DNA from: Methanolobus psychrotolerans
GTDB lineage: Archaea; Halobacteriota; Methanosarcinia; Methanosarcinales; Methanosarcinaceae
Direction: 5' to 3'
Length of the DNA stretch: 64,000 nt
NCBI RefSeq assembly: GCF_002243045.1
Contig: NZ_MBKP01000033.1
Coordinates: 1 to 64,000 of the forward strand
The position numbers and the translations under genes are program-made. Under the pieces are notes generated by a model. The model had not been told where the DNA came from and searched no databases. It saw nothing but the letters and a program-made list of their open reading frames with translations. How positions within the stretch are numbered: the stretch's first letter is position 1; every line of letters starts with the position of its first letter. This document shows positions 1-64,000 of the stretch, in pieces.

Positions 1-458
1 GAGGGGATGTTCTTTTTTTTTCTGAGACTTAACCTCAGACCTTTTTTGCCGCTCTTTTTCTGTGTTTTTTCAGGTTCCTTTATGTCTGCAGATGTTTGCT
101 CATTTTCCAAAGAAGCCTCCTGAATTCCGGGGAGTTTTTTCTCCCTTCCGGCACCAAATCCAAAGAACCGCTTCTTTTTATTCCCGGCACTTTTGTTAAC
201 CTCTGCCAAAGGCTCACCCGTTTCATCCTGCCTTTCTTCCCTCTTAGACCTAAGGAATTTTCTCTTTTTCCTGTCTTTAGTATCCCTGGAAGCCACCAAA
301 CCCGGCAGAACCTGCCAGCCCACATCCTCTTCCGAATAAGCCACTATATTATCCAAAGAAAATATCCCCTCCCCCTCATGGAAGGAAATATCATTATCAA
401 AAACGGTTTCCGTGATTGTACCAGCCATCTGATGATAACTAAACGAATATGCAGACAT
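1..458 (-). CDS. Uncharacterised basic protein, C-terminus beyond the window
   Basis: An open frame on the minus strand runs from ATG at 458 off the left edge with no stop; an in-frame TAA lies at 477-479, so the start is ATG 458 (MSAYSF) or ATG 428 (MAGTIT). The first 60 residues are mixed and acidic (TETVFDND, YSEEDVGWQVLPG); the rest is a highly charged, Lys/Arg/Glu-rich low-complexity tail, suggesting a disordered or nucleic-acid-binding region. I do not recognise a family. It lies downstream of pstA on the same strand with a spacer of about 110 nt. It is not PstB: no Walker or ABC signature motif is present in the visible part. Confidence 0.6.
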   Translation of the reverse strand, partial: MSAYSFSYHQMAGTITETVFDNDISFHEGEGIFSLDNIVAYSEEDVGWQVLPGLVASRDTKDRKKRKFLRSKREERQDETGEPLAEVNKSAGNKKKRFFGFGAGREKKLPGIQEASLENEQTSADIKEPEKTQKKSGKKGLRLSLRKKKNIP

Positions 459-568
459 ATACTTAATCTCAAGGATTTATGTAGATGAAATGAAAATATA
501 TAGATTGGAAGGGAAGTGCGAGGTTAGGTAAAGCAAAGCACAATGATTGTGAAAAAAAGAAAAGAGGG

Positions 569-1537
569 TTAACCTATCCGGCGCTTCCAGACAAGTATTC
601 TAGTAAAAGCATTGATAATCAATACAATGACTATCAGAACAAAGGCAGCAGCAAATGCTTCTGAACTTGAAACCAGATGGGGATAATTGTATGCATTATA
701 AACTGTAAGTGGCAAGCTTGCCACAAGATCCTGGAATGGATAAATCTTAATGCCAAATAAAAGTTTATCACTTGCAGCAACTTTAAATTCAGGATTAAAC
801 TGTGTGTAACCTGCAGTGAAAATCACAACAGCAGATTCTTCTGCAGCCCGTCCCGTTCCCAGAACGATCCCTGTCACAATTCCAGAAAGAGCAGAAGGTA
901 TCGTTATATTTTTAATCGTATCCCATTTTGTCGCACCCAATGCATAACTGCCTGCTTCAATATCTGTATCTACATTATTTATTGCTTCTTCACTTGCACG
1001 CTCAATAACCGGCAATATAAGTATTGCAAGAGCAATAGACCCGGATATTAAGGAAAAACCTCCGGTTATTGACTTCAAATAATATACAAATACCAGGAAG
1101 CCGAAAATACCTAAGACTATGGAAGGTGTACCTGAAAGTACATCTATGAGAAAACGGAATGTTTTTACAGCAGGACCGTTGTTTGCATATCTTTTCAGAT
1201 ATATTGCTGTGCCTACTGCAACAGGTGTTGCCAATATTGTTGAAAATACGGAGAGAAGTATGGTGCCTGCCACTGCATTACCAATTGCACCACCAAGTCC
1301 TGGCTGGTTGGATTCTGAAGTAAAAATGAAATGCAGATTAAGACTTGGAAGTGCCTTTATTGTAATGGTACCTAAAATGAACAGCAATACCACTACTATC
1401 AGGATTGCTGATAGATACGATAAAATGGTGAATATCCTGCCTTTAAGTTGCCTCAAGTTAACTTTTGGTAGCAGCGCAGAAAAACCATTTTTTAAAGGTC
1501 TTAAAGTATCTTCTGTATCCTTTCCTGTATTAGTCAT
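569..1537 (-). CDS. pstA: Phosphate ABC transporter permease PstA
   Basis: Inner-membrane permease of the high-affinity phosphate ABC importer, partner of PstC. About 322 residues with six hydrophobic segments and the inner-membrane coupling loop typical of binding-protein-dependent permeases (EAGSYALGATKWDTI, then LGTGRAAEESAVV). A GTG at 1546 could also start it, but ATG at 1537 has an AGGTGG ribosome site just upstream and reduces the overlap with pstC to 8 nt, implying translational coupling. It is the last gene of pstS-pstC-pstA. The next gene downstream is not pstB, so the ATPase must be encoded elsewhere or further left. Confidence 0.93.
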   Translation of the reverse strand: MTNTGKDTEDTLRPLKNGFSALLPKVNLRQLKGRIFTILSYLSAILIVVVLLFILGTITIKALPSLNLHFIFTSESNQPGLGGAIGNAVAGTILLSVFSTILATPVAVGTAIYLKRYANNGPAVKTFRFLIDVLSGTPSIVLGIFGFLVFVYYLKSITGGFSLISGSIALAILILPVIERASEEAINNVDTDIEAGSYALGATKWDTIKNITIPSALSGIVTGIVLGTGRAAEESAVVIFTAGYTQFNPEFKVAASDKLLFGIKIYPFQDLVASLPLTVYNAYNYPHLVSSSEAFAAAFVLIVIVLIINAFTRILVWKRRIG

Positions 1538-2453
1538 TTCTTCCACCTATGGCCCTTGCCAGTCCTACAAACAATATTTCTATTGCAAACAGTACCGCAG
1601 CAACAGCAAATATGGCACTTCTTGCTTCTTCATTAGCTATTTTAAAACTGACATCTGACAGAATTTTTGAAGTCAATGCAGTACCTGTGCCGAAAAATGT
1701 TGTCGGTATATTATTGGCGCTCCCAAACAACATTACAACTGCCATGGTTTCACCCATTGCCCTCATCATACCCAGTACTACGGCAGCCAGTATCCCCCTG
1801 GATGCTGCCGGGAGCAATACTTTGCTAATAGTTTCCCAGTGAGTAGCACCTAAAGAGAATGAGGCTTCCCGGTATGTACTTTCAACAGAACGTATGGAAT
1901 CTTCGGATATCGATATAATAGTTGGAAGGATCATGATGGCAAGCACTGTTGCCGCAAGTGCCAAGCTCATTCCAAGGACACCGACCCCCGAACTAAAAAA
2001 AGGTATAAATCCCAATAAAGAAACTGTCAGTGGTGACACATAATTTACGAAGATAGGACCGAGAACCAGGAATCCGAATATCCCGTAGACGACCGAAGGT
2101 ATACCAACTAGCAGTTCAATTAAAGGCTTCACAATTGAAGCTACCCGAGGTGAGGCAAATTCAGATAAGAATATTGCCGTAAAAAGCCCGACAGGCACAG
2201 AAAGTGCAAGGGTCACGACAGTCAGGATCAACGTTCCTAAGAGGTATATACGGATCCCATATACGTGTTCATCATAATTCCATACAGAACCGGTAATGAA
2301 ATTGATCACACCCTGACTTTCAAAGGTGGGGTAGGCGATATAGAAGATGAAGCCAATGAAGAAGAACGTGATAAAAGCTGTCAGAAGAGTGCAGAATGTA
2401 AAGAGATATTTAGGAGCAGATGATTCTGATCTGGATAATGTCATATTATTCAT
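1530..2453 (-). CDS. pstC: Phosphate ABC transporter permease PstC
   Basis: Second permease of the phosphate importer, about 307 residues. Motifs include LLVGIPSVVYGIFG and the coupling-loop signature REASFSLGATHWETISKVLLP, followed by RAMGETMAVVMLFG, all typical of PstC. The open frame extends upstream to 2507, but ATG at 2453 (MNNMTLS) is preceded by a GGAAG ribosome site and gives the usual length. It sits between pstS (85 nt upstream) and pstA (8 nt overlap), consistent with one transcript read from right to left. Confidence 0.93.
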   Translation of the reverse strand: MNNMTLSRSESSAPKYLFTFCTLLTAFITFFFIGFIFYIAYPTFESQGVINFITGSVWNYDEHVYGIRIYLLGTLILTVVTLALSVPVGLFTAIFLSEFASPRVASIVKPLIELLVGIPSVVYGIFGFLVLGPIFVNYVSPLTVSLLGFIPFFSSGVGVLGMSLALAATVLAIMILPTIISISEDSIRSVESTYREASFSLGATHWETISKVLLPAASRGILAAVVLGMMRAMGETMAVVMLFGSANNIPTTFFGTGTALTSKILSDVSFKIANEEARSAIFAVAAVLFAIEILFVGLARAIGGRND

Positions 2454-2538
2454 TTCTTCCGTTTTGTTCAATAAAAGAAAAAAAGCTATGATTTGTGCAT
2501 TGCACAAATCATATTTCGGTTTTGAATCTACCTAGTAT

Positions 2539-3546
2539 TTAGATGTCGTACATTGAATAGTAACCGACATCTGAGAAGAGTCCTTTCTGAGCTGGCTGGA
2601 TTGCAAAGCTTATGAATGCCTGCTCGACTGCGGATGGCTCACCAAGTGTAAGGTAGTTGAGTGGTCTGGTCAGCTTTGGAGGGAATGTTGAGCTTTCACC
2701 CTGAAGCTGGAGGAGAGCTTCATCGTTGTTATCATCGAAGTCTGTACCTACAGCTACATCGATAATATCTACAGTTGAGTCCTCAACGAATCCAATGTCT
2801 ACGAATCCTATTGCTGGAGCTGCATCAGTACCAGCCTCTACAGCTGCCAGAACACCAGGGTTTCCGGTTTTCTTTACTGCGTTGCTTGTTGTGTCAATAA
2901 GGTTCTTGTTACCAAGCCAGCCGGCGAAGCAATCTTCACTGCCACTACCGGATTCCTCTCTCTGGTATACTATTACATTAGGATTAGAAGCGGATGTTGT
3001 ATCCAGGATACCACCTGTTATCGCGCTCAGGTTAGCTTGTGTGATGTAACCAGTTGAACTTGTGTTCTGATAAATAGCCAGCATCATAGCAGAGGAGACT
3101 GGAGCAGTAGAGTCAAGTCCTGTTGATATTGGTACTACTGCACTTGCACCGATCTGGTGGACCAGGAGGGTTGGGTGAGCTGTAACTGTGTCAACAGGCT
3201 CGGATGCTGAACCGATGTCTGCAACGTCCATTTCTGTTGAAGCGATACCTGCACCGGAGCCGCCTGCCTGAACTGTTACCTTAATACCAGAGTTTACCTT
3301 CATAAATTCCTCTGCAAGAAGTTCAGAGATTGGCTGAACAGTTGTTGAACCAGTAATGAGGAGTTCGGTTGAAGCGCCTGAGGATGCTGCTCCTGCACTT
3401 GCACTGTCGGAAACGTCGCTTGAAAATGATCCCATAATTGTACCAACTGCTGCTGCACCGGCGATTGCAACTACTACTAACACGAGAGTTGCAACGATGG
3501 GTGAAACACCAGCTTCATCGTTAAAGAGTTTCTTTAATATGTTCAT
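2539..3546 (-). CDS. pstS: Phosphate-binding protein PstS with type IV pilin-like N-terminus
   Basis: Extracytoplasmic phosphate-binding component. After residue 50 it shows the PstS fold signatures: LLITGSTTVQPISELLAEEF, VTVQAGGSGAGIAS, DIGSASEPV and QREESGSGSEDCF. The N-terminus is not a Sec/lipoprotein signal but an archaeal type IV pilin-like segment (short basic start, EAGVSPIVATLV, then a long hydrophobic stretch), followed by a Ser/Ala/Gly linker. A prepilin-type peptidase would be expected to cut before the hydrophobic helix, leaving it as anchor or assembly helix (inference). ATG 3546 has GGTG 8 nt upstream; the longer frame to 3660 lacks support. First gene of the pst operon. Confidence 0.92.
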   Translation of the reverse strand: MNILKKLFNDEAGVSPIVATLVLVVVAIAGAAAVGTIMGSFSSDVSDSASAGAASSGASTELLITGSTTVQPISELLAEEFMKVNSGIKVTVQAGGSGAGIASTEMDVADIGSASEPVDTVTAHPTLLVHQIGASAVVPISTGLDSTAPVSSAMMLAIYQNTSSTGYITQANLSAITGGILDTTSASNPNVIVYQREESGSGSEDCFAGWLGNKNLIDTTSNAVKKTGNPGVLAAVEAGTDAAPAIGFVDIGFVEDSTVDIIDVAVGTDFDDNNDEALLQLQGESSTFPPKLTRPLNYLTLGEPSAVEQAFISFAIQPAQKGLFSDVGYYSMYDI

Positions 3547-3829
3547 TGATCGTACACCAAATTTTGTTTGTTTCTTTAGAGTTGAGCGGGTTTTAATCGC
3601 TCTGAGTCGTACATTGGTTAGACGATATATAATAATTCCACAAATCAAATATATAGACAAATAATCAATATAGTTTCATCATATCTCTATATACTGGTGT
3701 GTATACAATAAGAGGATCTGCTTAAAAGCTCAAATAAAAACTTATTTAGTATTGTGTAAAAGTAAGAAGAAAAATAAAATCGATACATAGCGATTAATTT
3801 TATTATTTTGGGAAAAAGAAAATAGATAC
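3547..3829 (-). promoter_or_regulatory. Leader and promoter region of the pst operon
   Basis: Spacer between pstS and the end of the surface-protein gene. On the minus strand an A+T-rich stretch around 3623-3632 reads ATTATATATC and is a plausible TATA box, giving a leader of roughly 50-60 nt before ATG 3546; further TATA-like runs occur at about 3650 and 3690. No gene was found here. The exact start site cannot be set from sequence. Confidence 0.4.
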
Positions 3830-3855
3830 AAAAAAGAGGTTCTGAAATACAGAAC
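3830..3855 (-). terminator. Intrinsic terminator of the surface-protein operon
   Basis: On the minus strand the hairpin GTTCTG-TATTT-CAGAAC (3839-3855) touches the last base of the stop codon and is followed by CTCTTTTTT. Stem of 6 bp plus U tract. Confidence 0.6.
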
Positions 3856-5894
3856 TACTTAGAGATCAGGGTGTAGACAACACCGAAAACAGCCAGTGCG
3901 ATGACTATGACAATTGCGTACAGGTAATTCTCAACAGCATCTATGGCAGCGGTTTCAACCATACCGAACAGGGAAAAAACTCCACTTAGCATCCCGCCGA
4001 AAGTATTGCTGACAAACTGCTGAAGCTTATCAAAAACACCTTCTATAGCAGCCACTATTTTTGAGAAGAAAGTCGGGGTTGCAGGCTCCTGCTGCACTTC
4101 CATGGACAGATCAGAGGTATCATCATATAGAGAATACAGGTCTTCTTCAGAGGGGGCAGGTTCAGGCTCTGCAACAACCGGCATTATAAGCTCATCAGCC
4201 CCAGAACCGGAAACGATCCAGCCGCCATTAAAAGGATCCCAGTGTTGCTTAACCTCCCTGCCATCAACATATAAAGAGGATTGAGCTTCACCATCATAAC
4301 CCCCAATGCCCCTGAACTCACACACTGCAGGAGGCAGGTCAGGTGCATCATCAGAATTAAACTCATAACCAAGGGTAAGTTTAGAGCCTGGCGGGAGGAG
4401 GACACCCTCCACAGATACCACCCGACTACCGTTAACCTCAGATATTTCAAGATCCCAGTCACTTAGCGGCAGGTCACTTCCAGCCAGACTTTGTTCCACA
4501 CTTCCAGCCACATAACTTACATCATCAGGAATTATATCTACCAGATTTATCCAGGCAGCACGATCACCATCGTTAGATAAGCCAAGTGAGACCGAATAAT
4601 CACTTCCGGAACCGGAAAGGATCTTATCGACCACAATATGAGGGCCATGAACCGTAATACTTCGGGGATCAGATCCCCATGTCAGATTTTCTCCAAAGAA
4701 ATTAACATTCACTACAACTTTACCGAAGGAATACGTTCCCGGCCTGATGGGGACTAACTTCTGCCCGAGATAATACTGACCGTCCGGATCCATGGAAGAA
4801 TAATCGCCGGACTCATAGGTTTCAGAAATGACTATATCATCAGGAATTACAGAAAACTCAATATCAATATCATCGATGGTATAGAGGCCTATATTGAAAA
4901 TATTGGTCCTGAGGAAAGAATGCTCCCATGCATCCCTTATCTCATAATCAACTGAGTTATGGCTGCTAGTACTGCTTTCAAGCGGCCTGACATACCAGGA
5001 ACTCATATTGATCTCATCATTCACTATCTCAAAAACAACCTTCATGCCAGGTTCTGTGCAGACAAATGAAGAAGAACTGTTAGCATCAAAATAACCGTCT
5101 TTTATGTCATAGCCACCAGCTGTTGCATTGACATAATAGACCAGTTCATAGGGAGAAGTTTTACCATCCCACTCAGGTGCAACGACTGTAAAATTGATAG
5201 TTGCAGTATCGCCTTTTTCAAGGCAGCCCAGATCCTTTCTTATAAGATCATTCCTATACTCAAAATCCCCCTTCGCTTTAAGCCAGAACTCACCAATGTC
5301 AATCTCAAGGACAACATTCTCGATCCAGGCATCACCGGTGTTTGTAACTTTAACATCCACCTGTTTCTTTTCACCCGGAGCATATTGTTCTGATGACACA
5401 TCAACACCATCAACCGTTTCAGAACTTGCATCAATACTAATTTCAAGTTCCGGCCGGCCTCTGGAATATATAGCAATTTGGGCAGAAGGTGTTTTCTGTC
5501 CATCTTCAGAAACACCCGTGAGTTCTACTTTGATCTCATCATCCCACTCAAACCACTTTCTGTCATCTCCTGCCTTCAGGAAAAGGAATTCTTTTTTTAT
5601 GACTCCGCCCTTCTCAATAAAGATCAAAGCTGAAGTCATATCCTCATCAAAATCATCCGCCCTGAAAGTGTAATCAATACCACTGACCTCCATGCTCGCT
5701 GTGCGTCCCCATTGCATGGTAAGCGTACCTTCGCTCACCCATTCAACACAAGTATCAAGGTTATCACATGCACAGAGATTATTTGCAGATGCCATAGGAA
5801 GCAATGAAGAGAATAGGAGGATCATTGCTAAAATACAAAACAGGCTAAGTATGTACCTTATCGTTTTTTTCACCATTACCACTCCCATGCTCAT
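3855..5894 (-). CDS. Surface-layer-like secreted protein with C-terminal membrane anchor
   Basis: A 679-residue exported protein: basic start, hydrophobic signal region about residues 10-37, long extracellular part, and a hydrophobic C-terminal helix (about 655-675) as anchor. The mature N-terminus has EWVSEGTLTMQWG, a motif shared with the two proteins at 45.8-48.7 kb; several Ig-like repeat blocks (VTNTGDAWIENV, LSNDGDRAAWINLVDIIP) resemble the DUF11/CARDB repeats of COG1361 S-layer-type proteins. N-glycosylation sequons are frequent. It overlaps the 59-residue gene upstream by ATGA, implying coupled translation. Role unknown; an envelope structural or sensory function near the phosphate genes is inference. 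Confidence 0.8.
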   Translation of the reverse strand: MSMGVVMVKKTIRYILSLFCILAMILLFSSLLPMASANNLCACDNLDTCVEWVSEGTLTMQWGRTASMEVSGIDYTFRADDFDEDMTSALIFIEKGGVIKKEFLFLKAGDDRKWFEWDDEIKVELTGVSEDGQKTPSAQIAIYSRGRPELEISIDASSETVDGVDVSSEQYAPGEKKQVDVKVTNTGDAWIENVVLEIDIGEFWLKAKGDFEYRNDLIRKDLGCLEKGDTATINFTVVAPEWDGKTSPYELVYYVNATAGGYDIKDGYFDANSSSSFVCTEPGMKVVFEIVNDEINMSSWYVRPLESSTSSHNSVDYEIRDAWEHSFLRTNIFNIGLYTIDDIDIEFSVIPDDIVISETYESGDYSSMDPDGQYYLGQKLVPIRPGTYSFGKVVVNVNFFGENLTWGSDPRSITVHGPHIVVDKILSGSGSDYSVSLGLSNDGDRAAWINLVDIIPDDVSYVAGSVEQSLAGSDLPLSDWDLEISEVNGSRVVSVEGVLLPPGSKLTLGYEFNSDDAPDLPPAVCEFRGIGGYDGEAQSSLYVDGREVKQHWDPFNGGWIVSGSGADELIMPVVAEPEPAPSEEDLYSLYDDTSDLSMEVQQEPATPTFFSKIVAAIEGVFDKLQQFVSNTFGGMLSGVFSLFGMVETAAIDAVENYLYAIVIVIALAVFGVVYTLISK

Positions 5895-6070
5895 ACTTTT
5901 TTAGCCATTCTCTTAGACAGAACGTATGCCAACAGGGCATATCCTGCCAAAGCGGCAAAAACAAAGGGTACTGCCATGTTGAAAAAAGATGATGGTGCGT
6001 ACCAGCATGTTGAATAGAAGGTGTACAGGGAAAGTGCCACCGCTGCCAGCAAACTGACTATTCTCTTCAT
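5891..6070 (-). CDS. 59-residue small membrane protein coupled to surface protein gene
   Basis: A complete frame from ATG 6070 to TGA 5891-5893 encodes 59 residues, starting MKRIVSLLAAVALSLYTF and ending LSKRMAKKV. It has two hydrophobic helices (about residues 4-22 and 31-50) separated by a short loop with one Cys and Trp, and a basic tail, so the tail is probably cytoplasmic. The stop overlaps the ATG of the surface-layer-like gene by four bases (ATGA), the usual arrangement for translational coupling. No family recognised; it may assist export or anchoring of the downstream protein (inference). Confidence 0.75.
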   Translation of the reverse strand: MKRIVSLLAAVALSLYTFYSTCWYAPSSFFNMAVPFVFAALAGYALLAYVLSKRMAKKV

Positions 6071-6266
6071 GACCTATAAAATCACAGTTAATCATATATC
6101 CCTTGCACAAAGGAAATATATATTAAACCATGAAGTATTGTGCAGATAATAACCTATATAGAAATAAGAGCAAGCATCTGTAACTCTTATTCATTGGTTC
6201 ATTACCCATTAAATGTTATTGATTTTAGCAGTAAACTGGCCTTATTATTAGTAGATCGTGACCAGG

Positions 6267-6300
6267 ATATCATATATCATATATCATATATCATATATTA
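6267..6300. repeat. Tandem 7-bp repeat (ATATCAT)n
   Basis: Four head-to-tail copies of ATATCAT, followed by related A+T-rich sequence, in the 613-nt spacer between two divergently transcribed genes (5891-6070 minus and pstS2 plus). Such runs can act as flexible or TATA-like promoter DNA. Confidence 0.7.
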
Positions 6301-6388
6301 TATAATTTATAAATAACGTTTTTATGATTTCTTTGATATTTGCTCTCGTTTAAAGGCATTTCCCGAGTATCATTCAGGTAGAGTATTC

Positions 6389-6430
6389 CTCAAATTTTGG
6401 TAACATCTCAAATTTTGGGAGTATCCCAAA
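6389..6430. promoter_or_regulatory. Direct and inverted repeat cluster upstream of pstS2
   Basis: CTCAAATTTTGG occurs at 6389-6400 and again at 6407-6418, an exact 18-bp period. The second copy runs into a palindrome TTTGGGA-GTA-TCCCAAA (6414-6430). This is about 250 nt upstream of pstS2 and in the shared spacer of two divergent transcription units; an operator for a phosphate-responsive regulator is plausible but not shown. Confidence 0.45.
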
Positions 6431-6683
6431 TTAAAGAATAAATTATTGTAGTTTATAAAAATGCAATCATTAGCCCTATTATTACATAAAATTGCAAATT
6501 TTCATAATACCCAAACTGTTTGCATTAGTTTCCAAAGACTATATATAACATGATAATCTTTTAAAGATATATGCCATAGGTAGCGATATATATTATATAT
6601 AGAACTTAAATAATAATAAAATATATGTTGCTTATTTTTGGTATTATACCAAACAATTTGAATTAAGTACAAAGTGGTACGAT

Positions 6684-7808
6684 ATGAAAATAAAAAGATT
6701 ATATCAAAATGACATTGCAGTCTCACCAATAGTTGCAACCCTAGTCTTACTAGTAGTAGCAATTGCAGGTGCAGCAGCAGTAGGAACGATTTTAGGCTCA
6801 TTCTCAGGAGAGGTCTCTGGCGAAGTGAGTTCAGAAGGCGCAGCTTCAGCAGCCTCCACAGAGATACTTGTAGGCGGAAGTACTTCAGTAGCCCCGCTTG
6901 CAGAATCCCTCAAATCCGGTTTCGAGAGTAAACATCCTGGAACCAAAATAACCATTCAGCAAGGAGGCGACACTACAGGTATTGCAGCAACGGGTATGGA
7001 CATAATAGACATTGCCTTGCTTTCAAGGGAAATGACAAGTGCTGAAAAGACAAAATATCCAGATCTACATACCCAGTGGATAGGCGGAAGTGCAGTAATG
7101 TTGATAGCAGGAGAAAAAATTACAACCTTTGATCCCACACAGGCCCCTCAGAATACAACTCAATTGACTCCTTCTCAGATAAAAGGAATCTATAATGCAA
7201 TATCATCAACCGATTCCGGAATGGTTACTGACATCGATGCAGCATCGCTGAACATTTCAGGAACTAAAAGGACTGCATCACTGCCTTCACCAATGAATAT
7301 CACCGTTTACAAGAGAGCTGAAACAAGATCAGGCCCAGAATACATATTCTCCAAGTTCATTGCAGAAGGCAATGGTGATTTCATTGCCAGTAAGAATGCT
7401 GTTGCCGTAACTGGTGACGAAGGAATGATCGAAGCTATCAGCAACAATCCATATGGTATTGGTTTTGTTGATTATAGGTTCGCCCTTGAAGCCAAGAAAT
7501 CAGGTAAGATCAATATCCTTGCTATATACGATAATGTTGGTGGTTCATGTAACATGAAACAGCATTGTGTTGATGACATACCACATATGCAAAGTCATGT
7601 AAAAGCAGCCCTTAACGGAAATGCAAAGGCTTACCCTGCAGCACTTCTTAACAACATGTACATGGTCACCAACGGCTGGCCAAGCTCTGTTGAAGCACGC
7701 TTCATAAACTTTGCACAGCAACCATCTTCAATAAACCTGTACTCTGATGCGGGATACTACAGCCTGCTGGAGATCAATCAGGTAGAAATTGACGACGGAC
7801 ACTACTAA
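6684..7808 (+). CDS. Second PstS-like phosphate-binding protein with pilin-like N-terminus
   Basis: 374 residues. The first 40 residues (VSPIVATLVLLVVAIAG and onward) are nearly identical to the pilin-like anchor of the pst operon PstS, followed by a Ser/Gly/Ala linker and a PstS-type domain: EILVGGSTSVAPLAESLKSG, QQGGDTTGIAA and YKRAETRSGPEYIF. The phosphate-loop residues differ somewhat from the first PstS, so ligand or affinity may differ. Monocistronic by context: long regulatory spacer upstream and a strong terminator downstream. It may feed the PstCA permease encoded divergently (inference). Confidence 0.88.
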   Translation: MKIKRLYQNDIAVSPIVATLVLLVVAIAGAAAVGTILGSFSGEVSGEVSSEGAASAASTEILVGGSTSVAPLAESLKSGFESKHPGTKITIQQGGDTTGIAATGMDIIDIALLSREMTSAEKTKYPDLHTQWIGGSAVMLIAGEKITTFDPTQAPQNTTQLTPSQIKGIYNAISSTDSGMVTDIDAASLNISGTKRTASLPSPMNITVYKRAETRSGPEYIFSKFIAEGNGDFIASKNAVAVTGDEGMIEAISNNPYGIGFVDYRFALEAKKSGKINILAIYDNVGGSCNMKQHCVDDIPHMQSHVKAALNGNAKAYPAALLNNMYMVTNGWPSSVEARFINFAQQPSSINLYSDAGYYSLLEINQVEIDDGHY

Positions 7809-7821
7809 AGACCATACTTAT

Positions 7822-7850
7822 AGAGCCGGGATTACCGGCTCTTTTTATTT
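7822..7850 (+). terminator. Intrinsic terminator after second pstS
   Basis: Hairpin AGAGCCGG (7822-7829), loop GATTA, CCGGCTCT (7835-7842), then TTTTATTT. Eight perfect pairs with a U-rich tail. Confidence 0.85.
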
Positions 7851-7922
7851 ACTAAGGAATAATTCATGAAAATCACAATTATTCACAATAGGTCATGATA
7901 ATAATCTGACCGTGGGGGGAAA

Positions 7923-8948
7923 ATGGCGAGAAACATTGATCAATCCTGTACTGGTCTTTTCCATAAGAAGGATGTTATAGACACCAGAAAGATCCAGATA
8001 ACTGGGAAATCTACATTTATAGTTACACTTCCTAAAAAATGGGTGATGAATTCCAAACTGGGCGCCGGAGCAGAAGTTGGGTTCTCCTATCAGGATGATG
8101 GCTCGGTGTTGCTGATACCACCTGGATTTAGGAAAGAACATCTGGCAAAGAAGATCAGCGCAGACAGGAATATAGAAAACATCGAACGCGACATTAGAGC
8201 TCTCTATGTACTGGGCAATTACCATACAATAGAGATACAAGGCACCGAGATTACAACCGATAAAAAAGAAAGGATCAAGAACCTGTGCAAACAGCTCATC
8301 GGATTTGAAATTGTAGAATCATCCTTCAGCAGGATAGTCCTCCAGAATCTTCTGAACACGGGAGATTTCACGATAGAAAAAGCTTCAAAACGCATGTTTT
8401 CCTTAGTCGTTCTGATGTTTGATGACCTGATTAATGTCCTTAACGACAATGACACTGTACTATGCAAGGAGCTGGCCTCCAGAGCTCTTGAAATTGACCG
8501 TACTTACTTTCTTGTATCGAGGATGTACACAGAAAAGATGAACGTCAAGAGCTTTTCATTAAAAGACGATCTTACTCTGGCACAGGCATTCTACTACCGG
8601 CTTGCTGCAGAGAATATTGATCGTATAGGAGATCTTATAACAAAAATTGCTCTTTATTTTGATAATCAGAAAACAACATGGGATATTGCAGACAGTATGA
8701 CAGAACTGTGCAGCACCCTCCGGAACATGTTCAGGGACTCATTCGAATCGATCAAACTGGTGGACAGCGAACTTGCAAACAATATAATTACACATGGCAT
8801 TGAACTGGACCTCATGATCGAAGCTTCAAGGGAAGCTTCAGACCTGATAGCAAATTCCCGCATGGAAACAGTGCTTGAAAGTTGCAGCCGGGTACGAGAC
8901 CATATTTTGAAGATTGCAAAGATATCCATTGAACTATCACATCTGTGA
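7923..8948 (+). CDS. phoU: AbrB-PhoU family phosphate regulator (copy 1)
   Basis: 341 residues. Residues about 20-65 form an AbrB/SpoVT-type DNA-binding domain (DTRKIQITGKSTFIVTLPKK), followed by two PhoU helical repeats (YYRLAAENIDRIGDLITKIA is the PhoU metal-binding helix type). AbrB-PhoU fusions are common in archaea and are thought to link Pst activity to transcription. ATG 7923 has a GGGGGGAAA ribosome site directly upstream. It has an N-terminal extension of about 18 residues compared with copy 2 at 9360-10322. Convergent with the membrane gene at 8972. Confidence 0.9.
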   Translation: MARNIDQSCTGLFHKKDVIDTRKIQITGKSTFIVTLPKKWVMNSKLGAGAEVGFSYQDDGSVLLIPPGFRKEHLAKKISADRNIENIERDIRALYVLGNYHTIEIQGTEITTDKKERIKNLCKQLIGFEIVESSFSRIVLQNLLNTGDFTIEKASKRMFSLVVLMFDDLINVLNDNDTVLCKELASRALEIDRTYFLVSRMYTEKMNVKSFSLKDDLTLAQAFYYRLAAENIDRIGDLITKIALYFDNQKTTWDIADSMTELCSTLRNMFRDSFESIKLVDSELANNIITHGIELDLMIEASREASDLIANSRMETVLESCSRVRDHILKIAKISIELSHL

Positions 8949-8971
8949 ATAATCTGCAGAACTATGGAAAA

Positions 8972-9406
8972 TTATTCCCTCTTTAGAACCTCATATCCAA
9001 ACACCGATATCGCAATTATTATTGATGTCATGGAAAGCATGAATATCATATTGGAATAAGCTTCTTTAAGAACGAACCAGGAAAGACCGCCCAGGACATG
9101 TGTGATGCTCATGAGCAAAATAATGAAGACACCTACGGGGTAGATCTCCTCATTTTCCAGGAACTTGAGGATTGTATACCCCATAAAATAGTAGAAAACA
9201 ACAGTCAGAGCAAGGTATGGAAGAACAATCCCATTTCTTATCGCAAATAACAGCGTCGGGCTGAACTCATGTGCCAGTATCCTTTCAATGCTGCCTGCAA
9301 AATAGAACGTCAGAGAGTAGTCAATGATCACTCCCACACAAAGAAAAATAGGGATCAGCCTATAATTGTGATAGATCGATCGCAGACTCTGCAATATTTG
9401 ACGCAT
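8972..9406 (-). CDS. Four-helix membrane protein of unknown function
   Basis: 144 residues with four hydrophobic segments (about 17-38, 52-76, 90-110, 117-138) and short charged loops; no cysteines or metal motifs that suggest an activity. It overlaps the end of the phoU copy 2 gene by 47 nt; AGGATAAGGG upstream of ATG 9406 supports this start. Being co-transcribed with phoU suggests a role tied to phosphate sensing or the membrane, but that is inference. I cannot name the family with confidence. Confidence 0.65.
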   Translation of the reverse strand: MRQILQSLRSIYHNYRLIPIFLCVGVIIDYSLTFYFAGSIERILAHEFSPTLLFAIRNGIVLPYLALTVVFYYFMGYTILKFLENEEIYPVGVFIILLMSITHVLGGLSWFVLKEAYSNMIFMLSMTSIIIAISVFGYEVLKRE

Positions 9407-10322
9407 AATCCCTTATCCTGCCGAAACTGTCAATTATCAATTCAATGGAATCCTCAACCGGCATCTGGCTGGCACTGATAAGTTTTTGGTTGAACATATC
9501 TTCTTTGCCAAGAACCTCATTGGCAAGTTCACTGTTTGACTGCCGCAGTGCCTCAGTGCTATCCATAAAGAGAGTCTGGCAATCCCTGCAAAGCTCCATC
9601 AGTATGGAAAGGACATCCCGAGATAATGAAATATATGAGAAATGTAATGCTATTTTAGAGATGTGGTCACCAATGCGTTCCATTTCATTGGCTGCAAGCC
9701 TGTAATAGAATGACTCCACCAGATTAAGGTTGTCGTGTTTAGAAAGTTTCTTAAGATTCAGACGGTCGACATGTAATTTTGACACCAGAAGGAACATACG
9801 GTCCAGATCATCATCGCGGGTTATTATATGAGTGCACATATCCTTGTCGTTCTCCTCAAACACAGATGCAAGTTCATCCAGCATGAGATATACAAGTGAG
9901 GACATCCTTTTAAGACCTTTCTCTATGGTGAAATCTTCAGTATCCAGAAAATTCTTGATTATGATCTTTTTACCGTTGCTTTCAACTATTTCAAGACCCA
10001 CAAGCCGCTGACATAATTCTTTTATCTCCCGGCTTGCCTCATCCGGGATGTTATCGTCACTAAGTTCTATTGTCTGGTAATCACTAACAATATACAGGCC
10101 TACTATGTCTCGTTTTATATGCTCCAGTGGCTTATTGAACTTTAGTTTCTTTGTTTTTTTAGCATCCTTTAAAGCAGGTGGCTTGAGAAGTAAGGAGCCA
10201 TCCTCCTGATAAAAAATAGAAATATGAGAACCGGATGCCAGTTTTGAGCGAAGCGCCCATTTCTTGGGCAGGGTAATCACATAAGTGGATTTGCCCGTTA
10301 TCTGCACTTTTCTTGTATCCAT
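9360..10322 (-). CDS. phoU: AbrB-PhoU family phosphate regulator (copy 2)
   Basis: 320 residues, starting directly with the AbrB-type domain (MDTRKVQITGKSTYVITLPK) and continuing with two PhoU helical repeats (ESFYYRLAANEMERIGDHIS). Clearly paralogous to copy 1, which lies 1.4 kb away on the opposite strand. The motif E-R-I-G-D-H is the canonical PhoU metal-binding type and is better conserved than in copy 1, where it reads D-R-I-G-D-L. Transcribed toward the small membrane protein gene, which overlaps its end. Confidence 0.9.
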   Translation of the reverse strand: MDTRKVQITGKSTYVITLPKKWALRSKLASGSHISIFYQEDGSLLLKPPALKDAKKTKKLKFNKPLEHIKRDIVGLYIVSDYQTIELSDDNIPDEASREIKELCQRLVGLEIVESNGKKIIIKNFLDTEDFTIEKGLKRMSSLVYLMLDELASVFEENDKDMCTHIITRDDDLDRMFLLVSKLHVDRLNLKKLSKHDNLNLVESFYYRLAANEMERIGDHISKIALHFSYISLSRDVLSILMELCRDCQTLFMDSTEALRQSNSELANEVLGKEDMFNQKLISASQMPVEDSIELIIDSFGRIRDYASNIAESAIDLSQL

Positions 10323-10504
10323 CTCTTTTCACGACCAAAAAGGAAGTTAGGACTATTGGGCGGGATTTTAGCTATAAAGTTTGTCTGCATAGATTAGTAG
10401 AACCTATGTAAACTATATAGTCAAAAAAAAACCGATTGATAAAAAGAAATAGGGAATACAAAACGTCAGTTTTGCATTTATCCATTTTACACCTGTTAAG
10501 TCAC

Positions 10505-12319
10505 TTAAAGACTCTTATCAGCAAAGTAAGGAACTTTAATGAAAAATGTGCTTCCTTTCCCTGGCTCAGATTCCACCCACAACTTCCCCTTATGCTGATC
10601 GATTATATTCTTTGCTATAGCTAATCCAAGACCATTTCCACCATATTTCCGGGTCGAACTACCATCAACCTGATAGAACTTATCAAATATATGCACCTGA
10701 TGTTCTTTGGGAATACCTGTTCCGGTATCCTTTACATAGATCACGGTCCCTTCATCATCCATACTCGTACCGATCTCTACATAGCCCCCTTTATCTGTGA
10801 ATTTCAATGCGTTTTCAATAAGCTTTGTGAGAGCATATGTCAACTTCTCAGGATCTGCCATTACAAACCTGTCAACAGCAGGTTTTGTTACAACATCTAT
10901 GCCTGAACTCTGCAATTTTCCATTTAATAGTTTACAGGCCATCTCAACGACATTATTGACATTCGTCTTCATAAGAGATATATTCTCTATTTCACCCTCG
11001 CTTCGGGCTACCTCCAGAAGGTCCTGGATCATCCAGTTCTGCCTTTCGAGAGCTTTTAATGACTTCTGCAGATAACCATTCCTACGGTCATCGCTTTGCT
11101 CATCTATGGCAATTTCCACATAACCTTTCATTATGTTCAGAGGAGTACGCAATTCATGTGAGATATTTGAGATAATATTACTTTTCGTTTGCTCAAGTTT
11201 CTTTATTTCTGTGATATCTTTGACAACAGCAACATATTTTATCTCGTTTCTGTACTCCACACTGCCCATACTCAGAATAACAGATTTTAATTTACCAGCA
11301 GGAGTTATGAAATTCAACTCATGTACAAAAGTAGCATTACTATTATCCTGCCTATTGAAAAAAGACTTCATATCCTCATCTTTTTCTTTTAAGAAAGAAT
11401 AAATATCGCAGCCTATGATCTGATCTTTCCCGGACTCAGCTATCTGTATGAATGCTTCATTAATAAATTCAATCTTTCCCATATGATCAGCGACAATAAT
11501 ACCATCGAGACTGCCGGATAAGATTTTTGTAAGATAGTTCCTGGTATCAAGTATTTCCTTTGTAGCTTTTTCTTTTGCCTTTATCAGATAACCCAGATGT
11601 TCCGCCATATCGTTAAATGAAGTAGCCAGCTGACCTATTTCATTCCTGGATTGGATACTTACTTTGTGGTCAAGATTACCCTCCCCGAATATTTTCACAC
11701 CTTCCTTCAGTTCTATTATTGGGCGTGAAACAACAGAACCTGCGATATATGCAACCGTAGAACCCACGATCATGAGCAAAAGAACGAACAAAGCCAGAGA
11801 AACAGTGAACTTGTCTACTGTGGATCTGATACTTTCCTGGGACATGCCTACATGAACCTCACCTGCTTTTCCATCAAGTATAGGATAGGAGATATCCCGG
11901 ACAGATCCTATTTCAGTATCGAGAAGCAAAGTACTGGTAATTCCAATAGCAGGGTTTATTCCTTTGAGGTCTGTGGGAAAACCACCTTTGAAAGTATGAA
12001 CTATTGCCTCCCCATTTTCATCAATTATAAACACATACACAACATCAGGCTCACTTTTTTTTATAGTTTCTACAAGCCATTGAAGACGAACCTGGTTATC
12101 TGTCAGAATTGGATTTACACTATTCTCTGCAAGATTTCGTGTAATGGAGATACCTTTCTCGTTAAGTTCGGTCTTCATCATATTTGTCTGCACTACGTTC
12201 AGGTAAGAACCCATCAAAACACCCAGGATCAGGATAATACCAACCACGTTGAATATTAACTGGGTCCTTATGCTGAAATTGTCAAAGTTTGCAATGAGTC
12301 CATTCACTGTGTTTTTCAT
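10505..12319 (-). CDS. Membrane histidine kinase (extracellular sensor, HAMP, PAS, HisKA, HATPase)
   Basis: 604 residues. Helix 1 at about 20-41, extracytoplasmic sensor 42-170 of single-Cache type, helix 2 at 171-194, HAMP 195-248, PAS 262-372, HisKA with phospho-accepting His388 (ISHELRTPLN), and an ATPase domain with N box about 500-509, DTGTGIP 531-537 and GNGLGLA 561-567. All catalytic motifs are intact. It starts 13 nt after the PhnD-like binding-protein gene, so the two are an operon; the binding protein may present ligand to the sensor domain (inference). No response-regulator gene is present in the window. Confidence 0.9.
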   Translation of the reverse strand: MKNTVNGLIANFDNFSIRTQLIFNVVGIILILGVLMGSYLNVVQTNMMKTELNEKGISITRNLAENSVNPILTDNQVRLQWLVETIKKSEPDVVYVFIIDENGEAIVHTFKGGFPTDLKGINPAIGITSTLLLDTEIGSVRDISYPILDGKAGEVHVGMSQESIRSTVDKFTVSLALFVLLLMIVGSTVAYIAGSVVSRPIIELKEGVKIFGEGNLDHKVSIQSRNEIGQLATSFNDMAEHLGYLIKAKEKATKEILDTRNYLTKILSGSLDGIIVADHMGKIEFINEAFIQIAESGKDQIIGCDIYSFLKEKDEDMKSFFNRQDNSNATFVHELNFITPAGKLKSVILSMGSVEYRNEIKYVAVVKDITEIKKLEQTKSNIISNISHELRTPLNIMKGYVEIAIDEQSDDRRNGYLQKSLKALERQNWMIQDLLEVARSEGEIENISLMKTNVNNVVEMACKLLNGKLQSSGIDVVTKPAVDRFVMADPEKLTYALTKLIENALKFTDKGGYVEIGTSMDDEGTVIYVKDTGTGIPKEHQVHIFDKFYQVDGSSTRKYGGNGLGLAIAKNIIDQHKGKLWVESEPGKGSTFFIKVPYFADKSL

Positions 12320-12332
12320 GTATGCCTACTCC

Positions 12333-13256
12333 TCACAACTCCCCAGCATGTGCTATGTATGCACTATGATCTATTTCAACAAACATATTGAAGTGCATAT
12401 TTTCCAGCACGTCCCTTCCTTCCAGAGAATCGTGCATCCTGAAGAGAGATGTCTCGATCTTTCCCCTCAGTTCTCTGTCAATATCAGGATGAACTGCAAT
12501 TGCAGGGGCAAGTTGAGGAGGAGATGAATAGATTATTTTTAAGTTAGAGGAATAATCCGCAGAATCTTCCACAACATATTCCCACATGGTACAATCAACC
12601 TCAGCGCCATCCAGTGTCCCTTGCATGATCATGTCAATGAAGTTATCCTGACTGTTGCTGTAGATATAGCTGGAGAAAAAGGAGTCAGGAGATTCATTGA
12701 TCATCTTACGCATATACTCGGGAACTACCTCCCCTCGATTAAAACGATAACTGTTGAATGCAAATCGCTTGTTGCGGAGGTCTTCCAGCGAATCGACATC
12801 ATCATCTGACCTTGTTATAATATAGGAAAAATAATGAATATCTCCATGAATAACAGGCACTGCAATTATCCCCATTCCAAAATCATCATGTCCTGCGAGA
12901 TAATCATCTTCTCGCAAAAACACTGCATCAAGGTATTTCGTTTCCAGCAGGTAGTTGAGTTCAGCCGGATTATCCCTCTGCACAAGCTCGAAATCAAGAC
13001 CTGTATCTTCTGACAGATGGTCAAGGAAATCCTGATAGTATTCCATTGTCATTTTGGGGGAGGCCATGGCAAAAACACCTATGCGAACAGGTTTCTCCCT
13101 GACAGCTGAATTCTCCAGTATCTCTGTTTTTTCAAGGGATACTTTTACAGATTCGTCCCCCTCAAAACACCCACTGGAAGCCGTTATAATTACAAGAGAT
13201 AAAATCAGAGAGAACATAAACAGGTACTTTCCATAGTATAGCACAGATTTACTCAT
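12333..13256 (-). CDS. PhnD-like phosphate/phosphonate-binding lipoprotein
   Basis: Extracytoplasmic substrate-binding protein of the PhnD/PtxB type II periplasmic-binding family (about 307 residues). A hydrophobic signal ends in a lipobox-like ASSGC, so the mature protein is probably lipid-anchored through Cys. Family features include RIGVFAMASPKMTMEYYQ, the SLEDLRNKRFAFNSYRFNRG segment, and GALDGAEVD-type loop (here GTLDGAEVDCTMWEY). ATG 13256 follows GGGA; a GTG at 13268 is the alternative. No transporter permease is adjacent; instead the next gene is a histidine kinase, so this is likely a sensory binding protein. Confidence 0.82.
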   Translation of the reverse strand: MSKSVLYYGKYLFMFSLILSLVIITASSGCFEGDESVKVSLEKTEILENSAVREKPVRIGVFAMASPKMTMEYYQDFLDHLSEDTGLDFELVQRDNPAELNYLLETKYLDAVFLREDDYLAGHDDFGMGIIAVPVIHGDIHYFSYIITRSDDDVDSLEDLRNKRFAFNSYRFNRGEVVPEYMRKMINESPDSFFSSYIYSNSQDNFIDMIMQGTLDGAEVDCTMWEYVVEDSADYSSNLKIIYSSPPQLAPAIAVHPDIDRELRGKIETSLFRMHDSLEGRDVLENMHFNMFVEIDHSAYIAHAGEL

Positions 13257-13424
13257 TATTGTTCCCACTACAGCCCGCTTTTACTTAAATATATCTACAT
13301 AAGTATATTAATAACTATGGTATTATGTAGCGCACGCATATGAAGATATATAACATGCATTATACAATAGAGACTAATCTATTTATATATTAGTGATTTA
13401 TCTATATATACGTGGTGCATATCA

Positions 13425-14363
13425 GTGCTTTCAAATAAAAAATACAAAATTATGGTTGTGGTTTTGATACTGTTTGCCTCTGTTATATTCATGGCAGACC
13501 AATCTGTCTCGAAGGAAAAAGATACATTTGAAAATACAATCATAAAAGAAACAAATGATTCTGTATCTGCAATACCCGATAGCTCTGTCAATTCAGAAAC
13601 TACGGATAACAAGATATTCATCAAAGGTTCGGATACTATTCTACCAGTCTCGATCGCCGAGTCAGAAGCTTATATGAATTTGCACTCCGAAAAGGAGATA
13701 ATCGTTATTGGAGGAGGATCTTCACTTGGAATTGCCAGTTTCATAGAAGGCGAAGTTGAGATAGCTATGGCTTCCCGAAAAATAAAGGAGTCTGAAATTG
13801 CAGATGCAACAAACAATGACATTAATCCCCTGGAAACTGTTATTGCATGGGATGGAATATCTGTTATTGTCAACAAAAATAATCCTGTGGAAAGCTTAAG
13901 TATCGAGCAGCTTAAAAATATCTACACGGGAGAAGTTACAAACTGGAAGGAACTGGGTGGCAATAATGAAGAGATAGAAGTTCTGGTGCGCGATACCAGT
14001 TCGGGAACCTACGGTTTCTTCAAGGAACATGTGCTTCAGGATGATGAATACTCAGAAAGCGCAATAACAGAACCTAACACAGAAGCTGTAGTACAGAAGG
14101 TGGCACTGGACCCGGCTGCTATCGGGTACATAGGACTTGCGTATGTGGACAACAGTGTCAAAACTATTGGACTTGGCACATATGATGGAATTTTTTATCC
14201 TGAGGCAGAGTCCATCAGGAAAGGAGACTACCCACTTTCCAGACCTCTGCAATATTATACAAATGGCCAGCCGCAAGGAACTGCAAAGGAGTACATAAAG
14301 TTTGTATTAAGTGACATCGGACAGGAAATTATTGCTGATGTAGGATATCTTCCTGTAAACTGA
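13425..14363 (+). CDS. Third PstS-type phosphate-binding protein, with ordinary signal peptide
   Basis: 312 residues, starting at GTG 13425 with GGTG seven bases upstream; an inner ATG at 13452 would remove the basic part of the signal. Residues about 8-27 are a signal/anchor helix, then a Ser/Asn linker and a PstS domain: FIKGSDTILPVSIAESEAYM, IVIGGGSSLGIASF, VRDTSSGTYGFFKEHV. The phosphate loops match canonical PstS better than the second copy. Unlike the other two copies it has no pilin-like segment. Transcribed divergently from the PhnD-kinase operon across a 168-nt A+T-rich spacer. Confidence 0.88.
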   Translation: MLSNKKYKIMVVVLILFASVIFMADQSVSKEKDTFENTIIKETNDSVSAIPDSSVNSETTDNKIFIKGSDTILPVSIAESEAYMNLHSEKEIIVIGGGSSLGIASFIEGEVEIAMASRKIKESEIADATNNDINPLETVIAWDGISVIVNKNNPVESLSIEQLKNIYTGEVTNWKELGGNNEEIEVLVRDTSSGTYGFFKEHVLQDDEYSESAITEPNTEAVVQKVALDPAAIGYIGLAYVDNSVKTIGLGTYDGIFYPEAESIRKGDYPLSRPLQYYTNGQPQGTAKEYIKFVLSDIGQEIIADVGYLPVN

Positions 14364-14441
14364 AGAAATACAATCTGACACTAACTATGGATTAACAGGA
14401 CAGAGACAGCTGCAAAATGGACCGGGTGCCTCACGGCACAC

Positions 14442-15539
14442 TCATCCCAGCAAGGAATCCGGACCTATTCGCCCGCTCCTGATCATATGATCAGCAAGCA
14501 CCACTGCCATCATTGACTCTGCCACCGGCACCATCCTCGGAGGAATAGTTGGGTCATGCCTGCCATGGATCTCAACGTCTATCTCTTTCATTGAAGCCAT
14601 ATCAACACTCTTCTGGGTCTTTGAGATCGAAGGCGTAGGTTTTACTGCAATCCTGCAGATAATTGGAAGTCCGGTTGATATGCCACCTGTAATCCCGCCT
14701 GCATTATTTGTCCGGGGAACTACATGATCGTTTTCTAAGATCAACGGGTCGTTCATCTGGCTGCCTTTCATTTGTGAACATTCAAAACCAGCGCCAATTT
14801 CCACACCTTTCACAGCGCCTATTCCCATCATCGCACAGGCAATATCAGCATCGAGCTTACCGAATACAGGCTCTCCCAGACCCACAGGCACGCCTGTGGC
14901 TATTATTTCCACAATTCCGCCAATACTGTCGCCTTCAAGACGGGCAGCATTTACCTGCTCAAGCATTTTTTCGGCTGCCTGGGGATCAGCACAGCGAACT
15001 ACAGTTTTTTCAACATTTGTACGGATCTCATCAAAAGAAAGCTGTTTTGCTTTTACCCCGCCAAGCTCAATTACATGGGCAAATACCTCAATACCGGCAA
15101 GAGAGAGAAGTTTTTTGGCAACGGCACCCCCGGCAACCCTGCCAATGGTTTCCCTGCCTGATGACCTGCCGCCTCCTCTGTGATCACGGATGCCATATTT
15201 CACAGAATAAGAAAGATCTGCGTGGCCCGGGCGTGGAATGTCCTTTATGTAATCATAAGCATCGGATCTGGCATTTTTGTTCCATACAAGCATGGACACA
15301 GGCATTCCGGTTGTAACGCCTTCAAGTACACCGGACAATATTTCCACGGTATCTGACTCAGAACGAGGCGTGGATACTTCGCTTTGTCCCGGGCGGCGGC
15401 GGTCAAGGTCCTTCTGAACATCGGCTTCTGAAAGTTTGAGTCCTGCCGGTACCCCGTCAACAACAACTCCCAGTGCTTTCCCGTGGGATTCGCCCCATGT
15501 GGTTATCCTGAAAGAATGTCCGAATGTATTTCCTGGCAT
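14442..15539 (-). CDS. aroC: Chorismate synthase
   Basis: Last step of the shikimate pathway: EPSP to chorismate, FMNH2-dependent. 365 residues, the usual length, beginning [20 protein letters not shown] with the family signature GESHG; later signatures include [24 protein letters not shown] and the C-terminal [18 protein letters not shown] longer open frame extends to 15650 but the family start is ATG 15539. It follows the CDF transporter gene by 25 nt on the same strand and converges with the third pstS. Confidence 0.96.
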
Positions 15540-15564
15540 AATCGTATAGAATCCCTGATAATAT

Positions 15565-16446
15565 TTATATCGACCGTGTGTGGGCCGGTTCAATGTGCAC
15601 AAGGACGTCTTCGATCCCATCAAAGTTTTCCTTAATACGATATTGGACAATATGTGATATTGTATGTGACTTATAAGTGCTCATAATTGGGTCCACTTCA
15701 ACATGGAGGTCTACATAAACGTTTCCCGGAGGGCCTCGGGTGCGTATCTTATGACAATCGATGACACCTTCAATATTGCGAACTACCTGCGCGATATCAT
15801 CGGTGTCGATCTGGGATTCATCACATAGAATAGATATGCTATGGAATATTATCTCTGCACCTGCATGCAATATGACCAGTGCGATTACTATTGAAATGGC
15901 CGGGTCGATAATAGGATAACCAAAATGGATTGCTATAAGGCCTACGATTACAGAAAGCGAAACATATATGTCACTTTTCGTGTGTGCGGAATCGGCAAGA
16001 AGAACCTCGCTACTCAGCTCCCTGCCGTGCTTGCTCTCATAGGTAGTCACAGCATAATTTACTACCATGGTCCCAAACATCACTACAAAGCTTATTGCAG
16101 TCACATGCGGTTGATTGCCATTTCCAAAGCGCTCAAATGCTGAATGAACTATTTCAAAAGCAACAACAGCCAATATAACAGCGATCATGATGGATGCCAG
16201 TGTCTCGAATTTACGATGACCGTAAGGATGTTCCTTGTCAGGAGGTTTGGCTGCTATCTGAATACCGATAAGACCTACTATATTGGAAACACCGTCAAAA
16301 AGAGAATGGAAACCGTCTGACTGCATACTTAGTACATTTGTGTAAAAACCGTATGCTATCTTGGCAAAAGACACCGCCAGATTCAGGAAAAGAACATATA
16401 TCATTACTTTTCGTATTTTCCTGAAACGAGATTCCATGTCGTACAT
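15565..16446 (-). CDS. Cation diffusion facilitator (CDF) metal transporter
   Basis: About 293 residues: six transmembrane helices and a C-terminal ferredoxin-like cytoplasmic domain (from about residue 210). Metal-site residues are in the expected helices: [10 protein letters not shown] in helix II and ADSAHTKSD in helix V, the H/D pairs that bind Zn, Mn or Fe in this family. Three starts are possible (TTG 16449, ATG 16446, ATG 16437); no strong ribosome site distinguishes them. Exact metal cannot be read from sequence. Operon with aroC. Confidence 0.9.
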
Positions 16447-16577
16447 CAATAGAACTATTGAATATCAACAATATAAACTATATGATTTTTATATCTAAAA
16501 AAAGAAGGGGGACCAACAATCGTTAACACCAAGTGCTTTAATATATAAATAAATACATAGTAGATTCAGGTGATACT

Positions 16578-17294
16578 TTGATTCATATTTTAAAAAAAGT
16601 CAATTTCTTAATTTTATTATTATTTATAATTTCCATGAGTTCGGGATGTCTCGAAACTCCACAGGCAACCCCTGCGGCTATTGATGAAGATGCATTACTG
16701 GCTTACGGATGGTCACAGGTATCCATCGAAGAGAACTCGTTTGAACAGGCAGTTACTGATTCTACAAGTATATTCCTCAATTCCACGACTGTAAAATACC
16801 ATAATGATAGACTGAGTGAGGATATAAGCAAGCAGGTAAGTGACTTTAAGGAGTCAAACAGCCTTCCTGTTTCCATAATGATACCAGAAAACCTGAGTGC
16901 TCAGTTAATCACATATCGTTTATCTTTGCCTTCAGGTATAAAGCTCCCTACAGGGTTAGTATCGAAAATAATGGAACAGAAAATAGATGAGATCGAGGCA
17001 AATAACGACGTTGGAAAACAGCAGGAAAGCACTACAAGAAAACTTGTACTTGCAGATGGTACGGAAACAATTGTCAAAATATTCTCAGCATCCGGCAATT
17101 CAACGGAATCAGGAATGAGAATGCTGGGCTTTGTTACAGCTTTTGAAAATGAGGACACAAGCACTATTGTTGTGGGATTTGTGCCGGATGGGGAGTACCG
17201 TGTTGAAGTCTGGCCGGTAAATGAAACGCTATTCTCTATTGACGGAAACCGTGAACTGGATGAAATGCTGGAGCTTTTAAGCACTATTGAGTGA
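16578..17294 (+). CDS. Uncharacterised lipoprotein
   Basis: 238 residues. TTG start at 16578 with a strong AGGTGA ribosome site five bases upstream. Residues 1-23 form a lipoprotein signal ending in SSGC (lipobox), so the mature protein is anchored outside the membrane. The mature part is acidic and Asn/Ser-rich without cysteines or a recognisable catalytic motif; ADGTETIVKIFSASG and IVVGFVPDGEYRVEVWP suggest a small beta domain. No family recognised. It is followed on the same strand by another lipoprotein gene after 137 nt. Confidence 0.75.
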   Translation: MIHILKKVNFLILLLFIISMSSGCLETPQATPAAIDEDALLAYGWSQVSIEENSFEQAVTDSTSIFLNSTTVKYHNDRLSEDISKQVSDFKESNSLPVSIMIPENLSAQLITYRLSLPSGIKLPTGLVSKIMEQKIDEIEANNDVGKQQESTTRKLVLADGTETIVKIFSASGNSTESGMRMLGFVTAFENEDTSTIVVGFVPDGEYRVEVWPVNETLFSIDGNRELDEMLELLSTIE

Positions 17295-17431
17295 AGTATA
17301 AAGTAAAAATCATATAGAAGTATATAGCACAATGTCCAAAAGAAGCAAACTATAATGCAACAATAGACAACTTCGGAGAATATAGATTCAATAGAATACC
17401 TATTTATACGATTTTCAGAATCGGAAGATAG

Positions 17432-18262
17432 GTGTCCTATTTGAAAAGCCCGTTAAAAAAACACAGATCAAGACCTGTACTGGTCTTTTTGATATTCATT
17501 GCAGTAATCTCTTTTTCAGGCTGCATCACCGATGACAGTACCAATATACCTGAAGAGTTCAACAATTCGATAGGAATGGGATTTGTCCTTATTCCGGATG
17601 GCGAATTCTACATGGGTTCAGACTCGACACCTATCATAGCTTTTGACGATCCTCTGCGCAAAGTGACCATCACTAATGCATTCTATATGGCAGAATGTGA
17701 GGTCACCCAGGACCAATGGGAAACCATTATGGGAAACAATCCATCTCATTTTGAAGGAGACGGTCTGCCTGTGGAGCAAGTATCCTGGTATGATGCACAG
17801 GAATTCATAGACAAACTGAATGAAATAGAGAACACAGATAAGTACCGGCTCCCCACAGAGGCAGAATGGGAATATGCGTGCCGTGCAGGAACAACGACCG
17901 ATTTCTCATTCACAGAAGAAGCCACCGATCTGGACACATATGGATGGTCCGACGATCATGGATGGTGTGCGATTAACTCCAACAGTACAACTCATCCGGT
18001 GGGCTGGAAAGAACCAAATGCATGGGGTCTTTATGACATGCATGGCAACGTGTGGGAATGGGTACAGGATATCTGGCAGGATAACTATGAAGGAGCACCG
18101 GTGGATGGAAGTTCCTGGGATGAAGGAGAGCAGAACATCCGGGTAGGCCGTGGCGGAAGCTGGATGGATGGTCCAAACATCTGTAAAAGTGCTTTCCGTG
18201 GTAGCCTTGATGCAGACAGCACATCCAATGTTCTTGGTTTCAGGCTCGTGAAAGCTATCTGA
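17432..18262 (+). CDS. Lipoprotein with formylglycine-generating-enzyme-like (FGE/SUMF1) domain
   Basis: 276 residues. GTG start at 17432 behind GGAAG. A signal ends at FSGC (lipobox), then an FGE-sulfatase domain covers nearly all the rest: GMGFVLIPDGEFYMGSD, AECEVTQDQWETIMG, RLPTEAEWEYACRAGTT, WGLYDMHGNVWEWVQD and RVGRGGSWMDGPNICKSAFR. The domain is complete. No sulfatase gene is near, and many members of this family are not formylglycine-generating; a carbohydrate- or protein-modifying role is equally possible. The single Cys near the C-terminal motif is where FGE enzymes carry an active-site Cys. Confidence 0.85.
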   Translation: MSYLKSPLKKHRSRPVLVFLIFIAVISFSGCITDDSTNIPEEFNNSIGMGFVLIPDGEFYMGSDSTPIIAFDDPLRKVTITNAFYMAECEVTQDQWETIMGNNPSHFEGDGLPVEQVSWYDAQEFIDKLNEIENTDKYRLPTEAEWEYACRAGTTTDFSFTEEATDLDTYGWSDDHGWCAINSNSTTHPVGWKEPNAWGLYDMHGNVWEWVQDIWQDNYEGAPVDGSSWDEGEQNIRVGRGGSWMDGPNICKSAFRGSLDADSTSNVLGFRLVKAI

Positions 18263-18358
18263 ACATAATATATGGCTGACGAAAGATAGAAGAAACGACG
18301 CGAATGTATTTTCCTTGCAACCGGAAAATATAATTCACATAAATCCTCACATCAGAGC

Positions 18359-19129
18359 ATGGTAAAAATTGCAGTCACCGGGAAAGGTGGAGTAGGCAAG
18401 ACAACACTTTCCGGGACCCTTGCGAGAATGCTGGCAAGGGACGGGTATGATGTACTTGCCATTGATGCTGATGCTGATATGAACCTTGCTTCGTCCCTGG
18501 GAATTGAGAAGGCCCCAGACCCCCTCACTGACTATCAGGAACTTATCGAAGAAAGAGCTGGGGAAAAGGGCGGCATGTTCAAATTCAACCCTAAAGTCGA
18601 TGATATTGTGGATAAGTTCGGTGTTGTGGGACCGGATAATGTCAAAATGCTCGTTATGGGAACTATTGAGAGAGGCGGAAGTGGCTGCATGTGCCCTGCT
18701 TCCGCGTTCCTTAAGGCTTTCCTGCGACATGTGGTGCTAAAAGATACCAGTGCTGTGATATTGGATATGGAAGCAGGGATTGAACACCTGGGAAGAGGTA
18801 CAACCCGGGGAATAGACCTTATGATAGTGGTTGTGGAACCGGGTATGCGCTCAATTGAAACTGCCCAGAGGATCAAGCAGCTTTCCGAGGGTATTGACAT
18901 AAAACATCTTGCTGCAGTCATTAATAAAGGCACTTCTGCAAATATTAAGCCAAAACTGGAAGAGCTTGGAATCCCGGTACTTGGAGAAATACCATACGAC
19001 TCAGACCTTATGGAAGCTGATTTTAACGGTCTTGCACCAATTGATGTTGGAGGAAAGTGGGTTGACGCTGTCAAAGAAATCAAGGACAGGATGCTTGAGA
19101 TGATAGCCGGATTCGAGAACGAAAAATAG
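18359..19129 (+). CDS. cooC: CooC-type nickel-insertion ATPase
   Basis: 256-residue P-loop ATPase of the MinD/CooC group that helps insert nickel into carbon monoxide dehydrogenase/acetyl-CoA synthase. Deviant Walker A GKGGVGKTT at residues 8-16, DADADMN switch region at 36-42, and the CooC-specific CxC metal-binding pair at Cys110/Cys112 (SGCMCP) that bridges the dimer. The cdh genes themselves are not in the window. The cupin gene follows 13 nt downstream, so the two may be co-transcribed. Confidence 0.88.
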   Translation: MVKIAVTGKGGVGKTTLSGTLARMLARDGYDVLAIDADADMNLASSLGIEKAPDPLTDYQELIEERAGEKGGMFKFNPKVDDIVDKFGVVGPDNVKMLVMGTIERGGSGCMCPASAFLKAFLRHVVLKDTSAVILDMEAGIEHLGRGTTRGIDLMIVVVEPGMRSIETAQRIKQLSEGIDIKHLAAVINKGTSANIKPKLEELGIPVLGEIPYDSDLMEADFNGLAPIDVGGKWVDAVKEIKDRMLEMIAGFENEK

Positions 19130-19142
19130 AATCGCGATCTCC

Positions 19143-19508
19143 ATGATAATAATAACCTCCTGCAAGAAGGTAGAGAGTTACATCACAAAAGATGGATCGT
19201 CCATAAGGGAACTAATGCATCCACTTGTGCATGGCAACTCTGCACAGAGTCTTGCTGAGGCCAGAGTACCAATGGGAAGCTCCACACTGTTGCATCGGCA
19301 CAAAATAACAGAAGAGATATATCACATTTTATCAGGCTGTGGTTTGCTAACACTTGGAGAAGAATCTGTTTTCGTCGAAGAAGGGGATTCAGTCTGCATT
19401 CATCCCGGAACTTCCCATAATATAAAAAATACCGGAGAAAAAGAGCTGAGGATACTATGCTGCTGCTCTCCGGCCTATTCACATGATGATACTGAGATAC
19501 TTGAATAA
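19143..19508 (+). CDS. Small cupin-domain protein
   Basis: 121 residues forming a single cupin barrel. Motif 1 gives the metal ligands (LLHRHKITEEIYHILSG, with His-x-His and Glu), motif 2 supplies the last histidine (GDSVCIHPGTSHNIKN). It belongs to the mannose-6-phosphate-isomerase-like cupin_2 group; the substrate cannot be assigned. Four cysteines are present, two of them adjacent near the C-terminus (CCC). It follows cooC by 13 nt and is convergent with the next gene with only one base between them. Confidence 0.85.
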   Translation: MIIITSCKKVESYITKDGSSIRELMHPLVHGNSAQSLAEARVPMGSSTLLHRHKITEEIYHILSGCGLLTLGEESVFVEEGDSVCIHPGTSHNIKNTGEKELRILCCCSPAYSHDDTEILE

Positions 19509-19509
19509 G

Positions 19510-20853
19510 CTAAATGAAATGCATTATCACTGGCAAAAGTATCACACCCATGGCATGGCTTTTTTTTACCCCCAGAAAGGGAGCAAGCATTCCTATGGGA
19601 ATGGCTATCATAAATACCAGTAACCCGAAAAGACCTGTGGACAGGAGCACCATAACTGCAAGAAAGGCAATTATCCCGTAGCAGAGTTTAGGATAGTCCA
19701 GGTCTTCCAGTACATGATGGATGTTATCGCCAAGATATATCGTGGAGAAATATGACAACAACGAAGTCAGCAATATCGCACACAAAAAAAGCACTACTAT
19801 TGGAATCTCAAGAGAAATACCACCGATCAGTTCATCTATAGCTACCATTGCACCACTTCTTGTCTTTCCTAGAAACGCAAGTGCCATCAAACCGAAAATT
19901 GCGTTACTTGTATTGACACCTGATATGGACACAATGAACTCTTTTGATGAACTTAAAAGCGCTTTATCGGTTTTAGGTTCATAGCTTGAACTTTTTTTTT
20001 CCTGTTTAACAAAAAGACGTGCAAAAACCGTTGCTATGGATGAGGACACACCTGGCAACCATGCTACAATGGAACCAAAGATACTACCGGTGAGCAGACC
20101 CCTGAGAATCTTTTTTCTTTCAAGGTCCGGCTTTGAATCATATTGTGCAGGAATGACAGGGTCTGAGAACAAGCTTATGATAAGCTGGGATGCACCAAAC
20201 AGCCCGCTTAATAATGGAAGCAATATAGAACCCTGTCCCCAGTTAATAGCAGGAATTGCCATGTATTCCATCCTGAATGCAAATAAACCTAAAAGACCGC
20301 TCATACTGAAAAGAACAATGGCAAAGACACGTTTTCTCCATACTTTCTGACGTCCTTCTGCATGGATATATTCTCCTTTTTCGGTCATGACCATTACAAA
20401 TACTACAAAAATAAGTATCAAAGCCATATTCTCCTGAATGATAGAATAGCTTTTCACAAACAGAAGTGAAAGAGGAATTGCAGTGAACAGGGAGAATATC
20501 ACAGAACCGGCACTTCCCAGTGCAGAAAGACGAACTGCCTGTGTACCCTGGCCTTCAAGCAGCAGAGTATGACCGGGAAGCACTGCCAAAGCCGTGTCCT
20601 CGCCGGGAGCTCCCAGAAAGATCGAAGGTATAATGTCGTGGAAAGTATGTGAAACTGCATTTGACAGTATCATTGCTGCAACACACACAACCGGTAACCC
20701 GTTATCAGAAAGAAACGGAGAGAATGCAAGCAATATCAATGCAAAGTTGTTGGTATGTATGCCAGGTACAAGCCCGGAGATGATTCCCAAAAGATAACCC
20801 CCCAACACCGATATGAAAAAAGCCCACAACGGAATATCTGTAAATGTACTCAT
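19510..20853 (-). CDS. TctA-like (DUF112) multi-pass membrane permease
   Basis: About 447 residues and ten or more transmembrane helices. The start GLVPGIHTNNFALILLAFSP and the later loop LGAPGEDTALAVLPGH match the conserved glycine-rich repeats of the archaeal COG1784 branch of TctA permeases, which in bacteria import tricarboxylates with TctB and TctC. No TctB- or TctC-like gene is nearby, as usual for the archaeal branch, so the substrate is unknown. ATG 20853 has AGGA nine bases upstream; the frame continues to 20937 without a better start. Confidence 0.82.
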   Translation of the reverse strand: MSTFTDIPLWAFFISVLGGYLLGIISGLVPGIHTNNFALILLAFSPFLSDNGLPVVCVAAMILSNAVSHTFHDIIPSIFLGAPGEDTALAVLPGHTLLLEGQGTQAVRLSALGSAGSVIFSLFTAIPLSLLFVKSYSIIQENMALILIFVVFVMVMTEKGEYIHAEGRQKVWRKRVFAIVLFSMSGLLGLFAFRMEYMAIPAINWGQGSILLPLLSGLFGASQLIISLFSDPVIPAQYDSKPDLERKKILRGLLTGSIFGSIVAWLPGVSSSIATVFARLFVKQEKKSSSYEPKTDKALLSSSKEFIVSISGVNTSNAIFGLMALAFLGKTRSGAMVAIDELIGGISLEIPIVVLFLCAILLTSLLSYFSTIYLGDNIHHVLEDLDYPKLCYGIIAFLAVMVLLSTGLFGLLVFMIAIPIGMLAPFLGVKKSHAMGVILLPVIMHFI

Positions 20854-20999
20854 TGTTATTTTCCTGAATGTTTTAGTCAGGAATATTTGATTAGTACTTA
20901 ATTTTTGCTTTTTGAATTTAAAATAAATGTTATCCAATAATTACGCCCGGATAATCTGTCAGGACAATTTTATATAATAAGATTTCATGTCCTTAAAGA

Positions 21000-21917
21000 A
21001 TGGAAACAAAAACGATCAAATGCAATAAATGCAACAACGATGCTATCATTTACCAGAAATACTCGGGAATGCACCTGTGCAAAAAGCATTTCATCGAGGA
21101 TGTTGAGCGTAAAATAAAACTTACCATCAGGAAACATTACAGTATTAAAAGGAATGAGGTCATTGCAGTAGGACTTAGTGGTGGTAAGGATAGCAGTACG
21201 ACCTTACACATATTGCAGCAGATATTTGGGAAAAGGCCGGATATCGAAATTGTAGGTGTTTCCATTGATGAAGGTATTGAAGGATATCGCCCCAGTACGA
21301 TAGAATCTGCAAGAGAGCTTACTGAAAAGCTTGGTATAAGACATATAGTCCGTTCATTCAGGGATGAATATGGGACTACTATGGATGAGATAGCACCTCA
21401 ACAGAGGGAGAAAGGAACATGCAGCTATTGCGGTGTCCTTAGAAAATCTCTTTTAAATAAGATAGCCTTGGAAATCGGTGCTACAAAACTGGCAATCGGA
21501 CATAATCTTGACGATGAGGCGCAGACAATTCTCCTGAATCACCTCAAAGGCGATGTCGCACGCATGGTGAGACTTGCCCCACCAAGTGAGCTTGAAGGAC
21601 TTGTGCTTAGGATGAAACCTCTGCGGCATATTCCTGAAAAAGAGGTTGCACTCTATGCTTATCTGCACGACCTGCCATTAGGTTTTGGAGGTTGTCCGTA
21701 TGCGCATGAAGCAATGAGACGGGAAATAAGGGTCATGCTCAATGAATTTGAGGTCAGGCACCCGGGTACGAAATATGCCTTATTGAGTGGATTTGACAAG
21801 ATATCAGGTATCCTTGGACGTGAATTCCCGCAGGAAGGACTTTCGATGTGCAGTATATGCGGACAGGCATGTACTGAAGATATATGCCAGGCATGCAAAC
21901 TTCTTAAACGAAATTAG
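21000..21917 (+). CDS. tRNA 2-thiolation enzyme of the NcsA/TtuA family
   Basis: 305-residue PP-loop ATPase of the TtcA/TtuA/Ctu1 group, which thiolates uridine (U34 or U54) in tRNA using a ubiquitin-like sulfur carrier. N-terminal zinc finger (Cys8, Cys11, Cys27, His30), PP-loop SGGKDSS at 60-66, catalytic cysteines in GTCSYCG (141/144) and GGCPYA (232), and a C-terminal zinc knuckle CSICGQACTEDICQAC. All expected cysteines are present. A TATA-like TATATAAT about 20 nt before ATG 21000 suggests a short or absent leader. Convergent with the next gene (4-nt overlap of the ends). Confidence 0.9.
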   Translation: METKTIKCNKCNNDAIIYQKYSGMHLCKKHFIEDVERKIKLTIRKHYSIKRNEVIAVGLSGGKDSSTTLHILQQIFGKRPDIEIVGVSIDEGIEGYRPSTIESARELTEKLGIRHIVRSFRDEYGTTMDEIAPQQREKGTCSYCGVLRKSLLNKIALEIGATKLAIGHNLDDEAQTILLNHLKGDVARMVRLAPPSELEGLVLRMKPLRHIPEKEVALYAYLHDLPLGFGGCPYAHEAMRREIRVMLNEFEVRHPGTKYALLSGFDKISGILGREFPQEGLSMCSICGQACTEDICQACKLLKRN

Positions 21918-22822
21918 TAGTCCAGGATGTAATCGTCAAAGGAATATAGTTTCTTTTCGGTTCTGTTAAGATAAAAACGTGTAAGCCATACAACAATTAA
22001 GGGTTGTATCACGATTATGCTGAGGATGAAATCCAGGTAAGACCAGATTTGGGATATTATCTCGACATTAGATGTTACTTCGCTTATCAAAGCCAAAGAC
22101 AAGGATATCCCCATTATCAGAATCCAGATCATAAAAGCAGGAAACTTGTTGGACAGAAGAACAGAGATGCCTTTTTCAATTGCACTGATGGGATCAAGGC
22201 CATCAATTACAAGAGCATAGTCTACAAGTAAAAAGATAATGCTCAGGGCAAGTAAATATAAGCCCCATACAAGCAGGCCTATTAAGAGTAATGATGCACC
22301 TGCAGGTGCAATCTCCGGATTAGCCAGGAAAATACTCACATCACCTATTGAAATAATTCCCGGGATAAGGAACACAAGACCTGCAATAATAAGCAGGAAA
22401 ACCAGTACTTTTGTAAGGAAAAGGTTAAAAAAATTATTTTTACCGGCATCGAACATGTCACTGAGGTTTGTGTTCCCTTTTTCGGATGCTGTTTTTGCCA
22501 TCCCTATAGCTCCGGCTGTAAGGAATGACTGGACCACCATATAAAGCAGGAAAAGAATAATTCCTCCAATAATCAGCAGCCATATACCTTCTGAGAATAT
22601 GGAAGTAAAAATACCCAGCATTTCTTCTGGCGATATATTAGCAGGGTCTATATCCTGTCGTGAACCCAATGAAACAATTACCACCATCATGAAGAATATG
22701 AGAGTAAATATTAAGAATACGATTGCTGCCAGTACTTCAAGTATGAATGGCACACATATATTAAGGTTTCTTGTCCATGTACCAAAACCTTTGCGAATAA
22801 CTGTTCCAATGTCCTCAACCAT
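21914..22822 (-). CDS. Multi-pass membrane protein of unknown function
   Basis: 302 residues with about six transmembrane helices; loops GMAKTASEKGNTNLSDMFDAG and VIDGLDPISAIEKGISVL resemble the archaeal membrane protein family annotated as DUF7847 or glycerophosphoryl-diester-phosphodiesterase-like membrane domains. No catalytic motif is visible. ATG 22822 follows GGAG by eight bases; a TTG directly before it is less likely. The 3-prime end overlaps that of the tRNA-thiolation gene by four bases on the other strand. Confidence 0.75.
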   Translation of the reverse strand: MVEDIGTVIRKGFGTWTRNLNICVPFILEVLAAIVFLIFTLIFFMMVVIVSLGSRQDIDPANISPEEMLGIFTSIFSEGIWLLIIGGIILFLLYMVVQSFLTAGAIGMAKTASEKGNTNLSDMFDAGKNNFFNLFLTKVLVFLLIIAGLVFLIPGIISIGDVSIFLANPEIAPAGASLLLIGLLVWGLYLLALSIIFLLVDYALVIDGLDPISAIEKGISVLLSNKFPAFMIWILIMGISLSLALISEVTSNVEIISQIWSYLDFILSIIVIQPLIVVWLTRFYLNRTEKKLYSFDDYILDY

Positions 22823-22988
22823 CAAAATAACTCCGGGATTAGTGACTTTCTATGCATCACTTATATTTATTTGCATCCCATCGGAAAAACATTAACAAAA
22901 GATTCAGATATACCCGTAAAACATATAAGAAGGAACAAAAAACCAAATCACAAATTATAAATACAATAATGGCTTTTCTAGTTTGTTC

Positions 22989-23076
22989 TTGCACGGGTGG
23001 CTCTTTTCATACATTAAACCCACTCCCACACTTAAACCCCACTCCCCAAATACATAAAACCCAACCACCCGTGCAA
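22989..23076. repeat. Perfect 12-bp inverted repeat enclosing a G-quadruplex-like tract
   Basis: TTGCACGGGTGG at 22989-23000 is exactly complementary to CCACCCGTGCAA at 23065-23076. The 64-nt interior is C-rich on the plus strand; on the minus strand it carries the runs GGGG-AGT-GGGG-N9-GGG-AGT-GGG plus an additional GGG and thus could form a quadruplex. It lies in the 385-nt spacer between a minus-strand membrane gene (starting at 22822) and a small plus-strand gene (starting at 23208). Confidence 0.75.
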
Positions 23077-23207
23077 AACGTGTATCCTGGTTTTCTGCAT
23101 TTAGTATTTTATTTTTTGTAGATAGATTGTCATATATATACTGCCAGAAGTTGCTCCCAGATAGATATATATAGGTCGCCTAAGCTATATTTTTTGAGGT
23201 GTAAAAT

Positions 23208-23387
23208 ATGTCATTATTATACAATATATGGGGATTACTCACGCTGGCATCTTTTATATGGGTGATATACGACATTATAACCAATAATAAGGGCCTTGCT
23301 CCAATAAAAAAAGTGCTCTGGATACTTGTTGCATTCATTTTTGGCATTCTGGGAGCCATAGCATACTACTTCCTTGGAAGAAAATAA
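23208..23387 (+). CDS. 59-residue membrane protein of PLDc_N type
   Basis: ATG 23208 to TAA 23387 with a perfect GAGGTG ribosome site seven bases upstream. Two helices (about residues 5-24 and 35-56) separated by a short polar loop, ending AYYFLGRK; the arrangement IWVIYDI...GLAPIKKVLWIL...FGILGAIAYYFLGR matches the small PLDc_N (phospholipase D nuclease N-terminal) membrane domain found as stand-alone proteins in many prokaryotes. Function unknown. A hairpin plus U tract follows directly, so it is probably a single-gene transcript. Confidence 0.82.
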   Translation: MSLLYNIWGLLTLASFIWVIYDIITNNKGLAPIKKVLWILVAFIFGILGAIAYYFLGRK

Positions 23388-23420
23388 AGATCTGCACGCA
23401 GATTCTTCTATTTTATTTTT
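23386..23420 (+). terminator. Terminator of the small membrane gene
   Basis: Short hairpin ATCTG-CACG-CAGAT directly after the stop, followed by TTCTTCTATTTTATTTTTT. Confidence 0.55.
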
Positions 23421-23559
23421 TCAATTCTATCCGGTCACTTATTTTGATCAATGATAAAACATACTTATTCCAGAATCTATTTGTTAGCTGATCTTTAAGA
23501 ATAGAAGATAAAAATACGGCATTATTTCCATACTGCCAAAGTAAGAATTACAGGATGTA

Positions 23560-23602
23560 TCGAATCAAAAAAACAGAAAGGATTTCCGGCTTTTGCCGGA
23601 AA
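23560..23602 (-). terminator. Terminator of hppA
   Basis: Perfect stem TTTCCGGC-(4)-GCCGGAAA at 23583-23602, 20 nt beyond the hppA stop on the minus strand, followed by TCCTTTCTGTTTTTTTG. Confidence 0.85.
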
Positions 23603-23621
23603 CATATTTTGTACTTTTGTT

Positions 23622-25646
23622 TTAGAAAATACCTTTTCCAATGAAGAGTGCTGAGAACAGGATAGCAACCATGTTCACCACTTTGATCAAAGCATTGAGT
23701 GCAGGTCCGGAAGTGTCCTTGAATGGGTCACCAACAGTATCACCGACGATAGCTGCCTTGTGAGCATCTGAACCTTTTCCACCATACGCTCCGTCTTCAA
23801 TGAGCTTCTTTGCATTATCCCATGCACCGCCGCCATTGTCCATTGTGAGTGCAAGCAAAAGACCACAAACAATGATACCGATAAGAAGACCACCAAGAGC
23901 CGCAGGACCAAGTACAAGCCCAACGAACAGTGGTACAGCGATAGCAAGGAAACCAGGTATAGCCATCTCACGGATAGCTGCTGCCGTGACGATGTCGACA
24001 CACTTACCATATTCCGGTTTCCCAGTTCCTTCCATGATACCAGGTATCTCACGGAACTGGCGACGAACCTCATTCACTATCTCAAAAGCTGCCTTACCCA
24101 CAGCCCTCATTGTAACTGCACTGAAAACAAATGGAAGCAGTCCTCCAATGAAGAGACCTACAAGGACCAGCGGCTGATCAAGACTGAGATCAGCACCACT
24201 CAGATCCACCTTATATCTGTAATCTGCAAAAAGAGCCAGAGCACCAAGTGCCGCTGAACCTATCGCGTATCCTTTGGTAACTGCCTTTGTGGTGTTACCT
24301 ACAGCATCAAGTGCATCGGTGATCTTACGGACATTAGAAGGCATACCTGCCATTTCAGCAATGCCACCTGCATTGTCAGTGATGGGGCCATATGAGTCAA
24401 GTGCAACTATCATTCCGGTAGTTGAAAGCATTGCAGCCGCAGCAATTGCGATTCCGTATATACCGAGTGCCGGGTCTGTTGCTCCACCTGCAACAAAGTA
24501 TGAAGCAAGAATACCAGAGACGATGATGATCAATGGAAGTGCAGTACTTTCAAAACCAATTGCAAGACCGGAAATTACATTTGTACCTGCACCTGTTTCA
24601 GATGCTGCAGCAATTGTCTTTACCGGACGGAAAGACGTTGAAGTATAATATTCTGTGAAAACCACCATGAGCACCATGATAATAATACCAACAAGAGCTG
24701 CATAGTAGAATTTCATATCACCCATAAGGGAAGTTGTAACAAAGTAGAAAGCAATTAGACTCAGAATTGCAGAAACTGCCACTCCTTTGTACAACGCTTT
24801 CATAATCTTGCCATCACTGCCGACCTTGACGAAGAATACGGCTATAATGGATGCGAAGATTGCCACTGCACCAAGGATGAGTGGATAAAGAATTGCATTT
24901 GCGTATGAGTCAAGGATGAGTGATCCCAAAAGCATTGATGCGAGAACTGTTACTACATATGTTTCAAAGAGGTCAGCACCCATACCGGCACAGTCACCTA
25001 CATTGTCACCCACGTTATCAGCAATTACACCTGCGTTACGTGGATCATCCTCTGGAATTCCAGCTTCGATCTTACCGACAAGATCGGCACCAACATCAGC
25101 TGCTTTTGTGAAAATTCCGCCTCCGACCCTTGCAAAGAGACTGATAAGACTGGCACCAAAACCAAATCCGATCACAAGATCTACGTCACCATAAAGGATG
25201 TAGAAAGTACTTGTACCAAGAAGTGCAAGACCTACTACAGCAAGACCCGTGACCGCACCGCCGCGGAATGCAACGGACATTGCCTTCTGTAAGCCTTTTG
25301 ATGCAGCCTGTGCAGTCCTTACGTTTGCCCTTACGGATACGTTCATGCCTATATATCCCGCCGCTGCGGAACTAATCGCACCTACTATGAAACCGACTGC
25401 GATCTTACCTCCATCATCCCCAAGGAGAACAAAGATAAGTACAGCAAGGATTATAGCCACTACTGCAATTGTTTTATATTGTCGATTCAAATACGCCATC
25501 GCGCCCTCCTGGATGGCGCCTGCTATTTCCTGCATCTTCGCTGAGCCGGCATCCTCTTTGAGGACACTTCGTGCAAACAAGCCTGCAAATAACAAACTAA
25601 TAAGACCAGCAAGAGGGGCAAGATAAATTAAAAATTCAGATTCCAT
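23622..25646 (-). CDS. hppA: Membrane-bound proton-pumping pyrophosphatase, K+-independent type
   Basis: Couples hydrolysis of pyrophosphate to ion transport across the cytoplasmic membrane. 674 residues, about 16 helices. Active-site motifs are intact: DVGADLVGK at 184-192 and [16 protein letters not shown] at 210-225, plus the C-terminal [13 protein letters not shown]. Lys454 in GNTTKA (450-455) is the diagnostic residue of K+-independent H+-pumping enzymes, matching the Mvp1 type known in Methanosarcina rather than the Na+-dependent type (established for the family; pumping specificity here is inferred). Single-gene unit with its own terminator. Confidence 0.95.
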
Positions 25647-25848
25647 ATTAAACTCCTCTCAATATAATTCATTTAAATAGATTTTAACCAAATTTACTTT
25701 TATAAATATTAATGAAGCAGCATGTCATTGACAGAATGACTTGCTACATAATTGTAACCACGTCGGGTATAATACAGATATATACTATATAAAAGTAGGC
25801 TGAAATAGGACACACATAATATGAATGTTTCGTTAGACTTGGTAATGA

Positions 25849-26304
25849 TTATACTCCACCACCTATCTGCATGAGTTCAAAGTCAATTGCATCTGGTACA
25901 TCAACCCTGAAAACAAAGACATTGTACCTGGACCGTCGTGCAGTGGATATTGCATTTTTCTCCTCAGACGTAAGATATCCATCTGTACTTGCTATACATA
26001 ATGATTTCTTGGTATCCTTCACAAGGAAATCAAAATACTGACCGTAAGCATTGAGAAACTCAACAAGCTCACTCAGCTCTTCCCAGTTCTCACACATATG
26101 GATGCTTTTGGTTGCTGAGTTACTTACATACCAGTCCCTGCTCATATAAGGATAAGCAGCATATTGATCCCGGAGTTCATCATATGCTTTGTGTATCTTT
26201 GAGACCTCAGTGTTAAGATCTATCCATTTCCATCCCTGTTCTGAAAAATAGCGTGATGCTACTGTTGCTACTATCTTATCCTTATCTTTTTGTTCAAGTT
26301 TCAT
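25849..26304 (-). CDS. Uncharacterised 151-residue protein
   Basis: Soluble protein with no signal or membrane segment; ATG 26304 follows a TAGGTG ribosome site. N-terminal half is helical and charged (VASRYFSEQGWKWIDLN), the C-terminal part YNVFVFRVDVPDAIDFEL has the alternating pattern of a beta-strand end of a small nuclease- or kinase-like fold, but no catalytic set is evident. No family recognised. Neighbours (hppA and a small secreted protein) do not inform its role. Confidence 0.7.
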   Translation of the reverse strand: MKLEQKDKDKIVATVASRYFSEQGWKWIDLNTEVSKIHKAYDELRDQYAAYPYMSRDWYVSNSATKSIHMCENWEELSELVEFLNAYGQYFDFLVKDTKKSLCIASTDGYLTSEEKNAISTARRSRYNVFVFRVDVPDAIDFELMQIGGGV

Positions 26305-26520
26305 TTTAACACCTACTGCCTATAATGGGGCTTATGACATTTAATAATATATCTGTGATCATCTGCTAAAATGAGTGAAACAATCCGATGTTAAAATTAG
26401 CACAGTATCCGGATTCAAAAGAATTATGAGATAGGAATTATGAAGTTCATTAATTAATGGAATAAATAGCCTTTGTTTAGTTAATCTAAAGAATTGTCAG
26501 ACTGTGTGTTCATCACAAAT

Positions 26521-26961
26521 TCAATACGAAAAATATGGAATTGTTTGTGTAGATGACACATTGATGTAAACAATAGGTTTTAGATCTGCTATCTCTTCCT
26601 TTGACACGTTTTCTGCATTCAGTTCAATAACACCCTCAAATGTGAGCGAAGATTCCGATTCTACAAACCGGTTGATCTTCTGGAAAAGAGATTCCGATGA
26701 TGAGACTATGTAAGGACTTTGTGCAAGCACAGGCTCAATGCCTGTAATATAAATATCGTCCGGTCCGCTGTTGTAGAGAGAAAAACTGTATGTATAGAGA
26801 GTATTAGACTCATTCTCAACAGAAGAACCAATCGAGCTAGTACTGTCAACCAAGATCAAACCTTCCACTTTCACAGGTCCACACGACCACATGTTAGTAC
26901 TCATACTTATCAAAATACCCACAACAATGATCAATAGTACATAAGAAATACCTTTTTCCAT
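26521..26961 (-). CDS. Small exported or membrane-anchored protein
   Basis: 146 residues with one N-terminal helix (about residues 5-22) acting as signal or anchor; the rest is an extracellular Ig-like segment with YSFSLYNSGPDDIYITGIEP, reminiscent of CARDB-type surface domains. Strong ribosome site GAGGAG nine bases before ATG 26961. No family recognised beyond this resemblance. It is alone on its strand between long A+T-rich spacers. Confidence 0.68.
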   Translation of the reverse strand: MEKGISYVLLIIVVGILISMSTNMWSCGPVKVEGLILVDSTSSIGSSVENESNTLYTYSFSLYNSGPDDIYITGIEPVLAQSPYIVSSSESLFQKINRFVESESSLTFEGVIELNAENVSKEEIADLKPIVYINVSSTQTIPYFSY

Positions 26962-27055
26962 TATTGACTCCTCTTTCTATAGTACATACTCATTTGATTT
27001 TTTATTGTTGCTGTTGCTTTGATATTAGTTAGAGCGAACTACCTCAAAGACAGGT

Positions 27056-27137
27056 GGGGAGCAGCTTATTCTCAAAGTATTAAAAACTGGTTGGTATTGT
27101 ACTATTATGAGATGGTGGTGGTAATATAATGCTCCCC
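27056..27137. repeat. Inverted repeat in a 436-nt A+T-rich spacer
   Basis: GGGGAGCA at 27056-27063 pairs with TGCTCCCC at 27130-27137; the plus strand continues TTTTG. A smaller hairpin ACCT-(7)-AGGT sits just upstream at about 27041-27055. The rest of 26962-27397 is A+T-rich with TATA-like runs and no gene. Confidence 0.5.
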
Positions 27138-27397
27138 TTTTGCCATATTGCTTATTAGAGTACATACTATATAAAATATGCCAACTCTTTCTTAAAAAAT
27201 ATGAGCATATATATAATATATAAATGATTGTAAGGGGATTAACATAAATATAATAAGTGCTAAACATCACAATAATAAAATAAAAAATATATTTGATTGC
27301 TATATTAAAGTATATGTACTGGACTTATATGATAAACAGACATAAGGCATGATTAAAAACTTGCTAGTTAATGGTTATCAAAAACAAGGATGATAAA

Positions 27398-27628
27398 ATG
27401 AAGTGTTTGACATGCAGCTATAAAAAAAATATTCCCCTGTATTCCAAATGTGCCGGAGTAACCGGAAGAACTAAAGTTGGAATTGCATATTATTGCGGGC
27501 ATCCTGAAATGTTAAACCCTGTACCGATAATTTCCACGGATGAAAGTGTACTTAAAGACTGCCCAGTTAATGAAACTATAAGGAATATATCGGAAAGCCT
27601 GCAGGATACTGAAGTAAGCGGATCATAG
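27398..27628 (+). CDS. Small cysteine-rich (zinc-ribbon-like) protein
   Basis: 76 residues from ATG 27398 (MKCLTCSYKKN), preferred over ATG 27371 because GGATGAT lies just upstream. Cysteines in CLTC, in YSKCAG, in YYCGHP and in KDCP fit one or two metal sites. Similar small proteins with an N-terminal CxxC occur in methanogens without known function. It is likely cytoplasmic and monocistronic. Confidence 0.65.
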   Translation: MKCLTCSYKKNIPLYSKCAGVTGRTKVGIAYYCGHPEMLNPVPIISTDESVLKDCPVNETIRNISESLQDTEVSGS

Positions 27629-27789
27629 AATTAGTTAGTGCCACCCTTTACAATCAAAATAACCACTTTATTTAAACCTATTTTTAATCTACAGATGTTT
27701 CAGACCACTATCCTGTGTATGCCAGATTTATTGCAATTGGTGGCAGGGATTAGAATCTCTTTTTAATAATTCTTACTTGTAACTGAAAA

Positions 27790-27838
27790 TCAAAAAATAT
27801 TAGATAAAACAGGAACATGCATCCTGATGCATGTCCTG
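27790..27838 (-). terminator. Terminator of the iron-sulfur flavoprotein gene
   Basis: Strong hairpin at 27810-27838: CAGG plus ACATGCAT pairing with ATGCATGT plus CCTG (12 bp with one bulged A, 4-nt loop). On the minus strand it is followed by TTTTATCTAATATTTTTTG. It lies 24 nt past the stop codon. Confidence 0.85.
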
Positions 27839-27862
27839 TACAAATATATCACTTAAAAATCA

Positions 27863-28417
27863 TCACTTAAAAAGCTGAACACCAGCCATCTTTGCCTGTT
27901 CCATGAGACTGGTATTTTCCTTTACCTCGCCTGGGGCATGATGTCCTATGTCTACAAAAGTGCCTTTCACATCCATTCCAAACATTTGTAGGATTCTTGA
28001 AAACTCCTCATAGACTGATTTGAAAGCTGCAGCATCCGGAGCACCCTGTGCGCCTACAATGACAGCCTTTTTGCCCGCATCAAGGCGTGAAGTAAAATCA
28101 GGATTGATAAGTGCGAAACAACGGTCAATGAACTGCCTCATCTGCCCTGTAAATTGGAAGAAATATATAGGTGAACCGAATACAAAACCATCTGCATTCC
28201 TTAGAGCATCATAGGCTTTTGTCATGTCATCATTAAGTTTGCACCCCTCCACAGCTCTACAGTAATTACATCCTTGGCAGCCTTTGATATCCATGTCATT
28301 AATGTATAACTTTTCTACATCAGCGCCTGATTCTACTGCTCCGTCAAGAACCTGCTGGACAAGCATATCGGTGTTTCCATTCTTTCTCGGACTTCCAACA
28401 AAACCTACTACTTTCAT
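27863..28417 (-). CDS. Iron-sulfur flavoprotein (Isf family)
   Basis: 184-residue flavodoxin-like protein with FMN-binding loop GSPRKNGNT (residues 8-16) and the compact cysteine motif Cys47-x2-Cys50-x2-Cys53-x5-Cys59 that binds a [4Fe-4S] cluster in Isf of methanogens. Isf proteins are thought to act in electron transfer or in reducing O2 and peroxide. The second flavin segment is GSPIYFFQFTGQ. ATG 28417 has AAGGAAATGATC upstream. A divergent HxlR-family regulator starts 132 nt away and probably controls this gene. Confidence 0.9.
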   Translation of the reverse strand: MKVVGFVGSPRKNGNTDMLVQQVLDGAVESGADVEKLYINDMDIKGCQGCNYCRAVEGCKLNDDMTKAYDALRNADGFVFGSPIYFFQFTGQMRQFIDRCFALINPDFTSRLDAGKKAVIVGAQGAPDAAAFKSVYEEFSRILQMFGMDVKGTFVDIGHHAPGEVKENTSLMEQAKMAGVQLFK

Positions 28418-28549
28418 TTAGATCATTTCCTTTTATCAATAAGCAATTACTTTTTGCAAAGTACTTGAATGATAATGAGCGTATGCTATATTTATATGTC
28501 ATACACTCTTTTTTGTTATTAACTAACAAATAGTATAGTAAAAGATAGA

Positions 28550-28906
28550 ATGACAACTGAAGATAAAACAAATGGTACAAGTGACCGTGAATATAGTTGT
28601 CCTGTGGAAGCCACCCTGAGCGTTATCGGAGGGAAATGGAAACCCCTCATTCTATGGCAACTGAAAGAAGACGTATTGCGCTATAATTCTCTGCAACAAA
28701 CACTTCCGGGGATTTCTCCAAGAATGCTTACAAAGCAACTCCGGGAAATGGAAGATGATGGCCTTGTCAAACGTAAGATGTATCCGCAGATTCCCCCAAG
28801 AGTCGAATATTCACTGACAGAATTTGGAAAAACAGTCATTCCCTTACTGGAAGCACTCGCCGGGTGGGGCATTAGATATGTGGAACAAAAATATAATCTC
28901 AAATGA
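28550..28906 (+). CDS. HxlR-family transcriptional regulator
   Basis: 118 residues; winged helix-turn-helix with the typical CPVEATLSVIGGKWKPLILW start, the recognition region LPGISPRMLTKQLREMEDDG, and wing RVEYSLTEFGKTV. The conserved Cys near residue 17 is the redox- or electrophile-sensing Cys found in many HxlR proteins. Divergent from the iron-sulfur flavoprotein gene, so likely its redox-responsive regulator (inference from arrangement). Probably binds the 132-nt spacer. Confidence 0.9.
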   Translation: MTTEDKTNGTSDREYSCPVEATLSVIGGKWKPLILWQLKEDVLRYNSLQQTLPGISPRMLTKQLREMEDDGLVKRKMYPQIPPRVEYSLTEFGKTVIPLLEALAGWGIRYVEQKYNLK

Positions 28907-28986
28907 AGATTGCATCTCCTTTCATTATACACCATAAATTATTAAAACTATTAAATATAATAGTATAAAGGCATAGGGAATGTTTG

Positions 28987-29056
28987 TTCTGAGGTGTGAC
29001 TTACTTTCGAATCCTCCTAACTATGTTACCCGTCGATAACGGCACACACCTCAGAA
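28987..29056. repeat. Perfect 12-bp inverted repeat closing a 70-nt element
   Basis: TTCTGAGGTGTG (28987-28998) is exactly complementary to CACACCTCAGAA (29045-29056). Within the 46-nt interior GTTA-(8)-TAAC forms a smaller hairpin. It lies between the HxlR gene end and the purine permease end, so it is downstream of both and could be a bidirectional terminator or a small structured RNA. There is no strong U tract on either strand. Confidence 0.7.
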
Positions 29057-29097
29057 TAAAGTATACTGGATAATAATAGTTTGCACTTATTATCTGT

Positions 29098-30408
29098 TCA
29101 ATAAGGATAGAATATAAAAAACATTGAACACAGAACGAATAATCCCCATGCGATCGGCTTTACTTCACTGCTTTTACCACTTATCAATTTAAGAAGTGGG
29201 AACAAGACAAATCCGGCACATAGACCTACCCCCAGATTGTAAGTAAAGCTCATAAGGATTATCACTGCCATGGAAGGTATCATTTCAGTGAAATCATCCA
29301 TATCTATTTTTTTTATAGAGCCCATCATAAGAAGACCCACGATCATTAAAGCTGGCGACGTTGCTGCAGCTGGGATCACTGAGAATACCGGGTAGAAGAA
29401 AAGGCCAAGCGTAAAAAGAAGTGCAACAACAACAGCAGTAAGTCCGGTCCTTCCCCCTTCCTCAATGCCGGCAGCTGATTCAATATATGTTCCGGCGGTA
29501 GTTGTACCGGCAAGTGCACCGAAAACTGTTGCGAGGGCATCGGCAAGGAACGGTTTATCCATATCATGAAGATGTCCATACTCATCCATAAATCCAGCCT
29601 TTAATGAAACACCTACAAGAGTACCCATAGTGTCCATAAGGTCCATGGTAAACATTGTAAGGATCACCGCAAAAAATCCCCATGTCAATGCACCAGTGAT
29701 ATCAAGCTGGAGGAAAACAGGAGCAATACTTGGTGGCATACTGATTATCTGTTCAGGTGTTTGAGCAACACCTGATACAAATCCCAGAATTGATGTGACA
29801 ATGATACCTATCAGGATAGAACCTTTTACTTTCTTTATCATAAGTGCACTTATCAGCAGGAAACCGAACAATGCCAGACCAACCGGGATAGTGTTCAGGG
29901 CTCCCACATGTAATGGAGCACCTTCCACACCAAGAGAAACTATACCTGCATTGACAAGTCCGATGAAAGTAATGAATAATCCAAGACCGGCTGCAAAACT
30001 GTATTTGAGATTATCAGGAACAGCATCGATCATCCTGCCCCTTAGTCCTGAGATTGTCAGAATTGTAAAAAGAACACCACTTATGAATACTGCACCCAGT
30101 GCGGTCTGCCATGAATAACCCAGAACCCCCACCACAGTATATGCAACAAAAGCATTCTCACCCATATATGGAGCTATTGCAAGTGGTTTTTTTGCGTATA
30201 CTCCCATTATAAGTGTTCCAAACACTGCAGATAATATTGTAGCTACCATGGAAGCACCAAATGGTATCCCGGCAGCCTGGAGTATCGCAGGATTTACAAC
30301 TATTATATATGCCACAGTCATAAAAGTGACAATGCCAGCTATAATTTCAGTCTTTACGTCAGTTCCGTGCTCTTTCAATTGAAAATAATTTTCCAGTAGA
30401 TTTGACAT
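29098..30408 (-). CDS. NCS2-family purine/xanthine permease (AzgA/PbuG type)
   Basis: 436 residues, 12-14 transmembrane helices. Start NYFQLKEHGTDVKTEIIAGI, then TFMTVAYIIVVNP, APYMGENAFVAY and AGTTTAGTYIESAAGIEEGGR are signature blocks of the AzgA-like branch that imports adenine, guanine or hypoxanthine by proton symport. Exact base cannot be assigned. ATG 30408 has GAGGA upstream. No purine riboswitch is visible in the 236-nt upstream spacer. Confidence 0.92.
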   Translation of the reverse strand: MSNLLENYFQLKEHGTDVKTEIIAGIVTFMTVAYIIVVNPAILQAAGIPFGASMVATILSAVFGTLIMGVYAKKPLAIAPYMGENAFVAYTVVGVLGYSWQTALGAVFISGVLFTILTISGLRGRMIDAVPDNLKYSFAAGLGLFITFIGLVNAGIVSLGVEGAPLHVGALNTIPVGLALFGFLLISALMIKKVKGSILIGIIVTSILGFVSGVAQTPEQIISMPPSIAPVFLQLDITGALTWGFFAVILTMFTMDLMDTMGTLVGVSLKAGFMDEYGHLHDMDKPFLADALATVFGALAGTTTAGTYIESAAGIEEGGRTGLTAVVVALLFTLGLFFYPVFSVIPAAATSPALMIVGLLMMGSIKKIDMDDFTEMIPSMAVIILMSFTYNLGVGLCAGFVLFPLLKLISGKSSEVKPIAWGLFVLCSMFFIFYPY

Positions 30409-30644
30409 GGCGGATTCCTCACATTTGAGAATAGTCTACTTTTTAGAAAGAATGACTAATATATAGAACTTTATATGAATTTACATTGATATCGGTCCAT
30501 AACGTATTTTGTGTTTCTTACTCAGTATTATTGCCCATACATCCGATACATGAAAAAAGAACAATACAAATATATTTTTGTGATCCCATTCCATATGGAG
30601 AATCGTTACAGACTAAAAAAATAGGTGATTTTTGGTGAAAATCT

Positions 30645-31283
30645 TTATGCACCCGGAATATATAAGCCCAGCAGCTCTGCCCCTTGCCCTATGAAAAAGA
30701 AAGCAAACAAAAGATAAACAATGCCTAAAGCACGCATCGTGTAAATATAGTAAGTACTTATCAGGAAAGATCTGGACCTACCTACAACCAACGCAATCAG
30801 TATCTTTGAACCTACAAGAAAAGTATAGAATCCGGCAACAAACAGAACTGTTGCCAAAATGTTAATATCTAGAGCCTGAAAGATAATGGGACCACCAATG
30901 GTTATCCAGAACAGGTACGGATGAGGACTTAGAAAATTGACTATGACTCCTTTTTTTAAAGAATTCGTCTTTTCGTTTATGACATCTAGATCGTTGTATT
31001 CGATCTTAAGTGAGGAGATTCCAAGATGTATCAGGTAAATCGCACCGGACAAGCTGATAATTGCAATCGCAAAATTCTGGTTTTCAAAATGCAGCAGGAT
31101 AAAAATAATAGCTGATACTATCAAAATATCTGTTATCAGAGGGGATAGAGCAACCTTAATTCCATCCTTTGATCCATGTGTGAGGGTCTGGGAAATTGTC
31201 ATTGCCATGAGTGGTCCGGGAGAGATACCTGCAGCAAAACCAAGAAAAATTCCAATGAACAAAAACTCGGCAATTCCATACAT
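30645..31283 (-). CDS. LysE/RhtB-family amino-acid exporter
   Basis: 212 residues with six transmembrane helices. N-terminal GFAAGISPGPLMAMTISQTL is the LysE signature (SPGP), followed by KDGIKVALSPLITD and the second conserved block KKGVIVNFLSPHPYLFW. Members export lysine, homoserine or other amino acids; the substrate here is unknown. No obvious ribosome site, so it may be translated from a short leader. Same strand as the NCS2 gene but separated by 236 nt. Confidence 0.87.
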   Translation of the reverse strand: MYGIAEFLFIGIFLGFAAGISPGPLMAMTISQTLTHGSKDGIKVALSPLITDILIVSAIIFILLHFENQNFAIAIISLSGAIYLIHLGISSLKIEYNDLDVINEKTNSLKKGVIVNFLSPHPYLFWITIGGPIIFQALDINILATVLFVAGFYTFLVGSKILIALVVGRSRSFLISTYYIYTMRALGIVYLLFAFFFIGQGAELLGLYIPGA

Positions 31284-31597
31284 ATTTTGCTCTGCTTATC
31301 TTCTGAACAAACTTAAAGTTTTTGATTTATATGAGAATGTAACAAATAATCAAAAGCATAGGTGATAATTATATAAACCAGTTCTAGATTACATATAATG
31401 AGTTAAAAGTAATCTGTAAGAATAGTAATTTAATACAGAAGTCCTGAATATAATACAAGAAAGTGCTATTTCAGAAAATCAGCGGTTCAAAATGAATAAT
31501 ATAACAACTCATATCCAAATATGCATTGGATTGCCGTACATTTCTATGAAAACACCTAAGCAGGCTTGCAGGCAGCTTATAAAAGGGATTTTTTGAA
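31284..31597. other. 314-nt intergenic region without recognised features
   Basis: A+T-rich spacer between divergently transcribed LysE-type exporter and histidine kinase genes. TATA-like runs occur on both strands; no gene, repeat or clear operator was found. Confidence 0.5.
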
Positions 31598-34216
31598 ATG
31601 AATACTCGATTTGATCTTACAAAAAGCAAGATGTTAGCACTAAGAGTAACAGGAATATATATAGTTATAGCGAGTTTGTGGATCCTGTTCTCAGACAAGA
31701 TCCTTGCATGGTTCATTTCTGATATAGACATGTATATGAAACTGCAGACATACAAAGGCGGAGCTTTTGTGCTTATTACAGGCTCACTACTTTATCTCTA
31801 CCTCGCCCCACGTATAAAAAAGCTTAATGAGTCCCAGAAGAACTTGGTAGAAACTGAAAAGTCTCTGGAACAGAGATTAGAATATGAACTGGCGACAGTT
31901 GAGTGCATGCACCTTTTGCTTGAACCGGGAAGTATGGATGAGAAACTGCCTCGTATTCTTGATGTAATTCACGAAACTGTAAAAAATAGTAGATCATATA
32001 TTTTCAAGAATGAAGATAATACAGAGCTGGGGCTTTGCATGTCACAAGTATACGAAGTTGTGTCAGAGGGTATTGAACCACAGATAGATAACTCTGATCT
32101 TCAGCACTTGCCATACAGTGAAGGCGCACCGACATTGCTCCATATTTTGAAATCAAAACAGCACTTTGCACAAATAGTTGAAGAACTTGATGATCCTGAG
32201 AGAAACATTCTCTCCGAGCAAGGCATCCTTTCAGTACTGATCATTCCAATTTTTGCAGGGTCTGATTTTTGGGGCTTCATAGGATTTGATGATTGCACGG
32301 AAATGCGCAAATGGCACGAAGACGACATTAATCTTCTTGAAGTAATTGCAAATGGTATTGGTGAATCAATTTATCACAGAAAGGCAGAAGATGAACTAAA
32401 AGATAGTGAAGAGAGATTCAAAGCACTGCACAATGCATCTTTTGGCGGAATCACTATTCATGATAAAGGTCTTATTCTGGACTGCAACCAGGGACTTTCC
32501 GATATTACCGGCTACTCACTCGAAGAATTGATTGGAATGAACGGACTGTTGCTTATTGCAGAAAGTTCCAGAAGTATGGTTATGAACAATATACTCTCAG
32601 GCTATGAGGAGCCTTATGAGGCAATGGGATGTCGCAAAGATGGAACAGAATACTCACTCAGACTGCAGGCAAAGAATATCCCATACAAAGGAAAAAAGGT
32701 AAGAGTTGTTGAGTTCAGGGATATAACCGAACAGAAAAGATCAGAACAAAACCTGATTGAAACTGAAGAAAAACAGAGAGCAATGATTGCAAACATTGCC
32801 GATGTGATCGCTATCATCGATGAGGATGGAATCAATAGATACAAAAGCCCAAATATAGAGAACTGGTTCGGATGGAAGCCGGAAGAAATTATTGGCTCTT
32901 CTACATGGGAAAACATTCATCCGGATGACCTGGACCATACACAAGAGGTATTTACTTCAATCATGGACAAGCCTGATGCTACAGTGAATACAGAGTCTCG
33001 GTATCGTTGCAAAGATGGCAGCTACAAGTGGATAGAATTCACAGCCATTAACCTCTTGCATGAACCAGCTATCAGAGGTGTCTTGCTGAATTATCACGAC
33101 ATCACTGAGCGAAAAATGGCAGAAAATGCCCTGAAAGATAGTGAAAAGAAATTCAGGAGTTATATTGAAAATGCACCCTATGGCATTTTTATAGCTGATG
33201 AAGACTGGAAATACCTGGAAGTTAACAAGACTGCTTCGATACTCACCGGGTATTCTGAGGATGAATTACTAACAATGACTGGATTTGACCTTATAGCTGC
33301 TGAATCCCATCGTAATGCATATCAGGGTAATTATGATGTTAAAAACAATGGCTTTGCTACAGTTGAACTGCTGGCTATTCGTAAAGACAAAACTGTTTAC
33401 TGGATAAGGATGGATGCTATAAAACTGTCCGAAACACGCTATATTGTTTTTGCAGGCGATATTACTGAAAGGAAAAAAGCGGAGTACTCTTTAATTGAAA
33501 GTAAAATGCTGGCAGAGGAAAGTAATCGTACCAAATCAGAGTTCCTTGCTAATATGAGCCATGAACTGCGTACTCCTCTTACCGCTATAATTGGTTTTTC
33601 AGACATACTGGGTTCTGAGATGTTTGGTAAGTTGAATGAAAAACAACTCGGATATGCCAAACATATCAATAATAGCGGAAAACATCTCCTTGAACTGATC
33701 AATGATGTTCTTGACCTCTCAAAGATTGAAGCCGGAAAAATGGAACTTGATTGTGAGAAGTTCCCGCATTCCAGGGTTTTTGAAGAGATAATAACAGCTA
33801 TGCATCCGATGGCAGGAAAGAAACATATTGACCTCACACTTGAAAACGAAATCAAAACTACTGAAATAGTTGCTGATAAGATGAAGTTCAAACAAATAAT
33901 GTTCAATCTGCTCAGCAATGCTATCAAATTCACCCCTGAAAACGGCAGGGTTTCTATTGTAACCAAACAAATGGATAATGATATCCATATATCGGTTTCA
34001 GATACAGGAATTGGTATTCCCCCGGATATGCAGGAATACATATTCAGTCCCTTTACGCAAGTCGATTCATCCAATAAAAGAAGATATGGTGGTACAGGCC
34101 TTGGGCTGGCTCTTGTAAAGCAGTTTGTAGAAATGCACAATGGGAAGATTTGGGTTAAGAGCGAAGAAGGAAAAGGCAGTACTTTCATTTTTACAATTGG
34201 GAATCAGAATATTTGA
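31598..34216 (+). CDS. Membrane histidine kinase with GAF and three PAS domains
   Basis: 872 residues. Two N-terminal helices (about 16-35 and 55-71) with a short outside loop, a GAF-like domain about 100-257, PAS domains about 270-380, 390-505 and 513-627 (each ending in a DITE-x-K linker), HisKA with His655 (NMSHELRTPLT), and an ATPase domain with LLSNAIKFTPE, DTGIGIP and GGTGLGLAL. Catalytic motifs are intact. No response regulator is adjacent, which is common in Methanosarcinales. Redox or small-ligand sensing is likely but the ligand is unknown. Convergent with the coiled-coil gene. Confidence 0.9.
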   Translation: MNTRFDLTKSKMLALRVTGIYIVIASLWILFSDKILAWFISDIDMYMKLQTYKGGAFVLITGSLLYLYLAPRIKKLNESQKNLVETEKSLEQRLEYELATVECMHLLLEPGSMDEKLPRILDVIHETVKNSRSYIFKNEDNTELGLCMSQVYEVVSEGIEPQIDNSDLQHLPYSEGAPTLLHILKSKQHFAQIVEELDDPERNILSEQGILSVLIIPIFAGSDFWGFIGFDDCTEMRKWHEDDINLLEVIANGIGESIYHRKAEDELKDSEERFKALHNASFGGITIHDKGLILDCNQGLSDITGYSLEELIGMNGLLLIAESSRSMVMNNILSGYEEPYEAMGCRKDGTEYSLRLQAKNIPYKGKKVRVVEFRDITEQKRSEQNLIETEEKQRAMIANIADVIAIIDEDGINRYKSPNIENWFGWKPEEIIGSSTWENIHPDDLDHTQEVFTSIMDKPDATVNTESRYRCKDGSYKWIEFTAINLLHEPAIRGVLLNYHDITERKMAENALKDSEKKFRSYIENAPYGIFIADEDWKYLEVNKTASILTGYSEDELLTMTGFDLIAAESHRNAYQGNYDVKNNGFATVELLAIRKDKTVYWIRMDAIKLSETRYIVFAGDITERKKAEYSLIESKMLAEESNRTKSEFLANMSHELRTPLTAIIGFSDILGSEMFGKLNEKQLGYAKHINNSGKHLLELINDVLDLSKIEAGKMELDCEKFPHSRVFEEIITAMHPMAGKKHIDLTLENEIKTTEIVADKMKFKQIMFNLLSNAIKFTPENGRVSIVTKQMDNDIHISVSDTGIGIPPDMQEYIFSPFTQVDSSNKRRYGGTGLGLALVKQFVEMHNGKIWVKSEEGKGSTFIFTIGNQNI

Positions 34217-34241
34217 AGTACAAAGCTTATGACTTTGATTT

Positions 34242-35087
34242 TTAACTGACGAGAAGTTCCAGATTCTGCTCAAATATATTAGAATAAATTTTCAAGTGAC
34301 TCAATTCTTCGTTTGCGTTTTTAAGTTGATATTTGAGATCATGGACATCCTCTTCAAGAGCTTTGATGTAAGCTAGTTGTTGCTCTATCCTGGCATCCTT
34401 TTTAATGATCGTAAGCTGTTGTTTATGGATCGTTAGCTGCTTGCCGATCTCTTCTTCTGTCTTTTGCTGCAGCTCTGAAAGTTCCTTTTCCCTTGATTTG
34501 AACTCTTTCTCTCTAGATGAAAGGGTTTCATGAAGGTACTTGGTGTATTCACGTCTGCGCTCTATCTTTTCGGATTCAACCTCTATGTCAATTTCACCAG
34601 AAGCTATCTCTTTCTTTTGTATAGCAATATCCCTGACTTTTGCATCCAGTCTGAGTTTAGTTCTTGCTATTCTTTTTTGCCTTTTGAAAAGAGTTAATTC
34701 TTCTTCATACTGTGACCTTAAGACCCTGTACTGCTCGGATTTCCTCTTTTGAAGCAATTCATAATTAAGATCATACCTATTCAACCAGGCTTCCAGTTCT
34801 GTTTCCTGCTTTAGGAAATCAACTCTCTTTTTCTCGTATTCCTTCTTTGCCAGCTTCAATTCATCATTTTTAGCAACAAGTTTTTCATATTCCTGTGCAA
34901 TCATTTTTTTTGCATCACGGATCTTATGATACTCCTCAATAACCAGAGATTCATCAGCTTTTATCTGTTCTTTCTTGCAAGTAATCTCAGCACGCTTTTT
35001 TTCAACTTCATCAAGCTGACTGAAGTATTTAGCTTTGATATCCTCAAGATCCTGGAGCTGATTCTGGTAAAAAAGTTCCTCACTCAT
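34242..35087 (-). CDS. Long coiled-coil protein
   Basis: 281 residues, almost entirely heptad-type coiled coil rich in Lys, Glu and Gln; no membrane segment, signal peptide or enzymatic motif. ATG 35087 follows AGGATG. The short N- and C-terminal ends (MSEELFYQNQL; SNIFEQNLELLVS) are the only non-coil parts. It is convergent with the histidine kinase gene. A structural or scaffold role is possible; nothing specific can be assigned. Lacks the ATPase head domains of SMC/Rad50 proteins. Confidence 0.75.
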   Translation of the reverse strand: MSEELFYQNQLQDLEDIKAKYFSQLDEVEKKRAEITCKKEQIKADESLVIEEYHKIRDAKKMIAQEYEKLVAKNDELKLAKKEYEKKRVDFLKQETELEAWLNRYDLNYELLQKRKSEQYRVLRSQYEEELTLFKRQKRIARTKLRLDAKVRDIAIQKKEIASGEIDIEVESEKIERRREYTKYLHETLSSREKEFKSREKELSELQQKTEEEIGKQLTIHKQQLTIIKKDARIEQQLAYIKALEEDVHDLKYQLKNANEELSHLKIYSNIFEQNLELLVS

Positions 35088-35325
35088 ACTTTTAATTCAT
35101 CCTATTTTAACCTACAGATGTATTCATGATTAATCGTTGCCCTGATATAGAGTATTTATGTCGACATATAAAAGAATCATGCTCATAATTTCAAAATAAA
35201 GCTCAAATTATGAACATTGTGAACATTTAAGATTGGATATGAAAATATTGAAACGCAGGTATTAGGTAAATAATGAGAAGAAAGGATTTTAAGTCCTTCT
35301 AAACAATTTATAAGGAATGATCCAG

Positions 35326-35413
35326 AAGGCACGTGCATATCTCTAAAGGTGGTTGCTGGTTGGTATGTGAGTACCGCCAAAGACATGCTCTTTGCAGCAT
35401 GTCACCGTGCCTT
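35326..35413. ncRNA. Candidate structured RNA element, 88 nt
   Basis: AAGGCACG (35326-35333) pairs with CGTGCCTT (35406-35413). Inside lies a second perfect hairpin GACATGCT-(6)-AGCATGTC (35382-35403) and a weaker one GGTA-(6)-TACC (about 35361-35374), together suggesting a three-way junction. It lies in the 584-nt spacer 35088-35671, which otherwise shows an AAGGA/TCCTT hairpin at 35283-35299 and no gene. Orientation unknown; no known riboswitch class recognised. Confidence 0.45.
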
Positions 35414-35671
35414 GTTTGTAAGATAAATGGAATGGTATTTAAGTTTTTATAAATGAATCTGATGTGAGGGTTGTGAGCTACAGAAATACGTTCAAGAAAC
35501 TCATGAATCGATATAGTCACCAGGTTTCAAAAATAGCTTTTATCAATAAGCAATAATTAGACATAGATTTCACAGATTAACACGGATTTGGCATATAATT
35601 GATACAATATGAGAGTATTATTCACACGGACCCGCGCGGCGTTTAAGAGAACAAAAAATAAACTGGAAGGC

Positions 35672-37549
35672 TTAAAGCCCTCCACTATCCTTCTGCTTTT
35701 TCATGAGAACTATACCAAGCACCAAGACAAATCCTAAAATTGATATCCAGAAAATATAACTGAAATTATTACCATCCACAACAGGTTCACCCTCCTCTAA
35801 AAGAATAGAAACGTCGGTATTTTCTTCAATAACTTCCACAACGGTGTCTTCTACTACCGCAACAGTGTCTTCTACTACCGCATCGATTTTGAACAAGGCA
35901 TAGAGTGAAAAGTGGCTTATCATTGCCGTTGCTTTGCCACTTTCCCAGTCAACAGTTGTTTCCATGGCGATCCATCCACCTTCGGATATGTAGGTGTAGA
36001 TTATCGGAGCTTTGTCCTCAAATTCATCCGGATCGAAATCGATGGTGATCATAACATCCTTATTGAATGTAGTTCCCGAAGGTCCGAAGTCAAAATAAAG
36101 ACCAGAATTAACAACGTCTGCAGGAACATCTGAGGGTAGAGAAGCCGGAACTGTAACTATGATCTTATCCACAGGATTTCCGTAAGGATCAAGAGCTATG
36201 GTTCCTTTTTCAAGCGTTATTGTAGTTTTATCGTCAGACGACTTCACAACAGTCTCAGCTGTTATTTCACCATCCTCATTAACATGCAGATCAGTTATCG
36301 TCCCCTGTGATCTTACTCTTGCAGCCACAGAACTGCCACCGGAAATGGAGGAAACACCGGAATCAGAACTTTCGGAGGTCCTGAAAAGTCCGAATGTACC
36401 GAATTCTGAGATGTTTGCAGAAACATAATTGCCTGTGGTATTGAGTAAAGCATCTGGAACTTCTATCCAGTCTGAACCACTCAACCTAAATAAAGAAACT
36501 GTGGATTCATCATTACTGCTCATTACAGAATCATTATAGGAGAATGTAGTATCCAGATATTGTCCATCTGAACGAGTGATGTTCACATAGCCATTGACAT
36601 TTGTTTTGCCGGGAAATGCCGCAGAACTCGTTTCAATGCCACGGACTCTGATATCGGATGCATCCGTGACGAATGAAACTTGTGCAGAACTGTTGGTCAA
36701 TACCACATCGGTTACTACAAGGTCTGTGGAATTAACTACAGCATCAAATCCGTAATTCCCATTACCAATCGCATGATTCCCTGTTAAGATACCGTTAATG
36801 GAATCACGGATACGGATACCTGTACCTGCATTAGAATTTGCAAGATTGTTTGTCAAAGTGTTATAATTACTTGAGGAAGAAAGATAGATACCATATTGAT
36901 CGTTGTTGCTGGCAGTGATGTTATCAAGAACATTATTACTTGAAGATAATAGATGAACGCCATAATTGTTTTCTGAAACTGTGATATTCTGTATTGTTGA
37001 ATTGCTGGTATATGCAAACAAGACACAATCATATTCATTAGTCAATCCAATATCCCTTACAGTGATGTTCATTGAATTGACCACACAAACAAGTCCTGCA
37101 TCCGAAGGTATTTGCGCATCTGAAGCATTGACCCAGTAGTAGACAGGTTTGCCGTCAATCTGGTTCGTCTGGTCAATATCATGCAGGAAATGTCCCAGCT
37201 CTGAACCTTCAACTGCAAAACTGTAGCCGTTTGATGATATTGTACTATTGCTAAAAATACTGTATTTTGACCTCTCCAGAAAAATACCATTGTCGTTAGA
37301 ACTTACAGTGGTGTTGGTAAAAGTATTGTTATCTGAGGTACCAAGAAGAATAGCGTAGCCATTAGAATTTGTAGTACTATTTATTAGCGTGTTATCATTT
37401 GAGCCAATGAGAGAAATGCCATTGAAAGTGTTGGAATTAGCAGTATTGTTCATCAAAGTATTGTTAACTGCATGACCAAGATAGATACCTACAAAATTAG
37501 AACTGGCATTGTTATCAGTTAAAATATTGTTATTTGAATAAGAGATCAT
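35672..37549 (-). CDS. NosD-type beta-helix surface protein, C-terminal portion (split gene)
   Basis: 625-residue frame beginning inside a parallel beta-helix. Repeats of about 22 residues with N-x-L-x-N-N pattern (for example NNTLMNNTANSN, SSSNYNTLTNNLANSN) fill residues 1-280; then a globular region, a ZU5-like block (TVPASLPSDVPADVVNSG), an acidic stretch and a single C-terminal helix (about 598-616) with a basic KKQK stop-transfer. It has no signal peptide. Its ATG overlaps the stop of the upstream frame by four bases (ATGA), and the repeat register continues across the junction, so it is best read as the second part of one protein of about 1,040 residues. Confidence 0.75.
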   Translation of the reverse strand: MISYSNNNILTDNNASSNFVGIYLGHAVNNTLMNNTANSNTFNGISLIGSNDNTLINSTTNSNGYAILLGTSDNNTFTNTTVSSNDNGIFLERSKYSIFSNSTISSNGYSFAVEGSELGHFLHDIDQTNQIDGKPVYYWVNASDAQIPSDAGLVCVVNSMNITVRDIGLTNEYDCVLFAYTSNSTIQNITVSENNYGVHLLSSSNNVLDNITASNNDQYGIYLSSSSNYNTLTNNLANSNAGTGIRIRDSINGILTGNHAIGNGNYGFDAVVNSTDLVVTDVVLTNSSAQVSFVTDASDIRVRGIETSSAAFPGKTNVNGYVNITRSDGQYLDTTFSYNDSVMSSNDESTVSLFRLSGSDWIEVPDALLNTTGNYVSANISEFGTFGLFRTSESSDSGVSSISGGSSVAARVRSQGTITDLHVNEDGEITAETVVKSSDDKTTITLEKGTIALDPYGNPVDKIIVTVPASLPSDVPADVVNSGLYFDFGPSGTTFNKDVMITIDFDPDEFEDKAPIIYTYISEGGWIAMETTVDWESGKATAMISHFSLYALFKIDAVVEDTVAVVEDTVVEVIEENTDVSILLEEGEPVVDGNNFSYIFWISILGFVLVLGIVLMKKQKDSGGL

Positions 37550-38802
37550 AATCCCAAAGAAAAATTTGAACTTAAGGTATTGTTGACCAGAGTGCTGTTA
37601 TCCGAATAAGAAATAGACATACCCAGAACACCGTTTGACCTTATAATATTATTCGCAATTGAAATATCATTGCTTGAACTAGTAATGCAAATGCCTTGCT
37701 GAGTGTTGTTATTGGCAGTGATGTTATCAATTGTGTTAAAACTAGACGAAAACAGGTGAACACCGTAATAGTTTTCTGATGCCGTAACATTGTATATTAT
37801 TGAATTATCAGTGTATGCAAACAAAACACCGGCATATCCTTGGGTCAATTCAATATCCCTGACGGTAATGTTGGTGGAGTTGATCACACATACAAGTCCT
37901 GCATCTGAAGGTACCTGTTCATCTGAATGATCGATCCAGTAATAGAGTGGTTCGCCATTGACAAGGTTAGTCAGGTCTATATCGTTCAGGAAATTTGCCA
38001 ACTCAGAGCCATTGACTCTGAAATTATAATCATTTAATGACATTAAATTGCCGGTTAGAGTGCTGTTGCCGGAGAAATCAAGAAATATGCCACACAAGGA
38101 ATTGTTAGTGATGGTATTGCTGTTGATATTGTTGTTAATTGAATTATAGATATCAATTCCTGATTCCGGGTTGTCAATAATGGTATTGTTGGTTAGAGTA
38201 TTGTTACCGGAATAGTCTAAATAGATACCATCACAACCGGTGTAACTGATGATATTATCTATCATTGTATTGTTCTCACTTGAAGAGTAAAGAGAAATAC
38301 CATCCCAGCCACTGGAATTGATTATATTTCCGGTCAATATATTGTCAGTTGAATTCTCAAGGTAAATACCGAAGTAATTGTTATAAATCAGGTTGCCTGA
38401 AATGTTACAACTGTAAACAGATGCAAGATAGATTCCAGCCATGCCATCTCCTGCACCAGTGATATTAAATCCGCTTATTGTGACATGGCTTGTGTTATCG
38501 ATATAAAAGACATCATTACCTGATGATGAATTGATGACAGTGGTTGCGAGACCGTTTTCTGAGATAACTGTAAGCGGTTTGCTAATATTTATGTTCTCGG
38601 TGTAAGTACCATCGCTTACAAGAATAGTGTCGCCCGGACTTGCATTATAAACTGCGGCGTTTATAGTGGTGTAGTTATATCCACTACCAGTACCAACAGT
38701 ATAAATAGAAGCTGTAGCTGTTCCTGTGCACAAAAGTAAGATCAATAACAATACTATGTATTTTGGAATTTGAAACCATAAATGTGGAACTATCTTTTGC
38801 AT
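37546..38802 (-). CDS. NosD-type beta-helix surface protein, N-terminal portion (split gene)
   Basis: 418 residues with a signal peptide (hydrophobic about 13-31, then TATAS), a CBM-like opening (IYTVGTGSGYNYTTINAAV) typical of NosD/PGF-pre surface proteins, and a right-handed beta-helix of Asn-rich repeats to the end. It stops at TGA 37546 in the middle of a repeat, and lacks any membrane anchor. A block at about 260-370 (DIDLTNLVNGEPLYYW and following) is repeated in the downstream frame at about residues 118-230. GGGAG precedes ATG 38802. Likely an extracellular adhesin or envelope protein. Confidence 0.78.
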   Translation of the reverse strand: MQKIVPHLWFQIPKYIVLLLILLLCTGTATASIYTVGTGSGYNYTTINAAVYNASPGDTILVSDGTYTENINISKPLTVISENGLATTVINSSSGNDVFYIDNTSHVTISGFNITGAGDGMAGIYLASVYSCNISGNLIYNNYFGIYLENSTDNILTGNIINSSGWDGISLYSSSENNTMIDNIISYTGCDGIYLDYSGNNTLTNNTIIDNPESGIDIYNSINNNINSNTITNNSLCGIFLDFSGNSTLTGNLMSLNDYNFRVNGSELANFLNDIDLTNLVNGEPLYYWIDHSDEQVPSDAGLVCVINSTNITVRDIELTQGYAGVLFAYTDNSIIYNVTASENYYGVHLFSSSFNTIDNITANNNTQQGICITSSSNDISIANNIIRSNGVLGMSISYSDNSTLVNNTLSSNFSLGL

Positions 38803-38884
38803 ACAAACTAATCTCCCTTTGTTCCCTTTGTTATAGATTGGGAGATTGGGATATAAAGAGATGGTGGAAATGACAAATTCTCAA

Positions 38885-39215
38885 TCACGAAGAAGATTCA
38901 TCGAGAAAGAAATAAAATGAATGGCCAATGGCGACACTAGCCCACCGTCTAACAGCTGAATCCTTGTCACTTGTCAATCTATCGAGATCAGACCAAGCAG
39001 CAGATTTGTTACGGAGGGACTCAAATGCAAGAGCATCAGCGGTCCATTTTTTAGCGCATGTTTCCTCATCAAATGTCAATATGTGCAAACGCACCAAAGA
39101 AGAGATTTATCAGGCACTAATTTAAAAATTCTAATCGTAATTTTACTGCTTTCAGTCTATCTTCCACATCTTCGCTCAAACTAAGCCTGTGAATCTCTTC
39201 CTGATCTACTGTCAT
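38885..39215 (-). pseudogene. Decayed HEAT-repeat protein gene
   Basis: On the minus strand ATG 39215 opens MTVDQEEIHRLSLSEDVEDR and stops after 32 residues; a second frame then reads LVPDKSLLW, and a third (38885-39097) reads SAAWSDLDRLTSDKDSAVRRW followed by ASVAIGHSF. These pieces together match the repeat pattern of methanogen HEAT-repeat proteins (helix, LVPDK, AWxDLxRLTSD, DxxVR), so at least two frame breaks disrupt the gene. The remaining length is about a quarter of a typical family member. Confidence 0.65.
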
Positions 39216-39431
39216 CTACCAAAACTACGTCCTTTCAATATAAATAAAATTCTTTTTAATCTCCGCATAAAAATTACATTCACTCCCGCTAACATTCCCC
39301 TTATCACCAAAAAAAGTCAATCCACCCGAAGTAGCACAGTGGGAGGTGCGTGCATCATGCAGACTAAGCACCCAAAATGACGAATCCAGCATGAAAGAAA
39401 AGCGGCTTTATAAAAAACCTCTATAATAGTA

Positions 39432-39552
39432 TAAACCGCAGATGAACGCTGATACACTCACCTCCTACGGAGTTGAGTGCCTGCTAAACAGTCGTTTAGC
39501 AGGTAACACAGATGCGATCATATCTGCGTGCATCTGCGTATATCTGTGGTTC
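39432..39552. repeat. Hairpin-rich intergenic repeat element
   Basis: Imperfect terminal inverted repeats (AACCGCAGATGAACGC at the left; the right end read in reverse is AACCACAGATATACGC) enclose two hairpins: ACTCA/TGAGT with inner CTCC/GGAG, and a perfect 10-bp stem CCTGCTAAAC-AGTC-GTTTAGCAGG at 39480-39503. This style of element is reminiscent of interspersed non-coding repeats in Methanosarcinales genomes. A related fragment (ACAGATTAACACGGAT) is present at about 35573-35588. Confidence 0.6.
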
Positions 39553-39648
39553 TGAATTCGTTAATAATAAGATTTTTACAAAGCCAGAGAAACAGGCTTA
39601 TAAAAACAAGCGTATAAAAACAAACTTTGAAAAACCATCCTCATTGCA

Positions 39649-39828
39649 TCACTTAAAAATCTTCGTTATAAATAACAAAACAGCACCTATTACAACTACG
39701 ATAAAAACGAGATACATTAGGCTAACCAATAGCCGTATTGCGATGGCAAAAAGGGCAAGCACACCGTTTAGAAGAGCAATCGCTATTAAGAGTATTAATG
39801 CAATGATGAGAATATCTTTAAGATCCAC
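39649..39828 (-). CDS. 59-residue hydrophobic small membrane protein
   Basis: GTG start at 39828 behind an AGGTGAGATT ribosome site; ends TGA at 39649. Almost wholly hydrophobic: MDLKDILIIALILLIAIALL, a short Arg-containing turn, then a second helix ending FITKIFK. Two helices with a basic C-terminus. No family recognised; similar very small membrane proteins occur elsewhere in this window (5891 and 23208) but without sequence similarity. The strong ribosome site is the main argument that it is a gene. Confidence 0.65.
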   Translation of the reverse strand: MDLKDILIIALILLIAIALLNGVLALFAIAIRLLVSLMYLVFIVVVIGAVLLFITKIFK

Positions 39829-39859
39829 TTAATCTCACCTATGTAGTATATAGAATCAG

Positions 39860-39885
39860 GAACTCATGAATGAGTTCTTTTTTTA
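39860..39885 (+). terminator. Orphan intrinsic terminator
   Basis: Palindromic hairpin GAACTCA-TGAA-TGAGTTC (39860-39877) followed by eight T on the plus strand. No plus-strand gene ends just upstream, so it may end read-through, belong to an unannotated transcript or be chance. Confidence 0.45.
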
Positions 39886-39902
39886 GTTAAAAATATATCG
39901 AC

Positions 39903-39987
39903 GCTGAGGGGGAGATTCGAACTCCCGCAGCGCGTGAGCACTACCGGTTTTCAAGACCGGCGCCGTAGTCCACTTGGCTACCTCAGC
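39903..39987 (-). tRNA. tRNA-Ser (anticodon UGA)
   Basis: 85-nt gene on the minus strand. Acceptor stem GCTGAGG/CCTCAGC, D arm GCC-(11)-GGC, anticodon stem CCGGT/ACCGG with loop CTTGAAA (anticodon TGA, reads UCA), a long variable arm typical of Ser, and T arm GGGAG-TTCGAAT-CTCCC. No encoded CCA. A T run follows downstream. Confidence 0.96.
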
Positions 39988-40018
39988 ATGTCGGATGGTA
40001 TCTAAATAGCAACTTCAG

Positions 40019-40024
40019 ATATAA
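40019..40024 (-). promoter_or_regulatory. TATA box of the tRNA-Ser gene
   Basis: CTTATATC on the minus strand, centred about 34 nt upstream of the mature tRNA 5-prime end, fits an archaeal box A with a short 5-prime leader. Confidence 0.5.
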
Positions 40025-40116
40025 GGTTTTTGATTCAAGATCAGTATTTAATGGTAATTAGTCATGATTTCGATGTGAGTGGGAGGAGATCTATAAAAGT
40101 GAAGGGAAGAGGAAGA

Positions 40117-40872
40117 TCATTCCTCTGTTGCTTCAGCTTCTTCGTTCTCTGCAGAAGCTTCGGGTACTTCTGCTGCCTCTACCTCAGCGGTTGGAGGGAC
40201 GTATGGGTGAGTTTCAACGTATTCCAGCTTAGGAATGTCCAGCTTGCTGATGAGCTCACTTGCGATGGTCATCTTTGAAACAAGCCATCTCTGGTTGAAT
40301 CCAAGCTCTATTGGGGTGTGGACCCTGATAAGGTCATCAGTTACTTCAACCTCGATCTCAGGCATGCCGGTGTAGAGTGAAAGAAGACCCTGTGCCTTGG
40401 CGACCTTGTCCTCTATTTTATCCACGATGGTGTACTCATACTCGACTTCCTTGCCTGCAAGAGCATGGTTAAGATCTACACGTACCCTGCGGCCAATGAT
40501 CTGTGCAATGACACCGCGCCTTCCATTAATCTCAACAGGCATTCCCTGGTATGGCCTCTGGTCCTTGAACTGCTCAGTGAGCTTTGTAATTGAAACAGTC
40601 TCAACAAGAGCAGGATTATGTGGACCGAATGCCTTCTCGGGAGGCAGTGCTATAGATCCGGAGTAACCGACTTCCTTACCTACAAAATCCTCATCCAGAC
40701 CTCTTATAGTGTGACCGGAGCCAACAATTACAATATCTCCACCGTAAACGCCACGTGGATTAAAGATGCCATTGTCCTTTGCAAGCTGTTCGTCGGTTGT
40801 GTCAAATATCTGTCCTTCATTGAACCTACCGGTGTAGTTTATTTTTATGAAATCGCCTTTCTCAATTGCCAA
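40117..40872 (-). CDS. FKBP-type peptidyl-prolyl isomerase (SlyD-like)
   Basis: About 251 residues. FKBP domain begins AIEKGDFIKINYTGRF and contains GQIFDTTDE, the VGSGHTIRGLDEDFVGKEVG block and an insert-in-flap domain (about 85-140) that gives chaperone activity; a family-specific C-terminal domain follows, ending in an acidic Glu/Ala tail. Archaeal large FKBPs are cytoplasmic folding helpers. TTG 40872 is preferred to TTG 40881 because GAGTTGATC, close to the anti-SD complement, lies just upstream. A hairpin AGAGGAA/TTCCTCT overlaps the stop. Confidence 0.92.
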   Translation of the reverse strand: MAIEKGDFIKINYTGRFNEGQIFDTTDEQLAKDNGIFNPRGVYGGDIVIVGSGHTIRGLDEDFVGKEVGYSGSIALPPEKAFGPHNPALVETVSITKLTEQFKDQRPYQGMPVEINGRRGVIAQIIGRRVRVDLNHALAGKEVEYEYTIVDKIEDKVAKAQGLLSLYTGMPEIEVEVTDDLIRVHTPIELGFNQRWLVSKMTIASELISKLDIPKLEYVETHPYVPPTAEVEAAEVPEASAENEEAEATEE

Positions 40873-41000
40873 ATCGATCAACTCAGTATAAGTTATTGGA
40901 TTAATAGTTTAGATTTGAAATAAAACCTATGAATGGAATTACCTGCACGCTATTCTCATATGTCTTTAAGAATCTTTTGCCAGCAATCAGGTAAAAAAGA

Positions 41001-41741
41001 TTAAAAAGTATCGTCAATGACGATACCAAGAGCAAACTCCCGGTCATCCCCGCCAAGAAGAGTAATAGAAGAATCGGACTCCATGATCTTATCAAAACCA
41101 AAGAACATATTCTCAAAAGGAACCCTAGTATCATGCCAGTCAACCCTTCTGCTGTGGCTGAAAACTCCCTTACCCTCTCGATACTTATAAGGGTCCCGCA
41201 CCCTTCCGATAGCTACCTGTCTCTTGGACATTATGGGCAGCACAATCAGATCATATACCCTTATATCATTCACAAAGTGTATTATATCCTTAGCCCAGCT
41301 ATCAAGCAGGTGAACCGGAGGCGAGGTCAGCCTGGCAAGCACAGCCTTTTTCATCTGCTCCACCTGCTCAAATTCATCAAACTTATGCATAGTCTCATCA
41401 AACTGCTTAACTTCATCATCAAACTGCTTCAGCTTGCTGTTAAGCCGCTTCATCTTCTTCACGACCTCAGGCCTGTCAGCAGAATAATCGACATTCTTAA
41501 TGGCATCCTCGAACTCTTTCCTGAACCTCTGGTCAAAATCCCTGTACTTATCTCCGAAATGCAGGTATCTCTTGTAATGCTGCGGCTGGTGCTTCATATC
41601 CAGCAACTCATTTCCAAACAGGTCCATCAGATGCAGGTCCAGGTCAAATGAGATGAAACCCTTCTCAAGACACACCTGCTCTTGCTGGCCACAATATCCT
41701 GTTCGTATTACCCAGACGTTATTCCTGTGTTCGCGTATCAT
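41001..41741 (-). CDS. Stand-alone protein with Mrr-type N-terminal (modified-DNA or restriction associated) domain
   Basis: About 246 residues. N-terminal NVWVIRTGYCGQQEQVCLEKG and C-terminal VYDLIVLPIMSKRQVAIGRV, then DPYKYREG, together resemble the small N-terminal domain seen in Mrr-like restriction endonucleases (strand pattern, IGxVxxPYxYR). Between them is a charged coiled-coil insert (about 85-145). The nuclease domain itself is absent. ATG 41741 has GGTGA upstream, preferred to ATG 41753. No methyltransferase or nuclease gene is adjacent. Could be an orphan reader domain or a toxin-like protein; function unknown. Confidence 0.6.
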   Translation of the reverse strand: MIREHRNNVWVIRTGYCGQQEQVCLEKGFISFDLDLHLMDLFGNELLDMKHQPQHYKRYLHFGDKYRDFDQRFRKEFEDAIKNVDYSADRPEVVKKMKRLNSKLKQFDDEVKQFDETMHKFDEFEQVEQMKKAVLARLTSPPVHLLDSWAKDIIHFVNDIRVYDLIVLPIMSKRQVAIGRVRDPYKYREGKGVFSHSRRVDWHDTRVPFENMFFGFDKIMESDSSITLLGGDDREFALGIVIDDTF

Positions 41742-41937
41742 ATCTCTCACCATAACGGATAATAGTTAGATATATCTAATAGAATGTGTTTTGTGATAAG
41801 CATATTGTGCCACAGCCAAAGGAAACACCTATGCAAAACAGTCATCGGAACGATTCACTCATACCATTTCATTTATGTTGCACACGTTCCATCCGAACTC
41901 CATTATATAACCCAATTAGATAAGTAACAACGCAGAC

Positions 41938-43128
41938 ATGACACCTGAAGACTCATATGACATTATCGTTGTGGGAGCAGGCCCGGCAGGCTCCACTGCA
42001 GCCATGTACGCAGCTGAAAAAGACTTCTCCGTACTCCTTGTAGATAAAAAGAAGGACATTGGAGTACCATTGCAATGCGGAGGCTTTCTCCCCCATTACC
42101 CCATACTGCAGGAACTCGTACCAAATGCAGAACTTCCTGTAACCCTTGATGAAATACCCTCAGGCTGCATACACGCAACAGCCTCATACCAGCGTTTCAT
42201 AGCCCCAAACGGCAGTTCCAAAGGTTTTGACGTAGAGGCTGATGCCATAGACAGGAGACGTTTTGATAAGCACCTGGCAAAAGAGGCAGGCAAAGCCGGT
42301 GCACAACTGCTTGTAGGAACAAACGTAACCGAAGTAGATGGTACTAAACTATTCATGGATGGGGCATTCGGAGAATTTGAAGTAGAAGGCAAGGTCATCA
42401 TAGGAGCTGATGGCCCCAACTCAATCATCGCAAAAGCCAACAACATGCTTCGGGATGCCGACCCCATGGGAACCGGGATAGCCTTTGAATATGAGCTAAG
42501 TGGTGCGGACGTTGATAAAGATGCCGTGGAGATGTACTTCGGTAAGGATTACGTCCCCGGAGGATACGCATGGATAATATCCCAGGGTGAAGACACGGCA
42601 AATATCGGCGTTGGCATCAGGGAAGCACTCTTTGAAGAGCACCTTTGTGCCAGGGACTATCTAGAACGTTTCATGTACAAGCACCCCATAGCCAGTGAAA
42701 AACTTAGCGGTGCATCCGTCACTTCCATCGTAGCAGGACTTGTCCCTGTCGGAGGGGCACCTAAAGTAACTGCAAATCACAACACACTCATAGCAGGAGA
42801 TGCTGCAGGACATATCATCGCAACCAATGGAGGTGGCATATCCACCGCAATGATCGGAGGAAAACTTGCAGGCGAAACAGCTGCGGAGTTCCTGGCAGGT
42901 AAATGCCAGCTTCAGGAATACGAAACCAGATGGCGACAGCAGATGGGACTTGAAATAAAAACCGCGGTCTATGTCCGCAAACTCATGGACAGGCTCATGC
43001 TTTCCGACAGGCTTATGTCCACAGCCATCAAAATGATAACAGCAGAACAGATGAAAGCCATACAGTGCGGACAGCTTCCCGAGCCTGTAAGGAAAACATT
43101 GTTGAAGCTGAACGTAGGACTCAGTTAA
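41938..43128 (+). CDS. Geranylgeranyl reductase family protein (archaeal lipid saturation)
   Basis: 396-residue FAD-dependent reductase that saturates the isoprenoid chains of archaeal ether lipids (digeranylgeranylglycerophospholipid reductase). N-terminal dinucleotide site VVGAGPAGSTAAMYA at residues 11-25, LQCGGFLP with the family Cys, the YxWIxxxG segment GGYAWIISQGED, and the second FAD motif AGDAAGHIIATNGGGISTAM. All are intact. First of three same-strand genes; the next starts one base after its stop. No ribosome site, so possibly leaderless. Confidence 0.92.
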   Translation: MTPEDSYDIIVVGAGPAGSTAAMYAAEKDFSVLLVDKKKDIGVPLQCGGFLPHYPILQELVPNAELPVTLDEIPSGCIHATASYQRFIAPNGSSKGFDVEADAIDRRRFDKHLAKEAGKAGAQLLVGTNVTEVDGTKLFMDGAFGEFEVEGKVIIGADGPNSIIAKANNMLRDADPMGTGIAFEYELSGADVDKDAVEMYFGKDYVPGGYAWIISQGEDTANIGVGIREALFEEHLCARDYLERFMYKHPIASEKLSGASVTSIVAGLVPVGGAPKVTANHNTLIAGDAAGHIIATNGGGISTAMIGGKLAGETAAEFLAGKCQLQEYETRWRQQMGLEIKTAVYVRKLMDRLMLSDRLMSTAIKMITAEQMKAIQCGQLPEPVRKTLLKLNVGLS

Positions 43129-43473
43129 ATGTATATCTTTGTTTACGGCACCCTGAAAAGAGGAGATCCGAACCACCAGTTCCTGAACGGTTCGGAATTT
43201 ATCTGCACAACAAGAACAATAAAAAAATACACCATGCTTAACCTTGGGCCTTTCCCCGGTGTCCTGAAAAATGAAAGCGTATCAACATCATCCATACAAG
43301 GGGAAGTCTACGATATCACAGCACAGACCCTTGAAACCCTTGACAGTTACGAAGGTGATTGGTACTTCAGGGAAGAAGTGGAACTTGAAGCCGGTATCAC
43401 AGCACTGATGTATTTCCTCAGAAAGATACCCGCACTTAACTATGACATAATCCGGGATGGGAACTGGGCATGA
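43129..43473 (+). CDS. Gamma-glutamylcyclotransferase-like (AIG2/BtrG fold) protein
   Basis: 114 residues. Start YIFVYGTLKRGDPNHQFL carries the signature YGTLxxG of this fold, and ESVSTSSIQGEVYDI plus LDSYEGDWYFREEVEL the glutamate-containing active-site strand (Glu in LDxYEG). Members act on gamma-glutamyl or related amines; the true substrate is unknown. It follows the geranylgeranyl reductase stop directly and precedes a radical SAM gene by 31 nt, so the three are likely one transcript. Confidence 0.87.
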   Translation: MYIFVYGTLKRGDPNHQFLNGSEFICTTRTIKKYTMLNLGPFPGVLKNESVSTSSIQGEVYDITAQTLETLDSYEGDWYFREEVELEAGITALMYFLRKIPALNYDIIRDGNWA

Positions 43474-43504
43474 TCATAAACATAACAACAACATGAGGAC
43501 ACAA

Positions 43505-44122
43505 ATGCCAGACACTGACAAAAGCATCTCCATGCTAAAGGATACAATTAGCTACGAAGCATACGGTAATCTATACCTCAACATAACAAATCAGTGCAGT
43601 GCAAGTTGTGTGTTCTGCATCCGTAATATCTGCGATGGGGTTTATGGTTATAACCTCCGTCTTTCAAGAGAACCCACAGAAGAAGAGATAATAAAAGACC
43701 TTGAAGGTCTTGACCTTACAAAATATAAGGAAATCGTTTTTACCGGCTTTGGGGAACCTACATGCAGATTTGATACCGTACTCCACATAACCAACTGGCT
43801 CCACAAAAAAAGAATACATGTCAGACTGGATACCAACGGTCACGCAGCACTCATGTACCCTGGCAGGGATGTTGTCACAGAACTAAAAGAAGCAGGCCTT
43901 GATGCCGTATCCGTTAGCCTTAATGCAGAATCAGAAGAAAAGTACAACCAGTTGTGCAAACCTGCCTTTGAAGGTTCATACCAGGCACTTCTTGATTTTA
44001 CAAAAAAGTCAATTGATTCCGGAATTAAAACCCGGATGACCGTTGTCAGCCAGCCGGACATTGACATTTCGGAATGTGAGAGAATAGCAACCAGCCTTGG
44101 TGCTTCCTTCAGGGTAAGGTAA
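43505..44122 (+). CDS. Radical SAM protein (TatD-linked type)
   Basis: About 205 residues with the [4Fe-4S] motif Cys31-x3-Cys35-x2-Cys38 (NITNQCSASCVFC), GFGEPTCRFD SAM-binding segment and LDTNGHAALMYPGR. Start NLYLNITNQC and RNICDGVYGYNLRL are characteristic of the TatD-linked radical SAM family, whose reaction is not known. ATG 43505 has a GAGGAC ribosome site; ATG 43493 or 43457 are weaker. It is shorter than many radical SAM enzymes and has no SPASM domain. It ends two bases before the convergent EngB gene. Confidence 0.87.
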   Translation: MPDTDKSISMLKDTISYEAYGNLYLNITNQCSASCVFCIRNICDGVYGYNLRLSREPTEEEIIKDLEGLDLTKYKEIVFTGFGEPTCRFDTVLHITNWLHKKRIHVRLDTNGHAALMYPGRDVVTELKEAGLDAVSVSLNAESEEKYNQLCKPAFEGSYQALLDFTKKSIDSGIKTRMTVVSQPDIDISECERIATSLGASFRVR

Positions 44123-44124
44123 GC

Positions 44125-44751
44125 TCAGAAATACTGGAACAAGTCATCCCTTTTAGCAGTATGTAGCCTCTGCCTGATAAGTGACTTCAGGGATTTAAGA
44201 TCACCTTTCTTGGCACATATCGGAGCCACAATATCGATCCACTGCCTCCATGGTGGCAGCATTTCCAGTTTATTGCATATTCCGTCCAGGGTTGCATTGA
44301 ATTCACTAGCCTCTATCTTGTCAGTCTTATTGACTGCCAGGATAATATCAATACCAAGTTCCCGGAACAATTCAAATATTTCAATATCCACAGGTATCTC
44401 ATTTCTCTCTTCCCATCGCTTTACGATGTCAAGAAAAACAGCACCGTCAATGACAAGTACAGCTAAACTTATCCTTTGCGCATTATTCTCAATATAGCGT
44501 ACGATCTGGTCTTTCACAATATCCTGCTTACGATCCTTGACACCACTCATAAACCCAAAACCGGGCAGGTCTGTGAGCAGCAGGTCAGAGTAGCGTATAT
44601 GAGTAGGTTTCAGTGTCACACCCGGACGTTTACCCACTTTAAGGTTCTTCCCTGTTATCTCCCGCATAACAGAAGATTTACCTACGTTCGACCTGCCCGC
44701 AAAAAGTATCTCAAAATTCACACCTTCAAATTCATCTACCTTTTTCGCCAT
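44125..44751 (-). CDS. engB: EngB-type ribosome-associated GTPase
   Basis: About 208 residues; G1 GRSNVGKSS, G3 DLPGFG, G4 NKTDK and G5-like segment CAKKG. EngB (YihA) assists large-subunit assembly. Switch region RPGVTLKPTHI is present. Archaeal copies are often longer or divergent, as here with a long C-terminal helix. It starts inside the end of the DHH-phosphoesterase gene (20-nt overlap), so they form one transcript. ATG 44751 is preferred to ATG 44757 because GTGGATG lies just upstream. Confidence 0.9.
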   Translation of the reverse strand: MAKKVDEFEGVNFEILFAGRSNVGKSSVMREITGKNLKVGKRPGVTLKPTHIRYSDLLLTDLPGFGFMSGVKDRKQDIVKDQIVRYIENNAQRISLAVLVIDGAVFLDIVKRWEERNEIPVDIEIFELFRELGIDIILAVNKTDKIEASEFNATLDGICNKLEMLPPWRQWIDIVAPICAKKGDLKSLKSLIRQRLHTAKRDDLFQYF

Positions 44752-45745
44752 TTTCATCCACTTTTACCTTACGTTTTTCCTCTCCGATAGCTTTATCGAA
44801 CTCCCGGAGGAATGCCTCAAATGATTCCTTTGGTATCCGGGCACCAGCAGCGGATGCATGTCCTCCGCCACTGCCACCGAACTGGGGGGCAACCCGGCGC
44901 AGGAGCCGATTCAGGTCCACTGTGTCCCTTGAACGCAGACTCATATCATATACACGCCTCTTATGCCTGTATTCAGCCGAAAGCCCGACGTCCTTTCCCC
45001 CATAGGAAGCAGCATATATAGCAGATTTGGACATATAACCGTTAGGGTCCACAACATACGCAAGGTTCTCAAGTGTTTTTACCTCACTTTTCACATGGAT
45101 ACGCAGGTTTTCCTCAAGAATTGCACCTTCTTTTGCATATTTAAGTACGTTTGGTATCTCTGTCGGAATAATATCATGTGAAAGTGGCAAAAGCACCTTT
45201 CTCTTAAAATCATAATTGCGTCCTGAATAGATAAGTGCCTGGATAAGTGTTCCTGCCTGGAAGAACAGGCTTCTCTTATCCCAGTCACGCAACCATTCTT
45301 TTACAGAGGGAGTGTTATCATAATAGTCACCTATAGCACCGTATATAGCCACCCTGCGCATATCCCTGTCAAGTCTTTTTTCAAGAACCTTATACGTAAG
45401 TTCTGATGAACAGACTGTCAGATCATTATGCATCCAGTCTGCGTTTATACATTTTTCAGGCAATGGATGATGATCGATATATGTAATAACAGAATTAACT
45501 GCAAGTTCTTCAAGTCGCCTGAACAAATCAACACACTTACCCTCATCCACAGCAATATCGCATATTATAATATTCTCATACCCATCAGCAAGCTGTAACT
45601 CGTCCAGTATCCCCATGGGCGATGTAAAATAAACATCGGAATCAGGATAAGCACTCTTAGCAATAGCACCTGAACAGACACCATCCGAATCTCCGTGGGT
45701 CAGGATCAAAGTAGAATTATTAGCATGGTTATTGGATCTTGTCAT
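44732..45745 (-). CDS. DHH-family phosphoesterase (RecJ-like)
   Basis: 337 residues. N-terminal THGDSDGVCSGA (motif I), CDIAVDEG (motif II), YIDHHPLPE (motif III, the DHH) and C-terminal DHHA1 signature GGSGGGHASAAGARI. Such proteins are manganese-dependent exonucleases or oligonucleotide phosphodiesterases; archaeal GAN- and RecJ-like members work with CMG or RNA decay. The exact substrate is unknown. ATG 45745 follows GGGGATGG; upstream in-frame ATG 45772 is less supported. Overlaps engB. Confidence 0.9.
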   Translation of the reverse strand: MTRSNNHANNSTLILTHGDSDGVCSGAIAKSAYPDSDVYFTSPMGILDELQLADGYENIIICDIAVDEGKCVDLFRRLEELAVNSVITYIDHHPLPEKCINADWMHNDLTVCSSELTYKVLEKRLDRDMRRVAIYGAIGDYYDNTPSVKEWLRDWDKRSLFFQAGTLIQALIYSGRNYDFKRKVLLPLSHDIIPTEIPNVLKYAKEGAILEENLRIHVKSEVKTLENLAYVVDPNGYMSKSAIYAASYGGKDVGLSAEYRHKRRVYDMSLRSRDTVDLNRLLRRVAPQFGGSGGGHASAAGARIPKESFEAFLREFDKAIGEEKRKVKVDENGEKGR

Positions 45746-45807
45746 GGCACCATCCCCTATAGTGTAAATCAAACAAAAAAAATGATCTCATTCATGAGAA
45801 TTAACAT

Positions 45808-47100
45808 TCATAGTATTTTGTCTTTGGTATTCTTCAGAAAATCAGCTATTGAACCTAGGATATCATACAGGAATTGCAATTTTCCATGATCTTCCTCTTC
45901 ACCAGCTACACTTTGCCCGGTTTGAACAGCATCATCCTGATATGCCTCGTATTCTTCATCATAAGAATAGTCATCAGAGTACACCTGATCATCATACGCA
46001 TCTTCAGTCATCACCTCATTAGGATCCTTTACATGAATTAATTTCTTTATAGAATATACCGTTCCTTCATACTCCTTCGAGTCGACAAATTTTGCCCGGG
46101 TTGCAGGAATGACAATGTCACCTGCTTTATCCATGCGTACTGAATAAGTTAACGAAAAGCTTTCGTCTGCACGAAGAACACGACTTTTACCAGTATCACC
46201 GGAAAGAAGAACAGCACCTACAGGAAGTTGGTCTGAGACCGTCACATAAGCTGCCCTGTCACCTTCATTTGCTATATTAAGGGTAATATTAACTTCATCA
46301 TGTAAATTGATACTGTCACTGGACATTGACTTGCTTAAATTTATAAACGGACCGTGAACTATAATATTAGAAGCGTTCAGTTCTTTTGAATAAGTTCTCC
46401 CCTCATGTTCGATCCTGATCAGCGTCCCATTAAACGCATATGTTCCTGGTCTTAAAGCCTTAAGTGAATAACTGACAGTCTTTGTTTCAAACGGTTCAAA
46501 TGACAAGTTCCACTTTATCTCTGAATCCGGGTCAAATACGAATTCCTGAGGAATAAACTCCTGTATACTGACAGATTCCAGGGGAATTCCTTTAAGGTTC
46601 TTAATTTCCAGCGTAAAATACGCCCTCTCATCAATATACACTTCATCACTGTTTTTTTTTTCAAATTCAAATGTTGCATCCATCCACTTTATTTTCACGG
46701 GAAGAGAACCTGTTGAATTAGAAAGAGCAACACTTATCACAGTATAAGGAGAAGGAATATCATTGCCAGTAACTATTTCAAGAGCTGTTATGTTGAGCCG
46801 GTCATCAAATGCAGTGTTATTGGAGATCTCTGTATTGTTAGCTAGTATCGCTCCCCATGAATCATGATAAATGCTTGTGATCGTAAGCATGACATAATCA
46901 TTTTCAGTATCTTTTGGCTTTGCCGGTGAAAAATCTGCTGCTTTGATAAAGTATCCGCTATGGTTTACCTCATCACCCCAGTAAAGAGTATACTCCTGTG
47001 CATCAAGCCATTCAATTTCATCTGACTGTGCATGTACAACACCACAGAAATTCATCAACAGCACAGCCAGCCCCATAAACAGGAGTATTTTCTGCTTCAT
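45808..47100 (-). CDS. Surface-layer-like secreted protein with acidic tail
   Basis: 430 residues from ATG 47100 (signal peptide KILLFMGLAVLLMNF, then AQS). The mature start EWLDAQEYTLYWGDEVNHSG shares the EW...LxWG motif with the proteins at 3855 and 47105. DUF11/CARDB-like Ig repeats follow, with HGPFINLSKS and NEGDRAAYVTVSDQLP. The C-terminus is acidic and Tyr-rich without a clear membrane anchor, so the protein may be retained through its partner. It starts four bases after the stop of the upstream paralogue, clearly one operon. Confidence 0.8.
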   Translation of the reverse strand: MKQKILLFMGLAVLLMNFCGVVHAQSDEIEWLDAQEYTLYWGDEVNHSGYFIKAADFSPAKPKDTENDYVMLTITSIYHDSWGAILANNTEISNNTAFDDRLNITALEIVTGNDIPSPYTVISVALSNSTGSLPVKIKWMDATFEFEKKNSDEVYIDERAYFTLEIKNLKGIPLESVSIQEFIPQEFVFDPDSEIKWNLSFEPFETKTVSYSLKALRPGTYAFNGTLIRIEHEGRTYSKELNASNIIVHGPFINLSKSMSSDSINLHDEVNITLNIANEGDRAAYVTVSDQLPVGAVLLSGDTGKSRVLRADESFSLTYSVRMDKAGDIVIPATRAKFVDSKEYEGTVYSIKKLIHVKDPNEVMTEDAYDDQVYSDDYSYDEEYEAYQDDAVQTGQSVAGEEEDHGKLQFLYDILGSIADFLKNTKDKIL

Positions 47101-47104
47101 GAAG

Positions 47105-48715
47105 TCATGACCTGTCTCTGCGTCGGGATATGAAGTAAACACCAAAAAGTGCCAGTATCATAAAACTTGCTTCAAATCCTGGCTGCACTCTGTCATCACT
47201 GACATCGCTTTCATAGACAGGACCACCACTTGAGCTAGTCTGTTGATTGGTAGCAGTACTGCCGGAACTGCTGGAAGATGTACTTGCAACCGGTTCTGCC
47301 GACGGGTCAACCACATTGATAATTGGTGCGTTTGATACCTTTTCACCCTTATATCCTTCAAAATCTATGAACGTGGCAGTTGTTTCAGGAAGTTTAAGTT
47401 CTCCAATTTCATCCACCCGGACCACATACGAATAGGAAAAAGATTTGCCTTTTGTAGCCACATCATGAAAACTCCTGTCACCGCTTACAAAAGTAACACT
47501 ATCGGATATGGTTTCACTGGTTATGACACTGGCGTCCCTGTTACCCTGATTCTTCACGGTGACTTTTACTGTTACATCGACACCAGGATTAACCGTTGTC
47601 GGACTTACCTCTTTGGTAAGGACAATATCAGGACCATTTATCACAATTTTGGATGTATCTGATGTGAACGTATACTTATTTCCATCCGGTGCAGTAAAGG
47701 TGGCAGTGGCTGCAGGAATAGTAAAAGTGCCGGTCTTTGTAGGTTTCAGAGTATACTCAAATATCTTTGCCTTTGTTTCCTTTGCATTGAAAGACAATGT
47801 AACTTCTTTAGTAATACTATCCTGAATTTCAAGATCGCTTGTAGTAGGATTGCTGACCTTTACCGAACTAACGTCATAGATGCCATTGTTCCATATGCTG
47901 ACAGAAACATGTGCCGTCTTATCCATATATATTTCATCAGTGACGGTCTTTGAAATAACAAGCTCTACAACAGGCTCTATTGTAAGGGTTTTTGTTTTAG
48001 TGTCTTCGTATATGTCACCATTGATGTCTTCTGATCTTGTTGTGACTGTTATGTCTACTTTTGTCTTTTCCCAATAATGTGGTATCTTCAGTTTTACCTT
48101 TATAGGGTCAAGTACTTCATCCTCTTCTATGGAAGTAAAATGATGCTTCAGCTTACCATCAGCAAGCTCCATGCCATCAACATCTATCACTACATCCATA
48201 TCATAGGCCTGAGCATCGCCTTCATTATCAATATCAATGGTTGCAGTTATATATTGAGGAGAAAGAGTCCGTGGATCATATGTATCTTTGTCTGTCCCGA
48301 TCACAATACCCATCTCAGGTATGCCTCTTTCATAAACTTCCACAGCAGCAGTGGGATTTATCATGTTACCTGACCAATTATCGATATTGAGAGTTACAGT
48401 TGTCACAAAGATACGCAAATCCTCCCCTTTATCAGTATCGCGGAATTCAAAACCTTCACCAGACCGTGCAGGGGATTTCTTCATCAGCTGTCCTTCACGG
48501 TAGACGCCTATACTCACAAAGCCATCCGTATTGAAGTCTTCCACTTTTATCGTATAATCGCCTGATTTTAGTGTGTCTCCCCATTTAAGAGTTCCTTTTG
48601 CATCTGCACCGTCACTCCATTCAATGTCATCAAGTGTGTATGCCATTACAGGAGAACTAAACAAAATTAAAACAATAAAGAATGAAAAGAAAAGATTTTT
48701 CGTGATCATAGACAT
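47105..48715 (-). CDS. Surface-layer-like protein with PGF-CTERM anchor
   Basis: 536 residues with a signal peptide (about 6-26). Mature start EWSDGADAKGTLKWGDTLKSG resembles the other two paralogues. Two or three DUF11/CARDB-type Ig repeats (DNEGDAQAYDMDV, VKNQGNRDASVITSETI), then a Ser/Thr linker and C-terminal VQPGFEASFMILALFGVYF followed by RRR: the PGF-CTERM signal processed by archaeosortase and joined to lipid. This indicates a cell-surface protein bound at the membrane. A second ATG at 48709 is also possible. First gene of the two-gene operon. Confidence 0.86.
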   Translation of the reverse strand: MSMITKNLFFSFFIVLILFSSPVMAYTLDDIEWSDGADAKGTLKWGDTLKSGDYTIKVEDFNTDGFVSIGVYREGQLMKKSPARSGEGFEFRDTDKGEDLRIFVTTVTLNIDNWSGNMINPTAAVEVYERGIPEMGIVIGTDKDTYDPRTLSPQYITATIDIDNEGDAQAYDMDVVIDVDGMELADGKLKHHFTSIEEDEVLDPIKVKLKIPHYWEKTKVDITVTTRSEDINGDIYEDTKTKTLTIEPVVELVISKTVTDEIYMDKTAHVSVSIWNNGIYDVSSVKVSNPTTSDLEIQDSITKEVTLSFNAKETKAKIFEYTLKPTKTGTFTIPAATATFTAPDGNKYTFTSDTSKIVINGPDIVLTKEVSPTTVNPGVDVTVKVTVKNQGNRDASVITSETISDSVTFVSGDRSFHDVATKGKSFSYSYVVRVDEIGELKLPETTATFIDFEGYKGEKVSNAPIINVVDPSAEPVASTSSSSSGSTATNQQTSSSGGPVYESDVSDDRVQPGFEASFMILALFGVYFISRRRDRS

Positions 48716-48745
48716 CCCAGATATTTATTTATACATCGTAACCGG

Positions 48746-49249
48746 TCAACTTCTTGGATAAAGTGACTTAAATCCTTGTATTTGAGAAGGCCTGTCAATT
48801 ACCTTGGTTCTTGAAGTTGATTCTGGAAGATTCATTAACGAAGGCTGCTGTATCATACCAACAGTACGGTCATCCATCATGATTGAACTCCTGTAACCAG
48901 ATTCAATGAGTCTCTCTTCCTGCACAAATAAAAAAGGATCATAAGCAACTTTTGAGTCATTACGCTGTTTTTCACTCTCTTTTTTAGAGAGACCTGCGTG
49001 CATATCTCTCTCTTTGGATTTTATGCCTTCTTCTTTGCCTTTGGTATATTTTTCTTTGACTAACTTATCAAATCCAGCCTCTTTGGCAAGGTCCTCAAGC
49101 ATGGAATATCGTTCACTTACCCAACCCAGCTCCGAGTGTTTATGGTACCCTACTTCAAATCCAAGATCATATGCATTTTTCGAGAGCTCTGTAACCTCAG
49201 AGTCAGTGAGTTGTGTTTTTTCTTCCTTTTTCGTGAAAAATCGTACCAT
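48746..49249 (-). CDS. Uncharacterised protein paired with KaiC-like ATPase
   Basis: 167 residues, soluble and highly charged, with helical N-terminal half (LTDSEVTELSKNAYDLGFEVGY) and an extended C-terminus (SSIMMDDRTVGMIQQPSLM). No enzyme motif. It starts 12 nt after the KaiC-like ATPase gene on the same strand, so they are almost certainly co-transcribed. No family recognised beyond occurrence as a partner of such ATPases. Confidence 0.7.
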   Translation of the reverse strand: MVRFFTKKEEKTQLTDSEVTELSKNAYDLGFEVGYHKHSELGWVSERYSMLEDLAKEAGFDKLVKEKYTKGKEEGIKSKERDMHAGLSKKESEKQRNDSKVAYDPFLFVQEERLIESGYRSSIMMDDRTVGMIQQPSLMNLPESTSRTKVIDRPSQIQGFKSLYPRS

Positions 49250-49261
49250 GCAGTAACACCA

Positions 49262-50005
49262 TCATTCAAGAAAACCACTAACAACAAGCCCCTTATCACT
49301 GAAATTCACTGTACGCATATTACAATCATGCTTAGTGCCTCTCATTTTAATAATCTGCAATGCACGGGTCATTGTTTTATCATAAAGGAAGTTATGCATG
49401 AAAACTACCCCGTGAGCTGCAAACTGTTCTGTGGAGTAAGCGCTTGGCTCTGTCATTTCAGATATGAGTATAGTGGTACAGCCAAGCTTCTTAAGATTCC
49501 TTATAAAGCGGCTCATTTCTTTCTCCTGAAGAGACACGTCCCTGCTGGTGAACCTTATAGCAGATACAGAGTCTATTACAAGCCTTTTTACATCATACTC
49601 TGCCACATAGGCTGCAATCTCCCTGAATACCATCGCAGGAGACGGAGCTTCGTGTTCTGCTGAAGATGCTGAGACTTCGTAGTCAGGAGTGATATAATCA
49701 CTCATTTCATCCATGTACCCATATTCCATTCGCGGACCAAGGTCTGCAAAAAGCAATTTCTTCATCTTGATGAGAGTGAGCACGCTTATTGAGTAGTTTG
49801 ACATATCATCAATGATATTTTGCGGACTTTCAAGTAAGGTTACATAAAGTCCTACTTCCCCAAGAGCTGCGCCATGTGCCAGATACTGCACGCAAAAAGT
49901 CGTTTTGCCACTGCCCGGTGGACCACTTACCAGGTAAACACGTTCTGCGAGCAATCCGCCCTGTACCAGTTCGTCAAAACCCTCTATGCCTGTCTTTATC
50001 CTCAT
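49262..50005 (-). CDS. KaiC-like RecA-superfamily ATPase
   Basis: 247 residues, a single KaiC/RadA-like domain. Walker A GPPGSGKTT at residues 28-36, catalytic Glu in LLES, and Walker B VKRLVIDSVSAIRFT (about 139-153). The start GIEGFDELVQGGL is the usual KaiC domain opening. Archaeal single-domain KaiC-like proteins act in motility, signalling or transcription control; the specific target is unknown. Followed by a small partner gene. Confidence 0.88.
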   Translation of the reverse strand: MRIKTGIEGFDELVQGGLLAERVYLVSGPPGSGKTTFCVQYLAHGAALGEVGLYVTLLESPQNIIDDMSNYSISVLTLIKMKKLLFADLGPRMEYGYMDEMSDYITPDYEVSASSAEHEAPSPAMVFREIAAYVAEYDVKRLVIDSVSAIRFTSRDVSLQEKEMSRFIRNLKKLGCTTILISEMTEPSAYSTEQFAAHGVVFMHNFLYDKTMTRALQIIKMRGTKHDCNMRTVNFSDKGLVVSGFLE

Positions 50006-50193
50006 GGACTATCCTCGAATATTTAATAGTACAAAATATAATAAAATAATTATTTATAATTATACGGTGCATCTATTTGAATGCTTCGATTGTATTCACA
50101 GTTATAAAATAATAGTGAACATATAATTATGTAATTGATATTCATAGACATGCTTCCGACAAGTTAAAATCAGTTTAAAATTATTCCTTTTTT

Positions 50194-50934
50194 ATGCAAC
50201 TAAAAGACATTATCCCCATCCTTGAACAAATAGCACCCCCGGAACTTGCCGAGGATTTTGATATCGGCAGGATAGGTCTCACACTTGACCTGCAAAATGA
50301 GGTTCATAAGATAGCTGTTGCTCTTGACCCCACCGAATATGTGCTTAACAGAGCCGCAATGATAGATGCGGACCTTCTAATAACACATCACACCTTGATA
50401 TTCCATCCAATTAATTGCATCGGCCGGGAACTGGCATACAACCTTAAGACAGCACTGGATAATGGAATATCATTATACTCCATGCACACTAATTTTGATA
50501 AGGCCAAAGGAGGTATTAACGATGCTCTTGCAAAGAGACTCGGATTATCAGACATACAGCAAACTCCCATTGGCAGGATCGGAAAAATAACTCCGTGTTC
50601 AACAGAGACTTTTGTCAACCATGTTTCAAAGAGTCTGAACACACATGTACAATATGCAGGCAAAAAAGAGGAGATACGAAAAGTAATGGTGTTCGGTGGT
50701 AGTGGTTTCAGGTCAGAATACATCGAAGCAGCAAGAGTATACGGAGCAGATGCCTATGTATCATCAGAAATGAAGCATGATATAATACGTTCCTTCAGCG
50801 ATATGCTACTTGTGGATGCTACACACTATGCCACCGAAAATCCAGGTATGCAGGACCTCTGCCCGGTACTTGCTGAAAAATTAAAACTTGATGTGGAATT
50901 CATAGACCATGATCCGCTTATAAGAATGATATGA
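50194..50934 (+). CDS. Nif3-like dinuclear metal centre protein
   Basis: 246 residues; NIF3/YbgI family. Metal-binding His/Glu/Asp residues include DLLITHHTLIF, SMHTNFDKAKGG and DATHYATENPG. Often called a GTP cyclohydrolase I type 2 homologue; its true activity is not settled. It begins very close to a TATA-like region and may be leaderless. It overlaps the downstream small gene by ATGA. Confidence 0.92.
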   Translation: MQLKDIIPILEQIAPPELAEDFDIGRIGLTLDLQNEVHKIAVALDPTEYVLNRAAMIDADLLITHHTLIFHPINCIGRELAYNLKTALDNGISLYSMHTNFDKAKGGINDALAKRLGLSDIQQTPIGRIGKITPCSTETFVNHVSKSLNTHVQYAGKKEEIRKVMVFGGSGFRSEYIEAARVYGADAYVSSEMKHDIIRSFSDMLLVDATHYATENPGMQDLCPVLAEKLKLDVEFIDHDPLIRMI

Positions 50935-51116
50935 CAGCATGTGATCACATGGCAGCAGAAGATGAAAAAGGTGAAGAACTCCTCAATGAAGAAGATCTCG
51001 AAGAGTTATTTGAGAAGAACCTGAAGAAAAAAGAGGAACCAAAACACCGTGGATACGGTGACTATGAAAGAAAAAGAATATACAGAGGACCTTCTGTAAA
51101 AAGGGACCCTGAATAA
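50931..51116 (+). CDS. Small acidic-basic protein coupled to Nif3 gene
   Basis: 61 residues: acidic N-terminal half (EDEKGEELLNEEDLEELFEK) and a basic C-terminal half ending PSVKRDPE with no hydrophobic segment. The ATG overlaps the Nif3 stop (ATGA), the main evidence that it is translated. No family recognised. Convergent with the Trm56 gene, ending eight bases before it. Confidence 0.7.
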   Translation: MTACDHMAAEDEKGEELLNEEDLEELFEKNLKKKEEPKHRGYGDYERKRIYRGPSVKRDPE

Positions 51117-51124
51117 GAGATCCC

Positions 51125-51661
51125 TTATTGCCTATTGTCAATAACCTTCTTACCGCATTTCTCAGGAACTATTGTCAATTCCCCGCCTGTAAATTTATTT
51201 ATAAGAGGGTCGCTTTCGGCTATGCGGTCCATGGTGATCGCCACAGCAGCGACTTCTGAATGAGGCTGGTTACCAACTGCAACATTCCAGTCAGCCATCT
51301 CATATATTTCAAAAGGTACTTTTTCAGCACCTACAACGATCATGAGCTTATCGCATTGACGAATCTCAGGAACTGCATCCGGCAGGTTTATCCCGTACAT
51401 GGACAGATGGCAGACTTTGCCGCCATCTTCCTTCCATCTCCTGATCTCTGCTTTCCAGCTGACATTATTCTTAACGTAGAAATCTCCTCCCCATCTTGTT
51501 GCAACATCGGCTATGTTGTCGGCAAGTTTCTGGTCCTCAGATGCCAGAAGCATTCCCTCGGCACCAAAGGCTCTTGCTGCCAACCCTACGTGTGTGGTTA
51601 TTCTTTTATCTCTCTGGGGACGGTGACCAAGCCTTAGTATGACTATCTTTTTTGTTGGCAT
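51125..51661 (-). CDS. trm56: tRNA (cytidine-56-2'-O)-methyltransferase
   Basis: 178-residue SPOUT methyltransferase that modifies C56 in the T loop of archaeal tRNAs. Start ILRLGHRPQRDKRITTHVGL is the family signature; the C-terminal knot region carries VGAEKVPFEIYEMADWNVAVG and NQPHSEVAAVAI. Length is normal. It follows AMP phosphorylase by five bases, indicating co-transcription, and converges with the small coupled gene. Confidence 0.94.
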   Translation of the reverse strand: MPTKKIVILRLGHRPQRDKRITTHVGLAARAFGAEGMLLASEDQKLADNIADVATRWGGDFYVKNNVSWKAEIRRWKEDGGKVCHLSMYGINLPDAVPEIRQCDKLMIVVGAEKVPFEIYEMADWNVAVGNQPHSEVAAVAITMDRIAESDPLINKFTGGELTIVPEKCGKKVIDNRQ

Positions 51662-51666
51662 GGCGA

Positions 51667-53187
51667 TCAGACTTCGGTGATATCTGCTACTTTCTCCAGA
51701 AGCATGCCTTCCACAACTATCGGAAGGAACTCTCTTGCACTCTTGATAGCATCTTTCAGTTTTTCCTCTTTCTCGGCATATATTGTAAGAACGGGCTGGC
51801 CTTCCTCCACTGCTTCCCCGCGCTTTTTGTGGATCATGACACCTGCACCTTTGTCGTTTGGTGCACCGGCAAGCCTTGCTATCTGGACAATACGCTTGTT
51901 GTAGAATTCAAGGATGTAACCGTTTGTAGGGGCTTTTAGATCTGCCGTGAATTTACCGACCGGAATATCCTTATGGGTCACATTAGGATTGCCACCTTGT
52001 ATCTCAATTATCTCTTTCATTTTTGCCAGAGCCTTTCCATTTTTCAGTGTTTCAAGCGCCAGCTCACGTCCATGTCCTTTGGCAGCGACACCTCCCATTT
52101 CAAGAAGCATACCTGCAAGGACAACACTTTTTTCAATAAGACTGTTAGGACCTTCCATTGTTTCAAGGACCTTGAGGGCTTCGATAACTTCAAGGGCCGG
52201 ACCGACGGTTCTTCCTACAGGCGATGCACCGTAGGTGAGTGCGCAATCCACATCCATGCCCAGACGCTCACCGAGGCTGATAAGGTCCCTTGCAAGCTTT
52301 CTTCCGGCCTTTATGTCAGGTATCTTCGTACCTGAACCGGTCGGAATATCTATGACTACTTTCTGGGCACCGACAGCGCCTTTTTTCGCCATGATGGAAG
52401 CCAGCAGCTGGCAGTGCGGATCAATGGAAAGCGGGTATTCGATCTTAATAAGCTTGTCATCTGCAGGTGCAATGTTTGTAGCACCTCCCCATACAATGAC
52501 ACCACCAACCTTTTCTGTCATTTCTTTTATCTGCTGGGCAGTGAACTCAACCGGAGCCAATATCTCCATAAGATCTGCTGTGCCACCTGCACCGGTTATA
52601 GCACGGGAACTGGTCTTTGGTATCAACAAACCATTTGCTGCAACGATAGGAACAATAAGAAGAGATATCTTATTTCCAGGAACACCGCCTATGGAGTGCT
52701 TGTCCATTATAGGAGAAGTGCTGAACTCTATACGCTCGCCTGTGTCTATCATTGCTTTTGTGAGCCATTCTGTCTCATCCTCACTCAGGTCCTTGATGTA
52801 AGTCGCGGTAAGGAAGGCAGCTAGCTCGATATCATCAAGGTTCTCCTCAACGATGTCCTTTACAAGCTCATTGATCTCATCCCTTTCAAGCTTACGGCCA
52901 TCCATCACTTTCCTGATGATCCGGGTTGATTTTGGTTTTTCTGCAGGCTCGACTTCCACTATTTCAGTCCATTCCTTCTGTAGCTGTTCCTGCACCTCAT
53001 GATACAGCCCTATCATTCCCGGAGCTATCATATCCTCTGTGAAATCAACAATTGCCGTAAGAACTGTGTGATTCTTGACCCGTACCCTGTCCCCCTCATT
53101 AACTCCCATTTCTTTGGCATCGATAGTATTCAATACCACTTTGTATTTGCCGACTTTGATATCAATAGGCTGTACTTTTAACTTCAT
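51667..53187 (-). CDS. deoA: AMP phosphorylase (archaeal thymidine phosphorylase family)
   Basis: 506 residues. Converts nucleoside monophosphates and phosphate to base and ribose-1,5-bisphosphate in the AMP/RuBisCO III pathway of archaea. N-terminal extra domain of about 80 residues separates it from bacterial DeoA; core motifs DKHSIGGVPGNK, SRAITGAGGTADLME and DIPTGSGTKIPD are intact. RuBisCO and E2b2 genes are not in the window. First gene of the operon with trm56. Confidence 0.94.
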   Translation of the reverse strand: MKLKVQPIDIKVGKYKVVLNTIDAKEMGVNEGDRVRVKNHTVLTAIVDFTEDMIAPGMIGLYHEVQEQLQKEWTEIVEVEPAEKPKSTRIIRKVMDGRKLERDEINELVKDIVEENLDDIELAAFLTATYIKDLSEDETEWLTKAMIDTGERIEFSTSPIMDKHSIGGVPGNKISLLIVPIVAANGLLIPKTSSRAITGAGGTADLMEILAPVEFTAQQIKEMTEKVGGVIVWGGATNIAPADDKLIKIEYPLSIDPHCQLLASIMAKKGAVGAQKVVIDIPTGSGTKIPDIKAGRKLARDLISLGERLGMDVDCALTYGASPVGRTVGPALEVIEALKVLETMEGPNSLIEKSVVLAGMLLEMGGVAAKGHGRELALETLKNGKALAKMKEIIEIQGGNPNVTHKDIPVGKFTADLKAPTNGYILEFYNKRIVQIARLAGAPNDKGAGVMIHKKRGEAVEEGQPVLTIYAEKEEKLKDAIKSAREFLPIVVEGMLLEKVADITEV

Positions 53188-53359
53188 TGTTTCACCTTTA
53201 TATTTACACTGAAAAATGCCTCAAGGAATAAATAGGTTTATGGCTCAGCAACCAAAGGGTTAAGTGAACACTAGTATATTTTAATAAAATTACCGAAATG
53301 GACATGGATTTTAAGCCTAACCCGAATATAGGACTATCTCGAACATCCATAGAGAATGA

Positions 53360-53638
53360 TTACGTAGTCCAGTATTTCCTCAAAAATGACGGTTGTAGAA
53401 TGAGATCCAATGAATCATAAATCTTTTCAAGATCACTCAACAAGTCATTCACCAATATATCAAGACAATCAAGTGTTGTTTCTATTCTTTTGTGGCGTAG
53501 ATATTTTGAAACTGATAATATTGGATATCCCGCGTCTAAAAGATGCTGTTCCCGACTTCGCCGAAATGTGTGAGTGCCTATTCTCTTCTCAATACCTGCC
53601 TTAGAGCATAATAAAAGATGGCCTTTTTTGACGACCAT
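53360..53638 (-). pseudogene. Tyrosine recombinase (integrase) C-terminal remnant
   Basis: 92 residues corresponding to the C-terminal catalytic part of XerD-like integrases (GIEKRIGTHTFRRSREQHLL, VSKYLRHKRIETTLDCLD). The expected HxxR is altered (FRRSREQHLL instead of RHSR) and the RxxHxS and tyrosine nucleophile region is degraded: the Y of TTLDY reads C. The N-terminal and core-binding domains are missing because the frame meets the decayed gene on the opposite strand. This marks an old integration boundary of the accessory island. Confidence 0.7.
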
Positions 53639-54192
53639 ATCGAGATAGAGAAACCTGGCATTCTGCTGCCGGGCTTGACGGTAGAGGATATGCTGGAAGG
53701 TGCGCCTCCAAGATACGCAACCATGTGATTGCCCGTGTGTTCAGGGAGCTGGACCTGATAGAACAATGGGGCAGCGGTGTTCGCCGCATGTTCAAGGAAG
53801 CGGAGGCGTTAGGGCTTCCCAGGCCGGAGATAATTGAAACCGGCATGAGGGTGAGATTCACTGTCTACCTGGCAAGATCCATAGAATTACCAACAGAAAG
53901 ATATGTAGCCAAAGAAGAAACCGGCGCCCAGTCACCGACCCAGTCAGACAATCCTATTCTAAAATTGTTGCTATCACTCCAGGATGGAGAAAAGTCTTCT
54001 GGAGAACTCCGCAGTATTTTGAATATCAAGCATCGCCCTACCTTCATGGATAACTATCTCCACCCAGCTCTTGGTGAAGAATTCATTGAGATGACAATCC
54101 CGGAAAAACCAAGCAGTAGATTGCAGAAATACCGCCTGACGCCTAATGGCCGTGCATTCTTAACGCAGGCAAAGAAGGATGAAAAAGAATGA
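53618..54192 (+). pseudogene. Decayed ATP-binding transcriptional regulator (AlbA_2/HATPase type)
   Basis: From 53618 the plus strand reads MAFFDDHIEIEKPGILLPGL, then VEDMLEG, and then hits a stop near 53727; a different frame continues with NHVIARVFRELDLIEQWGSG, then VRRMFKEAEALGL and onward to 54192. Both pieces fit one protein (HATPase_c_4 region and helix-turn-helix C-terminus), so a frameshift near 53700-53712 broke it. The N-terminal AlbA_2 domain is also missing. The C-terminal half (LLLSLQDGEKSSGELRSIL) is a winged helix. It faces the integrase remnant. Confidence 0.7.
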
Positions 54193-54479
54193 ACGGATTG
54201 TACTTCTTTTCTGAAGATACTCGCAAAACCACATCCTGTTCCTGCCACATGATCGGCTCCCTACTGGTGCCCTCGCCGTAAAAGGGAACTCAGCGCCTTA
54301 ATGTAAGGGATATACCATGTGTGGCAGAACCACTGTAATGAGTGGCTTTGCTGTATGCATCTGATTGGAAAAATTTAACAAATAAAATGGTATCTGATAC
54401 TGGATGCACGGGTCAAGGAGTAGGAAAAGCTCCCTGAATTAATTACGATCAAGAATTTGGCCAATCAATTCTTCCTGTA

Positions 54480-55793
54480 TCAGCAGACCAGCAGGAACAG
54501 GGCAAGCGGTATGAACAGCACATTGTCAGCGATCTTCAGCGTATCCTTTGTTACAACTATGCCAAAAGGGGAACCAAACTCTTTCATGAATTCCCTCACA
54601 CCCGATATGTCACCGGGATCCTGGCGGTATTTGACTTCCACAGGGATTGGAATTATAGAAGGCTCGATTATTATGTCCACTTCCTTTTTGCCTTTCCAGT
54701 AGTAGCTCTTCGGACGGCCCTTATAAGTCCCTGCAAGCCGTGATGCGTGGTCCTGTGCTATCGTTCCAACGGTCTTGCCTGCCTCCTTACCGAACTCGAA
54801 TAAGCGTGTGTTGAGCAGGCCCACAAGTACATTCCTGGTGCCGTGGTCCCTCAGGTACAGTTTTTTCCCCTTTGCAAAAGTGCTGTCGCTTTTTGAATAG
54901 AAATGAGACTCTGATGTCATGAACACATCCGACAGATAGCCCAGATACACCATGAGCGTGTCATATTTAATGCCGACAGCCTTTGCAAAACTGTGATAGT
55001 CAGTGACCTGACAGCTCTGCATGGCACACCTGATGACCGTGTTCTCCAGGCCTTTGATGTTCCTGACAGCAAAGGTTCGCATAATATCCTTGTGCAGTGT
55101 AAGCATGAAGCGGTCCATGAGGATGTCCTTTGCGTCATCCATGTTGACCCCCAAAAGGCCAGGATATCCGCCTGCGATGATGTAGCCGGTAAGATAGGGA
55201 TCCATATCGGGAACAACGCGAAGCAGATCATCAAGATATTTCAGGAAGACTTCATAGAGCAAGAGTGGATCGTTCCCTGTCAGGGCATCTCTCACGACCG
55301 AAGGATCAGGAAGATAGAGATCGTTCTCTTCCTTCAAGTGATATTGCAGGTGATCCGCAAAGCTCCACTGTAACATACGGCGAAGCCTTGACCTGCCTAT
55401 CAGGGATTGCGAGCTTCCCTTTTCTATCTCGGAGACCGAAGAGCCGCAAACATAGAACTTTACCTTTGTCCCAAGATCATAGTACTGTTTCAGGTAATTA
55501 CTCCAATTATTGACCACCTGTACCTCATCCAGAAAAATGCAGGCTTTATCTGATCCAGGAGGCAGTACGTATTTGATGAAAATGTCCATGACATCTTTAA
55601 TGGGCTCTTCACTGAGAGTTGAGATGGATGTATGGTCCATTGATATATACATGATGTTATGAGCAGGTACCCTTGCTTCATCAAGCAGGAATTGAATCAT
55701 CTGCTTCATGAGAACGGTCTTGCCTACCTGTCTTGGGCCGTAGACTATTTCTATTTCAGGGGAATCCTGCTCCTTTATCAGATCCTCGTACAA
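54480..55793 (-). CDS. AAA ATPase with DUF4143 / PD-(D/E)XK-like C-terminus
   Basis: 437 residues from TTG 55793. Walker A YGPRQVGKT near the start, Walker B ACIFLDEVQVV, DUF4143-type middle, and a nuclease-like C-terminus with KEVDIIIEPS and VEVKYRQ (Asp-Glu-x-Lys). Homologues usually begin with an NPWW segment; the same frame continues upstream as far as ATG 55898, coding LNVLYEYNPWWKSRPFT, but is interrupted by TAA at 55887-55889 (codon 4). So the gene is either a nonsense allele or starts at an unusual codon downstream. Function of this ATPase family is not known. Confidence 0.75.
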   Translation of the reverse strand: MYEDLIKEQDSPEIEIVYGPRQVGKTVLMKQMIQFLLDEARVPAHNIMYISMDHTSISTLSEEPIKDVMDIFIKYVLPPGSDKACIFLDEVQVVNNWSNYLKQYYDLGTKVKFYVCGSSVSEIEKGSSQSLIGRSRLRRMLQWSFADHLQYHLKEENDLYLPDPSVVRDALTGNDPLLLYEVFLKYLDDLLRVVPDMDPYLTGYIIAGGYPGLLGVNMDDAKDILMDRFMLTLHKDIMRTFAVRNIKGLENTVIRCAMQSCQVTDYHSFAKAVGIKYDTLMVYLGYLSDVFMTSESHFYSKSDSTFAKGKKLYLRDHGTRNVLVGLLNTRLFEFGKEAGKTVGTIAQDHASRLAGTYKGRPKSYYWKGKKEVDIIIEPSIIPIPVEVKYRQDPGDISGVREFMKEFGSPFGIVVTKDTLKIADNVLFIPLALFLLVC

Positions 55794-56046
55794 TTGAGTT
55801 CTGTAATGTGGTACCGTGAAAGGGCGGCTTTTCCACCATGGATTGTACTCATACAGGACATTCAGGATGCCTTCAATGCTACTCTCTTACAGTACCATTA
55901 CCTGTATATTGGTAATTTAAGCGTATTAAAGTCACCTTTATGAAGGTAGCTTTGTTGCAGAATTATTGCCATTATACAGGTAATTATTATCCGCCATAAA
56001 ATAGGGTTTGTACTCAAAACCAATATATCCCCGGAAATCCAACTAA

Positions 56047-56081
56047 AGTAAGACAACATCTTACGTAAGACTTTGTCTTAC
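56047..56081. promoter_or_regulatory. Operator-like inverted repeats upstream of the AbrB-MazF pair
   Basis: GTAAGAC-TTT-GTCTTAC (56065-56081) and the palindrome TCTTACGTAAGA (56059-56070), with a further GTAAGAC at 56048-56054. They end 21 nt before the antitoxin start. Autoregulation by the antitoxin/toxin complex is typical for such sites. Confidence 0.6.
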
Positions 56082-56102
56082 ATACTTATGGAGAAAATTT
56101 AT

Positions 56103-56390
56103 ATGTGTACTATAATCGGTTTCAAGGAAGTGACGGTTTCGGGAAAGGGTCAGATCGTGATCCCAAAAGAGCTTCGCAGAACAACATTCCCCGAAGGCTC
56201 ACAGGCAGTGTTGGTAGCGTACACTGATCACATGGAAATCCGCCCGCTTCCCTACGTGCTGGAAAAAATGGAATGTGCTCTGATATCAGAAAATGCATTT
56301 GCGCAGGAATGGGATACACCCGAAGAAGATAAAGCATGGGAAAACCTGCTTGAGCATGCAGCAGAATATCAGCACAAGAAAAAGGATTGA
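56103..56390 (+). CDS. AbrB-type antitoxin
   Basis: 95 residues with an N-terminal swapped-hairpin AbrB domain (FKEVTVSGKGQIVIPKELRR) and an acidic helical C-terminus (EEDKAWENLLEHAAEY) that would bind the toxin. ATG 56103 has GGAG nine bases upstream; an upstream frame to 56073 has no ribosome site. The stop overlaps the start area of the MazF-type toxin, a classical toxin-antitoxin arrangement with the antitoxin first. Probably represses its own promoter through the operator-like repeats just upstream. Confidence 0.87.
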   Translation: MCTIIGFKEVTVSGKGQIVIPKELRRTTFPEGSQAVLVAYTDHMEIRPLPYVLEKMECALISENAFAQEWDTPEEDKAWENLLEHAAEYQHKKKD

Positions 56391-56395
56391 GAGCG

Positions 56396-56734
56396 ATGCC
56401 TCCAAAATATAAAAAAGGTGATGTTGTCGTTCTGCCTTTTCCTTACACAGATATGACAGCGATTAAAACACGTCCAGTCCTGATCATTGCACATCCCGGA
56501 GGCACGAATGTGATAGTAGCCCAGATAACGAGCCAGCAGGCCCGTAATGATGAATATGCGGTATCTCTGGAAGAGAAGGACTTTGCAGAAGGTTCACTGC
56601 CAACAGCAAGCTTTGTCAAGACCAATATGATCATGACCCTGGCAGAGGATATGATCCTTGCAAAAACAGGAGTAGTGGACAAAGATAAAATTGAAGAGGT
56701 TGAAAATCAATTAGTTCGGATATTTACGCAGTGA
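56396..56734 (+). CDS. MazF/PemK-type endoribonuclease toxin
   Basis: About 112 residues. Start YKKGDVVVLPFPYTDMTAIK matches the PemK/MazF signature, then TRPVLIIAHPGGTNVIVAQI and the helix ending ENQLVRIF. MazF toxins cleave mRNA at short sequences and are neutralised by the antitoxin encoded directly upstream. ATG 56396 is preferred over TTG 56387. No inactivating change is visible. Confidence 0.88.
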   Translation: MPPKYKKGDVVVLPFPYTDMTAIKTRPVLIIAHPGGTNVIVAQITSQQARNDEYAVSLEEKDFAEGSLPTASFVKTNMIMTLAEDMILAKTGVVDKDKIEEVENQLVRIFTQ

Positions 56735-56877
56735 GAACAGGTCAGTTTATGCGAATTATAGCTAACTCCTTGAAAAATAGTGGAGTTTATAAAACAGAAT
56801 AAGTTTGACTCTGTAGATTCCCGCAAGACGAAACAAAATGATCTGCATGATACCCCGGAATACTTTTTTCGCAGGAA

Positions 56878-57052
56878 TTCTGTAGAATTCTCTGTACAAA
56901 TGCAATAGTCTTTGGAATAATCTTCTGTACAGCAGCATAGGAATGTGCCGCCTTCGGTGGATAGTTACTTTGTTTTTAGTTTGCCGGTTATTTTTGTGGA
57001 GCTGACAAAGAGCAAAGTTTGCGTTACTCATGTCACCAGGAATTCTACAGAA
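56878..57052. repeat. 13-bp inverted repeat flanking 149 bp
   Basis: TTCTGTAGAATTC at 56878-56890 is exactly complementary to GAATTCTACAGAA at 57040-57052, the match extending to about 17 with one mismatch. The interior carries no recognised gene. Terminal repeats and a short interior suit a miniature element or the remnant of an inserted element; no flanking target duplication is obvious. Confidence 0.55.
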
Positions 57053-57131
57053 CCGTGATCATTGCGACCCTGATCATTTCCCGTGTAGTGCTCCCAGGGA
57101 ATTTTGGTGAATATCGATCGCAGGTTATGAT

Positions 57132-57230
57132 CTTTTAGTATATACTAAAAGACGATTATAATCGCTGATAAATAGCCAAATTGCATATTATAACCAGCAA
57201 AAATTAATATAATCGCAGATTATAATCGTC
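57132..57230. promoter_or_regulatory. Palindrome cluster upstream of an ATPase gene
   Basis: CTTTTAGTATATACTAAAAG at 57132-57151 is a perfect 20-bp palindrome. It is followed by GACGATTATAATC (57151-57163) and its exact complement GATTATAATCGTC (57218-57230). The ATPase gene starts 35 nt later at 57265, so these are probably operators and TATA-containing promoter elements. Confidence 0.6.
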
Positions 57231-57264
57231 AATCTTATATGTTTTGAAGAACAATTAAATTATC

Positions 57265-58545
57265 ATGGAGCAAATGATAGAAAATGTACTAGAAAAGCAG
57301 AATCCATGGTGGTTTGGAAAAGATTTCAGTACAGGTGTGCCTCGTCTTCATTACTATCCTCGTTTGTCCAAATATCTGGACACAGAAGAGATATTGTTAA
57401 TACTGGGTGCAAGAAGGACGGGAAAGTCAACTCTTATCTATCAGCTGATCAGCAGTCTTGAACTTCCTGAGAGTGAAATGGAATCGATACTGTACATGAA
57501 TCTTGATGAGCCTGTGTTCCAGAGCCAGGCAGATCGTGCCGATCTTCTTTCCAGTATCATTGAAGAACATATAACTGCAACTAAAAAAGAGAAGTATTTC
57601 ATTTTCCTTGATGAGGTCCAGAACTTCGAGTATTGGACGCAGACACTGAAAACATTATACGATACTGATAAACGCCTGAAATTCGTGCTAACAGGTTCTA
57701 CATCATCCCTGCTTAAGAAAAATACTATCACACGTCTTTCCGGAAGATACCTTGCTTTGACGGTCTTTCCATTAACTTTTAAAGAACATCTGGATTTCAA
57801 TGGACTCAAAAAACCGACTTCAGCTGAAAAAAAACTGGAGTTTGAAGAATATCTCAGGCATGGGTCTTTTCCCAGGATATCACTGGAAGAAGACGATGTT
57901 ATAAAAGAAGAGCTTTTGAAGAACTATTATGAGACCATATACCTGAAGGATATAATCTTCCCTCATAAGCTCAGGAACAACAGGGATGTAATAAACCTGT
58001 TGTATTTTATTATCTCAAATGTCGGCAAGCCCTTTTCTTACAAAAGCATAGCAAGTGCTCTGGAAATATCGGCAGATACGGTAAAAGAGTATCTGGGTTA
58101 TGCAGAGGAATCATATCTGTTATATTCCATTAACAAGTTCGATTTTTCGCTCAGGAAACAACTTGCAAATCCAAAGAAGATCTACTGCCTTGATACAGGT
58201 CTGATAAATGCGGTATCGTTCAGGTTCTCAGAGAATTATGGCAGACTGCTTGAGAACCTTGTATTCATGGAACTTATCAGAAGACAAAGTGAGGTATACT
58301 ATCACAAAGGCACACATGAGTGTGATTTCCTGATAAAGGCAGATAACAAAATAACCAGTGCTATCCAGGTGACAAAGGAACTGAATCTGGATAACCGAAA
58401 ACGCGAACTTGACGGTTTACTTGAAGCCATGAGAGCATACGATCTGCCACAAGGGCTCATCCTCACCAGGGATACCGATGATCACATTGAGATCGATGGA
58501 AAGAAGATCATTGTGAGGCCTGTATGGAAGTGGCTGCTTGAGTGA
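57265..58545 (+). CDS. AAA ATPase with DUF4143 domain
   Basis: 426 residues. N-terminal NPWWFGKDFSTGVPRLHYYP, Walker A GARRTGKST (residues 48-56), Walker B YFIFLDEVQNFEYW, sensor region VLTGSTSSLLKKN, winged-helix middle and DUF4143 with a PD-(D/E)XK-like C-terminus (HECDFLIKADNKITSAIQVT). Related to the ATPase at 54480, which lost its NPWW region through a stop codon. Such ATPases are common in archaeal mobile islands; activity unknown. Promoter holds a palindrome cluster. Confidence 0.85.
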   Translation: MEQMIENVLEKQNPWWFGKDFSTGVPRLHYYPRLSKYLDTEEILLILGARRTGKSTLIYQLISSLELPESEMESILYMNLDEPVFQSQADRADLLSSIIEEHITATKKEKYFIFLDEVQNFEYWTQTLKTLYDTDKRLKFVLTGSTSSLLKKNTITRLSGRYLALTVFPLTFKEHLDFNGLKKPTSAEKKLEFEEYLRHGSFPRISLEEDDVIKEELLKNYYETIYLKDIIFPHKLRNNRDVINLLYFIISNVGKPFSYKSIASALEISADTVKEYLGYAEESYLLYSINKFDFSLRKQLANPKKIYCLDTGLINAVSFRFSENYGRLLENLVFMELIRRQSEVYYHKGTHECDFLIKADNKITSAIQVTKELNLDNRKRELDGLLEAMRAYDLPQGLILTRDTDDHIEIDGKKIIVRPVWKWLLE

Positions 58546-58662
58546 ACAGGAGTGCGTTTGGTTCATTCGAAGAGATCAATATCTATAATCCATAGATGAT
58601 GGATGCCTGTGCAGGATGGCAGACAGGCTCAAGATCATGGATTTTAAAATTTTCCAAGTATT

Positions 58663-60048
58663 TCAGAGAAAAATATCCTTCAGTTCCCATACCAGAAAGC
58701 CGTCTTTCTCTAGATCATCTCTACCTTCGATCGTTCTGGCAACTATTCCTGCTTTGATATCCATCTTTGAAAGCTCGTGGATCTGTTCTGTTTTTCCGAT
58801 GGTGTACCTAAGAATGTCTCTTGCATCATCTTCTGTTAGTTCTTTGTTCTTGATCTCCACTGCAAGGGCTTTGCCTTTCTCTTTATTGATACCAAGAATG
58901 TCTATCTCATCTCCTCTTCGATTCCACCAGTTACCAATAATGGGATATTCACGTAGCATTTTCTCTGATATCTGCTCCCTTACTATATCCTCAAATATTT
59001 TACCGGTATGACTTTGCCATTCCTGAAGTACCTTTTCTGTCAGAGATGGGTAATTGCCTCCCATATACTGGCTTAACATAGGGTATATGAAACGACCATA
59101 GAACCTGAAGAAATTGTCCTTGAGGAAGTATCTTCCTCTTTTACTTTTTTGAGGTTTGTCCGTTACTGGTATCCTGTGTTCGACTAGATCAAGCAGGTCG
59201 ATGAGGTCGTAGAAGTATGCTGATAGTGAGCTTGCAGATACATGTGTCATTTCAGATATTTCTGTTTTGGAGCATTTTCCTTGCGATATTGCGGATATGA
59301 TTTCGTAATATGTGGAGTGTTCCTTCCCGAATTCTTCTATCAGGATGTCTCTTACCTCATCTTTTAGTGGGGCAAGATCACTTAATATCAACTTTTCAAG
59401 AGCATCCTTAAACCCTGTGCACTGGTATTTTTCAAAGAGCCGGTAGTAATAGACAGTTCCACCAAAAAGGAAATAGAGGTTCAGTTTCTCTTCAAGGTCA
59501 TTTATTCCCATGTTCTCAAGCATTTCAAATGTCTCGGAAATGGTGAACGGCTTGAGTGTCATTATATTGTCTGCACGTTTGAAGAGGGGAGCCTGAGCTT
59601 CGATAAAGATCTTCTTTATCATGCCTATTGAAGAACCAGATACAATGAGAAATACCTTACAACTATCCGGCTTCATATCCCAGTATTTCTGAAGCTGGGT
59701 GATGAATGATGGATATACTTTCAAAAACCTCTGGAACTCATCGATGGCCAGTACAAGGTCATTGTCATAAGAGGTGATGAATTTGAGAAAATTCTCAGGT
59801 TCATCCAGTTTTATATAATCCGGCAGCTCCAGTGTTTCCTGAGTCAATCTACTAAACTCGTCCATAAGGACATCAATACTTTTATTACTGTCAACAAAAA
59901 GATACAGTGCCTTCCTGCCCCTGCTGTATTGCCTGATAAGTTCGGTCTTTCCAACCCTTCTTTTCCCGGTGATCACCAGGAAAGAAGGCTTGCTTGCATC
60001 AAGCATGCCCATGTGCTCCAGTTCTTTTTTCCGGTTGTAGAATTGCAT
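58663..60048 (-). CDS. Archaeal ATPase with DUF234-type C-terminal domain
   Basis: 461 residues from ATG 60048 (MQFYNRKKELEHMG). Walker A GKRRVGKTE, Walker B DLVLAIDEFQRF, sensor IVSGSSIGM; a winged-helix segment (SKTEISEMTHVSASSLSAYF) then DUF234 with nuclease-like motif GDEIDILGINK and AVEIKNKE (Asp-Glu-x-Lys). Same general class as the two other ATPases but clearly a different branch. Upstream lie TAATCATT/AATGATTA inverted repeats (60049-60085) that may be an operator. Function unknown; often accompany archaeal accessory islands. Confidence 0.85.
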   Translation of the reverse strand: MQFYNRKKELEHMGMLDASKPSFLVITGKRRVGKTELIRQYSRGRKALYLFVDSNKSIDVLMDEFSRLTQETLELPDYIKLDEPENFLKFITSYDNDLVLAIDEFQRFLKVYPSFITQLQKYWDMKPDSCKVFLIVSGSSIGMIKKIFIEAQAPLFKRADNIMTLKPFTISETFEMLENMGINDLEEKLNLYFLFGGTVYYYRLFEKYQCTGFKDALEKLILSDLAPLKDEVRDILIEEFGKEHSTYYEIISAISQGKCSKTEISEMTHVSASSLSAYFYDLIDLLDLVEHRIPVTDKPQKSKRGRYFLKDNFFRFYGRFIYPMLSQYMGGNYPSLTEKVLQEWQSHTGKIFEDIVREQISEKMLREYPIIGNWWNRRGDEIDILGINKEKGKALAVEIKNKELTEDDARDILRYTIGKTEQIHELSKMDIKAGIVARTIEGRDDLEKDGFLVWELKDIFL

Positions 60049-60085
60049 AATGATTATGTTTGTAATCATTATATTTATAATCATT
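60049..60085. promoter_or_regulatory. Inverted repeats at the ATPase start
   Basis: AATGATTA (60049-60056) and TAATCATT (60063-60070), the latter repeated at 60078-60085, form an inverted plus direct repeat set covering the leader of the 60048 gene. Confidence 0.45.
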
Positions 60086-60093
60086 TGTTGAAA

Positions 60094-60369
60094 CTACAAC
60101 AGATTCCTCTGAGCATACTCCACCTGCCCAGCCTCCGTTAACCCATCCCTGTACATCTTTGACGATATCTCTATGGAAAGGTCCCTGACCTGGATCAACC
60201 CGACATACTGCTTTGCCTGGAGACTGTTGCGATGCAGGGTAAGGAGTTCACCGTTTGCCTGGTTGAGTTTGTCGATGAGGTCAAGGTGGTGAGAGTAGGG
60301 ACTGAGCCGGGGGTCGGAGTAGGGGAGGTGGTCGTGTTCGAAGAGGGTGATGGTTTTTTCTAAAGCCAT
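60094..60369 (-). pseudogene. Truncated McrC-like restriction component
   Basis: 91 residues matching only the N-terminal part of McrC (about 400 residues normally), the DNA-cleavage subunit of the McrBC system for 5-methylcytosine: LFEHDHLPYSDPR, LHRNSLQAKQYVGLIQVRDL and EISSKMYRD are the family's opening block, after which the frame ends shortly with a stop. The McrB GTPase gene is not in the window. The ATPase gene starts 46 nt downstream on the same strand and may have replaced the missing part. Confidence 0.65.
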
Positions 60370-60797
60370 ATAATTTTATCATTAAGTTTTGATTTTCCAA
60401 AAATTCTAGCATATTTCTTATACACATTATTTCCTTATAGACAATATATTAAACATGTAATTGTTTTATTTGCATATATAATATTTTTGAATGAAAAAAT
60501 GTCCTAATGCAGTATAATAATCATATACACTTAAATTAGTACTGCATACTAAAGACATTATGATTATCAATAACAACAAGGTACAACAGTATAAACTTAA
60601 TTTGATTTTAAAATATTTGGTCGAAAAATATATGGCAAGGCTTATAATAAGGGAAAATAATTTATTGGTCTTGACCTTATGAAGCGTAGATTAAAGCAAA
60701 TCCGGTACAAATGACGAGATTATCTGTTATCTAAAAAGTTAAACCTGAGTATATAATATTATTGTCACTGTGAATTGCATTTTATTGAGAGGTTTTT
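60370..60797. other. 428-nt A+T-rich spacer
   Basis: No open frame, repeat or stable hairpin was found. Visibly A+T-richer than the genes to its left, and marks the transition to the low-GC methyltransferase and DpdA-like block. It holds the promoter region of the first methyltransferase gene. Confidence 0.5.
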
Positions 60798-61670
60798 ATG
60801 GAAATTAATCGTATATACCAAAAATCATCAGAGAAAATGGATGAAATTGATGATAACACAGTTTCGCTAGTTGTAACTTCCCCTCCGTATAATATTGACA
60901 TAAAATATGGTAATGTACACAAAAATGGAAAAGCTGTTTCATCGAAGGGTGCTAAGTATGAAGACAAACTAACGGAAGATGAGTATATTGCTATGTTGAC
61001 CAATGTCTTCAATGAATGCAAAAGAGTTTTGAAAGATGACGGATCAATATGGGTAAATATTAAGAATCGATTTTCAAATGGAACTATTCTACCTCCTTTT
61101 TGGTTAATTGATATATTTGATGATATGTATTTAAAAAATATCATCATCTGGAATTTTGATTGGGGTGGATCAACTAGCAAGCGTTTTTCATCTAGATATG
61201 AATATGTTTTTTGGTTTACTAAGGATGAAAAAGAATACATTTTTAATTTAGATGATGTCACAATACCTGCTTTGAACTATCGACCTGATAGATTCAAGTC
61301 GCAATGGAAGAACCCTTCTGATGTATGGTATTTTCAAATGGTGAGTGGAAATTACCCTGAAAGAACGTCTCATCCTGCTCAGTATCCTGAAGAATTGATA
61401 GAAAGAATAGTAAAAGTAGCCTCTAACGAGGATGATATAGTTTTAGATCCTTTCATGGGTTCTGGAACAACCGCTAGAGTTGCATCCGATTTAGGTAGGA
61501 AATATCTAGGTTATGAAACGAATACTGAATATGTGGATATTTCTGAAGAACGCTTGTCTCAACCTACAAAAAGGAAGAAAAAAGAAAGCAAAGACCCAAG
61601 AGGACTATATTTCAGTATGGATAATCACACTTTAGCAGAATATATCAAAGATAACAAAGGATGGAGATAA
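60798..61670 (+). CDS. DNA methyltransferase, beta class (SPPY type)
   Basis: 290 residues. Catalytic motif IV TSPPYN at 27-32 comes before the AdoMet motif DPFMGSGTT at 217-225, the beta-class order; SPPY suggests cytosine-N4 methylation, though adenine-N6 is not excluded. The target-recognition part lies between them (about 110-200; WNFDWGGSTSKRFSSRYEYV). ATG 60798 is preceded by GAGAGG. A second methyltransferase begins one base after its stop. No nuclease gene is adjacent on this side. Confidence 0.9.
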   Translation: MEINRIYQKSSEKMDEIDDNTVSLVVTSPPYNIDIKYGNVHKNGKAVSSKGAKYEDKLTEDEYIAMLTNVFNECKRVLKDDGSIWVNIKNRFSNGTILPPFWLIDIFDDMYLKNIIIWNFDWGGSTSKRFSSRYEYVFWFTKDEKEYIFNLDDVTIPALNYRPDRFKSQWKNPSDVWYFQMVSGNYPERTSHPAQYPEELIERIVKVASNEDDIVLDPFMGSGTTARVASDLGRKYLGYETNTEYVDISEERLSQPTKRKKKESKDPRGLYFSMDNHTLAEYIKDNKGWR

Positions 61671-61671
61671 G

Positions 61672-62481
61672 TTGGTTGAAGCAAGGTATTTATTTGGAGA
61701 TTGTAGAGAATTAATTAGAGATTTGGAAGATGAATCGATTAAAATGACAGTAACTTCTCCTCCGTATAACTTAAATAAAGACTATTTGACCTATAGTGAT
61801 AACATTGAATTAGATGAGTGGAAGAACCTAATTCGCGATATAACTAAAGAAATACATAGGGTACTCACTCCTGACGGCAGTTTCTTTCTTAATGTCAGCC
61901 CGATTCCTGATAAAAAGACAAAAGAAATAATTCCACTTGATTCGATTTGTTGGGAAATTGGAAAAGAATGTGGATTTTATTTGAGAAACAAAGTAATTTG
62001 GCATTTCAATAATATGCAAAATTGCACTTTAAGGTTAAGTGGACGATGGGAAGCTGTTTTGTGGTTTGTTAAAGACATTAACAATTATGTATTTAATTTA
62101 CAGGACATTAAAATACCATGCATCACAAAAAATGATAAAAGATTTAACGCTGATGCTGGAAGAAACCCCACAGATGTTTGGCCAATTGATATGGAAAACG
62201 ATAATTTTTGGTATTTTGATAGAGTAAACAATATGACAAAAAAGAAATTAGGCATTGAGGCTCATCCCTGCATATATCCAATCCCAATGATCGAACGTAT
62301 TGTAAAAATGTCAACCAATAAAAATGATTGGATTCTTGATCCTTTTTTAGGTTCAGGTACTACCTCAGTTGTTGCTAAAAAATTAGAACGAAATTCTATA
62401 GGGTTTGAATTGGATGTGAACTATAAACCAATAATTGAAAAAAGATTGGAAAATGAAGAATCACAAACTATTTTTATTTAA
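61672..62481 (+). CDS. Second DNA methyltransferase, beta class (SPPY type)
   Basis: 269 residues from TTG 61672, one base after the upstream stop, with GGAG eight bases upstream. Motif IV TSPPYN at 28-33 and AdoMet motif DPFLGSGTT at 223-231. It aligns over most of its length with the first methyltransferase, including the FNLQDIKIP / FNLDDVTIP block, so the two arose by duplication and probably methylate different strands or sites of an asymmetric sequence (inference). It ends 21 nt inside the convergent DpdA-like gene. Confidence 0.88.
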   Translation: MVEARYLFGDCRELIRDLEDESIKMTVTSPPYNLNKDYLTYSDNIELDEWKNLIRDITKEIHRVLTPDGSFFLNVSPIPDKKTKEIIPLDSICWEIGKECGFYLRNKVIWHFNNMQNCTLRLSGRWEAVLWFVKDINNYVFNLQDIKIPCITKNDKRFNADAGRNPTDVWPIDMENDNFWYFDRVNNMTKKKLGIEAHPCIYPIPMIERIVKMSTNKNDWILDPFLGSGTTSVVAKKLERNSIGFELDVNYKPIIEKRLENEESQTIFI

Positions 62482-63711
62482 TGCACTTTTCATTTTTCCT
62501 TCAGGTAAATCTTTGCTGAATTTAGAAATAAAGTCAGATCCATAATCTTCTTTATATTCATGCATTTTTTTCAGCAAAGATTTATGTTGAAATACATTGT
62601 GGAAAAAAATTCGAACACGCATTTGGTAATAGTCATCTAGATGGTTACTATTTCCCGTATTTCTTTTATCCGAATTTTGATATATTCTTTTGATATCAAC
62701 TAAAGGTAAATCATTGCAAAAAGGACAGTTGCAAGTCAAATCATCATACATTGGAGAATTTATAGGATTATATGAAAAAGGATCTGAATTATTCATAAAG
62801 TTTCCTTCTTCATCTATTAAAGGAATATAAACTTGTGATACAGAATCAGTACATGCTCTTCTCCAAGGAGTAGCTACATCACATGTATCAACTCCATAAT
62901 TAACTAGATAAGGGATTTTTTGCCAACCACCTAAACCTAAACCATGAGATTTAACATCCCAACTTTTGTGTTCTTTAAATTTGGAGAATATAGATAATAT
63001 TTTTATTAAATGGTCAGGCCCTTTATTTGCAATTCCAGCAATTCCAATGATATCAATATTATCTTCATAAGTATCATAAAGATAATTCAAGTTTTCTTCA
63101 AAGTCTTTTTCATTTACTCCACTTATTGGTACCATTATTAGATTATCTTCTTTCATATCAATAGATAAATCAAGAAGATTTTTGTTCAATTCCTTTTTTA
63201 CCTTATTATCAAGGGATTCCCAAATTTTAACACCCTTCTTTGAAATCTCATCGCGTGTAGAATACGAGGGACCAATATCAAAATTCACAAAAATATCAGC
63301 ATTGCTTTTTGAGACAAAATCTCTGTAAGCATTTGTATATATATCGTAAGAATTTATTGATTTAACATCTTTGCTATCAGATACAACTTTATTAAAGATC
63401 CTATTTCCACCAACATCTAATAAAATTATTAAATCATCAGCAGTCTTACTATCGATTGAAGTATTATTTTTCAAAATCTCTTTTATGCTATAATTTTTCA
63501 TATTTTCAAATTGATTCTGGAAATCATTTTTCGGAATTGTAAATCCAAATGCAAATGAAGAAAAATTAAAAAGAAAGTGTTTATGATCTAGTTTGTCACA
63601 AAAATAATCTAAATTTTGGAATAAACGGTCATATTCGCCTCTACCTGCTGGCCATCCTATTGTGGGAAAAAAATCAGGACAGTTAATAACACCATTATTT
63701 GTTACTATCAT
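62461..63711 (-). CDS. DpdA-like DNA/tRNA guanine transglycosylase family protein
   Basis: 416 residues with the tRNA-guanine transglycosylase (TGT) fold features. Asp99 in LLDVGG is the first catalytic Asp (TDSGG in TGT); Asp145 in NFDIGPSYSTRDE matches the base-recognition Asp (FDECTPYPATRE); Asp278 in GVDTCDVATPWRR matches the nucleophile (GIDLFDCVLPTR). Zinc ligands: Cys327-x-Cys329-x2-Cys332 and His371 (FFHN), as in TGT. It lacks the PUA part of archaeal tRNA TGT and its opening (PDFFPTIGWPAG) is divergent, so it fits the DpdA group that inserts 7-deazaguanine into DNA. It overlaps the partner gene by 17 nt. Confidence 0.72.
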   Translation of the reverse strand: MIVTNNGVINCPDFFPTIGWPAGRGEYDRLFQNLDYFCDKLDHKHFLFNFSSFAFGFTIPKNDFQNQFENMKNYSIKEILKNNTSIDSKTADDLIILLDVGGNRIFNKVVSDSKDVKSINSYDIYTNAYRDFVSKSNADIFVNFDIGPSYSTRDEISKKGVKIWESLDNKVKKELNKNLLDLSIDMKEDNLIMVPISGVNEKDFEENLNYLYDTYEDNIDIIGIAGIANKGPDHLIKILSIFSKFKEHKSWDVKSHGLGLGGWQKIPYLVNYGVDTCDVATPWRRACTDSVSQVYIPLIDEEGNFMNNSDPFSYNPINSPMYDDLTCNCPFCNDLPLVDIKRIYQNSDKRNTGNSNHLDDYYQMRVRIFFHNVFQHKSLLKKMHEYKEDYGSDFISKFSKDLPEGKMKSALNKNSL

Positions 63712-64000
63712 TAAGATCCCTCAAGTTTGAAAGTTCCATACATAAATCTTCAAAAGTCTTCATAGAATACAAGCTTGGATAAAACTTTTTAGTGTATCCT
63801 ACTTTTTTATTATTCCTAAAATCTCCTTCTCTTTCCTTTCGATCATATTCAATTCCTTTATTCAGGAATAATTCAGTGTCAGCTGCACTTTGATAAAAAA
63901 TACCTTTTATACATGGAAAATCAATCCAATGAACATAATAAACAGGAACGTCTATTTCGTTTTTGATGATTTCAAGCTGCTTTTTTACTTTTGCATAATC
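63695..64000 (-). CDS. Partial gene upstream of the DpdA-like protein
   Basis: The plus-strand right edge truncates this minus-strand frame, whose last 101 residues are visible, ending TAA 63695-63697. It overlaps the DpdA-like start by 17 nt, so the two are translationally linked. Visible motifs: IDVPVYYVHWIDFPCIKGIF, YQSAADTELFLN, GYTKKFYPSLYSMKTF. The phrase HWxDxPxxKG and the C-terminal YTKKFYPSLY look family-specific but I do not recognise the family. It could supply the 7-deazaguanine base, nick DNA or assist DpdA; no motif decides. Confidence 0.55.
   Translation of the reverse strand, partial: DYAKVKKQLEIIKNEIDVPVYYVHWIDFPCIKGIFYQSAADTELFLNKGIEYDRKEREGDFRNNKKVGYTKKFYPSLYSMKTFEDLCMELSNLRDLNDSNK

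Follow-up and report, generated by a model that had tools for sequence, protein, structure and literature searches.

A beta-helix surface-protein gene of Methanolobus psychrotolerans divided by a frame change at a T run, probably through a recent single-base indel

In the genome of Methanolobus psychrotolerans, two open reading frames on the minus strand of contig NZ_MBKP01000033.1 overlap by a few nucleotides and seem to share out between them the parts of one surface protein. The question that this arrangement raises is whether the frames represent two genes, one gene that is read by a shift of frame, or one gene that was broken, be it in the chromosome or only in the assembly. We analysed the locus within the surrounding 64,000 nucleotides (the window), and compared it with related genomes. 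The elements of the gene are as follows:

38813..38819, minus strand: AAGGGAG, a ribosome-binding-site-like sequence, read from the sequence, that serves the upstream ORF
37546..38802, minus strand: upstream ORF (418 aa) with signal peptide and first beta-helix module, anchor absent
35672..37549, minus strand: downstream ORF (625 aa, counted from the first ATG) with second beta-helix module, C-terminal domain and membrane anchor, signal absent
35702..35764, minus strand: C-terminal hydrophobic anchor FSYIFWISILGFVLVLGIVLM, then KKQK, part of the downstream ORF
35664..35684, minus strand: hairpin resembling a terminator, with a tail rich in T, where the downstream ORF ends

The preliminary description of the locus had assigned a signal without an anchor to the upstream ORF and an anchor without a signal to the downstream one, and both the coordinates and the hydrophobic segments bear this out. 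The upstream product starts with a hydrophobic signal, has no C-terminal hydrophobic segment and breaks off within a beta-helix coil; the downstream product continues the helix, has no signal, and closes with the hydrophobic segment and its KKQK tail. A ribosome-binding-site-like sequence comparable to that of the upstream ORF was looked for 5' of the downstream ATG and not found. That both ORFs belong to the parallel beta-helix proteins, as was also proposed, is confirmed by Pfam and NCBIfam profiles (PF05048/PF13229 and TIGR03804), which both ORFs match above the curated cut-offs. The accompanying label 'NosD-type' holds only as the name of a domain: both parts fall short of NosD_copper_fam (TIGR04247), with 117.4 and 38.8 bits against a cut-off of 300 bits, and although sequence similarity indicates a beta-helix fold in common with NosD, the nitrous oxide reductase maturation protein (PDB 7o0y), nothing points to a NosD function. 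The proper comparison is with the parallel beta-helix surface proteins of the Methanosarcinaceae, with which the gene shares the signal peptide, the repeated coils of 22-24 residues, the C-terminal domain and the hydrophobic anchor with basic tail; the relatives examined are, however, mostly encoded in a single frame, whereas the gene in the window is divided between two. This is thus a single gene for one surface protein, divided by a frame change at a T run, and that part of the preliminary description stands. Within the gene there is an internal duplication, in which residues 29-277 encoded by the downstream ORF share 49% identity over ~250 aa with the translated DNA of positions 37522-38274 (upstream half).

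The idea of two separate genes that are translationally coupled takes its support from the four-nucleotide overlap ATGA, which had been reported before and is indeed seen at 37546-37549. We do not take the ATGA as a sign of coupling, because it is expected by chance whenever an A stands before a TGA stop. Moreover, the junction lies inside a beta-helix coil, and the downstream product would carry an anchor while having neither a signal nor a good ribosome-binding site. The relatives, finally, have signal and anchor in a single frame: this is the case in 34 large beta-helix ORFs from the loci fetched in this and related genomes (the signal scores of L085 and of one ORF of L109 being borderline). 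Coupled genes are therefore a barely credible explanation.

Where exactly the frame changes, and by how much, can be read from the following elements:

37546..37597, minus strand: stretch of 52 nt, stop to stop, that is open in both frames and to which the frame change is confined
37561..37567, minus strand: heptamer A-AAT-TTT in the zero frame
37560..37564, minus strand: T5 run, the likely place of a one-base difference
37542..37555, minus strand: five-pair hairpin GGGAU-UAUG-AUCUC, 5 nt past the heptamer, weak (-1.7 kcal/mol)

The register of the beta-helix (LGMSISYSDNSTLVNNTLSSNF / FGIMISYSNNNILTDNNASSNF) locates the frame change at AAATTTTTC, and a single-frame homologue from G016 aligns straight over the junction, its match leaving frame -2 for frame -1 in the interval 37564-37555. 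Ahead of the zero-frame stop, 52 nt of the -1 frame are free of stops, and the in-frame heptamer noted earlier is found where it was described (37567-37561). A -1 shift at this heptamer reproduces the predicted SNFFFGIMIS and extends the repeat by a normal coil of 23 residues; the joined product has a computed length of 1043 aa and mass of 112 kDa. The preliminary description had further held that the deletion of two T restores exactly the 22-residue repeat. Among 194 spacings from G to G between coils of 40 family proteins, 22 residues is indeed a normal length (38%), but 23 is commoner (45%; 24 accounts for 13%), and within the split protein itself 23 is the most frequent spacing. The 22-residue register is thus no proof that two T have to go, and we reject this as the required change; since the -1 slip yields a 23-residue coil, the most frequent length in the family, a difference of one base suffices.

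A gene that is read by a shift of frame would be expected to occur in split form in other genomes as well. No relative examined is split at this site. A scan of the genome contigs matched only distant archaeal relatives, and a search for strict orthologues, in which the length of the T run could be compared, yielded none among the genomes compared (the nearest match of the C-terminal part is ~60% identical). In five genomes (G012, G024, G016, G001 and G007) the genes that adjoin the same flanking genes are single frames of 994-1312 aa; as four of these five fall in a separate, fully supported clade in the tree of the C-terminal domain, they are best viewed as positional neighbours and not as proven orthologues. 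In five other genomes (G005, G009, G019, G022 and G025) the ORFs listed for the fetched interval between the equivalent flanking genes include no large beta-helix protein, and the split gene therefore appears to be dispensable. Shortly upstream of it, on the minus strand, lies a tRNA-Ser(TGA) (39900-39988), and the stretch adjoining this tRNA differs in gene content among relatives.

Could ribosomes nevertheless shift to the -1 frame at A-AAT-TTT, in a programmed or leaky fashion, so that some full-length, anchored protein is made next to a shorter, secreted form? The heptamer belongs to the class H_HH.U_UU.Y, which is prone to shift in E. coli (PMC4066793), the shift results in a normal coil, both halves are intact, and a small hairpin follows at 5 nt. 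The heptamer is real but constitutes weak evidence: sequences of the form X-XXY-YYZ are common in the long ORFs of the source genome (103 in 109 kb, i.e. ~1 per kb, among which A-AAT-TTT six times), and the chance of finding any such heptamer in a 52-nt overlap is, from these counts, ~5%. A stimulatory structure 5-9 nt 3' of the heptamer is not present beyond chance (z of -0.24 and +0.30 against shuffled sequences, for folds without pseudoknots), and 76% of the gene positions sampled fold equally well as, or better than, the hairpin region. A Shine-Dalgarno-like sequence upstream of the heptamer was looked for in the sequence and not found, and a scan of the window with Rfam matched only a tRNA and no recoding element. 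In E. coli, shift-prone motifs that lack stimulators raise the frequency only 2-10 fold over the no-motif background of ~0.055% (PMC4066793).

There is one reported archaeal precedent for a -1 programmed frameshift, namely fucA1 of Saccharolobus solfataricus (PMC8211752). Like the split gene, it comprises two ORFs whose overlap (40 nt in fucA1, 52 nt here) contains an X-XXY-YYZ heptamer. In the case of fucA1, however, the heptamer A-AAA-AAT is accompanied by a putative stem-loop and tandem rare codons, and the full-length product was shown (PMC8211752), whereas in the split gene the structure does not exceed chance and a full-length product is hypothetical. Programmed frameshifting is possible, with the heptamer as its one support, but we consider it rather improbable that it is in use here, as had been suggested, given the lack of a relative split at this site, the chance-level structure and the abundance of the same type of heptamer in intact genes. 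Antonov et al. treated frame breaks that have no clustered relatives as likely indels or sequencing errors (PMC3711429).

The T run also invites an explanation in terms of transcriptional slippage, as proposed earlier, or of phase variation, by which the full-length protein would be toggled on and off. The run sits right at the junction, and the presence of several broken copies in the family is reminiscent of a contingency repertoire. Nevertheless, the runs that were linked to slippage in many bacteria count about nine bases (PMC1088944), and the T5 run stays below that length; many runs of T5 and longer occur inside intact genes of the source genome, and other copies of the family are broken where there is no slippery sequence. 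We therefore regard slippage or phase variation as very unlikely.

The main rival is a sequencing or assembly error, i.e. a miscounted T run in what is in fact one open frame on the chromosome. The source genome is a 3.16-Mb draft in 106 contigs, the difference amounts to one base within a homopolymer, and both halves are otherwise undamaged. On the other hand, ~38 kb of the window are covered by protein matches to relatives, and the comparison revealed no further genuine break of frame in them, the remaining candidates being antisense or overlapping ORFs as judged from their coordinates. A run of five is short for a homopolymer error, and the long open frames of the source genome hold 138 T5, 45 T6+ and 263 A5+ runs in 109 kb. 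Both this abundance of A or T runs of at least five bases and the lack of a further break in those ~38 kb make an error precisely at this T5 less likely, and on balance we hold it to be an unlikely, though serious, explanation.

Interruptions are not restricted to the gene in the window. Of the 38 family genes inspected, four, that gene included, carry an interruption, each of a different kind. In G026, a one-contig genome, a copy (L116:1020-1180, G026:C1) carries a one-base shift directly after the signal peptide. Like the split gene, it places the signal in a different frame from that of body and anchor; unlike it, the break comes right behind the signal peptide, and the junction contains neither a homopolymer nor a slippery heptamer. 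The intact relative in G015 (L118) reads MASAVTITVGSETGN through the place where the G026 copy breaks. In G007 a beta-helix surface gene (L106, G007:C2:585000-592500) is split by an insertion with a transposase read as IS66-like. In G028 a copy (L105:1257, G028:C1 ~1199756) has an in-frame TAG (GI*LFSSTNN), with the signal upstream and the anchor downstream; because G028 encodes a pyrrolysyl-tRNA synthetase, this TAG might be read as pyrrolysine, which would make the product a pyrrolysine-containing surface protein. The source genome of the split gene encodes a pyrrolysyl-tRNA synthetase as well. Two further candidates were discarded: the apparent split in C112 of G013 is due to a stretch of N, and the 'stop inside' in G002 appears to be a terminal stop. 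That the breaks within one family are so unlike each other argues for the repeated loss of single copies.

Taken together, the single-frame relatives, the unrelated breaks in other copies and the chance-level structure after the heptamer make a recent natural indel of a single base, at the T run of a dispensable multi-copy surface-protein gene, the most likely reading (probability roughly 0.58). The intact form, one of several paralogues, would be a parallel beta-helix surface protein that is secreted and held in the membrane by its anchor. The gene would have been broken by an indel that arose naturally at the T run, such that translation from 38802 to the stop at 37546 would give a secreted fragment of 45 kDa without anchor. 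The anchored half would be made inefficiently, as it has no signal peptide and no good ribosome-binding site; we infer that it is not produced, and that the indel is natural rather than an assembly error. The break is probably recent, since a second disabling change is absent over ~3.1 kb: given that 3.7% of substitutions would introduce a stop codon into the gene, the otherwise intact halves point to a recent break if the gene evolves neutrally. Loss of the gene is probably tolerated. Counterpoints to the indel, besides the chance of a sequencing error, are that the T run happens to create a heptamer whose class shifts readily in E. coli (PMC4066793), and that the intact halves fit a functional recoded gene as well.

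Most likely, then, the locus represents an ordinary gene copy damaged by a frameshift, or else a sequencing error. It is quite improbable that one gene yields two products, one of 45 kDa that is secreted and, in smaller amount, one of 112 kDa that is anchored. If the full-length product were made, the gene would join fucA1 as the second archaeal -1 programmed frameshift to be reported, and recoding would be tied to the release versus the anchoring of a surface protein. If the case is ordinary, it means that members of this family are often lost, with four of 38 genes interrupted in four different ways.
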